Shown in pieces: positions 1 through 41,966 of a stretch of 41,966 nt of DNA; the first letter of the stretch is position 1; each line of letters starts with the position of its first letter. The notes under the pieces are model-generated. The model was not told where the DNA came from, made no database searches, and saw nothing but the letters and a program-made list of their open reading frames with translations. The stretch is from a virus. Position numbers and translations under genes: made by a program. Location: positions 1 to 41,966 of the IMG/VR virus record IMGVR_UViG_3300042691_005685; one strand, given 5' to 3'.

Positions 1-1
1 G

Positions 2-103
2 TTAGAAAGGCGTGCTAAGGTAGCCTACAACGACGATGAAAACAAGGGCGCACATGGCGATATAGAACAGGACCGCCAGCGTCAGGTTAGCTTTCTTTTC
101 CAT
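2..103 (-). CDS. Small single-span membrane protein (33 aa)
   Basis: A 33-residue reading frame from an ATG at 103 to a TAA at 2-4. It has a short basic start (MEKKANLT) followed by one hydrophobic stretch covering residues 7-28, so a one-pass inner-membrane peptide is expected. The start is supported by a promoter module at 111-138 whose -10 box ends 7 nt before the ATG, the same arrangement as in the next two leftward genes. No Shine-Dalgarno sequence is present. It is the last visible gene of a leftward series that enters from the right, and the window edge lies one base past its stop codon. I do not recognise a family. Small phage membrane peptides of this kind can be holin-like, lysis-inhibition or host-takeover proteins, but nothing here decides among these. 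Confidence 0.6.
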   Translation of the reverse strand: MEKKANLTLAVLFYIAMCALVFIVVVGYLSTPF

Positions 104-110
104 GGCTCGG

Positions 111-138
111 AGTATAGCGTTAGAGGTTTAGGATTCAA
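111..138 (-). promoter_or_regulatory. Sigma70-type promoter, leaderless arrangement, copy 1
   Basis: Read leftward: TTGAAT (138-133), 16 bp spacer, TATACT (116-111), then 7 nt to the ATG at 103. A start site 7 nt past the -10 box would coincide with the A of the ATG, so a leaderless mRNA is predicted. The -35 box overlaps the stop codon of the upstream gene at 135-137. The spacer resembles those of copies 2 and 3 (begins CCTAAA, ends with CTCT and AC). Confidence 0.65.
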
Positions 139-458
139 TCCCCAATATCGAATGCATCGAATGCTGGGTTGCTAAGATCCCACACCATCTCATCCGATTG
201 GATCGTGAGACCATCCCACATATCCTTGGGGAGCAGAGATTCTTCCCAACATTCTTGAAAGTTCTTGATGGTCTCTTCATCCGCCATCGAACCATCGGCC
301 AGGAAGATTTCCTCGATCCAAGGGTAATCGTCGTTAGGGGTGAAGCAAAGGCGGAACTTCGTCACCTTCGGCATATCGTACTTGACCCATTCCAGCAAGT
401 ATTCCTTGCGAATCGCCCATTCTTGCTGGGCCGTCAGGAACTCCGGGTTGATCTTCAT
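135..458 (-). CDS. Hypothetical acidic protein (107 aa)
   Basis: A 107-residue acidic, soluble-looking protein with many Trp and Asp/Glu residues and no signal peptide or membrane span. The start at 458 (MKINPEF) is fixed by a promoter module at 466-493 placed 7 nt upstream, which predicts a leaderless transcript. There is no Shine-Dalgarno sequence. Codon use is GC-rich (CTG, CGC, GCC), unlike the AGA- and TTA-rich structural genes further right, which suggests a different origin or expression class. It sits between two genes with the same promoter layout. I do not recognise the family. A small acidic early protein that binds a host enzyme is conceivable but unsupported. Confidence 0.7.
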   Translation of the reverse strand: MKINPEFLTAQQEWAIRKEYLLEWVKYDMPKVTKFRLCFTPNDDYPWIEEIFLADGSMADEETIKNFQECWEESLLPKDMWDGLTIQSDEMVWDLSNPAFDAFDIGD

Positions 459-465
459 GCTTCGT

Positions 466-493
466 AGTATAGGGTCAGAGTTTTAGGATTCAA
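466..493 (-). promoter_or_regulatory. Sigma70-type promoter, leaderless arrangement, copy 2
   Basis: Read leftward: TTGAAT (493-488), 16 bp spacer, TATACT (471-466), 7 nt, ATG (458-456). Both hexamers are identical to those of copy 1, and the spacer differs at only a few positions (CCTAAAACTCTGACCC). Confidence 0.65.
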
Positions 494-512
494 GCCTATT
501 TTCAGTAGGCTT
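492..512 (-). other. 7-bp inverted repeat over a stop codon
   Basis: AAGCCTA (492-498) and TAGGCTT (506-512) form a perfect 7-bp stem with a 7-nt loop. The loop contains the stop codon of the leftward gene at 502-732, and the outer end overlaps the -35 box of the next promoter. No T-run follows, so it is not a classic intrinsic terminator. It may be a weak terminator, an RNA-processing element or an operator. Confidence 0.35.
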
Positions 513-732
513 CCGAGCAACCTTCCCAGTTACCCTCTTCCCATTCCTGGGCCTCATCCTGGGCGACGATCCAATCGGCCATCGCATCGTGGAAAGATTG
601 GAGCACGAATGCAACATACTGCTCGGTGCATTCGATCCCGTGCTTAATCCACATCACACCCACGATATCGTTCTCCGTAAGATCGGGGTGATCCGCCGCG
701 ACGTTCAGGACCAACGTTTCCTTCGTGCTCAT
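502..732 (-). CDS. Hypothetical acidic protein (76 aa)
   Basis: A 76-residue protein (MSTKETLVLNVAADH...) with an acidic, Trp-rich C-terminus (QEWEEGNWEGCSEAY) and no membrane span. The frame is open up to an ATG at 798, but I choose the ATG at 732. A promoter module at 740-767, matching the two downstream copies, ends exactly 7 nt before it, and the upstream extension would be translated across that promoter. It shares GC-rich codon use with the 107-aa gene. It may form a series of small, individually promoted early genes. No family recognised. Confidence 0.65.
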   Translation of the reverse strand: MSTKETLVLNVAADHPDLTENDIVGVMWIKHGIECTEQYVAFVLQSFHDAMADWIVAQDEAQEWEEGNWEGCSEAY

Positions 733-739
733 GCGGGGG

Positions 740-767
740 AGTATAGGGTCTGAGTTTCTGGGGGCAA
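740..767 (-). promoter_or_regulatory. Sigma70-type promoter, leaderless arrangement, copy 3
   Basis: Read leftward: TTGCCC (767-762), 16 bp spacer CCAGAAACTCAGACCC, TATACT (745-740), 7 nt, ATG (732-730). It has the same -10 box and spacing as copies 1 and 2. Confidence 0.6.
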
Positions 768-864
768 CACTAAAAGCAGAAAAGTTTGGCATCGTCATAA
801 CCCCTTGTAAACACTAGACTTGGGGAGCTTGGGGCCCCCTCGAAAGTATCCAATAGGATTTTGC

Positions 865-982
865 GGGTCCCATATGGAACGATGCGTCATCTCCACCACA
901 CATCCTCAGGACCCATAGATCTACCCCACAACAAATTTAATAGGAATCTCAAAAAATCTCAACGGGTCCCATCGGGTCCCAT
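865..982. repeat. Three copies of GGGTCCCAT in a gene-free stretch
   Basis: The 9-mer GGGTCCCAT occurs at 865-873, 964-972 and 974-982; the last two are separated by a single C. A partial complementary copy (GGACCCAT) lies near 909. They fall in the gene-free interval 733-984, between the end of the leftward operon at 985 and the promoter of the 76-aa gene. No convincing reading frame or T-tailed terminator is seen in that interval. The core GGGTCCC is close to a palindrome, so protein binding or a weak hairpin is possible. Confidence 0.4.
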
Positions 983-984
983 AG

Positions 985-1233
985 TCACATATTTTGATCT
1001 AATAGTTTCAAAATATCCAACCAAGTTTCCTTAGTCTTGAAATAGACTTCCATGGTGGTAGCTCCCCCCTTATCGTTCATGAGATAGATATCCAATCCAT
1101 ATAGGTTTTCATCATCCTTATATGCATAGTATCCCTTGAAGTCTAGTTGGTTAAAAGTAAACATCACATAACCATCGACATATACTTTAATGCGACCGTT
1201 ATGTGTAGTAAACTTATAGGATCTCTTTCTCAT
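985..1233 (-). CDS. Hypothetical protein (82 aa)
   Basis: An 82-residue basic-N-terminal protein (MRKRSYKF) rich in Tyr, Lys and Asp, with an alternating pattern that suggests a small beta-sheet domain and an amphipathic C-terminal helix (TWLDILKLLDQNM). No membrane span. It is the last gene of a leftward operon starting at the promoter near 1972. Its ATG overlaps the stop codon of the 81-aa gene by 4 nt (ATGA), a standard translational coupling arrangement. No known family recognised. Confidence 0.65.
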   Translation of the reverse strand: MRKRSYKFTTHNGRIKVYVDGYVMFTFNQLDFKGYYAYKDDENLYGLDIYLMNDKGGATTMEVYFKTKETWLDILKLLDQNM

Positions 1234-1475
1234 GGTTCAAAGGAGATGCTAACGTCGTTTAGAAGATCTTTTTGATCAATCATCCACTCTCCGAAGATTT
1301 CTCTAGCTTCTCCGGTTGAAAAGGAGACTGCGATCTTATCCACACCATTTTGATATGCATATGAAGCGACCATCATGATATCATTATTTGGGGCATGAGA
1401 GAACATTTGACCAGCCTTGAGGTCATTGACCGCAATTTTAGTATCTCCCGTCTTTGCACTAATAGTAATTTTCAT
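1230..1475 (-). CDS. Hypothetical protein (81 aa)
   Basis: An 81-residue soluble protein (MKITISAKTGDTKIAVNDL...). The start at 1475 overlaps the stop of the upstream 42-aa membrane peptide by 4 nt, and its own stop overlaps the next start by 4 nt, so it is the middle of a tightly coupled leftward operon. Beta-rich with short turns and a C-terminal acidic stretch. No motif or family recognised. Confidence 0.65.
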   Translation of the reverse strand: MKITISAKTGDTKIAVNDLKAGQMFSHAPNNDIMMVASYAYQNGVDKIAVSFSTGEAREIFGEWMIDQKDLLNDVSISFEP

Positions 1476-1600
1476 TGTACGAATTCCTTCATTATCTTAT
1501 ACATCATAACTACGACTAAAGACCATAGGATGAACAGTACTACACCGTTCACTGTGGGCTTTAAGATTTTCTCGATAAACAGTTCACGATCCGAGTTCAT
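1472..1600 (-). CDS. Small single-span membrane protein (42 aa)
   Basis: A 42-codon frame (MNSDRELFIEKIL...) easily missed because of its length. Residues 17-36 form one hydrophobic helix, flanked by a charged N-terminus and a short basic tail. Its start at 1600 overlaps the end of the 126-aa gene by 17 nt, and its TGA overlaps the ATG of the 81-aa gene by 4 nt. This nested placement inside a coupled operon is the main evidence that it is real. Function unknown; a small inner-membrane phage peptide. Confidence 0.6.
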   Translation of the reverse strand: MNSDRELFIEKILKPTVNGVVLFILWSLVVVMMYKIMKEFVQ

Positions 1601-1964
1601 TTTCTAGTTCCTCTTCAATATCCTTCCAAATTGTGATTCCATCGTAGTAGACGAAGTTCATATCTGCGCTGCAAGCGGTATAATTTACTTCAATGGCTAC
1701 GATTTGATTTCCCTTGTAGTTGATTTCCTTTGGATCGAAGACATCGGTGATCCTAACAATGTATCCCATGGTTGAGATATAATCGCCCGCAGTCTTCTTT
1801 CTATCTTGGACGAGACTATTGATGGATTCAAAGATTCGGTCACAGATATACTTCTTCTTGGTGCCAGGATAATCTGCTGGCATGAAAGGGTACTTGTTCC
1901 TTTCGGCAATAAGATTAACTACCTCAAGAAGTCCCTCAAGGTCGAAGGATGCGATTCTGTTCAT
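1584..1964 (-). CDS. Hypothetical protein (126 aa)
   Basis: A 126-residue acidic, soluble protein (MNRIASFDLEGLLEVVNL...) with mixed helix and strand pattern and an acidic C-terminus. It is the first gene of the operon running leftward to 985. The start at 1964 is supported by a promoter module (TTGATC, 16 bp, TATAAC) ending 7 nt upstream, the same leaderless geometry as the three genes near the left end. The downstream 42-aa peptide starts 17 nt before this gene ends. No family recognised. Confidence 0.65.
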   Translation of the reverse strand: MNRIASFDLEGLLEVVNLIAERNKYPFMPADYPGTKKKYICDRIFESINSLVQDRKKTAGDYISTMGYIVRITDVFDPKEINYKGNQIVAIEVNYTACSADMNFVYYDGITIWKDIEEELENELGS

Positions 1965-1971
1965 AGCGTCT

Positions 1972-1999
1972 GTTATAGCTCAGACGGTCCAGGGATCAA
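1972..1999 (-). promoter_or_regulatory. Sigma70-type promoter, leaderless arrangement, copy 4
   Basis: Read leftward: TTGATC (1999-1994), 16 bp spacer starting CC, TATAAC (1977-1972), 7 nt, ATG (1964-1962). The hexamers differ slightly from copies 1-3 but the spacing is identical. The -35 box overlaps the stop codon of the zinc-ribbon gene at 1996-1998. Confidence 0.55.
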
Positions 2000-2208
2000 G
2001 GCTTTTTCTTATCTTTATCATGAGGCTCTTCTATCCAGTAGATTTTGCCTCCAAAGCTATTGTAAAGCCATTCGTCTGGGTGAGGTGGTGGCGTGTAATG
2101 GCCTTTACCTTTATCATTACAATCCAAACAGCCTTCAACTTGAGGACCCCAAACTTTTCCACACTTGGGACATTCCCAACCAACATTTTTATTAGTCTTC
2201 ATACTCAT
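1996..2208 (-). CDS. Zinc-ribbon protein (70 aa)
   Basis: A small protein with two Cys pairs, CPKC near residue 17 and CLDC near residue 31, spaced as in a zinc ribbon or rubredoxin knuckle. A Pro-rich and acidic/basic tail follows. An upstream in-frame ATG exists, but I choose the ATG at 2208 (MSMKTNKN). It overlaps the upstream gene by exactly 17 nt, as do three other leftward pairs here; the next ATG at 2202 is also possible. Zinc ribbons of this size usually bind nucleic acid or protein. The specific role is unknown. Confidence 0.6.
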   Translation of the reverse strand: MSMKTNKNVGWECPKCGKVWGPQVEGCLDCNDKGKGHYTPPPHPDEWLYNSFGGKIYWIEEPHDKDKKKP

Positions 2209-2389
2209 TAAATATATCGAACAAATCAATTATAGCCCTGTCGATCAATTCGATTCTTTCATTTAAGATTTCTAACTTTGAGTTGGGTATTTTAGTTCTA
2301 TCTATTGATTCGGCCAGAGTCGCTAAAGTCTTTATTGAGAACTCAGTGTTTCTAATATCTGAGTAGAGATCATTGTGGTTTATTTTCAT
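2192..2389 (-). CDS. Hypothetical helical protein (65 aa)
   Basis: A 65-residue, mostly helical protein (MKINHNDLYSDIRNTEF...) with regularly spaced Leu/Ile and an acidic end (DIFNEYED), consistent with a small coiled coil or helical bundle. The start overlaps the 3-prime end of the PAS-domain gene by 20 nt, and its stop overlaps the zinc-ribbon gene by 17 nt, so translation is probably coupled through the operon. No family recognised. Confidence 0.6.
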   Translation of the reverse strand: MKINHNDLYSDIRNTEFSIKTLATLAESIDRTKIPNSKLEILNERIELIDRAIIDLFDIFNEYED

Positions 2390-2930
2390 TTTTAACTTCT
2401 TCCAATACCATCCAAGTGCCTAAAAATCCTAAGTTAGTGGATTCCCTCATGATCGGAAAAGCTCTTCCTCTAACTTTTGTTGTCTCTAAGGTATATACGT
2501 TTTGAACCTTGAACTCGGTTTCAAACTTTCTGTGATCTCTTACTGATTCTGACCATTCTTTAACTACTCTGCTCATATCATCTGGGTGGATGAAGGATAC
2601 CCATCCTAGGTCTTTTAGATCTTCTAATCCGCCTCCAACTAGCCTTGCCATCGCAGTATTGACCCAAATAAACTTACCATGTTCGTCTGCTTTGAATAGT
2701 GGCTTTTGAGTTAGGTGTTGGCTAGCCTCGATAAATAATGCTAAGTTTGTTACTGAGGCTTCTATCCTATCCATCTGGTCTTTTAAAGTTGACCCGCCAT
2801 TATTTTTTGTTTCGTGCAATATTGCTTTTAACTTTCGATTTCCAAAAGCTAGCATTAAGGCCACTAGGGTTCCTACTGATGCAAGTACTTCATGCCAGGG
2901 AATTAAATGCCAAAAGTTAGTAGTCTCCAT
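2370..2930 (-). CDS. Membrane-anchored PAS-domain protein (186 aa)
   Basis: Layout: one hydrophobic helix at about residues 13-30 (EVLASVGTLVALMLAFG), a basic linker, a short helical region (about 45-70, NGGSTLKDQMDRIE), then a PAS fold at about 77-178. PAS hallmarks visible are FKADEHGKFIWVN, the W...IHPDD segment near 110-118 and the closing beta strands. No histidine-kinase, GGDEF or other output domain follows, so it would act as a sensor or dimerisation module at the membrane. The NGGSTLKD segment resembles the short motif after the membrane span of some actinophage membrane/holin-like proteins; this is a recollection, not a search result. The start is preceded by AAGGA 8 nt upstream, inside a hairpin. 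PAS domains are unusual in phages. Confidence 0.75.
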   Translation of the reverse strand: METTNFWHLIPWHEVLASVGTLVALMLAFGNRKLKAILHETKNNGGSTLKDQMDRIEASVTNLALFIEASQHLTQKPLFKADEHGKFIWVNTAMARLVGGGLEDLKDLGWVSFIHPDDMSRVVKEWSESVRDHRKFETEFKVQNVYTLETTKVRGRAFPIMRESTNLGFLGTWMVLEEVKNENKPQ

Positions 2931-2937
2931 AAATCGT

Positions 2938-2953
2938 ATCCTTCTATAAGGAT
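2938..2953 (-). promoter_or_regulatory. Hairpin enclosing the ribosome-binding site of the PAS gene
   Basis: ATCCTT (2938-2943) and AAGGAT (2948-2953) form a perfect 6-bp stem with a 4-nt loop. Read leftward, the second arm carries the AAGGA Shine-Dalgarno-like sequence, 8 nt before the ATG at 2930. Folding would hide the ribosome-binding site, so it may control translation. The stem is short and AT-rich, so its stability is modest. Confidence 0.4.
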
Positions 2954-2975
2954 ATTTAGTTTTCGGAGTCTACGT

Positions 2976-3326
2976 CTATGGGATATGTTTAATCCCATCT
3001 ACATTTCTTATTACATTATAAGCTATAGCCTTAAAAGGTTTATCGGATTGGTGGTCGTTAATTAAAATCCGCTTTCCCTGTCCGATACCCATAATAAGCA
3101 TATCGTATATAACTCCTGCTGCACTTAATTGTTCTTCCGTGAGCTTCCTGGTTGATTCTGGGCGGGCTGTAGTAAGAATAATCATATGGCCTTCACAGTG
3201 CCATTTAGCCGTATTCTCCCGCGCGCCTGGAAGAGCTTTTAATACTTTGCAATTGGTGATGTCTGCAAAGTTATCAATATGTTCGATAAGTGTGCCATCA
3301 ATATCTACAAAGTAAGTGTTTCTCAT
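2976..3326 (-). CDS. HAD-superfamily phosphatase-like protein (116 aa)
   Basis: A short HAD-fold hydrolase. Motif I is FVDIDGTL near residue 6, with nucleophile Asp8 and general acid/base Asp10. Motif II is the Thr/Ser of ILTTARPES near 49-57. A Lys (GQGKRILIND) and Asp (ND) near 85-92 fit motifs III/IV. At 116 aa it has no cap domain, so a small phosphorylated molecule, or a nucleic-acid or sugar end, is the likely class of substrate; the specific substrate cannot be read. Related small HAD proteins in T4-like phages include the phosphatase part of polynucleotide kinase, but there is no kinase domain here. Start at 3326 (MRNTYFVDIDG) as expected for motif I so near the N-terminus. Confidence 0.8.
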   Translation of the reverse strand: MRNTYFVDIDGTLIEHIDNFADITNCKVLKALPGARENTAKWHCEGHMIILTTARPESTRKLTEEQLSAAGVIYDMLIMGIGQGKRILINDHQSDKPFKAIAYNVIRNVDGIKHIP

Positions 3327-3333
3327 ATAAATA
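3326..3333 (+). promoter_or_regulatory. T4-late-type promoter box TATAAATA
   Basis: An exact TATAAATA on the plus strand, followed by CTT and an AGGAGG ribosome-binding sequence at about 3339. It lies in the 108-bp gap between two leftward genes, partly overlapping the start codon of the HAD gene. In this AT-rich sequence several chance matches are expected, so only its intergenic position and the following Shine-Dalgarno sequence support it. Confidence 0.35.
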
Positions 3334-3350
3334 CTTATAGGAGGTGCTTT

Positions 3351-3410
3351 ATGCTACTAAAACTAGATTTTGGACTGAAGGCGAATGGACCATGCGCCAA
3401 TGGGTGTTGA
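3351..3410 (+). CDS. Possible 19-aa peptide on the plus strand
   Basis: ATG at 3351 preceded by AGGAGG with 6 nt spacing, one of the best Shine-Dalgarno sequences in the window. It encodes MLLKLDFGLKANGPCANGC and then TGA. It lies in a gap between two leftward genes, downstream of a TATAAATA box. A second AGGAGG occurs at about 3423 without a good start codon after it. The peptide has no recognisable feature. The segment may instead act as antisense RNA to the HAD gene leader, or the sequence may be non-coding. Confidence 0.25.
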   Translation: MLLKLDFGLKANGPCANGC

Positions 3411-3434
3411 CTACATACCCATAGGAGGTTTGCC

Positions 3435-3761
3435 TCACTTGCCAACCATTTTATTTGCGATTGAAAGGTAAATTAGCCAGCAGACACAGCTTCCAAGTGA
3501 GCCATTAAATAGCATATCAAAAACTATTTGATAGGGCCACATCTGCTTAAGTAAAAAATACTCTGCTGGGCTCCAGACTAATAGTCCCCACATTAGTCCC
3601 ACCCAGAAGCCCATGCAGAGTATACAATTCACAAGCTTTCCAAAGAATGGTATCTTAGCAAGAGCCAATCTAACGGGCTTGAAAATCGTTGAGTATACGA
3701 CGATGTTAGCGGCTCCGAAAGTCGCTAGTGACCAGATAATAAAATTAGTTAGGTAATCCAT
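3435..3761 (-). CDS. Multi-pass membrane protein with CxxC-GFW motif (108 aa)
   Basis: Three or more hydrophobic segments (about residues 5-25, 45-65, 75-100). A Cys pair, C46 and C49, in CILCMGFWVG sits at the start of the second segment. The CxxC...FW pattern is reminiscent of the DUF1360 family of small bacterial and phage membrane proteins, but that is a recollection from motif shape. A further Cys pair (CVC) lies near 92-94. The start overlaps the end of the glycosyltransferase-like gene by 17 nt. Possible roles include a holin-like or envelope-modifying protein; nothing decides this. Confidence 0.6.
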   Translation of the reverse strand: MDYLTNFIIWSLATFGAANIVVYSTIFKPVRLALAKIPFFGKLVNCILCMGFWVGLMWGLLVWSPAEYFLLKQMWPYQIVFDMLFNGSLGSCVCWLIYLSIANKMVGK

Positions 3762-4485
3762 GTGTCTTGTTGTGAATCAAAATTATTGGTAGCTGGCTTC
3801 TATGAGTCTTTACAAACTCATCTTTAGCCTTATACCATTCCTGTCTCATCTCGCCTGGAGATTCGTGCCTAATAATTATAGGCACTGCATAGTTAGAATA
3901 ACCAAGTAAGTGTGCTTTGCTGGTCATATGTATATCGTAAAAATCCCAAGGACCAGATAAGTATGACGGTTGTTTTAGTGTTATTGCTTTTAAGATTTTA
4001 TAGGAGCAGGCTAAGAAGCAACCGTCTAAGCAAACCACTTGCCCATAAGGACCAAAATAATTTGGGGTCATGAAGACCTCATCTTGGCCTTGGAAAACGA
4101 ATCCTCTGGAGGCTCCTAAATGTCTTGCGTTCCACCAAGCTCCATTGATTTTATTTGCGTCGTAGTAGGTAGATCCTGCCACTCCTACAAATCCTACATT
4201 TGGCTTCAAGCAGATTTGTAGTAGTCTCTCAAACTCGTGATGGTTGGTCATGATCTGAATGTCATCATGGCACATCACTATAATATCATTATCCTCTAAC
4301 TTAGTCTCAATCTGAATCCAGTCTAAGTTTTGGGTATGTCCCTGATATATTGAAGGAGCATCGTAAGCTATAGCAATTCTCATATCTATATGAGATGAAG
4401 CTTTGTTTACATAATCCTTAATACTAGATAAGGATTTAGACTCTTTATTCAATCTACTACATATAGACAGGATAATTTTAGACAT
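3745..4485 (-). CDS. GT-A fold glycosyltransferase-like protein (246 aa)
   Basis: The N-terminus (MSKIILSICSRLN) starts a Rossmann-like strand. A DxD-like motif occurs in IVMCHDDIQIM near residues 69-79, followed by GFVGVAGSTYYD and a W-rich acceptor region (GAWWNARHLG). The CHDDI and GVAGS pattern fits the glycosyltransferase-2-like family Pfam PF13712, in which CHQDV-type motifs bind metal and nucleotide sugar. A role in glycosylating phage DNA, virion proteins or the host surface is possible. The frame continues upstream to 4587, but that extension would run through the terminase gene; the ATG at 4485 precedes the conserved strand and abuts the terminase ATG (CATATG). Confidence 0.75.
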   Translation of the reverse strand: MSKIILSICSRLNKESKSLSSIKDYVNKASSHIDMRIAIAYDAPSIYQGHTQNLDWIQIETKLEDNDIIVMCHDDIQIMTNHHEFERLLQICLKPNVGFVGVAGSTYYDANKINGAWWNARHLGASRGFVFQGQDEVFMTPNYFGPYGQVVCLDGCFLACSYKILKAITLKQPSYLSGPWDFYDIHMTSKAHLLGYSNYAVPIIIRHESPGEMRQEWYKAKDEFVKTHRSQLPIILIHNKTHGLPN

Positions 4486-6057
4486 ATGAAAAGTAATAGC
4501 CTGACGCTTGACGAAATTAAAGAAGAATTTCTTAAATGTAAAACTGATGCGGTATACTTCATATCTAAGTACATAAAAGTTTCCCACCCTAAAAGAGGGT
4601 TAGTAAACTTTGAACTTTACCCTTTCCAAAGAACAATAATTAAAGAGTTCTTTACACACAGATTTAATATACTTAGAAAGTTTAGACAAGCTGGTTGTAC
4701 TACATTGATTGCTGCTTATTCTTTGTGGCTTTGTATGTTTAATCCTTACAAGACTGTGGCTATTCTGTCTAAAGGCGAGGCTGAGTCCACAGAAATTATT
4801 GATCGTATTAAATTGATGCACGCTGAACTTCCTGCTTGGTTACAACCTAAGATTATGGAAGACAACAAGCATACATTCAAGCTAGAGAACAAATCAGTAA
4901 TCAAGTCTAAGGCTTCGGGAAAGCAATCAGGTAGATCTATTCCTGGATCATTGTTGATCTTGGACGAAGCTGCATTCATTGAGCACATTGATACAATTTG
5001 GGCTGCTGCTTATCCAATCATTTCTACTGGTGGATCTGTAATTGCTCTTTCAACTGTAAATGGTATTGGTAATTGGTTTCACAAGATGTATACTCAAGCT
5101 ATCAATGGAGAAAACAATTTTAATGCAATTGATATTACTTGGAAGGAACATCCAGAATACTTTAGACAATCAGGGTATGAGCATCTATATGAATTGATGG
5201 CAAAGTATGAACCACCAGTCAATATTGATGATTGGGAGAAGAATACTAGGGCTAACCTAAGCTTGAAAGAATGGTTGCAGGAATATGAAGCTAACTTCCT
5301 AGGAACTGGTGAAACTTACATTGACGGTGAGATCCTAAGGCAGTTAAAGAGTGACGTAAATCGTGAATACAGAATCAAATACAATAATCGTATGCGCGTG
5401 TGGAAGGATCCTCAACCGTACCACGAATATGTATTAGCTTGTGATCCGTCAATAGGCCGAGAAAGAGATTATTCAGCCTTCCATGTTATTGATCTTTATA
5501 ATGGGGAGCAAGTAGCAGAGTTTTATTCGAACCGTACCCCAATCAACGAATTTGCTAAAATTATTGTAGACGAGGGCAGACTTTATAATACGGCTTATGT
5601 TCTGAGCGAAAGAAACGGTATTGGAAATAATTTAATTTATTTCTTACAAGAAAGTTTAGAGTATGAAAATCTAGTTATGGACGATAACCGTGAGATCGGT
5701 ATGCAGATCACCCAGAAGAATAGGGAGGTCTTGTTGGCCGACATGGAGCATAATATAAGATCAAATAAAGTTAAAATTAACTCAGAAAGGCTAGTTGACG
5801 AGCTATTAACCTTTGTTATTGATAAAGATACCAATAAAATTAAAGCTGATACTAACTGCCATGATGACTTAATTATGGCTTTTGCTATGGCAATTAATAC
5901 TTTTAATAAATTAAGAGAAAATAACTTAATTGAAAGAGATACTTTAATTGATAACAGGAATATCCCACTTACCCCTATGCAGTCATATAAATATAAAGTA
6001 GTTACTGCTACTGGTAATGTAACCCTGGAAGATTATAAATGGCTAATAGGCAAATAA
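4486..6057 (+). CDS. Large terminase subunit (gp17-like packaging ATPase/nuclease, 523 aa)
   Basis: Motor of DNA packaging: ATP-driven translocation into the prohead plus headful cutting. ATPase domain: Q-motif region YPFQRTI near 45-51, Walker A-like FRQAGCTT at 66-73, Walker B LLILDE with D160 and E161, coupling motif STVNGIGNWF near 189-198. The usual Walker A lysine (T4: RQLGKTT) is Cys71 here. RNase H-like nuclease domain: ACDPSIGRERDYS with D320, SERNG with E375, and CHDD with D460/D461, which together supply the metal ligands. At 523 aa it is slightly shorter than T4 gp17 (610 aa). No small terminase was recognised nearby. The 3-prime end overlaps the portal start by 19 nt. Confidence 0.95.
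   Translation: MKSNSLTLDEIKEEFLKCKTDAVYFISKYIKVSHPKRGLVNFELYPFQRTIIKEFFTHRFNILRKFRQAGCTTLIAAYSLWLCMFNPYKTVAILSKGEAESTEIIDRIKLMHAELPAWLQPKIMEDNKHTFKLENKSVIKSKASGKQSGRSIPGSLLILDEAAFIEHIDTIWAAAYPIISTGGSVIALSTVNGIGNWFHKMYTQAINGENNFNAIDITWKEHPEYFRQSGYEHLYELMAKYEPPVNIDDWEKNTRANLSLKEWLQEYEANFLGTGETYIDGEILRQLKSDVNREYRIKYNNRMRVWKDPQPYHEYVLACDPSIGRERDYSAFHVIDLYNGEQVAEFYSNRTPINEFAKIIVDEGRLYNTAYVLSERNGIGNNLIYFLQESLEYENLVMDDNREIGMQITQKNREVLLADMEHNIRSNKVKINSERLVDELLTFVIDKDTNKIKADTNCHDDLIMAFAMAINTFNKLRENNLIERDTLIDNRNIPLTPMQSYKYKVVTATGNVTLEDYKWLIGK
5986..5993 (+). promoter_or_regulatory. Possible late promoter box upstream of portal
   Basis: TATAAATA inside the terminase gene, 46 nt before the portal ATG at 6039. 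Chance matches are expected in AT-rich coding DNA, so this rests on position alone. Confidence 0.25.
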
Positions 6058-7868
6058 GAGAAGGTTTTACTGAGTTCGCTAACCCAAACAATCCTTGGTT
6101 TAGCCCCGTAGGAACTGTAGGTAAGTTCTTTGCTAAGTTCTTTTCTTTGGGCAGATATGCTAGAAAAGAGGCTGAATTCGACCAGCAGTTAAGAGACCCA
6201 GCCCGACCAATTAAAGTAAATCCTGGTCGCCCTCTACACGGTGATGCAGTTCAGTCTAGAGATGTTATCAGGGTCACTTCAATGGCCCATAGCAAGACTA
6301 ACTATCCTATTCTACCACAAGTCGAACATGATAGAAAGAGAAGATATAGAGAATATGAGGACATGGATGGCTACCCAGAGATTGGATCAGCCTTCGATAT
6401 CTACGCTGACGATTGCTCACAGGAAAATCTAGACGGAACTAAATGGGATATCATCACTGCCGATGAAGATGCCAAGCAGGAAATAATTGATCTATTTGAT
6501 AGAATTGAATTAGATACTTATCTCTGGGATATTGTAAGAAATACAGTGAAGTATGGGGATAACTTCCTTGAGTTAGTTGTTGATATCAATGACATCAAGA
6601 AGGGTATTCAGAGAATCAAGATCTTAAATCCAAACTTCTTCTATAGAGTTGAAGACGAGTTCGGATATCTAAGTTCATTCCTTCAGGAGATTCCAAAGAA
6701 AGATAACTGGACTACTTATGGCAACGTTGGACCAAATATTGACAATAGCCAAGTAATCCCACTAGATCCAGGCCAGATAGTACACTTTAGATTGCATACA
6801 TCTGATCCAACGCATTACCCCTATGGTAAGAGTATAGCTTCTGGGGCTAGATCAATTTACAAGAGCTTGAAGATGATGGAAGACGCTATGTTGATCTATC
6901 GTCTTGCCCGCGCGCCCGAGAGAAGAATATTTTATATTGATACTGGATCTCTTCCTTCTTCCAAGGCTGAGATGCATATCAAGGAGCAGATGCATAAGTT
7001 TAAGAAGAGCAAGCTGTTCAACAAGAATACTGGCAACATGGAAGAAACCTACAATGCTATTTCAGCCGATGAGGACTTCTTTATCGCAGTAAATGGTAAG
7101 GGGTCAGGAACCAAGATCGAAACTCTTCCAGGTGCTGAGAATCTTGGCGAGGTCGATGACGTTAAGTACTTTAGAGATAAACTACTTGCGGCTCTAAAGA
7201 TTCCAAAGGATTATATTGTTGAGAAGGATCAAGCCCCAGATAGAAAGGCTAACCTTGCTCAATTGGACGTTAAGTTCGCTAGAGTTGTAACCAGAATTCA
7301 AAAAGCCATTGAAATTGGTTTAGAGACGATAGCCCATAGACACTTAATGATTAAGGGTTATCCAACTTCAGTTATTGAGAAACTTAAAATTAAGTTGCCT
7401 GCTCCTTCAGACATGGCTAGAAAGAGACAGCTTGATTTAGACCAGCAAAAAGCATTAGTTGTTGGTGCTGTTAAGAATTTAGGTATATTCCCAGTTGATA
7501 AGATATACAAAGATTATTATCAGTTAAATGATGTTCAAATAAAACAAATTAAAGATAAGCTCCAAGAAGAGATGGAAGAGCAGATGGAGCAGCAAATGGA
7601 GCAACAAAATGCCATGATGGGTGCGGCTCCTGGGATGCCTGGAATGCCTGCTCCAGGGGGCGATATGGGAGCTGGTGGGCCTCCTCCGGTCGGTGGTGAG
7701 CCTGCTGAAAACACGCCTCCAACTCAGGTAGAAAATATTAATTTAAGTGAACTTGAAACTTTACTATTGGAAAATAATGGGTCTAAGGAGTTATTAGACG
7801 TTATTAAGTCATTAAAATATAACGAAATGTATTTTAATAAAAAGATAAAGGAAACGCAGTCTAAATAA
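6039..7868 (+). CDS. Portal vertex protein (gp20-like, 609 aa)
   Basis: Forms the dodecameric ring at the packaging vertex through which terminase pumps DNA and to which the neck attaches. T4-type portal features are the YREYEDMDGYPEIGSAFDIYADD segment near residues 101-124 (key residues E105, D107-D109, P112, E113), the KYGDNFLELVV region near 168-178, and the long FRLHTSDPTHYPYGKSI / ALKIPKDYIVEKDQAP crown and wing region. The length is close to T4 gp20 (524 aa) plus a C-terminal extension. Residues about 510-570 are low complexity (Gln/Glu/Met, then Gly/Pro-rich), an unusual flexible insert before a last helical piece. It starts within the terminase 3-prime end. Confidence 0.93.
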   Translation: MANRQIREGFTEFANPNNPWFSPVGTVGKFFAKFFSLGRYARKEAEFDQQLRDPARPIKVNPGRPLHGDAVQSRDVIRVTSMAHSKTNYPILPQVEHDRKRRYREYEDMDGYPEIGSAFDIYADDCSQENLDGTKWDIITADEDAKQEIIDLFDRIELDTYLWDIVRNTVKYGDNFLELVVDINDIKKGIQRIKILNPNFFYRVEDEFGYLSSFLQEIPKKDNWTTYGNVGPNIDNSQVIPLDPGQIVHFRLHTSDPTHYPYGKSIASGARSIYKSLKMMEDAMLIYRLARAPERRIFYIDTGSLPSSKAEMHIKEQMHKFKKSKLFNKNTGNMEETYNAISADEDFFIAVNGKGSGTKIETLPGAENLGEVDDVKYFRDKLLAALKIPKDYIVEKDQAPDRKANLAQLDVKFARVVTRIQKAIEIGLETIAHRHLMIKGYPTSVIEKLKIKLPAPSDMARKRQLDLDQQKALVVGAVKNLGIFPVDKIYKDYYQLNDVQIKQIKDKLQEEMEEQMEQQMEQQNAMMGAAPGMPGMPAPGGDMGAGGPPPVGGEPAENTPPTQVENINLSELETLLLENNGSKELLDVIKSLKYNEMYFNKKIKETQSK

Positions 7869-7889
7869 AGTTGATATAGAAGATTTTTT

Positions 7890-9713
7890 ATGCTAACCAA
7901 TTTAATCGAAAATCGTGGAAAAGAGTTCTCAAATCTCGTTAAGATCGGTGATTACCTTGCTAGATCATTAAGAGAAAATGTCGAACTATTTTATGTAGAG
8001 AACGGTAAAGTTACTTATGTAACTGAATCAGGTGGTGTCGTAACAGCAAATTATGGTTTCAAGCCAAATCTTAAGCTAACTAATGTCCAGGTTGATGATT
8101 CTTCAATCCTTGAAGACAGAGATGCTTTTGAGAAGGTAACAGATAAGAAAGTTTCAAATCTTCTATCAAATCTACTGGAGAGCGATTACCACGATGCCGA
8201 GAACCAGTTTGATGAGATCCTAAGTTTATTTGAGACCAAACTTTCCTTTGAGAGAATTAAGGAAAGACTAAGAACTAAGGTCGAGAGATTTGGTGAGAGC
8301 ACTAAGATTGTCTCAACTCCTCAGTTCCAAAAGGTTTCAGAGATGAAGGATAAGATTGTCCAGTTCTTGAAGGAGAATAAGGACATAGTAAATATCCCAG
8401 AGATTAAGAATGGCCTAAAGTTAGCCTCAGTTGTATCAAAGGCTTTCAATCTTCCAAAGCTAACTCTAGAGCAGTTAGCCGAATCAAAGACTTTCTCAGT
8501 CAGACCATCAGATAGCAATTCAATCTATGAGCATCTTTGCAGACAAGAACTGATTGCCAAGGAGCTACTAGAAGCTAAAGAGAACTTCGATACTACTTGG
8601 GCTAACAATGAGCTAATCTCAGATCTAGCTTCAATGATCTATGAGAAGAGATCAAAGATTGAAGAGAAGGTAGCTGAGATCATAACTAAGATCCCATACT
8701 TTGCTCTATCAACCAAGAAGCAACTTTCAACCATCATTGAGAACTCACTGGGCCTCTCAGATCTAAAGATATCAAACAAGGATGTTACTAAGTTTGTTTC
8801 AAATATCTTTGAGATGAAGAAGCCAGTCAAGAATTACATCATGGACCTACTGAATGAGAAGTATGGTATCAATGTAAACAACTTAAGCGAAATCCCAACC
8901 TTCTCAAATCTTCTTAAGACTGAGATGGTTGTCCTTGCCAGTCTAGCCAAGTTAGCTCCAAAGAATTCAGTAGTTAAGCAGACCTTGTTTGAACTAGCTG
9001 AATCACTAAAGACTAAGAATGGTGCTGAGTCAATAGACATTGTTGATTTCATCAACGAGGTATTTGATGAGGCTGGATTCAAGAAGCAACTAAATGAGAC
9101 TAATCTCCTACAATACCTTGACTTTGCCAGAGTTGCAGATGATCTAGGAAAGATTGGAACTATCCTGAAAATGTTACAGCCAGCTTTAGGTGGTGAAGGT
9201 GCTCCAATAGGTGGAGATATGGGAGATGCTGCTTCAATGGATCAGGCTCCAATGGAAGGCCAGCCAATAATCCCACCAGAGGGCGAAGAAGGAATGGGCG
9301 ACGAAGAGGGCGAGCCAGAGCCTTCAGAGGCTGAAATGGCCGCTGAAGAGGTTCAGGGTGAAGAGGCTATGGGTGCTGAAGGTGGAGGAGAAATGCCACC
9401 CCCAGAAGAAGGAATGGAAGGAGAGATTCCACCAGAAGAAGAGATGCAAGATGATACTGGCGAACCAATGGCTACAGATGAAATAAATGATCTTGTAAAC
9501 AGAATCGAAGATCTTCTCTCTTCAATCAAGACTGAAATGGGAGAAGGAGAAGGTCCAATGGGAGATGAGGAAGGATCAGGAGAAGAACTCCCACCAGAAG
9601 AAGGAATGGAGGGTGAGGAAGAAATGCCACCAGAGGAAGGCATGGAAGAAGAGATGCCTGAAGAGGGCGGCGAAGAAGAATTTGAAGAAGAGGACGAGGA
9701 AGAAGAAGAGTAA
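7890..9713 (+). CDS. Helical virion-assembly protein with very acidic C-terminal tail (607 aa)
   Basis: Residues 1-430 are mostly helical, with Lys/Glu-rich repeats such as FERIKERLRTKVERF. Residues about 435-607 are low complexity, dominated by Glu, Pro, Met and Gly (EEGMEGE, PPEEEM), with one short helical island near 520-545 (DEINDLVNRIEDLLSSIK); the tail ends in a run of acidic residues. Position directly after the portal suggests a head-assembly role, such as a scaffold or prohead core. T4 gp22 is also helical and acidic, but I see no direct sequence match. Codon use (AAG, GAG, CTA, CCA) is more selective than in neighbours, consistent with high expression. No protease motif is visible. 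The start is the ATG at 7890, 21 nt after the portal stop. Confidence 0.6.
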   Translation: MLTNLIENRGKEFSNLVKIGDYLARSLRENVELFYVENGKVTYVTESGGVVTANYGFKPNLKLTNVQVDDSSILEDRDAFEKVTDKKVSNLLSNLLESDYHDAENQFDEILSLFETKLSFERIKERLRTKVERFGESTKIVSTPQFQKVSEMKDKIVQFLKENKDIVNIPEIKNGLKLASVVSKAFNLPKLTLEQLAESKTFSVRPSDSNSIYEHLCRQELIAKELLEAKENFDTTWANNELISDLASMIYEKRSKIEEKVAEIITKIPYFALSTKKQLSTIIENSLGLSDLKISNKDVTKFVSNIFEMKKPVKNYIMDLLNEKYGINVNNLSEIPTFSNLLKTEMVVLASLAKLAPKNSVVKQTLFELAESLKTKNGAESIDIVDFINEVFDEAGFKKQLNETNLLQYLDFARVADDLGKIGTILKMLQPALGGEGAPIGGDMGDAASMDQAPMEGQPIIPPEGEEGMGDEEGEPEPSEAEMAAEEVQGEEAMGAEGGGEMPPPEEGMEGEIPPEEEMQDDTGEPMATDEINDLVNRIEDLLSSIKTEMGEGEGPMGDEEGSGEELPPEEGMEGEEEMPPEEGMEEEMPEEGGEEEFEEEDEEEEE

Positions 9714-9719
9714 TAATAT

Positions 9720-11729
9720 ATGAGTTGCAACAATTATACTGCTACCCAAATTCCCCTTAGCGTTGGTTTCGATGCTAATGGGAACGCTGGAAGTCTTGTT
9801 GAGACTAAGGAAATCAAAGTAACTAAGATAGAGACTCCAACTGATTCCGATCAATTAATTATTGCAGCAGGGACAGAAGTTGTATTTAAAGGTAATGTTA
9901 CTGTAGAAGGCACTATAAATGTAGGAGCAGTCGAAGCGGCTTCCTCACTATCCTCATTAACAGATGTTACTATAACGTCTGTAGCTAATGGTGAAGTTTT
10001 AGTTTGGAGTTCTAATGATTGGATAAATAGAACTCTTGCTGAAGCGGGAATTCTTGGGACTACTGATTTAGCTAATTATGCTACAAACACTTATGTATCA
10101 TCTAATTATGCTACATCAAACTCTTTATCAGCATATGCACCCTCATCTTGGGTAAATTCTAACTTTTTAGCAAACTCAACTATAGGGACTACTGTTCAAG
10201 GTTATGATCCTGTTCTTGAAGCTTTATCGTTAGCTACTGTAACGGCTAATACTGTTGCTTATTTTAATACTGGTGCCGCCGCTACAACTACGACTTTAAC
10301 ACCTTTTGCAAGAACTGACTTATTAGCTGCTACTGGAGCAGCACCAATAAGAGCTAGTTTAGATTTAGAGCCTGGGGTTGATATTCAAGTTCAAAATACT
10401 AGTTTACAAGATATTGCAAATATTGATACTGTCTTTCTTACTGAAAACGATGTCTTAGCTTGGGATGGTGCTAATTGGGTCGCCGTTGCCGCGCCTGGGG
10501 GAGGTCCAGTAGCATTAAATGATATAACAGATGTTACTATCGCTACGGCTGTTGCTAATGACTTTTTAGTCTATGATAGTGGGCAATGGAGAGATCAAGC
10601 TCCATCGGTAGCCAGAACATCTCTAGGAGCTACAACAGTTGGAGCTAATATTTTTACTCTTAATAATCCTACAGCAGTAACATATTTAAAAATAAATAAT
10701 GACAACTCTGTAAGCACTAGAACTGCGGTTGAAATGCAGTCAGATCTTTCAGTAACTCCAGGAACAAATGTTCAAACTCAAAATGCAAATCTTCAATCAA
10801 TAGCTAATCAAACAACAACTGAAAATACACTAATTTATTTTAGTGGATCAACTTCTGCTGCAACTACAACTTTAACTTCATTTGGAAGATCACTATTAGA
10901 TGATGCAAATGCAACTGAGTGTAGAGGTACTTTAAGTGCTCAGTTATCTTCTGTGCCATTAGACAATCTTACTAATTTATGCACAGGGGCTGGATCAACT
11001 GGAGCATCTGCTTTTGGAAGATTATTTTTTACTGTAACAAATGGTCTTTCACCTGGCATTAATATTCTTCCTGTGGATTTGTATGACCCAACAAACATTT
11101 CTAATAGTTATGGAAAAATATTAAGATTTGAAGAATCTGCTATCCCAGGATATGGATTACCGAAATGGAATAATTTATTCTTAGGTGAACTAGCTAATGT
11201 TGATATAACGGGTGCTGGTGGCAATTTGACTGCTGGAAGAATATTATACGTTAATACAAGCCAAGATTTAACAGAGTTAGCCAATCCTGCTGGGACAAGT
11301 TTTTTAAGACATGATGGAGCTAACACAGGTCCAACTTGGAGATCTTCCGCTGATGTCAGAACAGATATTGGATTAGCTACAACAGATTCTCCTCAGTTTG
11401 CTGGAGTTAATGTTGGAAATGCTGCTGATACTTTAATAGCTAGATCATCCGCAGGAAATATTACTGTTGCAGGTCAAACAATATATCGAGCGGGAGGAAC
11501 TGATGTTCCTATTTTAGATGGTGGAACTGGAGCTTCCACTGCCGCTGGTGCAAGAACTAATATATTTGCTGGATTATCAATAGCAAAAGGTGATTTAATC
11601 ACTTATGATGGTTCAGACTTTGCTAGAATTCCTGCTCCAACGATTGACGGAGCTTATTTACTCAGAGTTGTAAAATCTGGGAGTACTTTTACTTTTAGCT
11701 GGCAGCCTGAATCTAACTACAGCAACTAA
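9720..11729 (+). CDS. Modular tail-fibre-like protein (669 aa)
   Basis: A Ser/Thr/Ala/Asn-rich protein built of repeats. Two copies of a LxDVTIxxVANGxxLVW...W unit occur near residues 80-102 and 267-291. Two or three copies of a VQxxNxxLQxIA unit (near 222-235 and 345-360) are each followed by an AATTTLTxFxR stretch. The C-terminus has TDSPQFAGVNVGNAADTL and LDGGTGASTAAGARTN, sequences typical of phage fibre shafts and collar or receptor-binding fibres. It likely forms an elongated trimeric fibre. It starts 7 nt after the acidic-tail gene, and its stop overlaps the convergent 78-aa gene stop by 4 nt (CTAA). Placement next to head genes leaves open a head or neck fibre rather than a tail fibre. 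Confidence 0.7.
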   Translation: MSCNNYTATQIPLSVGFDANGNAGSLVETKEIKVTKIETPTDSDQLIIAAGTEVVFKGNVTVEGTINVGAVEAASSLSSLTDVTITSVANGEVLVWSSNDWINRTLAEAGILGTTDLANYATNTYVSSNYATSNSLSAYAPSSWVNSNFLANSTIGTTVQGYDPVLEALSLATVTANTVAYFNTGAAATTTTLTPFARTDLLAATGAAPIRASLDLEPGVDIQVQNTSLQDIANIDTVFLTENDVLAWDGANWVAVAAPGGGPVALNDITDVTIATAVANDFLVYDSGQWRDQAPSVARTSLGATTVGANIFTLNNPTAVTYLKINNDNSVSTRTAVEMQSDLSVTPGTNVQTQNANLQSIANQTTTENTLIYFSGSTSAATTTLTSFGRSLLDDANATECRGTLSAQLSSVPLDNLTNLCTGAGSTGASAFGRLFFTVTNGLSPGINILPVDLYDPTNISNSYGKILRFEESAIPGYGLPKWNNLFLGELANVDITGAGGNLTAGRILYVNTSQDLTELANPAGTSFLRHDGANTGPTWRSSADVRTDIGLATTDSPQFAGVNVGNAADTLIARSSAGNITVAGQTIYRAGGTDVPILDGGTGASTAAGARTNIFAGLSIAKGDLITYDGSDFARIPAPTIDGAYLLRVVKSGSTFTFSWQPESNYSN

Positions 11730-11962
11730 TCCTTAACCATATCACCACGCTTTATAGAGTTGAATAGTCTTACAAAGAAGACTTCTCTTAAAGCGTCTAA
11801 CTCTCTCCATACATTTATCAGTTCTCTAAGATTGCTCTCTGATATCTTCTTAGAGTCTTTGATCTTAGTTAGAACTGATATGCAGCTTTCTAGGCTAGAT
11901 TCATTCTGACGAGTAAGGTTCATCAGAGTATCGACGATATATTCTTTAGTTAAGTTTGACAT
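11726..11962 (-). CDS. Hypothetical helical protein (78 aa)
   Basis: A 78-residue helical protein (MSNLTKEYIVDTLMNLTRQ...) with heptad-like Leu spacing and no membrane span. It follows the UvsW-like helicase with a 17-nt overlap, so it is probably translated from the same leftward mRNA. In T4 a small gene (uvsW.1, also called uvsY-adjacent uvsW.1) follows uvsW, but I see no sequence basis to equate the two. Its stop TAG overlaps the stop TAA of the convergent fibre gene. Confidence 0.65.
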   Translation of the reverse strand: MSNLTKEYIVDTLMNLTRQNESSLESCISVLTKIKDSKKISESNLRELINVWRELDALREVFFVRLFNSIKRGDMVKD

Positions 11963-13325
11963 AGCTTATTTGGAACTTGTGGTTTTCGTAGTGTTTGATT
12001 CTGCTCTTTGAGTGCTTCTCTAGGTATGGCACGGTATCATAGAAATCATAGAAGTGCATCTCAGTCTTGTTCTCAGCCTTTCTGATACCTCTACCAAGTC
12101 CTTGAATGGTAGGAATCTCGCCCTCTAATCCTCTGGCATTGATCATATGGCTGATCTCATTAATGTTGATTCCAGTCTGCATTACGTTTGTTCCGATGAT
12201 GATTGGATGATTATTATCTTTGATGAAGGCTTGAATGATATCATATCTTTCCTCGATATTGTCTTTCCCTTCGACTGTGTATGCGTGAGGAATCAAAGCC
12301 TTTAGTTTGTGTAGGTGCTCTAGGTTCTTGACCAATATCAGAGTTTTAGAATTAGGGCTTTTCTTAATCAACTGATAGATGTTTGCAATCATTTGATTGC
12401 GTTGCTCGTTGTTGACTATAAACTTTTCATAGATCTGTTGATAACCTAAATCCTCGTCCTCCAGGCTCAAGGTAGGCTTGAATTCTAGGATCTGAATATT
12501 AGGCTTGGCTAGCTTTCCATCTTTGATTAGATCTTCGGTTGATCTAGTGGAATAGACTGCACCAAAAGCCCCTTCTAATGTCAGCCTTCCATGGATATCA
12601 TTCTTTTCCGATGGGACAGTGGCTGTGAATGCGATTCTAAATATTGCATTCGGAAAAGCCTCGATTGCGGCTATAGTAGTGTCACCTTTGCAGAACTGAT
12701 GAGCCTCGTCAATCATCAATACTTCAGCCTGCTCAAGGTGGGTGTCTAGGATCTTCTCAATGCTCTGGACAGTTGAGAGCATGATATCCCCATATATGAA
12801 TCCCTCACCTGAATTTATGCCAAGAGATTCGATGCCACAGGTTTTGAAGAAGTCGTATGTCTGCTTTAGGATACCTTTCTCCTTGAACAGAATGACCATC
12901 TTCCTGGGCGCGAGGGAGGCTACAATCCCAGCCATTATCAGGGTCTTACCAGATCCAACCGGAGACTCAATTACGCCTCTATTAAAGTTTAGAACGTGCT
13001 GGATTGCTTCTTTCTGGTAGTCGTAGTAATTAAACTTCTTTACTTTTTGAATCTGTATAGGATCTGGTAGTTTATAAGTTCGATTAAGTCCTACATTTTC
13101 AGCCCCAATACTTAACAGATCATTTACTACCCTGCTGAGTAAGCCAGTCCTAAATATTCCATTCTTAGCGAAATAGTGCTTTCTGCCATCCCAAACTCGA
13201 CGCTTGTACTGCGGAGTATAATTATACCCTGGGACAAGAAAGCCATACTTGTCATGTAAGGCTTCTAATAACTTTGGATTATCAGTTATTAGCTTAGACC
13301 TTAAATTACCTATTTCTATTTCCAT
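11946..13325 (-). CDS. uvsW: UvsW-like SF2 DNA/RNA helicase (459 aa)
   Basis: Superfamily 2 helicase with an N-terminal DNA-binding domain like T4 UvsW (PQYKRRVWDGRKHYF... near residues 38-65). Motif I is SPVGSGKT at 121-128, motif II IDEAHQ with DEAH at 206-209, motif III TAT at 234-236, and motif VI QGLGRGIRK at 408-416. The length is close to T4 UvsW (503 aa). UvsW remodels branched DNA and unwinds R-loops, which in T4 switches replication from origin-dependent to recombination-dependent. It is transcribed leftward and divergently from the gp26-like gene, with only 34 bp between their starts. A T/A-rich CCTACTATAATAGG near-palindrome at 13328-13341 could hold promoters for both. Confidence 0.92.
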   Translation of the reverse strand: MEIEIGNLRSKLITDNPKLLEALHDKYGFLVPGYNYTPQYKRRVWDGRKHYFAKNGIFRTGLLSRVVNDLLSIGAENVGLNRTYKLPDPIQIQKVKKFNYYDYQKEAIQHVLNFNRGVIESPVGSGKTLIMAGIVASLAPRKMVILFKEKGILKQTYDFFKTCGIESLGINSGEGFIYGDIMLSTVQSIEKILDTHLEQAEVLMIDEAHQFCKGDTTIAAIEAFPNAIFRIAFTATVPSEKNDIHGRLTLEGAFGAVYSTRSTEDLIKDGKLAKPNIQILEFKPTLSLEDEDLGYQQIYEKFIVNNEQRNQMIANIYQLIKKSPNSKTLILVKNLEHLHKLKALIPHAYTVEGKDNIEERYDIIQAFIKDNNHPIIIGTNVMQTGININEISHMINARGLEGEIPTIQGLGRGIRKAENKTEMHFYDFYDTVPYLEKHSKSRIKHYENHKFQISYVKLN

Positions 13326-13359
13326 AACCTACTATAATAGGTATGGTTAAAATAGAATT

Positions 13360-14103
13360 ATGGCTAATTTAAAAGATCCTAAGGCAGAAGAAAGAGATTT
13401 AGAACTTCAGAAGTTGTTTGAGAGTGTTCCGTATGAAACTGAAATGTTTGTAGAGCTTCCGTCTAAGGGAAGATTCTACCCTAGTTTTACTGGAGTTAAA
13501 GTAATTCCGTTATTATTTGAGGATGAGCAAAAGATCCTCATGTCTAGAAATAAGAATATTAACCCAGTCAATGAGATTTTAGCCAAGTGCGTACAGGGAA
13601 TCAATATTAGCGATCTTCTAGCCATGGATAAACTTTATCTTTTAATGAAGATAAAAGAGTTATCTTATGGGCCAGAATATAAGTTTTCTGTTATTTGCCC
13701 AGCCTGTAACGTCCCCACAGACTCTGCGCTTTTAATTGAAGGTATCCCAATAAATAGAGTTCCAGATGATCTTGTTGATCCCAGAGAAGTAACTCTGCCT
13801 ATGTTAAGAGTTAAGGCTCAGATAAGATTCCCAAGAAGCTCAGACGAACAATATTTTAACACGACAGAAAACACTATTAATAATCTTTATCGTGTTGTTG
13901 TATCTCTAAATGGAAATGAGGACCCTATTTTTATCTCAAAAGCGATAAAAAAGATGCATATTAGAGATATTAAGACTATAGAAAAGGAAGTAAATAGAGC
14001 GGAATACGGAATCAGTACTAACTTCCAGTTTGACTGTCCGTCCTGCAAGCATTCAACGACATTAGCGATTCCGTTTGATGCAAATTTTTTTTCAGTGAAC
14101 TAA
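13360..14103 (+). CDS. gp26/T4_baseplate-family protein with zinc ribbon (247 aa; frame-0 product)
   Basis: The N-terminal ELPSKGRFYP near 32-41, followed by VKVIPLLFEDEQKIL, fits the T4 gp26 family (Pfam T4_baseplate, PF12322). A two-part zinc ribbon is formed by CPAC at 113-116 and CPSC at 226-229. T4 gp26 (208 aa) is named a baseplate hub subunit, though its presence in the finished baseplate is doubtful and an assembly role is plausible. The last codons run through eight T residues, creating a T TTT TTT slippery heptamer at 14085-14091 in the correct phase for -1 frameshifting. The frame-0 product ends ANFFSVN. The start ATG at 13360 is 34 bp from the divergent helicase start. Confidence 0.82.
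   Translation: MANLKDPKAEERDLELQKLFESVPYETEMFVELPSKGRFYPSFTGVKVIPLLFEDEQKILMSRNKNINPVNEILAKCVQGINISDLLAMDKLYLLMKIKELSYGPEYKFSVICPACNVPTDSALLIEGIPINRVPDDLVDPREVTLPMLRVKAQIRFPRSSDEQYFNTTENTINNLYRVVVSLNGNEDPIFISKAIKKMHIRDIKTIEKEVNRAEYGISTNFQFDCPSCKHSTTLAIPFDANFFSVN
14085..14091 (+). promoter_or_regulatory. Predicted -1 ribosomal frameshift site T TTT TTT
   Basis: Seven T residues in the phase X XXX XXX relative to the gp26-like frame: the last T of AAT, then the two Phe codons 243 and 244. After a one-base slip, both tRNAs can re-pair with TTT. The next codon in the -1 frame is TTC at 14091. The zero-frame stop follows 4 codons after the slip. I did not identify a clear downstream pseudoknot by eye. 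Confidence 0.7.
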
Positions 14104-14267
14104 GCAGTAGTTTAACTATAGATGAACTACTGTTACAAGCCTACATATTAGTTAACAAGTGTAGTTTTACTTATTCTGACGTTAAAAAGATGACTAAACT
14201 CGAAAGAGCTAGTTTTCTTAAGTTTTACGCAGATGACATAGAACGAATGAATAAGGCGAATAGCTAA
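14091..14267 (+). CDS. Frame -1 extension of the gp26-like protein (58 codons)
   Basis: An open frame with no ATG for its first 33 codons, reading FSELSSSLTIDELL, then QAYILVNKCSFTYSDV, then KKMTKLERASFLKFYADDIE, ending TAA at 14265-14267. It is reached only by -1 slippage at 14085-14091, or by a separate low-efficiency start. The fusion product would be 302 aa: 244 from frame 0 plus 58. The stop lies one base before the ATG of the next gene at 14269, the tight spacing expected if this frame is translated. The arrangement copies the G/GT tail assembly chaperone pairs of many tailed phages, which also precede the tape-measure gene. A sequencing indel in the T-run splitting one gene is the alternative. 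Confidence 0.7.
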   Translation, partial: FSELSSSLTIDELLLQAYILVNKCSFTYSDVKKMTKLERASFLKFYADDIERMNKANS

Positions 14268-14268
14268 T

Positions 14269-15201
14269 ATGTACATTAATAACATTTCTGTTAACACCCG
14301 TCACAATAAACCAACAGTTTCATCAAGAACTGCTTTATTGGCTTACTTTTATAATGACGGACAGTACAAAGACCCTGAGTCGATCAGCGCAGTCTCAATC
14401 TTCAAGTCATCTGATAACTTCTACCCAAGCTCAGTAATAGGAAGCGATGGTCAGATAAAGAATAGTGCCTCAGGATTAGTCCTGATGAACTTTGCTAACT
14501 CTGCCGCTGCGACTGATAACGTAGTCTTCAATGCTTCCAACTATTCAATTGGAGCTTCTGGAATCTACAGACTCAGAGAGGGAGTTTATGCGGTAGTCTT
14601 AGATACTAACGCTGTAAGTGCCATATTCAATCTTTCGGGAAACAACCCAATAACTAATAGGGTTGAATTGAATGGCGAGTATCTGGATGTCTGGACTGCC
14701 GAACTGAGCCAAGGAACAGACCTAACGACTCTTATAAACACATTTGAGTTAGACTACGATAGGTTCTTCTCAACTACCGAGCCGCTAATGTTTAGAGCGG
14801 CTACAAGATTAGCTAATAGACAAATTGTACTTGGCTCTAAGATTGATCTAAAGTTTACTAATGAGATTACAATAGAGAATACAAATATCGACACTTCAAT
14901 CCTAAATCTTTTCAAGCAATCATTAGTGGTAAATCCACAGCTTGAAATCTTGAAGGAGAACGTCGAAAGAAATCTACCAGCTAGAGTAACGGTATCATCT
15001 TTCAGCCAGACATCAGCCTTATGTGATGTAACCTCAGATAATACCGTTATATTTAATTGGGATACTGAAGCTCTAAAGACTCATCCAAGATTAATAGATG
15101 GAACTCTTGGATCTCTGACAGGTGCGTATTCTGCTAGAATAAAGTTTGATATACTCAATCAGACTTTCTATTCTAACATCTTCTCATTCATATTGAGTTG
15201 A
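14269..15201 (+). CDS. Probable virion structural protein (310 aa)
   Basis: A beta-rich, Ser/Asn/Thr-rich protein (MYINNISVNTRHNKPTVSSRT...) with no Cys pair motif and no membrane span; this composition is typical of tail or baseplate components. The start lies one base after the stop of the frame -1 extension of the gp26-like gene, so it is probably translationally coupled to the frameshift product. Its 3-prime end overlaps the convergent primase gene by 14 nt. Position suggests a tail or hub protein, but I do not recognise the family. Confidence 0.6.
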   Translation: MYINNISVNTRHNKPTVSSRTALLAYFYNDGQYKDPESISAVSIFKSSDNFYPSSVIGSDGQIKNSASGLVLMNFANSAAATDNVVFNASNYSIGASGIYRLREGVYAVVLDTNAVSAIFNLSGNNPITNRVELNGEYLDVWTAELSQGTDLTTLINTFELDYDRFFSTTEPLMFRAATRLANRQIVLGSKIDLKFTNEITIENTNIDTSILNLFKQSLVVNPQLEILKENVERNLPARVTVSSFSQTSALCDVTSDNTVIFNWDTEALKTHPRLIDGTLGSLTGAYSARIKFDILNQTFYSNIFSFILS

Positions 15202-16138
15202 TTGCAATAGTTAGATCATCAAGTGGTTCAACACTAAGAGCTATCTTCCTAAGGCTCTCTGAGCCTAATCTAACGTAAAGCTCATTCCAGTCCTTGCCGC
15301 CTTCAGGGACAGAGACTCCCACTTCTCCAATCTTGGCTTTGCGAGCCTCCTGAAGGAATTGCGCTGTGCCTTCTTGACCCGCCTTATCTGAGTCGTAGGC
15401 ACAAATGAGGGGGCCTCTGTAAAGACTTAGTTGCGCCATCTGCTCTCTAGACACATGGCAGCTAAGAGTCGTAGTGGCATTGAATCCACAAGCCTTAAGT
15501 GCAAGGCAATCGAACACACCTTCGGTAACAAACAGGTAGTCGAAAGAGTCGTAGTTGAATGGGTATAGAACCTGAGACATCTTAAGATTCTTGCAGTTCA
15601 GGTATTTCGGCCAAGCTTGAGGGCGCAATCCTCTGGCCTGGAAGTAGAACATCTTCCCTTGACCATTGAAGAATGGGATAATCAGCCTGTCCTTGTAGAT
15701 CCCTTCTTTGGCAACGTAGAAGTCGTATTTGCCAAGATTGCGCTCAAGGATGAACTCTGACGCTAGAGCCATCGTATAATCGTCGTAAACGCGCCCTAGA
15801 TCGACTTTCTCAAAGGACCCTGTGTCTGGTAGGGTCGTGATTATCTCCTCTTGTACGGGCTCCTGGGGCTCTTGTAGGAAGCTCTCAAACAGGAACTTCT
15901 CGTAAGCCTGCTTGTAGGTGATCCCCTCAAGCTGGGAATAGAGCTTGACGAAGTTACCTCTATTATGAGTCTTGAAGCATCTCCAAAGCCCAGACTCTAA
16001 ATTTACTGACATATGACGCTTATAGTCATCGTCTATAAATATAGAGGGAATAATAAGTTCAGTTCCGTCGCCAGATAGTCTATTATTAGCCTTAAACTTA
16101 TTTAAACAATAAGTCCTAATAAACTCTGTTCCGATCAT
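15188..16138 (-). CDS. DnaG/gp61-type primase with TOPRIM domain (316 aa)
   Basis: Makes RNA primers for lagging-strand synthesis, in T4-like phages together with the gp41 helicase. TOPRIM motifs are clear: VTEGVFDCLAL with E206, CAYDSDKAG with D249 and D251, and GKDWNE near 281-286. The length is close to T4 gp61 (342 aa). The N-terminal region aligns in shape with the primase zinc domain (SVNLESGLWRCFKTHNRGNF, 44-63) but lacks the usual CxxH/CxxC ligands, keeping only C54 and H58. The open frame continues upstream to 16279, but that extension is antisense to the nuclease gene. The ATG at 16138 (MIGTEF) or 16144 (MNMIGT) is preferred. With 16138, the two divergent start codons overlap in CATG. 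Confidence 0.85.
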   Translation of the reverse strand: MIGTEFIRTYCLNKFKANNRLSGDGTELIIPSIFIDDDYKRHMSVNLESGLWRCFKTHNRGNFVKLYSQLEGITYKQAYEKFLFESFLQEPQEPVQEEIITTLPDTGSFEKVDLGRVYDDYTMALASEFILERNLGKYDFYVAKEGIYKDRLIIPFFNGQGKMFYFQARGLRPQAWPKYLNCKNLKMSQVLYPFNYDSFDYLFVTEGVFDCLALKACGFNATTTLSCHVSREQMAQLSLYRGPLICAYDSDKAGQEGTAQFLQEARKAKIGEVGVSVPEGGKDWNELYVRLGSESLRKIALSVEPLDDLTIAINSI

Positions 16139-16961
16139 GTTCATAAATAATATTAGTGCTTCAAGAAGTGATATTATAGACCAGTGCCTCTGGAAATATA
16201 ATCTCAAATACAATCTGAAGATACCAGGATTTGGATCTAAGAATGAGGAATCTTTGAACTTCGGATCATTTATACACAAGATCTTTGAACTTGGGTATAA
16301 AGATAATGACGCTAAAGCGTTGATGAAGTTAGCTGAGTCTGAGAGGGGGACCTACAAAGTTCCTTTCGGAATGAATGATCGTATCAAAGTTTGCATTGAA
16401 AACTTTATCGTTTGGAACGGCAAACTTGGCGAGACGATCTCAACAGAGGGTATGTTTGAGGTTCCCTTAGACAAAGAGCACGATATTAAATATATCGGCA
16501 TCATCGACCGTGTAGTTAAGGGCAAGGATGGGGGTTATCTTGTAATTGACTACAAGACCTCAAAGAAAGAGAAGAAGACTAAGGATCTTTTGGATGACAA
16601 GCAGCTAATGGGTTATGCTTATGCCATCCACGAGAAATACGGGGTAGACTACACAAGTATCTGGTGTGCCCATTACTATCCCGTTACTGGCAACTTCTAC
16701 CCAGTCAGATTCTCAAAGGCTCAGATCTGGAACTGGAGGAAGAAGGAGATTGATAAGGTCTGGAGAATCCGCAAGAAGACTAAGGACGAATTCCCTCCTC
16801 AAAAGAACATCTTCTGCGATTACTGTGAGTTCCAGCCAGTCTGCCCTCATTACAGCACTCAAGAGCAAGTCTGCACGAGGCTGGAGGAACAGGTTAAACT
16901 CCGAGACGAACAGAAGAAATTAACGGAGAACAAGCCAGAAAACAAACCCGCCAATAACTAG
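16137..16961 (+). CDS. RecB/Cas4-type PD-(D/E)XK nuclease with Fe-S cysteines (274 aa)
   Basis: N-terminal SASRSDIIDQC begins the typical PDDEXK_1 fold. The active site is H47 (GSFIHKIFE), D124 (GIIDRV), D138-Y-K140 (VIDYKTS) and Q156 with GYAYA. Four Cys, C17 plus C227, C230 and C236 (C-x2-C-x5-C), match the 4Fe-4S cluster layout of AddB, Cas4 and RecB-family exonucleases. A 5-prime to 3-prime single-strand exonuclease role in recombination or repair is likely. It is not part of a CRISPR system here, since no cas genes or arrays are present. The start ATG at 16137 overlaps the divergent primase start. The 3-prime end has a Lys/Glu/Asn/Pro-rich tail that overlaps a leftward 40-aa gene by 42 nt. 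Confidence 0.88.
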   Translation: MFINNISASRSDIIDQCLWKYNLKYNLKIPGFGSKNEESLNFGSFIHKIFELGYKDNDAKALMKLAESERGTYKVPFGMNDRIKVCIENFIVWNGKLGETISTEGMFEVPLDKEHDIKYIGIIDRVVKGKDGGYLVIDYKTSKKEKKTKDLLDDKQLMGYAYAIHEKYGVDYTSIWCAHYYPVTGNFYPVRFSKAQIWNWRKKEIDKVWRIRKKTKDEFPPQKNIFCDYCEFQPVCPHYSTQEQVCTRLEEQVKLRDEQKKLTENKPENKPANN

Positions 16962-17042
16962 CATTTCAAAAAATCCTGGCCCCTTACTATTAGAGGTAAC
17001 AATAAACTTTTGAATAAAATCTTGCTGGTCGAAGTTAGACAT
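16920..17042 (-). CDS. Small C-terminal-anchored membrane protein (40 aa)
   Basis: A 40-residue frame from ATG 17042 to TAA at 16920-16922 (MSNFDQQDFIQKF...). The last 18 residues (GFFEMLVIGGFVFWLVLR) form one hydrophobic helix, giving a tail-anchored topology. It overlaps the end of the upstream leftward 102-aa gene by 8 nt, consistent with coupled translation, and overlaps the 3-prime end of the convergent nuclease gene by 42 nt. It fills an otherwise unexplained gap. No family recognised. Confidence 0.55.
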   Translation of the reverse strand: MSNFDQQDFIQKFIVTSNSKGPGFFEMLVIGGFVFWLVLR

Positions 17043-17343
17043 AATCTTCTAGGTTGATGGATTCGATCTTGCCAAGGATCATAGGGTAGTACAACTCACT
17101 GTCAATATCATTTAAAAAATTTATCACGATTTCTTGATTAAATCCAGAGTCTATAATTAAGAATTTGCACAAAGAGTTTAACTTTAAAGGCTTTTGTTTC
17201 TTTAATGAATCTAAGATTTTTATTTGAAATAATCGTATTAATCTTTCTCCATATTTCATTTTCCATTTATCTAAGAAATCTATACTCATAGTAAATTCTA
17301 TAAGTTCCATTAAATCTATTAACTCTGTATCTATATTATCCAT
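17035..17343 (-). CDS. Hypothetical protein (102 aa)
   Basis: A 102-residue, mainly helical acidic protein (MDNIDTELIDLMELIEFTM...) rich in Leu, Ile, Lys and Asp, with no membrane span or metal motif. The start at 17343 is preceded by AAGG with 5 nt spacing. It is the first of two leftward genes between the nuclease and the 154-aa gene, and it diverges from the latter over a 57-bp AT-rich gap. No family recognised. Confidence 0.65.
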   Translation of the reverse strand: MDNIDTELIDLMELIEFTMSIDFLDKWKMKYGERLIRLFQIKILDSLKKQKPLKLNSLCKFLIIDSGFNQEIVINFLNDIDSELYYPMILGKIESINLEDYV

Positions 17344-17400
17344 TTATACCTTAAAATAATTAGATAAATATAGACTGGAGACAGTTAAAAATAGAAAAAA

Positions 17401-17865
17401 ATGTCCTACCCTGCATCAAAAAAACTTTCTGACGGTCAGATGGCCTTCCAGACTGAATTTGATGATAACTTAAAAGTAGTAGAAACTGCTGTAGCTGGTG
17501 TTATGGCAGGAGATATTGTTAGCTTTAATTATGCTGGGTCAGAACGAATTGGGCTTGTAGTTAAGTCTAGAAGAACCGATTTCTCTGGATCTTTCAGGTC
17601 CACCAGAGGAAATACCTTACTTAATGTGTTTCTTCTAGACTCAATAAGTAATTCAGATTGCAGGCTAATAATAAATACTTTGTACAGGAATCGTATTAGG
17701 GCTACTTATGTTAACAGTCCTAAAGTTTTAAGTGCTTTCTTAGGCAAGGAAAACTTTAGGACTTTTAATGCGGCTCTAATAGCAGATATCAGACTTTACC
17801 TTATAATTAACAGGGATGAGGTAAAAGAAGAAGAAGAGAAGATACCCGAAGAGGATGAATTATAA
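17401..17865 (+). CDS. Hypothetical tail-cluster protein (154 aa)
   Basis: A 154-residue protein with a likely compact beta domain (AGDIVSFNYAGSERIGLVVKSRR near 39-60; key residues D41, G48, R51, G53) and a very acidic C-terminus (KEEEEKIPEEDEL). The start at 17401 is preceded by an A-rich tract (GAAAAAAATG) and no Shine-Dalgarno sequence. The stop codon overlaps the ATG of the tape-measure-like gene (TAATGG). Position right before the tape measure suggests a tail-assembly or tail-completion protein. I do not recognise the family. Confidence 0.6.
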   Translation: MSYPASKKLSDGQMAFQTEFDDNLKVVETAVAGVMAGDIVSFNYAGSERIGLVVKSRRTDFSGSFRSTRGNTLLNVFLLDSISNSDCRLIINTLYRNRIRATYVNSPKVLSAFLGKENFRTFNAALIADIRLYLIINRDEVKEEEEKIPEEDEL

Positions 17866-19895
17866 TGGCAAACAGAGCAGATACAAATAGAGCTTTGGAA
17901 AGACTAATCTCCGCTCTTGAAGGAAATAGAAAAGCTCAATTAGGTCTCCTTAACCCACTTGAAAGTGTCGCAATGAACTTTATGAATGGGGGTCCATTTG
18001 TAAAGGCAGCCAACAGTCTTGTAGATTCTTTAGGTTCAGTAGTCAGCCCAACAAATAATTTGATGGGTGCTATGAAAGAATCAGATGAACTGCAAAAGAA
18101 GTTGCTTGGATCGAATAGCAATTTGACCACCTTCATGGATAAGAATAGTGAAGCACTAGAAGGATTAAGAGGTGGTTTATTTGATAATGCTCAAGAGCTA
18201 TTTACAAACTTTCAAGATGGATTAAGATTTAACTCTGATTCCTTGAATGTTCTTCAAAATAGAATGAGACTGACTGGACAATCAACAGATCAGTTAAGAA
18301 ATACTACCAAAACACTTTTAGGAATAACCAATAATGATATTGACGCAGTAGGAAGATTATCCAAGACAAATATGGATCTTGGAAGAACCTACATGGTCAC
18401 TAATGATAAACTATTAGAGGCTTTAGATAGAAATACTGAAGTTCTTGATTTTGCTTCCTTATTTGATGAGGGTGAGCAAACATCAGATGCGATAATGAAG
18501 CTAACTGCTCAACTTACTGATAAGGGCGTAAATGTTCAAAAGCAACAAACTATAATAAAGTTTCTAGCTGATCAAAGCATTGAGACGATGCAGATGAGAC
18601 AGAAGCTTGGCATATCTGTTGACATTTTTGATCAGATAGCGAAGGGACAAGTTTCATTAGAAGATGTTTTAGGTAGCATAAACAGCTACTCAAAACAAAA
18701 TTTAATAAGCAATAACAAAACAGCAAGTGATATAGCCTTAAAAGGATTAGGTGATGGCATAAAAGAAGTAGTCATTGCATCTAACCAAGTTGGTAATGCT
18801 TTAGGTAGATCGACTGATGATGTTAAAAAATACAGAAGTAAGGAAGATCAGTTTTATGATACATTTGAGACTTCACAAAAAGAAGCTAAAGAGTTTTATG
18901 ATAAAACAGTAACAGACTTTTATGATGTGATGAAGCCAACCCCAGAAATACTAAAAGCAATTCAAATAGGTATGCTTGGTTCTCTGGCTGGGGGTTTAAT
19001 AAAAGGTAGTGTTCAAGGTATTCAAGGAATTATTGCAAATCTCTCAGTAAAATTTAAACCATTAGATAATTTAAAGAACATAGGAATTTTAAGTCCTGCG
19101 GCACTTGCAAATCAAGCAGCTAATCAAACATCCAAATCAATGTTAGGTGGAATGGTTAGATTCCTTCCTGGCTTATTAGGCCAAGGGTTAAAATTCCTTG
19201 GACCTATTGGATTTGTCTTAGGCACTGCTTTACCGTTAATAACTGATCTCTTTTCTTCAAACAAAGAGAAAGAAGTTGATTTAAATGAAGCTACTAATGA
19301 TTTAAATAAATCAGTAGCAGAATTAAATAACAATGCTAATTATTTAAAAAATATAACTTCAGCAGATAAAGGAGTTAATATTGAAAGACAGGCAATGATT
19401 GACAATCAAAAGCAGCAGATTGAGAAAATAAATAAGTTTGTTCAATCATTACAAGACGATGGTTCTGATGAAAAATTAGTAGCTTCAATAAAAGCTGATG
19501 CAGCAAAGCATATAGCAAAATTGAATGCAATCGCTGAACAAGGTAGAAAATCTAATTTAAGCCAAAAGCAATTAGAAGATCTTAACAAGCAAGCGATGGA
19601 ATCATCTAATCAGTTTAGTAAGAGTATACAAGAAAATACTCAGATTACTGCTGAGAAGACTGCTATCATTGCAAAACCAATTGAAAAAGAGAATGAGAAG
19701 GATAAACCAGAAAAGCTAAGAACCAGCTTGGATGATATGTTAGCTCAATCTGTTGGTAGAGCTTTATCAATATCTTTACCAAAGAGTGATGGTAAGACTG
19801 AAGAGTTATTAAAAGAACTGAAAGAAGCCAATAGAGTTAGACTTCAGGTGTTAGAAGAGACAAGAAAGAGTTCTAGAGGATATATGGGTAACTAA
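17865..19895 (+). CDS. Tape-measure-like tail protein (gp29 position, 676 aa)
   Basis: A long, helical, Gln/Asn/Lys-rich protein. Two hydrophobic, Gly-rich segments lie at about residues 356-390 and 425-465 (LGSLAGGLIKG; FLPGLLGQGLKFLGPIGFVLGTALP), separated and flanked by coiled-coil-prone regions. This architecture is that of phage tape-measure proteins, which set tail length and contact the membrane during DNA entry. T4 gp29 has 590 aa, close to this size. The following gene looks like gp48/gp54, which also follow gene 29 in T4. There is no direct sequence match I can assert, so the call rests on architecture and context. Confidence 0.65.
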   Translation: MANRADTNRALERLISALEGNRKAQLGLLNPLESVAMNFMNGGPFVKAANSLVDSLGSVVSPTNNLMGAMKESDELQKKLLGSNSNLTTFMDKNSEALEGLRGGLFDNAQELFTNFQDGLRFNSDSLNVLQNRMRLTGQSTDQLRNTTKTLLGITNNDIDAVGRLSKTNMDLGRTYMVTNDKLLEALDRNTEVLDFASLFDEGEQTSDAIMKLTAQLTDKGVNVQKQQTIIKFLADQSIETMQMRQKLGISVDIFDQIAKGQVSLEDVLGSINSYSKQNLISNNKTASDIALKGLGDGIKEVVIASNQVGNALGRSTDDVKKYRSKEDQFYDTFETSQKEAKEFYDKTVTDFYDVMKPTPEILKAIQIGMLGSLAGGLIKGSVQGIQGIIANLSVKFKPLDNLKNIGILSPAALANQAANQTSKSMLGGMVRFLPGLLGQGLKFLGPIGFVLGTALPLITDLFSSNKEKEVDLNEATNDLNKSVAELNNNANYLKNITSADKGVNIERQAMIDNQKQQIEKINKFVQSLQDDGSDEKLVASIKADAAKHIAKLNAIAEQGRKSNLSQKQLEDLNKQAMESSNQFSKSIQENTQITAEKTAIIAKPIEKENEKDKPEKLRTSLDDMLAQSVGRALSISLPKSDGKTEELLKELKEANRVRLQVLEETRKSSRGYMGN

Positions 19896-19897
19896 AA

Positions 19898-20902
19898 ATG
19901 TATCAAATATTTAATAACAGACAATTACACGAAAGATCTAATCTTACATTTGAGTTTCCGGGCCCAAATGGTCAAATACAAAGAGCATTCATACCATTCC
20001 TAGAGAACTGCGATATCAGTGAATCTCAAAAATCTAACTTAGCTGAGTATTCATTACTAGCTAGAAGTGGAAGTATATTTTCATACCTTGGAGCTAAATC
20101 TAGATCATTTAATCTAACATTTAAAATAACATTCCAACACGTTGTAGATACTTTAGGAGTTGAAGGCATCAATCAAAGATTCAAACAGATTTTTACTGTT
20201 AATGCACAAGAGAACCCCAGAAGTTTATTCTTCCCAAACTCAAGTATTAAGAGTAGTGGTTTTGAAAATGCTTACTATGTCAATCACGCTAAGACTCACA
20301 GAAATTTTTATAAATCATTAAATGGAACTTCTAATGCAAAACAAAAATTTGTTAATAGTTCTATAAATGTTATTAACAATGTTACTAACCAAGTTATTGA
20401 TTTTAAAAACACAATAGTAGACTACCCTCAATTGAATACTGTAGAGGATCAAAACTCCATAGCAGAGCAGGATAAAGTAATAAACATAATTCTATATTGG
20501 ATTAACCTAGTTAGATCATCAGTTAAAAACAATTCAAGAAATACAATTTATGGTTGTCCAATTATAAGAATAACTCATGGCCCGATGTACAATAATGTTC
20601 CATGTGTAACTGATTCTTATTCAATTAAGATTGTTCAAGAAGCTGGTTATGAAGTAGAGAATCTTTTGCCAAAGCAGTTAGAAATCTCTATGTCTCTAAT
20701 GGAGCAAAGAGTTGGAGATTTTGGAGAGTTTAGATCCACCGATGTAGTTAGAGGGGATAATAACACTGGCTGGGAATCATTCATAGAAGAGAATAATATG
20801 GACCCATACAATGGTATTATTATGCCACAAAGAAATCCAATAACTGGAAAGGATGCTCCAAGAGGTGGTTCGTATGGAGTTGATTTAAGACAATTCCTAT
20901 AA
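19898..20902 (+). CDS. Baseplate-tail tube junction protein (gp48/gp54-like, 334 aa)
   Basis: The region EYSLLARSGSIFSYLGAKSRSFNLTFKITFQ (about 50-80; key residues R55, Y63, S68, R69, L73) has the pattern of a small loop plus the T/SRSFNLTF strand seen in tube-initiator proteins of contractile tails. These include T4 gp48 (364 aa) and gp54 (320 aa), which cap the hub and start tube polymerisation. The length and the position right after the tape-measure-like gene agree with T4 order (29, 48, 54). Only one such gene is seen here rather than two. The N-terminus starts 3 nt after the previous stop. Confidence 0.5.
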   Translation: MYQIFNNRQLHERSNLTFEFPGPNGQIQRAFIPFLENCDISESQKSNLAEYSLLARSGSIFSYLGAKSRSFNLTFKITFQHVVDTLGVEGINQRFKQIFTVNAQENPRSLFFPNSSIKSSGFENAYYVNHAKTHRNFYKSLNGTSNAKQKFVNSSINVINNVTNQVIDFKNTIVDYPQLNTVEDQNSIAEQDKVINIILYWINLVRSSVKNNSRNTIYGCPIIRITHGPMYNNVPCVTDSYSIKIVQEAGYEVENLLPKQLEISMSLMEQRVGDFGEFRSTDVVRGDNNTGWESFIEENNMDPYNGIIMPQRNPITGKDAPRGGSYGVDLRQFL

Positions 20903-20910
20903 GGTGAAAT

Positions 20911-21204
20911 ATGAATTATTTTAATCATTTAAAGATTGGTTCGAATCAATACACTCACAAGAATAAAAAAGTAGTTTCATCAATTAATTCATTTGAGATA
21001 GAGACATACTTAAATAACTTAGAGAATTTTGAATATGATATAGGAGTTGTTCCTGCTGGATTTGAGCATAGAGCAGATTTAATATCTGATGTATTTTACA
21101 ACACTCCTACATTAGATTGGTTGATTTGTTGGGCCAATAATGTGGATGATCCATTCCAGAAGTTGAATGCTGGCGATGAATTAAAAATACCTAAATTAAT
21201 ATAA
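20911..21204 (+). CDS. Baseplate wedge protein gp53-like (97 aa)
   Basis: The C-terminal half, FYNTPTLDWLICWANNVDDP then FQKLNAGDELKIP, is the hallmark of the gp53/LysM-like wedge family, in which a Y/W-rich helix is followed by (L/W)ANN(I/V)xDPF and a short beta hairpin. T4 gp53 (196 aa) joins wedges to the hub; this is a short version. A Shine-Dalgarno sequence (AAGGTGA) precedes the ATG at 20911. The stop overlaps the next start (ATAATG). Confidence 0.75.
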   Translation: MNYFNHLKIGSNQYTHKNKKVVSSINSFEIETYLNNLENFEYDIGVVPAGFEHRADLISDVFYNTPTLDWLICWANNVDDPFQKLNAGDELKIPKLI

Positions 21205-23699
21205 TGAATAACTCTTTGCCAGGAAACTTGTTTTTAACAACCTCTACAGAAGCTATAGAGTTGTTTTTAAACTTATCTGATTACAAAATAAAGTTATCTG
21301 ATTTCTCTAATAGATTGACTGAAGATCAGTTAAGAAGATCAGTTATTTGTTCGCCTTCATACAATTCAAATCTAATAGATTTTGAAATGAATTGGAATAA
21401 GGATCGACAAGGCTACACCAGTATTTTTAGATTTGTTGAGACTGGAAGTGTTTTTGAGTCACAGTTTATAGCCAAAGATTTAGTATCAGAGAGGGTGGCA
21501 GAGTTATTAACACAATCAAAAATATCTAGGGAGAATAGAGTTGATTTAGAAGGCGACGTTGGTGAGTTAATTGAAAATCCAGTTAACTCTAGAGAACTAT
21601 ATTTTACTTTTGGTGTTGGGGAAGATCTTTCAAATTGGGCTGGACCTTTCGTTGGAGTTTTAACAAATTCTGAAGTTACTTTTACTGAAAATGGGACAAG
21701 AGAAATTGTTCTTACTTTCCTTAATAATGAAGGTAAATTTTTAAGAAATGAAGTTGAGGGTCCTAATGCAAATAGATTGTATTCAGTATTAAATAAATAC
21801 GAAAGCATTTATAAAAATAGAAAAATTAATTTACAAGTTACAGATACAATATTTTTAAGTGATTTAAAAAATGAAAATATTCACATAAAACTTAAAGAAA
21901 TGTTAGTTGACTACATTGAAAGATGCGTAAGTTATCCAAGCGGTAATACAAACATAGTAGTCATCCTTCCAGACTTGGAGAAATTGTGTAAACAGTATTT
22001 TGAAAAATTTAGTGATCTGGAAAAGAATGGTGATTATGAAATGTTTTTTAGAAAATTAGGATTTAATTGTACTAAAAAATTTATTACCCCAGAGCAGGAA
22101 ATTAAAATTAAGAAACAAATGAATGATATAGAGAAACTAAAAAAACAATTAAAGCAAACAGAAGAATCTTTAAAAGTATTAGAAAACTCTAATCCTTCTT
22201 TTGGTCCAATAGGAGAGCCAGGAGAGAGGGCTGCCCGTGCTAGTGAAAATTTTGCAAGATCAAATTCTATAAAATATAACGAGGAAAACAAAAAGATATA
22301 TCAAAGAAATTTAGACGTAATCCAACAAGAGTACAAAGAAGAAATAAAGAAAGTAATATTAGAAGTAACTCTTAAGTTAGATGATGGCGAAAAATCAAGT
22401 GAATCAGAAAACACTCCAGATTATTATGTTCCATTACAAACATTCAATAATAATTTAAATGAGATGTATAAGGAACTTGAATATAATTACGACGGAGTAT
22501 TTTTAACAGAAAATGATCTTCGTGTAATATCTTTATGGAATAAAGAGATATTTAAGAACTTACCTTTAGATGATAAAAAAACTGTTTTCATATTTGGAGA
22601 CAGAAATTTAATAGAAGACTTTTTGTATGTTTCAAAAGCTGTTTCATTTAATAAAGCAGCAGATTTTGTTATCAGCAAAGAATATGTTTCAAAGTATGAT
22701 AAAGTTTATTACATAGATGGTAAAAAACTTTTTAGAGAGAAAATGTTTTTATTGAAGAGAAAAGATGTTGCAACTAACTCTTTTGATTACAACAAAAAAA
22801 ATAATAGTGAGTTTGCTTTAGACGATGATTCATTCTTTGATGACGTAACTAAAGAAATGATAAAGCTTATAGATTGTCCAATATTTAGACATAATATATC
22901 AAACCCAAATGTTCTATCTATATCAATTCAAGGGCTACCAAGCTTTGTTGATGTTTATAATGTCTTTTACAATAGGAAGAGTTTAATACCATTTATTACT
23001 GATGCAGGCAGAATAGAAGAGTATAATCCTATGGATACTGCTGGGCAGAACAGTGCGTTTTATGAACCACTTATGAAGCAAGGGTCAACAACTTTTCGAG
23101 GAAAATCTCTTTATCAAATTGTTAAAGATCAACTTGAGAAAGATAATAAGAAAAGCCCAGACATTAACAAAATATTTAGTATAATAGTGAGTCAAGGAAG
23201 TGAAACTGGCAATACTAGAGTTAAAAGAGCTATAGCTAATACTTCTGGAGTCGCTGCTGTAACTGGCTCAAATGGAGATACTAAGTTAATTCAAGTTGAT
23301 CTTTCTGATAACAAACTAGCTGCAATCTACACTATTCAAATATATAAGAAGTTGCTTCAAGAAGGTGCAGTGAATAAACCGATTGGTCCAACCTTAGAGT
23401 TCTTAAAACAACAAGAGTTAGCTTCTTTTGAAAGAGACTTATTCAACTTTTTATGTAATAAAGTTCAAAATGTTGTTATTAAAACTTTACCATGGTTTAG
23501 TATAAATGGATTCCCAGGGGATATGTCATGTATTTTACTAGGACTCCAAAATATAGCTGGCGATTTAAAAACTAAACAAAAAGCTTTGTATACTGGTGTA
23601 TATTTTATAAAAGGTTATAAACACGTTATATCGCCAACAGAAATGTACTCGGAGTTTTCTTTAGGTAGAAAATCAAACGATCTGATAATAAAGGAATAA
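21204..23699 (+). CDS. Large baseplate hub-like protein (831 aa)
   Basis: The N-terminal part is beta-rich (FEMNWNKDRQGYTSIFRFVE near 54-73). There is a coiled coil at about 297-335 (KIKKQMNDIEKLKKQLKQTE) and a second helical stretch near 365-400, then a mixed alpha/beta C-terminal half. It lies between gp53-like and the gp5-like spike. T4 gp27, the trimeric hub that binds gp5, is 391 aa, and in several phage groups the hub is an enlarged protein directly upstream of the spike. A hub role is therefore inferred from position and the beta-rich N-terminus, not from a recognised domain. Codon use is the most AT-rich of the structural genes. Confidence 0.45.
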   Translation: MNNSLPGNLFLTTSTEAIELFLNLSDYKIKLSDFSNRLTEDQLRRSVICSPSYNSNLIDFEMNWNKDRQGYTSIFRFVETGSVFESQFIAKDLVSERVAELLTQSKISRENRVDLEGDVGELIENPVNSRELYFTFGVGEDLSNWAGPFVGVLTNSEVTFTENGTREIVLTFLNNEGKFLRNEVEGPNANRLYSVLNKYESIYKNRKINLQVTDTIFLSDLKNENIHIKLKEMLVDYIERCVSYPSGNTNIVVILPDLEKLCKQYFEKFSDLEKNGDYEMFFRKLGFNCTKKFITPEQEIKIKKQMNDIEKLKKQLKQTEESLKVLENSNPSFGPIGEPGERAARASENFARSNSIKYNEENKKIYQRNLDVIQQEYKEEIKKVILEVTLKLDDGEKSSESENTPDYYVPLQTFNNNLNEMYKELEYNYDGVFLTENDLRVISLWNKEIFKNLPLDDKKTVFIFGDRNLIEDFLYVSKAVSFNKAADFVISKEYVSKYDKVYYIDGKKLFREKMFLLKRKDVATNSFDYNKKNNSEFALDDDSFFDDVTKEMIKLIDCPIFRHNISNPNVLSISIQGLPSFVDVYNVFYNRKSLIPFITDAGRIEEYNPMDTAGQNSAFYEPLMKQGSTTFRGKSLYQIVKDQLEKDNKKSPDINKIFSIIVSQGSETGNTRVKRAIANTSGVAAVTGSNGDTKLIQVDLSDNKLAAIYTIQIYKKLLQEGAVNKPIGPTLEFLKQQELASFERDLFNFLCNKVQNVVIKTLPWFSINGFPGDMSCILLGLQNIAGDLKTKQKALYTGVYFIKGYKHVISPTEMYSEFSLGRKSNDLIIKE

Positions 23700-23700
23700 A

Positions 23701-24924
23701 ATGGAAGTAAAGTTTGAAATAGGAGTTGTAACTGATGTACAAGACATTTATAAACATTTTAATTTTACAGTTGAAATAGAGGGTGGCGAAAAGACATCAG
23801 TAATTTACACATCTCCATTTTTCTTTTTTGGAGGAGGCGGGCAATTAACTCCTCCAAACATAGGATCAAAAGTAATAGTAATGTTTGATAAGGTAAAAAA
23901 ATTCTATTACTATGTCTCTACAATTGTTGGGATGACAAATCCAGATTGGATCTATGACCCATCATTAAAAGTTTTACCCTTAACTGCGGACCCAACAATT
24001 TATACCGATAAGAATATTCCACAGAAAGTTAATTACACTAATGAGATTGGATCTGGATTAAAAATATCTAGAAAAAAATTAAGAAAGTATATTGACGCTA
24101 AAGTTGAGTTGAAGAGTGAGTTTGGTAAAAAAATTGCTCTAGTAGACTCACCAACGAATAGTCATGTTTTGATGAGAAATGAACATGGCGACGGTATAAG
24201 AATTATATCCCACGATTGGCTGGCTGGCACAACTGGATATCCTCATCCCATATATCCAAGTAGGTCAATAATTGTATTCTCCAAAGGCCCACAGTTTTAT
24301 ACAACTACTAGGGGTCTGATGGATATGAAGGTTGTTGATGGGACTGAATTTAATATCCAAAACTATTCTACTGGAGCATTCGGCCCGTCCGAGTATGAAG
24401 CTCCTCCAGTACAATCCTCATCTACAGATGTTCCTCTAATACCAAGAAATAAAGATTATTCTTCAGCTAGAATAGGAAATATTAACATTAGAAGTGTAAA
24501 CTCAGATGTTAATATAGCGGTTAATGGGACTGAGAGTGAGATATATATTACTACACCAAAGGCTAGAGTTGAGATCAGAGAGGATGGAACAGTTTTAATC
24601 CACTCTGCTGCAACTATTAACTTAAGAGCTGATGGTGATATCACAATGAAATCTAATAATGGTAGCATAAATATGGAGGCTGGCGGAGGGTCTATAAATC
24701 TGAAATCTTCCTCTAACTGCAACATCCAGTCTGGTTCAGAAGTTAATATTAAATCTTCTGCTGCTCTTAATACTCAAGCTGGTGGAGAACTGAGCTTAAA
24801 GGCAGGAGGTAATTGTAATGTTGATGGAACTCAGATACATTTAAATTCTGGGTTCTCTACAGATGCTGGGGATGCTGCAACTCCAAGACAAATAGATATA
24901 CAGAGAAACGCATACGGTGAATAA
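23701..24924 (+). CDS. gp5-like central spike protein, no lysozyme domain seen (407 aa)
   Basis: An OB-fold-like N-terminus at about 5-80 (GVVTDVQDIYKHFNFTVEI...GSKVIVMFDK) and a C-terminal triple-stranded beta-helix at about 258-386. The helix has repeated INL, ITM, INM, INL, CNI, VNI, LNT, LSL and CNV turns spaced about 8 residues apart, as in T4 gp5 and VgrG spikes. The trimer would sit under the hub and puncture the outer envelope. T4 gp5 (575 aa) carries a lysozyme domain between the two; here the middle (about 85-255) shows no recognisable lysozyme motif. AAGGA precedes the ATG at 23701. The stop overlaps the next start (ATAATGG). Confidence 0.82.
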   Translation: MEVKFEIGVVTDVQDIYKHFNFTVEIEGGEKTSVIYTSPFFFFGGGGQLTPPNIGSKVIVMFDKVKKFYYYVSTIVGMTNPDWIYDPSLKVLPLTADPTIYTDKNIPQKVNYTNEIGSGLKISRKKLRKYIDAKVELKSEFGKKIALVDSPTNSHVLMRNEHGDGIRIISHDWLAGTTGYPHPIYPSRSIIVFSKGPQFYTTTRGLMDMKVVDGTEFNIQNYSTGAFGPSEYEAPPVQSSSTDVPLIPRNKDYSSARIGNINIRSVNSDVNIAVNGTESEIYITTPKARVEIREDGTVLIHSAATINLRADGDITMKSNNGSINMEAGGGSINLKSSSNCNIQSGSEVNIKSSAALNTQAGGELSLKAGGNCNVDGTQIHLNSGFSTDAGDAATPRQIDIQRNAYGE

Positions 24925-27653
24925 TGGCACTATTCGACACTAAGACATTTTTTTATAACGCTGGTCGTGGTGAAAATCCTACGACTGCTTTAGGTTCTGC
25001 ATTCGGAATGCCTTACTGTTTAATCAGCTTAGGTGAAGACCTTCTCAGTCTCTTACCAAGAAGCGTTCTTGACCCAATGAGGAGATCTACTCAAGATGGT
25101 GTGACAGCCGCCGATGATTCTATTAAATCTGCTTTAGCTTCTCTTGGATTTCTTGACGGTATCATTGAATACGATACTGAAACTGGATCCTTCAGACTGG
25201 TCTCAGACTCCTCTAGAAATGGCCTAGATCGAAACGACAGCGACGATCTCAACTCAGTTGGTGGCTTCCTAGGGGCCGCATTTCAAGCCGCTGCATTTGC
25301 TGGAAGATTATACAATAACTATGAAACAACAGTGAATCAAATAAATGCTATTAGTGATTGTATTCAATCCTATAGTGATTATTTAAATTACACGGGTGGA
25401 GCAAAAGCAAGCCAAATATCAAGACTAGATCCTGATGAGTATGAAGAGTTGTTTAGAAAGTATGATATACTTAAAAAGGATATAGATGAGGCTACAAGAT
25501 TTAGAGATCAAGCTCTGGGCTTACTTCAAACTATTGATAGCATCCTAGACGAAAGAGAACAAGATCCCACTTTAGAGCCAGTATTCTTGGCCGACTTCTC
25601 ATCAATTGTTTCAGGTGCAAACGTACTGGTCGAACCTCTTCCAGCCCCTGAAAGCATTGAAGAAATAATTAGATTGAAGTTTGGTCCTCCTATCTCAAAG
25701 ACTGGTAAATTTATTTTGTCTGTAGATGGATTGTATTATGATTCGCAAACTAGCGGTATAGTACCAGTTTTAATTGAGATAGAAAATAGAAAGTCTAATC
25801 TACAAAATAATGCTTTATGGAGATTGGATTTCGATTCAAACTTAGGTGGAAGAGGAAAGCAATTAAGTTTAGAGAGCTTAAAGTCTTACATTGACACAAT
25901 ACTGGATCCAAACATAGTAAATGAGTCTAACTTTATTAGACAGTATTATGATAAGGATGAAATTTTAGGAGAGATTGTAGGGCAAAAGAATAGAAGAGTA
26001 TTTGATCTTTCCTCTCAGATAGTTGAGTTACAGGAGCAAGAAGTATCAGAAATTTTAATTTCTAATATGAGACAAGTAATGTTGTCTGAGGCTTCTCATT
26101 ATCAACAAAAAATTAATAAGAGAAAGAAACAGATAGAGTTGGCTGTTTTAATGCCATCAATCTATAAGAACGAGATTATCTACAATCCTGGTGATGAGAT
26201 ACCAGTAAACGATTTCTCTTACTTACAAGGAATAAATTATAAGTTAGATATTGAAAAACAAAAGAGTCTCGTCCTAAGCCAGAATGAAGTATCAGGAGTT
26301 GTTCTTCCTGTAGCTGTTAAGTATGTTCAACAATTAGATCAGCCAGAGAGAATTATACTTGACCATTTATTAATTAATAATATAGGAATAGGTGCTGTAG
26401 TAGCTGATGGATCGGGGCTTATGGCACCTGAATTAACATTAACAGATACGATAGAAAAAAACGAATTACTCGCGCTTTATAACTTTTTAAAATTTGATAT
26501 AGTAGAGCCTTCATCTACTTTATTTAAATTAAATAATTCTTCTGATTTTAGCACGAGAATGGATGCTCAATTAGTAGGCACATCAGAAAATAACATATTT
26601 AGCAAGGGAGTTGGAATAGCTTACTTAGAAGGGATTACTAAACACTCTGCAACCCAAACAACAGTCCCTAGTGGGATAGGAAGCTATGTAAGACTGCCAG
26701 AACAAAAAGAATTACAAGATTTACTTTACAACAAAAATGGAGCAACATTTGAAGCTTGGGTGTATACGCCAGGGCTGGATAGTGAAGTAAATGGCTTTAA
26801 CAGTAATGGTGTTTCTAGCTTGTATAGACTAATATTAGCAAATGAAAACACTGGCCTACAAAACACTTCTCAGCAACAAGCTGACATATTAAAAATAAAA
26901 AATCAAAGTGATTCAAATGCTTGTAAAGGAATAATTTTTGGATTTACAAGAGATCGTAGACTTACAAAAGATCAAGACCCATCTAACAATTCATCAGATA
27001 ATAATATTGATGATACTTGTTTAGTTTTAGCACCAACTCAATCATTTAATTCATCTAGCGTTGGTTTTATTAATAAATCCTACGATATAACTAATTCTTG
27101 TTTTGGGGTTAGCAGTATATGGTATTCAATGAGGCATCCAGTTAGTGCAGTTGTAAATGGAGTATCATTGTCTGCGTGCAACAATCAATTTTGCCAGATA
27201 ACTTTAACTTTAGATCCAATACAAAATAACATTAGTTTATATTGTGATGGACAACTTCTTACTACCTCAAGTTATAATGAGGTCTTTGGAATAAATCCAA
27301 TAAAGAATTATGTTAACATTCCAACATTGAAACTTAATAATTCATTTGAGTATAATAGATCTTCGATGTCTTCTGTCAATGTCCCAGAGCTAAAAGCTGG
27401 ACCAAAGTTAGACCAGTACTTTACTCCTTGGATAGTTGGGGGAGGATATACAGATGGTATGCAAACTGGTAATTTTATGGGTGGACAGTACGGTGGAATT
27501 ATAAGTGGTTTAAGAGGATTTATTGGTGGATTAAAATTTTACTCAAAACCTCTTTCAAACATTCAAGTTTTGAAAAATTTCAATGCATCTAAAAACTTCT
27601 TTAAGAATATTGACATACCTTCATTAAACTGGGAACCAATTATAAGTGAGTAA
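24924..27653 (+). CDS. Large baseplate/adsorption protein with LamG-like C-terminal domain (909 aa)
   Basis: The N-terminal 250 residues are helical (LISLGEDLLSLLPRSVLDP...), the middle has coiled-coil-like stretches (EVSEILISNMRQVMLSEASH), and residues about 605-890 look like a concanavalin A/LamG-type jelly roll (GATFEAWVYTPG, then QITLTLDPIQNNISLYCDGQ, then GFIGGLKFYSKPLS), a common sugar-binding module. In T4-like cyanophages a large protein called VrlC sits between gp5 and gp25; the position agrees but I cannot confirm homology. A role in adsorption or as an outer baseplate protein is inferred. Only 3 nt separate it from the GH5-like gene. Confidence 0.55.
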   Translation: MALFDTKTFFYNAGRGENPTTALGSAFGMPYCLISLGEDLLSLLPRSVLDPMRRSTQDGVTAADDSIKSALASLGFLDGIIEYDTETGSFRLVSDSSRNGLDRNDSDDLNSVGGFLGAAFQAAAFAGRLYNNYETTVNQINAISDCIQSYSDYLNYTGGAKASQISRLDPDEYEELFRKYDILKKDIDEATRFRDQALGLLQTIDSILDEREQDPTLEPVFLADFSSIVSGANVLVEPLPAPESIEEIIRLKFGPPISKTGKFILSVDGLYYDSQTSGIVPVLIEIENRKSNLQNNALWRLDFDSNLGGRGKQLSLESLKSYIDTILDPNIVNESNFIRQYYDKDEILGEIVGQKNRRVFDLSSQIVELQEQEVSEILISNMRQVMLSEASHYQQKINKRKKQIELAVLMPSIYKNEIIYNPGDEIPVNDFSYLQGINYKLDIEKQKSLVLSQNEVSGVVLPVAVKYVQQLDQPERIILDHLLINNIGIGAVVADGSGLMAPELTLTDTIEKNELLALYNFLKFDIVEPSSTLFKLNNSSDFSTRMDAQLVGTSENNIFSKGVGIAYLEGITKHSATQTTVPSGIGSYVRLPEQKELQDLLYNKNGATFEAWVYTPGLDSEVNGFNSNGVSSLYRLILANENTGLQNTSQQQADILKIKNQSDSNACKGIIFGFTRDRRLTKDQDPSNNSSDNNIDDTCLVLAPTQSFNSSSVGFINKSYDITNSCFGVSSIWYSMRHPVSAVVNGVSLSACNNQFCQITLTLDPIQNNISLYCDGQLLTTSSYNEVFGINPIKNYVNIPTLKLNNSFEYNRSSMSSVNVPELKAGPKLDQYFTPWIVGGGYTDGMQTGNFMGGQYGGIISGLRGFIGGLKFYSKPLSNIQVLKNFNASKNFFKNIDIPSLNWEPIISE

Positions 27654-27656
27654 TTT

Positions 27657-29705
27657 ATGAGCGAAACAAAATATTTTGTTAATTGCAGAGGAGCAACATT
27701 TAATAAAGTTCACGCTGTTGAATGGGATGAGTCAGGGCAAATGCCTAGAATGACATCTCCATTTATGCCATACAATGAAAACTTAAATGCTAATATAATG
27801 ACCTTTGCTGGGTCTACTAAGACTTCTAATTGGCTTCATTACAATGCAGAAGAGGCTGAAGTTCAAATTCAGTATTTAAAAGATATAGGAATAAATCTTG
27901 TAAGAATATATGGGGATATGTATTGTTGGGCTGCTTTTAAAGATAAGTATTTAAGCCATGTCGAATCTTTAGCTAAAATATGCAACAATAAAAAGATGTA
28001 TACCCAGTGGGTTTTATTTGATGGATATACAGATGGCGATACAAGTTCAACTAATCATTCATTAGGTTACTTTGACCCATCTACAATCTATGAAGCAGTA
28101 TCGTGGGGTATCAAAAGATGGCAAAGATGTCCAAACATTAATTCAAATGATCTTAGTTATAACTGGGATTATTGGGGAGTATACAATGGTATGCCTACAA
28201 GACATCCATCTTCAATGGTGGTCAGTGGAGATGCTTATGTAACTGACATGGTAAACACCGCAGGAAAATTTTTTGGAACTCTGGCTTGGGAAGTGATGCA
28301 CGATGTTAATATATTACCAACTGAACCTTATGGATATGAATTTGTAGTATCGGCTATAAACAAAGTAAACTCTATTAAAAACTCAAGACAAAAAACTACA
28401 TTCAGTGCTAAAAATATAAATGCTTCAAGCGCATATATCTCAGGCACAACCTACCCAGATATCTACAACTCAGGGATTATAACACAACTCACACCTCTTG
28501 TTGATTTTGTTTGTCATATTAATTCAAATTTCACTTGTTTAGGTTTGATAAATAATTATATAACCTTAAAAGATTTTTCCCAAAAAACTGGGAAGCCGGT
28601 AATGATCATTGACTCGTTTGTTGACCATATTGGAACACCCTACGAACTTTTTAAATTTTCTAAAGATTTTAATATTGGGATTGTCATTGAAGGGTTAGTT
28701 GATAGGTCATTCACTAGAAAACCTTTAAATAGTAAAAAAGGAATACTGTTTGATGACGGTGACTGTAGAGAAAGTAAGGATATAAGTATTATAAAAGAAA
28801 AAACTCTTTCAGATGGATTTATTGGAAAGTATTCATTATCTAAATCAATTCCTGAAAAATTAGAATTTAGTATTTTAGAAGATGGACAAAATTACAATGG
28901 ATCATCATTTGCTAGATACAACAATTTTGATGAGCAAGGCCATAACGCTTGGGAAACTGTTTATGAGTCTTCTAGGGTTATTCCAGAATATAAATCTCTT
29001 TCTGTAGGGTATTCACCAATAGATTCTTTTTCAAGCTCTAAATCAAGTGGATGGGGGATTATAGGAGACGGGAGCGACTACACTATCTCTGGATTATTTG
29101 ACACTATTCAATCCTTATCTGAAGAAATTTACAATTCTCTTTTAGCTGATATTGATGCAGATTTAACTAGAGAGTTAACTTGCTATAAAAGAATTACTAA
29201 GTTAATAAAGTTAACAGAAGATTTAAATATGTATAAAGGTCATAATTATTACAATAGGCCAAATTATGCATCAAGCTTTATATCGTCATCTCTTCAAGAG
29301 ACTTTGTTTATCGCGGCCTCTGCTTTTATGCCAAGATCAATAACAAAAAGCACTGACTATAATGAGAGCCCATTTATTGGGACGCCTAGGTATCTATCCA
29401 ACTTAGCTCTTACTGATGGACCATTTAGAGATTCCCCCATCTTACTTCAAAAACCAGTTTGTTTTTGGATAAGGCCAAATGGAGGAACAAGTGGATGCTG
29501 TATTTATGATCCTGGACTAGTGGGTTCTATATCTCCAACCGCTGATATATTATCATTATTAGATTGGGCTTCTTATGATACAAAGTTACAATCTTGGGTA
29601 ACAGCACTCTACAATGCATATGTAAACTTCAATAATAATCTTAGAAATTATCTATTGAATAGTTTAGGCGAATCTAAAGTATCTAATTACTTGTCAATAA
29701 TTTAG
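27657..29705 (+). CDS. GH5/mannanase-like TIM-barrel virion protein, probably altered catalytic site (682 aa)
   Basis: Residues 1-370 resemble a glycoside hydrolase clan A barrel: GINLVRIYG at strand 2 (R83), MYTQWVLFDG at strand 3, TLAWEVMHD at strand 4, VDFVCHIN at strand 6 (H287) and KPVMIIDSF at strand 7. In GH5 mannanases strand 4 reads AWELMNEP and strand 7 KPV..EEFG, so both catalytic Glu positions fall on Asp here (D216, D319) and the Asn before the acid/base on His215. Residues 370-682 are unrelated. Likely a carbohydrate-binding or weakly active tail protein. It has no signal peptide and belongs to the tail cluster. The stop TAG overlaps the convergent gene stop (TTAG). Confidence 0.55.
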   Translation: MSETKYFVNCRGATFNKVHAVEWDESGQMPRMTSPFMPYNENLNANIMTFAGSTKTSNWLHYNAEEAEVQIQYLKDIGINLVRIYGDMYCWAAFKDKYLSHVESLAKICNNKKMYTQWVLFDGYTDGDTSSTNHSLGYFDPSTIYEAVSWGIKRWQRCPNINSNDLSYNWDYWGVYNGMPTRHPSSMVVSGDAYVTDMVNTAGKFFGTLAWEVMHDVNILPTEPYGYEFVVSAINKVNSIKNSRQKTTFSAKNINASSAYISGTTYPDIYNSGIITQLTPLVDFVCHINSNFTCLGLINNYITLKDFSQKTGKPVMIIDSFVDHIGTPYELFKFSKDFNIGIVIEGLVDRSFTRKPLNSKKGILFDDGDCRESKDISIIKEKTLSDGFIGKYSLSKSIPEKLEFSILEDGQNYNGSSFARYNNFDEQGHNAWETVYESSRVIPEYKSLSVGYSPIDSFSSSKSSGWGIIGDGSDYTISGLFDTIQSLSEEIYNSLLADIDADLTRELTCYKRITKLIKLTEDLNMYKGHNYYNRPNYASSFISSSLQETLFIAASAFMPRSITKSTDYNESPFIGTPRYLSNLALTDGPFRDSPILLQKPVCFWIRPNGGTSGCCIYDPGLVGSISPTADILSLLDWASYDTKLQSWVTALYNAYVNFNNNLRNYLLNSLGESKVSNYLSII

Positions 29706-31771
29706 AATACATTACCAACCTTAAACGGCATGGTATAGTTATAAATTATATCAGGAATTTCTGTTTTAGGATCTATAAATTCTGCTATGTTATAGTTGTT
29801 TACTAGGTATTGAATTTTTTCAATTACTTCTTCTTTATCTTTTCCAACTATAACAAAAACTTCACAGGCAGTCCATCCTTTCTCGCAGAATGCTAAATTT
29901 CCTTGCATACCAACTACATTCATACCCCATTGACTGTTAATTATCTCTGTCGATGAGAATATTGGATTAAAGAATAATTCATATCCTCTTCCATAATTAG
30001 CTGTACCGGGAGTTCCACTTGTTATTATCTGATTATGGATTAAATTTAAGGTATAACCTTTTTTATATCCTTTTGTAAATGGATCAGAGAATATCTTGTC
30101 ATTTAGTAAATATCCATGAGCTACGCATATTGGAGTCAGACCTCCAGGGCAACTAGAAGTTCTTTCTTGTATTGTAAATAATAAATTTGAACTTAAATAG
30201 TATGGACTGCCTTTGAAGAATTTTTGTTCAATACTGCTCACCCCCAGCGGATTTACACCACTAAGATATTCAAATTTGTAATTTACATAACTATTCTCAT
30301 CCAGGTAACCTCCTGGATAAATCATATTAATTGTTACTGCATTTCCTAAAGCAGAAAGTTGTATTCCACTTACAAAAACATTATTAGAATCAATTAACTG
30401 ATTGCTTAGGGGGGAGTAGGTGTAAACTTTATCAAATCTACAATCCATCCAAAACAATCCGCCAATTAAGAATCTCTGCATATTTGTATCTGGGACTGCT
30501 GCAAGCATTGCAGATACTGATTGTCCTGTAAGAGAAGAATAATTATAGTATTGGTCTTTATAGTATCTAAATGGTTGATAGAATGCATTTACAACTCTGT
30601 GTATTCCATCCCCTAAGAAATCCATTACTAATTTTTGAAATGATATTGTGCTTTTATTGAAAGCAAGAATATCATAACTACCACCTCTCTCTGCTGCATT
30701 CAAGTTAGCTGCAAGATCTCCACTAGCTAAACTATTCTTAAAAGTAGAATATGTTTTTGTATCTGCTGATGCATCAACATCAAAATTAGTAGCAAGTCCA
30801 AACGCTGCGTTTGGATTTAGGGAGAAATAATCTCCTTCTGAAACAGATTGTAAGAATTCAATATTTCTACAACTTTGAATTACATGGTATTTATCATCCT
30901 CTTCATAATCTTTTGTGTATATTGGTATTGCATTTTGTCCGTCAATGATAAACAAATGTGAAGAAGTATGATAATTAAAAACTCCACCATAATTATAAAT
31001 AGCATCGTTGCCGCCAGCACCCCCAGGGAGAATATTATGATATGTTTTTGGGATAGGTGGGATTGTGGCACTCATGGGGATTCCGTCAGTAGCTCCAGGG
31101 GGTCCGCCGAATAATCTTGATAACAATCCGTTATCAGCGTTTAATCCATAACCCTCATAAAAAGTTGGATCTAAAAACATTTGTCTTCCCCAGCCAGTAC
31201 CCCTATGAGATATGAAAATTCCATCTTCTAAACTATCACTAGCATTAAGTCTTGTATTCCACCAATCTATTGCGCCATTAAGATTTTTAGATAATTCAAA
31301 AGTATTTAATTTAAATTGTCTTCTCACATTACCAAACATATTGGATTGAAATTCATCTATTTTCCTGCCATGATTTCCATTTAATATTGCTGCACTTATA
31401 TCCATAGCATACCCCAAGCCAGTCGAAAGCAAACCAGCATATGGGTATTCATTAGACGCTAATGTTCCAGATCCATAGTAGATTGGGTATTGAGTTGTAG
31501 ATGGATCGTATTGATTTGTTAGCCAAGCATACTGATCTTCAAAAAACGGTCTTCTCTCTTGATTATAAGTTAAGTTATTTGTGTTTATAGATGATGCTTG
31601 AAATTTAGTTGTTAAGCATTTTGAATCATATTTGTATAGACATGGCCCTATCTCACTTATTGAAGCAGAAGCTGACTTGGAGCTTTTTAAGAACATATCT
31701 TCTGAATTCATAAAAGAATGATTCGGCTCTCTACTTCTTTTTAAGCTCAGATTATCAGAAATTTTAGCCAT
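29702..31771 (-). CDS. Large protein of unknown function on the opposite strand (689 aa)
   Basis: A 689-residue protein rich in Tyr, Asn, Ser and Gly with few charged residues, resembling secreted or virion proteins rather than enzymes. No signal peptide: it starts MAKISDNLSLKRS. Short segments such as PGGAGGNDAIYNYGG and SHRGTGWGRQ give no family assignment. The C-terminus contains a compact alpha/beta region (GWTACEVFVIVGKDKEEVIEKI). AGGAT lies upstream of the start at 31771, and the divergent promoter region 31772-31861 precedes it. It is the only leftward gene within the baseplate cluster and is flanked by structural genes, so a virion or adsorption role is plausible but unproven. Confidence 0.6.
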   Translation of the reverse strand: MAKISDNLSLKRSREPNHSFMNSEDMFLKSSKSASASISEIGPCLYKYDSKCLTTKFQASSINTNNLTYNQERRPFFEDQYAWLTNQYDPSTTQYPIYYGSGTLASNEYPYAGLLSTGLGYAMDISAAILNGNHGRKIDEFQSNMFGNVRRQFKLNTFELSKNLNGAIDWWNTRLNASDSLEDGIFISHRGTGWGRQMFLDPTFYEGYGLNADNGLLSRLFGGPPGATDGIPMSATIPPIPKTYHNILPGGAGGNDAIYNYGGVFNYHTSSHLFIIDGQNAIPIYTKDYEEDDKYHVIQSCRNIEFLQSVSEGDYFSLNPNAAFGLATNFDVDASADTKTYSTFKNSLASGDLAANLNAAERGGSYDILAFNKSTISFQKLVMDFLGDGIHRVVNAFYQPFRYYKDQYYNYSSLTGQSVSAMLAAVPDTNMQRFLIGGLFWMDCRFDKVYTYSPLSNQLIDSNNVFVSGIQLSALGNAVTINMIYPGGYLDENSYVNYKFEYLSGVNPLGVSSIEQKFFKGSPYYLSSNLLFTIQERTSSCPGGLTPICVAHGYLLNDKIFSDPFTKGYKKGYTLNLIHNQIITSGTPGTANYGRGYELFFNPIFSSTEIINSQWGMNVVGMQGNLAFCEKGWTACEVFVIVGKDKEEVIEKIQYLVNNYNIAEFIDPKTEIPDIIYNYTMPFKVGNVF

Positions 31772-31798
31772 GGTATAATCCTATTATTTTTTAAGTTG

Positions 31799-31812
31799 TA
31801 TAAATATTTATA
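31799..31812. promoter_or_regulatory. Back-to-back T4-late-type promoter (TATAAATATTTATA)
   Basis: A 14-bp perfect palindrome holding TATAAATA on the plus strand (31799-31806) and on the minus strand (31812-31805), overlapping by two bases. It lies in the 90-bp gap between the divergent gene starts at 31771 (leftward) and 31862 (rightward), where promoters for both are needed. In T4, TATAAATA is bound by the late sigma factor gp55. Whether this phage has a gp55 cannot be seen here. Confidence 0.55.
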
Positions 31813-31861
31813 TTAGGGCCTGTATTTATGGGTACTATAGTAAAATATTTGATTAATTAAA

Positions 31862-32305
31862 ATGACCTTATCTAATAATGTTACTGTTTATGGGAAGACT
31901 ATACCACCTAAGTCTAGGAACACTGTAAACTTAAAATTACAGAAAAATACTGGATTCAAGTATCCCATAGATATTGACCCTGATAGAGGTTACTTTGTTA
32001 AGCAAACTGGGCTAGATCTAGTTAAAAACAATCTAAGAAACCTTCTTAGGACAGAGCCGGGGGAGAGATTTATGCTTCCTCAATATGGCTGTGGGCTAAG
32101 AAAGTACTTAATGGAGCCATTAGATGAGGTTACTTTTTCTCAAGTAAGAGATACAATTAAAACCTCAATATATAAATATTTGAGTAAAGTTACCATTTCT
32201 AGCTTACGAATAACACAACTTCCTTCTGGTCAGATGAAAGTTAATTTACTTTGTAATCTTAAGGATGTTGAATTGGTAAATTTTGATTTTAATTTTGAAT
32301 TCTAA
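31862..32305 (+). CDS. Baseplate wedge protein gp25-like (147 aa)
   Basis: Member of the gp25/W family of contractile injection systems, which docks the sheath to the baseplate. The conserved core is visible: DLVKNNLRNLLRTEPGERFM near 53-72 (R60, L62, T65, G68, R70), then LPQYGCGLRKYLMEP near 73-87 with the EPGER and YG-G-L motifs and the E in MEP. T4 gp25 has 132 aa. The length and the following gp6-like gene match T4 wedge order. The start at 31862 follows an A-rich stretch without Shine-Dalgarno; the stop overlaps the next ATG (CTAATGG). Confidence 0.93.
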   Translation: MTLSNNVTVYGKTIPPKSRNTVNLKLQKNTGFKYPIDIDPDRGYFVKQTGLDLVKNNLRNLLRTEPGERFMLPQYGCGLRKYLMEPLDEVTFSQVRDTIKTSIYKYLSKVTISSLRITQLPSGQMKVNLLCNLKDVELVNFDFNFEF

Positions 32306-33897
32306 TGGCATTTTCAGGAACAGTTAATTCAGATTTCTTAAAGTTAATCCCCCCAGCGGTGGATTATGCTGAAAAAGTATTAGACTACACGGCAGCAGAC
32401 TTTGCCTCATTCAGAAAGACTCTGATAGATTATGCAAAAGCTGTTTATCCTTTAGATTATAACAACTTTTCTGAGTCTGATTTTGGAATATTTTTGATGG
32501 AGTTAATGGCTGCGGTTGGACATATACAGTCATTTAAAACCGACTTCGTAGCCAACGAATCATTTATAAGAAGTGCTAGACAGAGAAGCAGTGTAAAGAA
32601 GCTATTAGAGTTGGTCGGTGTTAGGATGAAAGGTCCTATCAGTGCAGCGGCGAATGCTAAAATACAAATTCAAACAAATTCTGCTAGCGTGTCATCAGTG
32701 ACAATAACGCCAGAAAACAGAATATTAACGATTGAATCACCTGAAGACGGGGGAGCATTAACTTATACAATATACAAAGTTAATACAGATGGGACAGTAG
32801 ATCTGGATTCAAACTCCACTAATATTGTATTTAATGTTAGCACTGTAAACAATAACATTAATATTAATAATGTCGTATTACTTGAGGGAGCATTAGTAAT
32901 TGAATCAGGGCAGTTCGATTCGGAAGACACTGTTAAGACTGTTACCTTATCCCAGTTTCCTTATGTTGAAAGAAGCGCACAGGTATTCATTGAAGGAAAT
33001 CCTCAAACAGCGGGCGTCTATACTGAAGAAGAGAATCTATACTTTGCGTCAGGGCCATCCGATAAAATTTTTCAAGTAGTTACCAATGATCTCTTCCAAG
33101 CGAAGTTGCTTTTTGGGGATTCTACATTAGCCGTAACTCCTTCAGTTGGAGACACTTATACAGCAATATACAGAGTTGGAGGAGGAAGTAGAGGAAATAT
33201 AGCTGCGGAAGTTATCAATTTCCCAGTAACTGTTACCTTAGATGATGGTGCTCAGACTCAAGGTAATGGCATCCTACAAAATACTACAGAGGCGACTGGT
33301 GGTGCGGAAGCTGAGTCATTAACTCATGCTAAGAAGTATGCGCCACTTACATTTAGAAGACAGGATAGATTAGTTACTTTAGCCGACTACAAGTCATTTG
33401 CAAATACTTTTATATCTAACTATGGATCAACAGGAAAAGCAAATGCAGTTGTTAGAAGAGCATACTCCTCTGCTAATATAATTGACCTGTTTGTACTAGA
33501 GAAAGCATCAGACACTCAGTTAAGAAAAGCTACACCAGAGTATAAAAAACAACTACTTGAATCAATTCAAGAAAAGAAAATGCTAACTGATGAGCCAGTA
33601 GTTGTTGATGGCTTAATAAGAACAATAGACATATTTGTAACAATAAACATAGAAAAGAAGTTTAAGAACTTCCAATCAGATATAAAGAACAAAGTAAGAA
33701 ATAGAATCTTAGAATATTTTAATGTAGATAATGCAGAGTTCGGAGAGTCATTTCAACCCCAAGACTTAGTAAGATTTATCATAGAAGTACCTGAGGTTAG
33801 ATTTGCTACTATAGACAACATTGATTCCCCAATAATTATAGATTTTAATGAAATTATTCAAGTAAATAACTTTACTATTAACACGGTGATAATCTAA
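32305..33897 (+). CDS. Baseplate wedge protein gp6/J-like (530 aa)
   Basis: N-terminal FSESDFGIFLMELMAAVGHI, then QSFKTDFVANESFIRSAR and KKLLELVGVRMKGP, is the P2-J/T4-gp6 core found after gp25 in all contractile tails; gp6 dimers form the ring that holds the wedges together. Later, GGAEAESLTHAKKYAPLTFR, RQDRLVTLADYKSFANTF and the C-terminal domain up to the FNVDNAEFGESFQPQDLVRF region complete the family pattern. T4 gp6 has 660 aa, so this one is intermediate between P2 J (302 aa) and gp6. The gene overlaps both its neighbours by 1 nt at TAATG. Confidence 0.9.
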   Translation: MAFSGTVNSDFLKLIPPAVDYAEKVLDYTAADFASFRKTLIDYAKAVYPLDYNNFSESDFGIFLMELMAAVGHIQSFKTDFVANESFIRSARQRSSVKKLLELVGVRMKGPISAAANAKIQIQTNSASVSSVTITPENRILTIESPEDGGALTYTIYKVNTDGTVDLDSNSTNIVFNVSTVNNNININNVVLLEGALVIESGQFDSEDTVKTVTLSQFPYVERSAQVFIEGNPQTAGVYTEEENLYFASGPSDKIFQVVTNDLFQAKLLFGDSTLAVTPSVGDTYTAIYRVGGGSRGNIAAEVINFPVTVTLDDGAQTQGNGILQNTTEATGGAEAESLTHAKKYAPLTFRRQDRLVTLADYKSFANTFISNYGSTGKANAVVRRAYSSANIIDLFVLEKASDTQLRKATPEYKKQLLESIQEKKMLTDEPVVVDGLIRTIDIFVTINIEKKFKNFQSDIKNKVRNRILEYFNVDNAEFGESFQPQDLVRFIIEVPEVRFATIDNIDSPIIIDFNEIIQVNNFTINTVII

Positions 33898-36800
33898 TGG
33901 TAAACAAATCATACTTAAATGACCAGACATACTACAAGTCCAATTACTCTAAAGCCTTAGAATATATTGTTCCAAAGTATTTAATTTATGATGATTTAAA
34001 TAAGTTTGGTCAAGCAATTGATTTAAAAGATCAAATAATAAATTCTCATATTGATGTAGCAAATAATATATCATCAATATTAAATATATCTTCTATCCCT
34101 GGAACTGTATTCAGTTCAATCAATTCATTTCAAGGGATCTCTAAATATTTTATAAAACAAAATAGACTTTCTGAAATAACAGCGGAATCTTTTTACAGGG
34201 AGATATTAGACAGAGTTGATGTAGACTATTCTGATTTTGATTCTAGTGGAGACTTTAAAAGCTATCTTGATGTAACTCTGCTACCTTCAATAAGACTCAA
34301 TTATCCAAGCTTATACTTTTCAAACGGTGATAGTTTCTCTGCAACACATACTTACTTAATAGATAATCTTTCTTGGCTTTACTTCTTAAATACTTCAGGT
34401 CCTATAACAAATATCTATTCTGAATTATCTGATCTAATAGCTTCTAATTTATATTTTGGAAATTCGATAAGTATCAATGACTGCATAAAACTTCTTACAC
34501 AGTTTCTTTGGAAGAACAATTTAACCAACTACTATCCTTCAACTTTTCTTAGCTCTACAGGAGAGTATGTTAGTGGAACTCAACAATTAGAAAAGCTAAA
34601 GACTTGGATAGATATTGTCTATTCACCCCTTTATGCTGATAGATCTGATTATACTGTCAAAGACCGTTTTGATCTGTTTAGAGATAATACTCTAAAGATT
34701 AAAAATAAAGTTCCTAATGGGCCATTCCATAAACTACTTCAAATAATATCATTAGCTGCATTTGATATAAACGATGGAACTGAGAAACTGAAGTCATTGA
34801 ATGATATTGAAGAGTGTCCAGAGGAATACTTACCTCTACTAGCTGATTTAATTGGCTGGAAGTTATTTGGATCTAATCCAGAGAGATGGAGACTTCAGTT
34901 AAGAAATGCAGTAAGTGTTTATAAGAAGGCAGGAACTAAAAAGTCTATCCAGTTTGCTCTAAATAGCGTATTCCCAAAGGACGTTTTTAGTATAGAATCA
35001 AAGCTAAATGAGCTTTGGGAATCCTATGTTCCATATCTAATTTATTACTCTTTGGCAACTGAGTCCCCTTACTTTAAATCAAATGATACTTGGACCAGAG
35101 AGTTGTCTGAACAATTAGAGGTAGGTTATTACTCTTACTCAAGTATAGATGAAAATATTAGATTAGCTACAGATAGAATTATTTACGAAGTAAAAAATGT
35201 TTCATCTCTATCTGGATCTTTTAATTTCCCATCTAATCTTTCTAGTTTTAATTATAGAGGAAGAGATTATTCAATACCACCATTTGAAGAATATCCTTAT
35301 TATGTAAATGTTGAAATAGATGAGGAGATGGTAGATACAATTGTAGATAGACTTGTTTGCTTTGGAGTTAGTAAATCTTTTGCCAACAAAGTTGGGCAAT
35401 ACATAAAGTCCAATACTCTAAATGTTGATGACATAGCTAGATCAAATAGCTGGCTATTTTTCACTTCTGGATACAATGAGCCACCAAATATTTCAGATAT
35501 AGTTTCAACTTTAAATAGCAAAAAATTTGAGTATGTCTCATTGTGGTCAGGTAAGTCATCTCACTTCAGATTAGATCTTCAAGCTTCGGATTTTGATTTT
35601 AGTAACAAAGATGAAAAAGAGGACACGGGGGACGCTCCACAGATAGCTTCTCAAATCGTAAATGAATTTGCCCCAGCCCATGCGATACCACTTATAAATT
35701 TAAACTTATCAGCTATTGATTACACAGACTCAGATATTTCATTATTTCAAAAAATAGCTTTAGATAAATCAGAGTTGTCTGAAAATGTAAATTCAATCTC
35801 AAACCATCAGATTTCTGCTTTGTATGTAAGTTCATATAAAAGAAATACAAGCTCTGGGTATGATCTCCAAAGAAAAGACCTACAAACTTTACAATCTTCA
35901 TTATTAAAAAATGGAACAACTATCACTAATGTTCCTAGAAATACAATAAGAAGAAGGTCATATGAAAAGATTGCTCCATCACATGGTTATTATGATAGAA
36001 CTGGATTTAATATGCCAGTATCTTTTGACCCATCATCCTCTCTATCTGGAATAGTTCTTGGATTTATCCCTAGCTCATTATCTTATCAAAAAATAATTAA
36101 CTATTCAAGCATACCAGAAGTTTACTCAATTTGCCACGATATAAAATCTCCTTCATCTTTTTACGGCTATGCTGCCAGTTCAACCATTAAGTGTAGAGGT
36201 CATGTAAGTTTAACTTATAATGATTATTATATAGACAGAGGCCAACTAGATCCAATTTATGCTACGATGCATGATATAATTGAGAAAAGAAAAATATATG
36301 AGGCATCATCAAACTATCCTGTACCTAATGTATCATCAACATCAGTATATCAAAATTATTTGAGAGAGACTAAATGGAAAAATATTTATCAAAGCTATGC
36401 TAACTCAGCTACAGAAGTTAGTGGGTGGGGCATTAACTCTGTAGAAAATTACTACAGTTTTAGATTTGGTAACGATTTGCATAAATTATATAACACTTAT
36501 ACAAAAGAGTTTAATAGGCATAGGCTTGCAGAGGATCTTTATTATCTTGATGGAGCTAACATATTCTCCCACACCTATGGCCCAATACTATACAATCATG
36601 ATTTAAATTACTTAGGATCTTCTAATTTAGTAATTAGTTCATTAACTTCCTATGATAATACTCTGAGCAAAGATAATATATTTGCGTCAGCTAATCAAAG
36701 CAGTGGTGTTTATTCTTCAGTAGCAGTATTTGATAGTGGTTACGATCTTTACAATTCTTCAATTGTAGATGGAGTTGATCTAGTGTCGCTTTCTGGATCG

Positions 36801-37814
36801 GTTAATACTAATTATTTTGGAATAATAAAAATACCATTCTCTGAGAAGAAGAAAAACTCTTCTGATTATATGTTCAATAGAACATTTGTAAAGATGGATT
36901 CAGCGGGTGGAAGTCCATATAATCAAAGATTAAGATTTGATATAAGTAGAAAGAACTTAGATCCAAACTTAGGATATCCAATACAAAATAACTTCCTATT
37001 ACCAGAGCATGAATTCAAACTAAATCTAAAAGGAATTATTCTAAACACTAATGGTACAGAGAGTGGGGGATCAATAGGAGTTTGGATTCATACTCAAGTA
37101 GAAGATGGAAAGTATTGGTCTTTCGATGTTGACGGTAATTGGACTCAGCACTCAGTTACTGGCTTGAATGGAATCTACTTCCCAGATAGATCACGGTATA
37201 TTCATTCTTTAAACACGCCAGAAGTTAATAGACAATTTACAAGTGGCACTGAATCTAGATTTAAATGCATTGACGTTATTACCGACCAATCAAATTCAGT
37301 TGCTCCAATATACAACTTGGAACAGGATGATTTCTATAATTTAAATTTAATATTTAATACTTACAACAATTATTGTGGCCTTGGGGAAAACAAGGGTATA
37401 ATAACTGATAGAAATTATGGCCTATCATATGGTCAAGTACATAGAAAGAATCAAAAGTATTTTATAGAAATATTCTCTTTTGCTACTAATGACAGATATC
37501 TCCTATTAGATGAAGTAACTTTAATTGATTCCACTATGAATGAAATGGCTAAAACACCGGCTATATTTAGTGCTTGCCCACAACCAAAAATTGAACTCTC
37601 AAAAGATCAACTTTATAGTTTGTTTACATTCTGGAACGACATAGCTGGAAAGAATCATAAATATGGATATGCTAGCAGGGATGCTATGGAGACAAGCGGT
37701 GTGATGTATTCTCAAGGTGGATCAAAACTAGACTACAGAGTAAATACAATGTGGTTTGACAGAACTTATAGCAGTGGGGGTGCAACATTATCCTCCATAG
37801 AAGTGACGGTTTAA
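33897..37814 (+). CDS. Large baseplate wedge/tail protein with P2-I-like domain (gp7 position, 1305 aa)
   Basis: Contains a P2 I / tail-protein-I-type segment at about 298-375: CPEEYLPLLADLIGW, then LRNAVSVYKKAGTKKSIQFA, which follows gp6/J-type genes in contractile tails. In T4 the counterpart location holds gp7 (1032 aa), the wedge that links the inner baseplate to the periphery. The remaining ~900 residues are Ser/Tyr/Asn-rich and probably beta domains that extend the wedge or bind fibres. No enzymatic motif seen. It starts 1 nt into the gp6-like stop and ends 1 nt before the 349-aa gene. Confidence 0.72.
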   Translation: MVNKSYLNDQTYYKSNYSKALEYIVPKYLIYDDLNKFGQAIDLKDQIINSHIDVANNISSILNISSIPGTVFSSINSFQGISKYFIKQNRLSEITAESFYREILDRVDVDYSDFDSSGDFKSYLDVTLLPSIRLNYPSLYFSNGDSFSATHTYLIDNLSWLYFLNTSGPITNIYSELSDLIASNLYFGNSISINDCIKLLTQFLWKNNLTNYYPSTFLSSTGEYVSGTQQLEKLKTWIDIVYSPLYADRSDYTVKDRFDLFRDNTLKIKNKVPNGPFHKLLQIISLAAFDINDGTEKLKSLNDIEECPEEYLPLLADLIGWKLFGSNPERWRLQLRNAVSVYKKAGTKKSIQFALNSVFPKDVFSIESKLNELWESYVPYLIYYSLATESPYFKSNDTWTRELSEQLEVGYYSYSSIDENIRLATDRIIYEVKNVSSLSGSFNFPSNLSSFNYRGRDYSIPPFEEYPYYVNVEIDEEMVDTIVDRLVCFGVSKSFANKVGQYIKSNTLNVDDIARSNSWLFFTSGYNEPPNISDIVSTLNSKKFEYVSLWSGKSSHFRLDLQASDFDFSNKDEKEDTGDAPQIASQIVNEFAPAHAIPLINLNLSAIDYTDSDISLFQKIALDKSELSENVNSISNHQISALYVSSYKRNTSSGYDLQRKDLQTLQSSLLKNGTTITNVPRNTIRRRSYEKIAPSHGYYDRTGFNMPVSFDPSSSLSGIVLGFIPSSLSYQKIINYSSIPEVYSICHDIKSPSSFYGYAASSTIKCRGHVSLTYNDYYIDRGQLDPIYATMHDIIEKRKIYEASSNYPVPNVSSTSVYQNYLRETKWKNIYQSYANSATEVSGWGINSVENYYSFRFGNDLHKLYNTYTKEFNRHRLAEDLYYLDGANIFSHTYGPILYNHDLNYLGSSNLVISSLTSYDNTLSKDNIFASANQSSGVYSSVAVFDSGYDLYNSSIVDGVDLVSLSGSVNTNYFGIIKIPFSEKKKNSSDYMFNRTFVKMDSAGGSPYNQRLRFDISRKNLDPNLGYPIQNNFLLPEHEFKLNLKGIILNTNGTESGGSIGVWIHTQVEDGKYWSFDVDGNWTQHSVTGLNGIYFPDRSRYIHSLNTPEVNRQFTSGTESRFKCIDVITDQSNSVAPIYNLEQDDFYNLNLIFNTYNNYCGLGENKGIITDRNYGLSYGQVHRKNQKYFIEIFSFATNDRYLLLDEVTLIDSTMNEMAKTPAIFSACPQPKIELSKDQLYSLFTFWNDIAGKNHKYGYASRDAMETSGVMYSQGGSKLDYRVNTMWFDRTYSSGGATLSSIEVTV

Positions 37815-37815
37815 T

Positions 37816-38865
37816 ATGTTTACTCAAGGATTTGCAGAAGTAATAACTGATATACTGACCGTCAATCCGGCAATAAGAACTATTCCATCTGCTAGTGCAA
37901 TATTAGATACTTCAAACTATACATTCAATGCTGTTACTTTTGGTAAAGACGATGTGGGATTTCTTTACCATGCTCATGCCTTATCCAGTATAGATGAATA
38001 TTGGCCGCCATTTTTAGATCTTTATCCATACAAAGCAAACAGTGGTCATATTATAGCGATTCGGGGAAACTCTACATCACCTTCATCATACCATTCTTCT
38101 GCCACTCATTTACTTCTATCCTCAATTTATAATTCTGTACCTAATTACCCATCAATTTACGATAATAGATTGGAAAGAGGGAATGCTTTAACTGAAGTAC
38201 AATATGGTATTTCCGCGATTTCTCTAGCCCTTTCTTTAGGAGAAAATCCTATTTTAAGTTACACACCTGGGGACCCAGCCTTAGTTGTGTCATCCAATAT
38301 CGGTCATTATATTAATGCAATAGTACATGACAATTTACTCTATAGCTCGTTGTGGAATGTGATAGGGGGGTATCCGCCTTCAGGTCAAGTTTCTAAATAT
38401 TTATTATTTGATAATAATGGATCATTTGTTTTAAGTGGAAATCTTAGCGGAGTATTTAATTCTAAGCAAATAGTAGATAAGCTTGGATTCATTAAGATAA
38501 ATGAAGCCATAAATGTAACAAGCGTTTCTGGCGGTCCCTACATTACCAGCGGTTCAGGGTTCCCGTCAAATCCAGGAGTTATACTTGGAGTTAAATTAGA
38601 GAAGGGGGATGCAGTAGCTCTTGCACTGTTCGGGGGAGTAAAACATATTGGAGTATGGTGTCTAGATTTAAAACAGATGTTAAAATCAGGCTTAAATCCT
38701 CCATACACTTGGAATTATCTAAATAACAATAGGAAATATAAGCTAGTAGCTAAGGTAACTTTCTGGGATGATTTATTATATAATCAAGATCTTGGAAGCA
38801 CCCCTGGCCTAAGTTTGTTAGATACTAATGGAGTCTTAACAAAATTAAAGTTTAATTTTAAATAA
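37816..38865 (+). CDS. Tail/baseplate structural protein (349 aa)
   Basis: A Ser/Asn/Gly/Tyr-rich beta protein without membrane span or catalytic motif (MFTQGFAEVITDILTVNPA...). The C-terminal end (KYKLVAKVTFWDDLLYNQD) is strand-rich. It sits between the gp7-like gene and the 206-aa gene with 1-nt spacings, so it is part of the baseplate/fibre transcription unit. In T4 gp8 (334 aa) occupies a similar position and size, but I see no sequence match, so no symbol is given. Confidence 0.6.
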   Translation: MFTQGFAEVITDILTVNPAIRTIPSASAILDTSNYTFNAVTFGKDDVGFLYHAHALSSIDEYWPPFLDLYPYKANSGHIIAIRGNSTSPSSYHSSATHLLLSSIYNSVPNYPSIYDNRLERGNALTEVQYGISAISLALSLGENPILSYTPGDPALVVSSNIGHYINAIVHDNLLYSSLWNVIGGYPPSGQVSKYLLFDNNGSFVLSGNLSGVFNSKQIVDKLGFIKINEAINVTSVSGGPYITSGSGFPSNPGVILGVKLEKGDAVALALFGGVKHIGVWCLDLKQMLKSGLNPPYTWNYLNNNRKYKLVAKVTFWDDLLYNQDLGSTPGLSLLDTNGVLTKLKFNFK

Positions 38866-38866
38866 A

Positions 38867-39487
38867 ATGGAAAAATCATTCGCAGACAGTCTCAATATGA
38901 AGGGTCACTTAACCATCAGTAAAGTTTCTGGTGGAAGTGAAGAAATCATATTTGATGAGAAGAACGTAATCGTATCAGGATTTGGATACGGACTGGCTTA
39001 CCTATTCTCTAGATTAGGATCAACTAATATTGCAGACTTTCAGATTGATAGATTCCAATTAGGAACTGCTGGTAGCCTAGCTAATCAAGTAAGCTCAACC
39101 TATCAACTATCCAGCCCCCTTAGTAGTTTAGCTGAATATATAGGGACTACAGGAGATAGTAATCTATTTGCTTTCTCCTCAATACAAATAAAGAATGGAA
39201 CTCAATCAACCTCCCCAACTCCATTCTTTGCTAAAATTCCATTTACTAAAGTTACAAAAGTCGATGATAGGACAGTAAGATATACTATATTTGTAGATGA
39301 GGATTCCTGTAATAATGTTTCGAGATCAGGATCAGATGCTAATCTAAATGAGATTGGACTTTTTATGAAGAATCCATTAGGAACTGCAACTGATGCTTCT
39401 ATTCTTGTAGCATATAAATACTTTAGTAACATCAGAAAGACTGATGATTTTGGATTGATTTTTAGATGGACTATATCACTCGGATAA
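38867..39487 (+). CDS. Tail-fibre-attachment or fibre-like protein (206 aa)
   Basis: The N-terminus KGHLTISKVSGGSEEIIFDE, then KNVIVSGFGYGLAYLFSR, followed by FQIDRFQLGTAG, is a pattern common in phage tail proteins in which a small beta domain precedes a Gly/Ser-rich region; the C-terminal half is beta-rich (VDDRTVRYTIFVDEDSC). Probably a short connector or fibre protein at the distal baseplate. Codon use is slightly more GC-rich than its neighbours. It starts 1 nt after the previous stop and ends 3 nt before the tailspike-like gene. Confidence 0.55.
   Translation: MEKSFADSLNMKGHLTISKVSGGSEEIIFDEKNVIVSGFGYGLAYLFSRLGSTNIADFQIDRFQLGTAGSLANQVSSTYQLSSPLSSLAEYIGTTGDSNLFAFSSIQIKNGTQSTSPTPFFAKIPFTKVTKVDDRTVRYTIFVDEDSCNNVSRSGSDANLNEIGLFMKNPLGTATDASILVAYKYFSNIRKTDDFGLIFRWTISLG
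39413..39420 (+). promoter_or_regulatory. Possible late promoter box upstream of tailspike gene
   Basis: TATAAATA followed by C (as TATAAATAC also at 3326), 71 nt before the ATG at 39491 and inside the 206-aa gene. Chance occurrence in coding DNA is possible. Confidence 0.25.
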
Positions 39488-39490
39488 CCC

Positions 39491-41966
39491 ATGTTTAACC
39501 CAAACGATCTCTATACCACTTTAGGTTCTAACAAACTTCAGGCTTGTTGGACAAATCTTGTTACTAAGTTTGATACTAGTTCATTCTATAACTGGGAACA
39601 AGACAATCTTCCTATTTACGATTTAGATGAGAGAACTGCCTTTCTATGGGAAAGATTTGGGCATCCAACATCATCAGTAAATGGTGTGGCTTTAGTTGTA
39701 TCTGCTGATGCCAATCCTGCAAATTGCAATACAAATATATTTAAAACTCTTAGTGGTTGTTTAAATGCAATCCCAGAAGTTATTAATTATCCAATAGTAG
39801 TTGAAGTTGCTAGCTTTGGAAATCTTGGAAATCTTTCTCTATCAAATAAAGTTTTTGGACCAAGAGGTTCAATAGAAATTATCAATAGAAATTATTCTAG
39901 AGTTAACTCTCTTATTGAATATGGTACAAGTATTGAAAATTCTTTTGAGTATGTTGACTCAACTAGAAATGACTATCTTGCCTCCTCAGTTTCATCGTTA
40001 AATTATTTAGGATTATTTAATTTAGATAGTATTCAAAAAGGTTTTATATCTGCCAGTGCCTTAGGTGCTGGATCTGCGGCAGTTTTTAGTAGCGTTACAG
40101 ATTCAAGACTTTTAAACAATCTGACTCTATTTACAAGAAAGCCTCAGATAACATATAATCAAAGATTAACAGCAGCCCTAGCCGCTAAGAATAGTGTAAG
40201 TGCCTGGACTGGAACAAGCCAACGAGTATCATTTAATGCCTACGAAAAGAATGCCGAAAGCTGGGATTCTTTAGATACTTATGATGCTTCTACTATAAAT
40301 GAGATATCTAACTCAGTAATAAATTGGGGAGACAACGGTGTTAGACTTACTCAACCTATAGCTTATGGCAATAGATTACAATCTATAAAAGTTTATAATT
40401 GTGATGGGCCAATTTATATCAGAGGATTTACTGTAGATGGTTCTGGGTATGGTGGAAGAGAGTACGGGATAGATGTTAGAAATTCTACAATAAATCTAGA
40501 TGATTGTTCAGTAGCTAGATGTACTAAAGCTGGTCTTTATGCTGTCAACTCTAAAGTTCAATTAATTAGAAGTTTTATTGGATACAGAAATTATGCTTTC
40601 AATTCTGCTGGCACTAGAAATGATGTTTCTTGGACAACAAAAATAAATGGTGGTAGTAATGTTGTAAATAGAGATAATGTTAAAGCTGCTGGGATACTTG
40701 CATTAAACAGTGAGATAAAATTAAACTCAGATCAGAATAGATTTAATACTTTACTAACTCAAGATTATTCTACTCTTACTGGCGGCTTTGCAACAACAGT
40801 ATCTGGATATAATGCATTTGATAGTTTAATATGCTTGTCAAGAAATGATATTGGAATTGAATTAATAAATTCTAAATTAATTGGTGGACAGAGAGAACAA
40901 AATTTAGGATATGGTGATCCTTATTATGGTGCTCAACAAGCTTTTATTGAATTAAACACTGAGGTTGGATTAAAGTTAGATAACAGTAAGTTTGATTATA
41001 GTGGTAGATTATTTTTAATAGGAAACTTTAAGGGATTAGATGCAGTTCAATCAGAAATACTTTTAGATATATTAGAAGCCTCAAACAATCAGAAAGAAGC
41101 TATTAAACTTGAGAATAGTAAACTGAACTACAATAAAGAACTCTATCTCCCAGACACAACTGGCGATGGAAATAATATTTTATTGAAGTCTAATGGTACA
41201 CATTTAAAGTTAATAAATTCTGTAGTCGAGCCAACCGATACGTCAGGTTATTACAACTACTATAGAAATGTAATTGCTTCAGGATCTTTTGGAACAACTC
41301 AACTTTTATCTGATCAAAGAGGTATTCTACCTTCAATAGTTGTTGATTCAAATTCAAAGCTTAGATTGATTGGTGCTCAAATAACAAATCCATCAAGCTT
41401 CTGTGATGATGAGAAGTCTATATTTGGTGCAGCTTTCCATGTCAATGATAACTCACAGTTAATATTACAAGGTACAAGCTCTTATGCTACAAAGATCATT
41501 GGGCCAGATGGATTTGCCTATCAAAATAATAAAGCTGGCTTGTACGCAAATAATAACTCAACCATAAAGATTCAAGGTCCGACCGTAATAGCTAAGTATG
41601 GCGTTGACGTTCTTTGTGACAACAATTCTAACCTAGAGGTAACTCCACCAAAGAAAGTCGATGGCACTATAGATGTACAAGGATTTAATCTTTCAGGCCC
41701 AAGATCTCATACTTCTGTAGAGCTTCATTCAACTAGAGCTTGTCTCGTTGCTAATAATAATTCTGTTATTTCAATGAAGGATGTTGGAAGCTATCTTCCT
41801 TATTGGAATACTGGAGCTTATGGGTCCAGCATACTTCTAAGTGGAATGAATTATCCTATTGATTCAACTGGATTAAACTACGCTCAATATACAAGTGGTG
41901 GTTTCATACAGTTCTATCCAAATCCAAACGACTCTGCTGCTTATGGGACAGGAAATCCTGGAAGGG
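39491..41966 (+). CDS. Beta-helical tailspike/receptor-binding protein, partial (at least 825 aa)
   Basis: The frame starts MFNPNDLYTTLGSNKLQACW and remains open to the window end, so the C-terminus is missing. From about residue 300 onward it has many short repeated turns of the right-handed parallel beta-helix type: IYIRGFTVDGSG, INLDDCSVARCTKAGLYAVN, KVQLIRSFIG, and later LVVDSNSKLRLIGAQI and SKLNYNKELYL. Such proteins bind or cut host surface polysaccharide. No catalytic triad can be identified by eye. Position at the end of the baseplate cluster fits a receptor-binding role. Asn and Ser content is high, as in other tailspikes. Confidence 0.7.
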   Translation, partial: MFNPNDLYTTLGSNKLQACWTNLVTKFDTSSFYNWEQDNLPIYDLDERTAFLWERFGHPTSSVNGVALVVSADANPANCNTNIFKTLSGCLNAIPEVINYPIVVEVASFGNLGNLSLSNKVFGPRGSIEIINRNYSRVNSLIEYGTSIENSFEYVDSTRNDYLASSVSSLNYLGLFNLDSIQKGFISASALGAGSAAVFSSVTDSRLLNNLTLFTRKPQITYNQRLTAALAAKNSVSAWTGTSQRVSFNAYEKNAESWDSLDTYDASTINEISNSVINWGDNGVRLTQPIAYGNRLQSIKVYNCDGPIYIRGFTVDGSGYGGREYGIDVRNSTINLDDCSVARCTKAGLYAVNSKVQLIRSFIGYRNYAFNSAGTRNDVSWTTKINGGSNVVNRDNVKAAGILALNSEIKLNSDQNRFNTLLTQDYSTLTGGFATTVSGYNAFDSLICLSRNDIGIELINSKLIGGQREQNLGYGDPYYGAQQAFIELNTEVGLKLDNSKFDYSGRLFLIGNFKGLDAVQSEILLDILEASNNQKEAIKLENSKLNYNKELYLPDTTGDGNNILLKSNGTHLKLINSVVEPTDTSGYYNYYRNVIASGSFGTTQLLSDQRGILPSIVVDSNSKLRLIGAQITNPSSFCDDEKSIFGAAFHVNDNSQLILQGTSSYATKIIGPDGFAYQNNKAGLYANNNSTIKIQGPTVIAKYGVDVLCDNNSNLEVTPPKKVDGTIDVQGFNLSGPRSHTSVELHSTRACLVANNNSVISMKDVGSYLPYWNTGAYGSSILLSGMNYPIDSTGLNYAQYTSGGFIQFYPNPNDSAAYGTGNPGR

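Follow-up and report, generated by a model that had tools for sequence, protein, structure and literature searches.

The gene that begins at position 13360 of the window, the whole 41,966-nucleotide stretch of viral DNA that was analysed (IMG/VR record IMGVR_UViG_3300042691_005685), very probably encodes a tail assembly chaperone of a contractile-tailed phage, which is made in a short form and, through a −1 frameshift near its end, in a long form. As judged from sequence, the gene carries a slippery site and a conserved −1 frame, its product is homologous to gp26 and gp51 of phage T4, and the fusion is colinear with T4 gp51; that the slip takes place in the cell, with what efficiency, which partners the products bind and that they act as chaperones is what we infer. 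The original prediction of a −1 frameshift in a tail-assembly-chaperone-like gene is supported, slip phase and −1 frame being conserved.

Slippery Site and Predicted Products

The frame-0 open reading frame (13360–14103, plus strand) specifies the putative short, G-like chaperone of 247 amino acids and closes with GCA AAT TTT TTT TCA GTG AAC TAA, the stop codon TAA being at 14101–14103. Its run of eight T residues (14085–14092) contains a heptamer T TTT TTT at 14085–14091 (plus strand; codons Phe243–Phe244) in the phase that a tandem −1 slip requires. After the slip, reading restarts at 14091 and runs through 58 codons before it meets the stop codon at 14265–14267, which lies one base before the next ATG at 14269, so that the extension covers 14091–14267 (plus strand) and the fusion has 302 amino acids. 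All this had been predicted from the letters and was borne out by translation, as was the lack of a usable early start, the first ATG, GTG or TTG being found 33 codons into the extension. T_TTT_TTY in −1 phase occurs only once in the 34 genes of the window (12,741 codons), namely 7 codons before the stop of the gp26-family gene, and the chance of 53 open codons in random DNA of the window's composition is p = 0.017.

In the mechanism that we propose, the majority of the ribosomes would stay in frame 0 and produce the 247-aa protein (G-like, gp26-like). In a minority, the two tRNA-Phe in the P and A sites would move back by one base from TTT TTT and pair anew in the −1 frame, so that the TAA is passed over and the 302-aa protein with its extra helical domain results (GT-like, gp51-like).

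A possible stimulatory hairpin with a 12-bp stem and an 8-nt loop is found at 14103–14134 (plus strand), 11 nt past the heptamer (RNA fold −14 kcal/mol, z −2.6), and is also present in some relatives. It is a weak candidate because there is no consensus RNA structure downstream of the heptamer across the window clade. In this clade, controls taken 60 nt downstream have a folding of about the same quality, and a stimulatory RNA structure is not claimed.

Conservation of Site and Frame

Scans of IMG/VR yielded 54 distinct loci of the window type and 78 distinct loci of the cyanophage type; these loci share ancestry, and the counts that follow are not counts of independent events. T_TTT_TT[T/C] stands in −1 phase in all of them (54/54 and 78/78), the heptamer lies 6–12 nt from the end of the frame-0 stop codon (132/132), the −1 extension is 55–69 codons long (132/132), and in none of the 132 loci is the heptamer replaced by an out-of-phase T run. 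The alignment of relatives that had been proposed as a check on the T-run phase and the −1 frame has come out opposite to the result that had been named as speaking against the frameshift. In a set of 135 loci, obtained with a slightly different redundancy filter, the first Phe codon of the slip site is always TTT and always preceded by a codon that ends in T; in the rest of the gene, TTT makes up 71% of the Phe codons. The substitution rates in the window-clade extension are 0.195, 0.114, and 0.371 at the three positions of the −1-frame codons, a pattern which is a coding signature and which therefore argues that the extension is translated.

Protein Family, Fold and Gene Neighborhood

The assignment to the gp26 family was confirmed with PF12322 (E = 1.9e-16, 60.9 bits at a cut-off of 24.5, residues 31–238) and phrog_150 (2.5e-21). 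AlphaFold2 models the short form with a pLDDT of 90 and the extension as a helical unit with a pLDDT of 89. Residues 24–105 (13429–13674, plus strand) form a domain which VIA-align superimposes on solved tail assembly chaperones: ranks 1 and 2 of 448 PDB chains were YqbN (3klu; Z 6.0, rmsd 3.5, 79 residues aligned) and the HK97 tail assembly chaperone (2ob9; Z 5.2, rmsd 3.4, 74 aligned), both with modest Z-scores, a result that leans toward the fold of these chaperones. YqbN we take to be an XkdN-like prophage protein. Between C113xxC116 and C226xxC229 (13696–14046, plus strand) lies a zinc-ribbon-like part, with cysteines that are invariant in five homologues and with LysW/ZitP-like matches. 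Foldseek found no match to the frame-0 model in the PDB at E ≤ 0.001. With the extension alone, VIA-align returned only pyrin domains (Z 2.2), the phrog scan gave no useful match, and BFVD gave cyanophage Gp51 and tail assembly chaperone matches at E 0.2–2.7, which are too weak by themselves.

The window protein, with its short and its predicted frameshift-extended form, resembles the tail assembly chaperones of lambda (gpG/gpGT) and HK97 (PMC5009743), and the HK97 protein is its second-best structural match. It differs from both in that there is no detected sequence similarity and in that the gp26 family bears the added zinc-ribbon-like part. By analogy with lambda, many short and few long copies may coat the tape measure protein, the extra domain may recruit the tail tube or hub, and both forms would then leave the finished tail.

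The lambda chaperone genes directly precede the tape measure gene. Beside the window gene no tape-measure gene is recognisable: the next gene is a 310-aa open reading frame, and a tape-measure gene was recognised in the window neither by Pfam nor by PHROGs. In Listeria phage LIS04 and Flavobacterium phage immuto the chaperone homologue has the tail tube gene on one side and the tape measure gene on the other; T4 itself does not strictly fit this position. Large open reading frames of the contractile-tail module of the window are at 14269–15201, 17865–19895, 21204–23699, and 24924–27653. It may also be mentioned that a primase-like open reading frame (15188–16279, minus strand) overlaps, as called, one for a PD-(D/E)XK nuclease (16137–16961, plus strand) by about 140 bases, and that the primase-like frame may have been given a TTG start too far upstream.

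Relation to T4 gp26 and gp51

Over its full length, PF12322 is matched by T4 gp26 as well as by T4 gp51; on the longer phrog_150 profile, gp26 spans positions 10–236 and gp51 positions 3–281. Going by these alignments, the two are paralogues; the end of gp26 coincides with the slip point, and gp51 has the extension in frame. The proposal that the T4 pair may be a split version of the frameshifted gene held only in part: T4 does have a short and a long chaperone from two genes, but gp51 is a complete paralogue with an in-frame extension. A model in which gp51 supplies the missing half was rejected, since gp51 holds the entire gp26 domain. The window short form corresponds to gp26 and the long form to gp51, all belonging to the same family (PF12322, phrog_150, phrog_634); the difference is that T4 has two divergent genes, 26 and 51 being on opposite strands, and gene 26 lacks a slippery site at its end, whereas the window has one gene with a predicted −1 frameshift.

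The one-gene arrangement with T_TTT_TTY and a −1 extension was found in 12 of 17 reference phages of the T4 superfamily. In the other five (T4, RB49, RB43, 44RR, and Acj9) two genes are present, the gp26 gene lacks the heptamer at its end, and gp51 contains the extension joined in frame to the gp26 domain. Of the twelve, S-PM2, P-SSM2, HTVC008M, phiM12, Aeh1, B23, Cr30, and Aeromonas phage 65 are those in which the match to phrog_150 is split over overlapping frames; in syn9, KVP40, DLP6, and pf16 the extension was detected with phrog_634. P-SSM2, S-PM2, syn9, KVP40, Aeh1, phiM12, Cr30, DLP6, and pf16 share with the window a single gene in which T_TTT_TTY precedes the stop and is followed by some 60 codons of −1 extension. 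The cyanophage-type proteins are, however, only 17–22% identical to the window protein, their stop codon usually ends 6 nt past the heptamer instead of 12 nt, and some of their extensions, unlike that of the window, have an ATG just inside.

The T-even gp26 proteins reach no further than the slip column of the alignment; beyond it, gp51 and all fusions have the pattern YS..I..M.P.ER in common. The profile search against gp51 that had been suggested as a check gave E = 1.5e-6 (hhalign, window-clade extensions versus T-even gp51 C-termini), and that of cyanophage extensions with the T-even C-termini gave 3e-10. The window extension is homologous to the C-terminus of T-even gp51 and colinear with it behind the gp26 domain. 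Several gp51 and gp26-linked extensions outscore all of 5000 shuffles. With the HMM of the window-clade extension, gp51 of RB49, 44RR, and RB43 exceed the best shuffles; gp51 of T4 (5.7 bits) and Acj9 (6.4 bits) do not. A tree of the gp26 domain, in which T-even gp26s cluster with gp51s (92/94; moderately supported, with some long branches), is consistent with one duplication in the T-even lineage.

In Escherichia phage RB43 a single strand bears both paralogues one behind the other, the long form coming first (L261, 64625–65912), unlike in T4, RB49, 44RR, and Acj9, in which the pair is divergent. Aeromonas phage Aeh1 is said to lack gp51 (PMC3037559); a gp51-like extension is present there in the −1 frame after gp26 (L069, region 118822–119070). 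A small open reading frame behind gp26 that is annotated as a gene of its own in Synechococcus phage B23 (L035, 5652–5816) most likely represents the chaperone's C-terminal extension in the shifted frame.

Variants with a Possible Change of Shift Direction

In some relatives, namely SP-15 (L017), LIS04 (L016), GXN1 (L020), LR756508 (L019), BRock (L023), immuto (L033), Mel-JY01 (L034), and a large environmental clade (the L006 clade), the extension lies in the +1 (= −2) frame, as it does in the loci L006–L014 and L268–L347. The L006 clade has a +1-frame extension in 67 of 68 distinct loci, and nearly all of those inspected have a site of the type TTT TTT Tnn CCT (L313 has TTC TTT). Against the HMM of the −1/gp51 extensions, those of BRock and Mel-JY01 beat all of 4000 shuffles; the other +1/−2 extensions are marginal and two are at the level of noise. 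On balance we lean toward one chaperone family with three routes to the long form: a −1 frameshift in the window and the cyanophage type, an in-frame fusion in a duplicated gene in T4 and its relatives, and a +1/−2 frameshift in the environmental clade. If this is true, the shift has changed direction at nearly the same codons within one family, for which we have found no earlier description.

Small open reading frames behind gp26 that are annotated as separate genes in SP-15 (6728–6847) and immuto (5821–5931) are, too, most likely shifted C-terminal chaperone extensions. The distant jumbo-phage relatives PA5oct (L021), Atu_ph07 (L022), and LR756511 (L018) have TTTTTTC in −1 phase and an open −1 extension with no frameshift annotated; their extensions have no detectable similarity to the others.

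Alternative Explanations

Runs of seven to eight T residues are long enough for transcriptional slippage in some systems, and such runs are present in the window and in about half of its clade (TTTTTTT in 28/54). It could therefore be thought that the fusion arises from RNA polymerase slipping on T8 rather than from the ribosome. The remaining 26 of the 54 loci and all 78 of the cyanophage type have six T followed by C, which is a poor transcriptional and a good ribosomal slip site, and the phase rule of T_TTT_TTY is kept, so that we consider this very unlikely. That the −1 frame is a small gene of its own, started independently or by stop-start coupling as the annotation of cyanophage "gp51" implies, would agree with the ATG found 1–4 codons into the extension in some cyanophages and with the separate gp51 annotated in B23. 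In the window clade, however, the first possible start codon never comes before codon 12 of the extension and mostly at codons 20–33, and it is for want of an early start that the extension is not regarded as a separate gene there; syn9, Aeh1, and HTVC008M lack an early start as well. Since a separate gene would also leave the conservation of the heptamer unexplained, and the extension is continuous with the gp26 domain in T4, RB49, 44RR, Acj9, and RB43, this reading is hardly credible. A homopolymer of eight T and a contig that is identical at this place and may not be independent (L001) could finally bring to mind a sequencing or assembly error or a decayed gene. Dozens of divergent contigs, as well as isolate genomes, show the same break, phase and downstream frame, and T6C takes the place of T8 in many of them; by this conservation in the compared genomes error and decay are already refuted, and what probability they retain is next to nil.

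A different objection accepts the frameshift and takes its products for structural parts of the baseplate hub rather than for tail assembly chaperones. Databases indeed label the family as baseplate hub, and genetic studies cited in PMC3004832 put gp26 in the T4 hub. The same paper itself, however, counts both gp26 and gp51 among the hub assembly chaperones and describes gp51 as required yet absent from the particle (PMC3004832), the best structural matches are folds of tail assembly chaperones, the gene positions in LIS04 and immuto speak for a chaperone, and the 2022 paper discussed below assigns T4-like chaperone genes, as far as it is reported in later work. We consider a structural role unlikely, and prefer the short and the long product as chaperones.

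Previous Work and Implications

It had been assumed in the original prediction that no frameshift was described for the T4 gp26/gp51 setting. This is out of date: by the accounts given in PMC10885494 and PMC12846349, the 2022 Virology paper by Vladimirov, Gautam and Davidson (doi 10.1016/j.virol.2021.11.003) reports short and long chaperone genes of T4-like phages as well as polyT −1 signals, and the window gene is similar in these points. The paper on PRFect sums that work up to the effect that some T4-like phages, rather than frameshifting, carry a gene for the short chaperone and another for a fused long one (PMC10885494). Because the T4-like chaperone genes were identified there, as far as these two accounts go, the interpretation of T4 is not new but has been known since 2022, and the window is a divergent new example of a known mechanism.

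Two older puzzles find an explanation. A review of 2016 singled out T4 as departing from the scheme of a frameshifted tail chaperone that is otherwise widely conserved (PMC5009743), and a survey of 2010 noted, and left unexplained, that the gp51 proteins of cyanophages reach just some 20% of the length found in other gp51 (PMC3037559). T4 gp51 would be the long chaperone as a gene of its own, and the cyanophage "gp51" no more than the frameshifted end piece. Since the part on T4 was published in 2022, the gain lies mainly in breadth and in the correct annotation of many genomes. The natural pairs of one-gene and two-gene phages could, moreover, be used to test why some lineages have swapped slippage for gene duplication.
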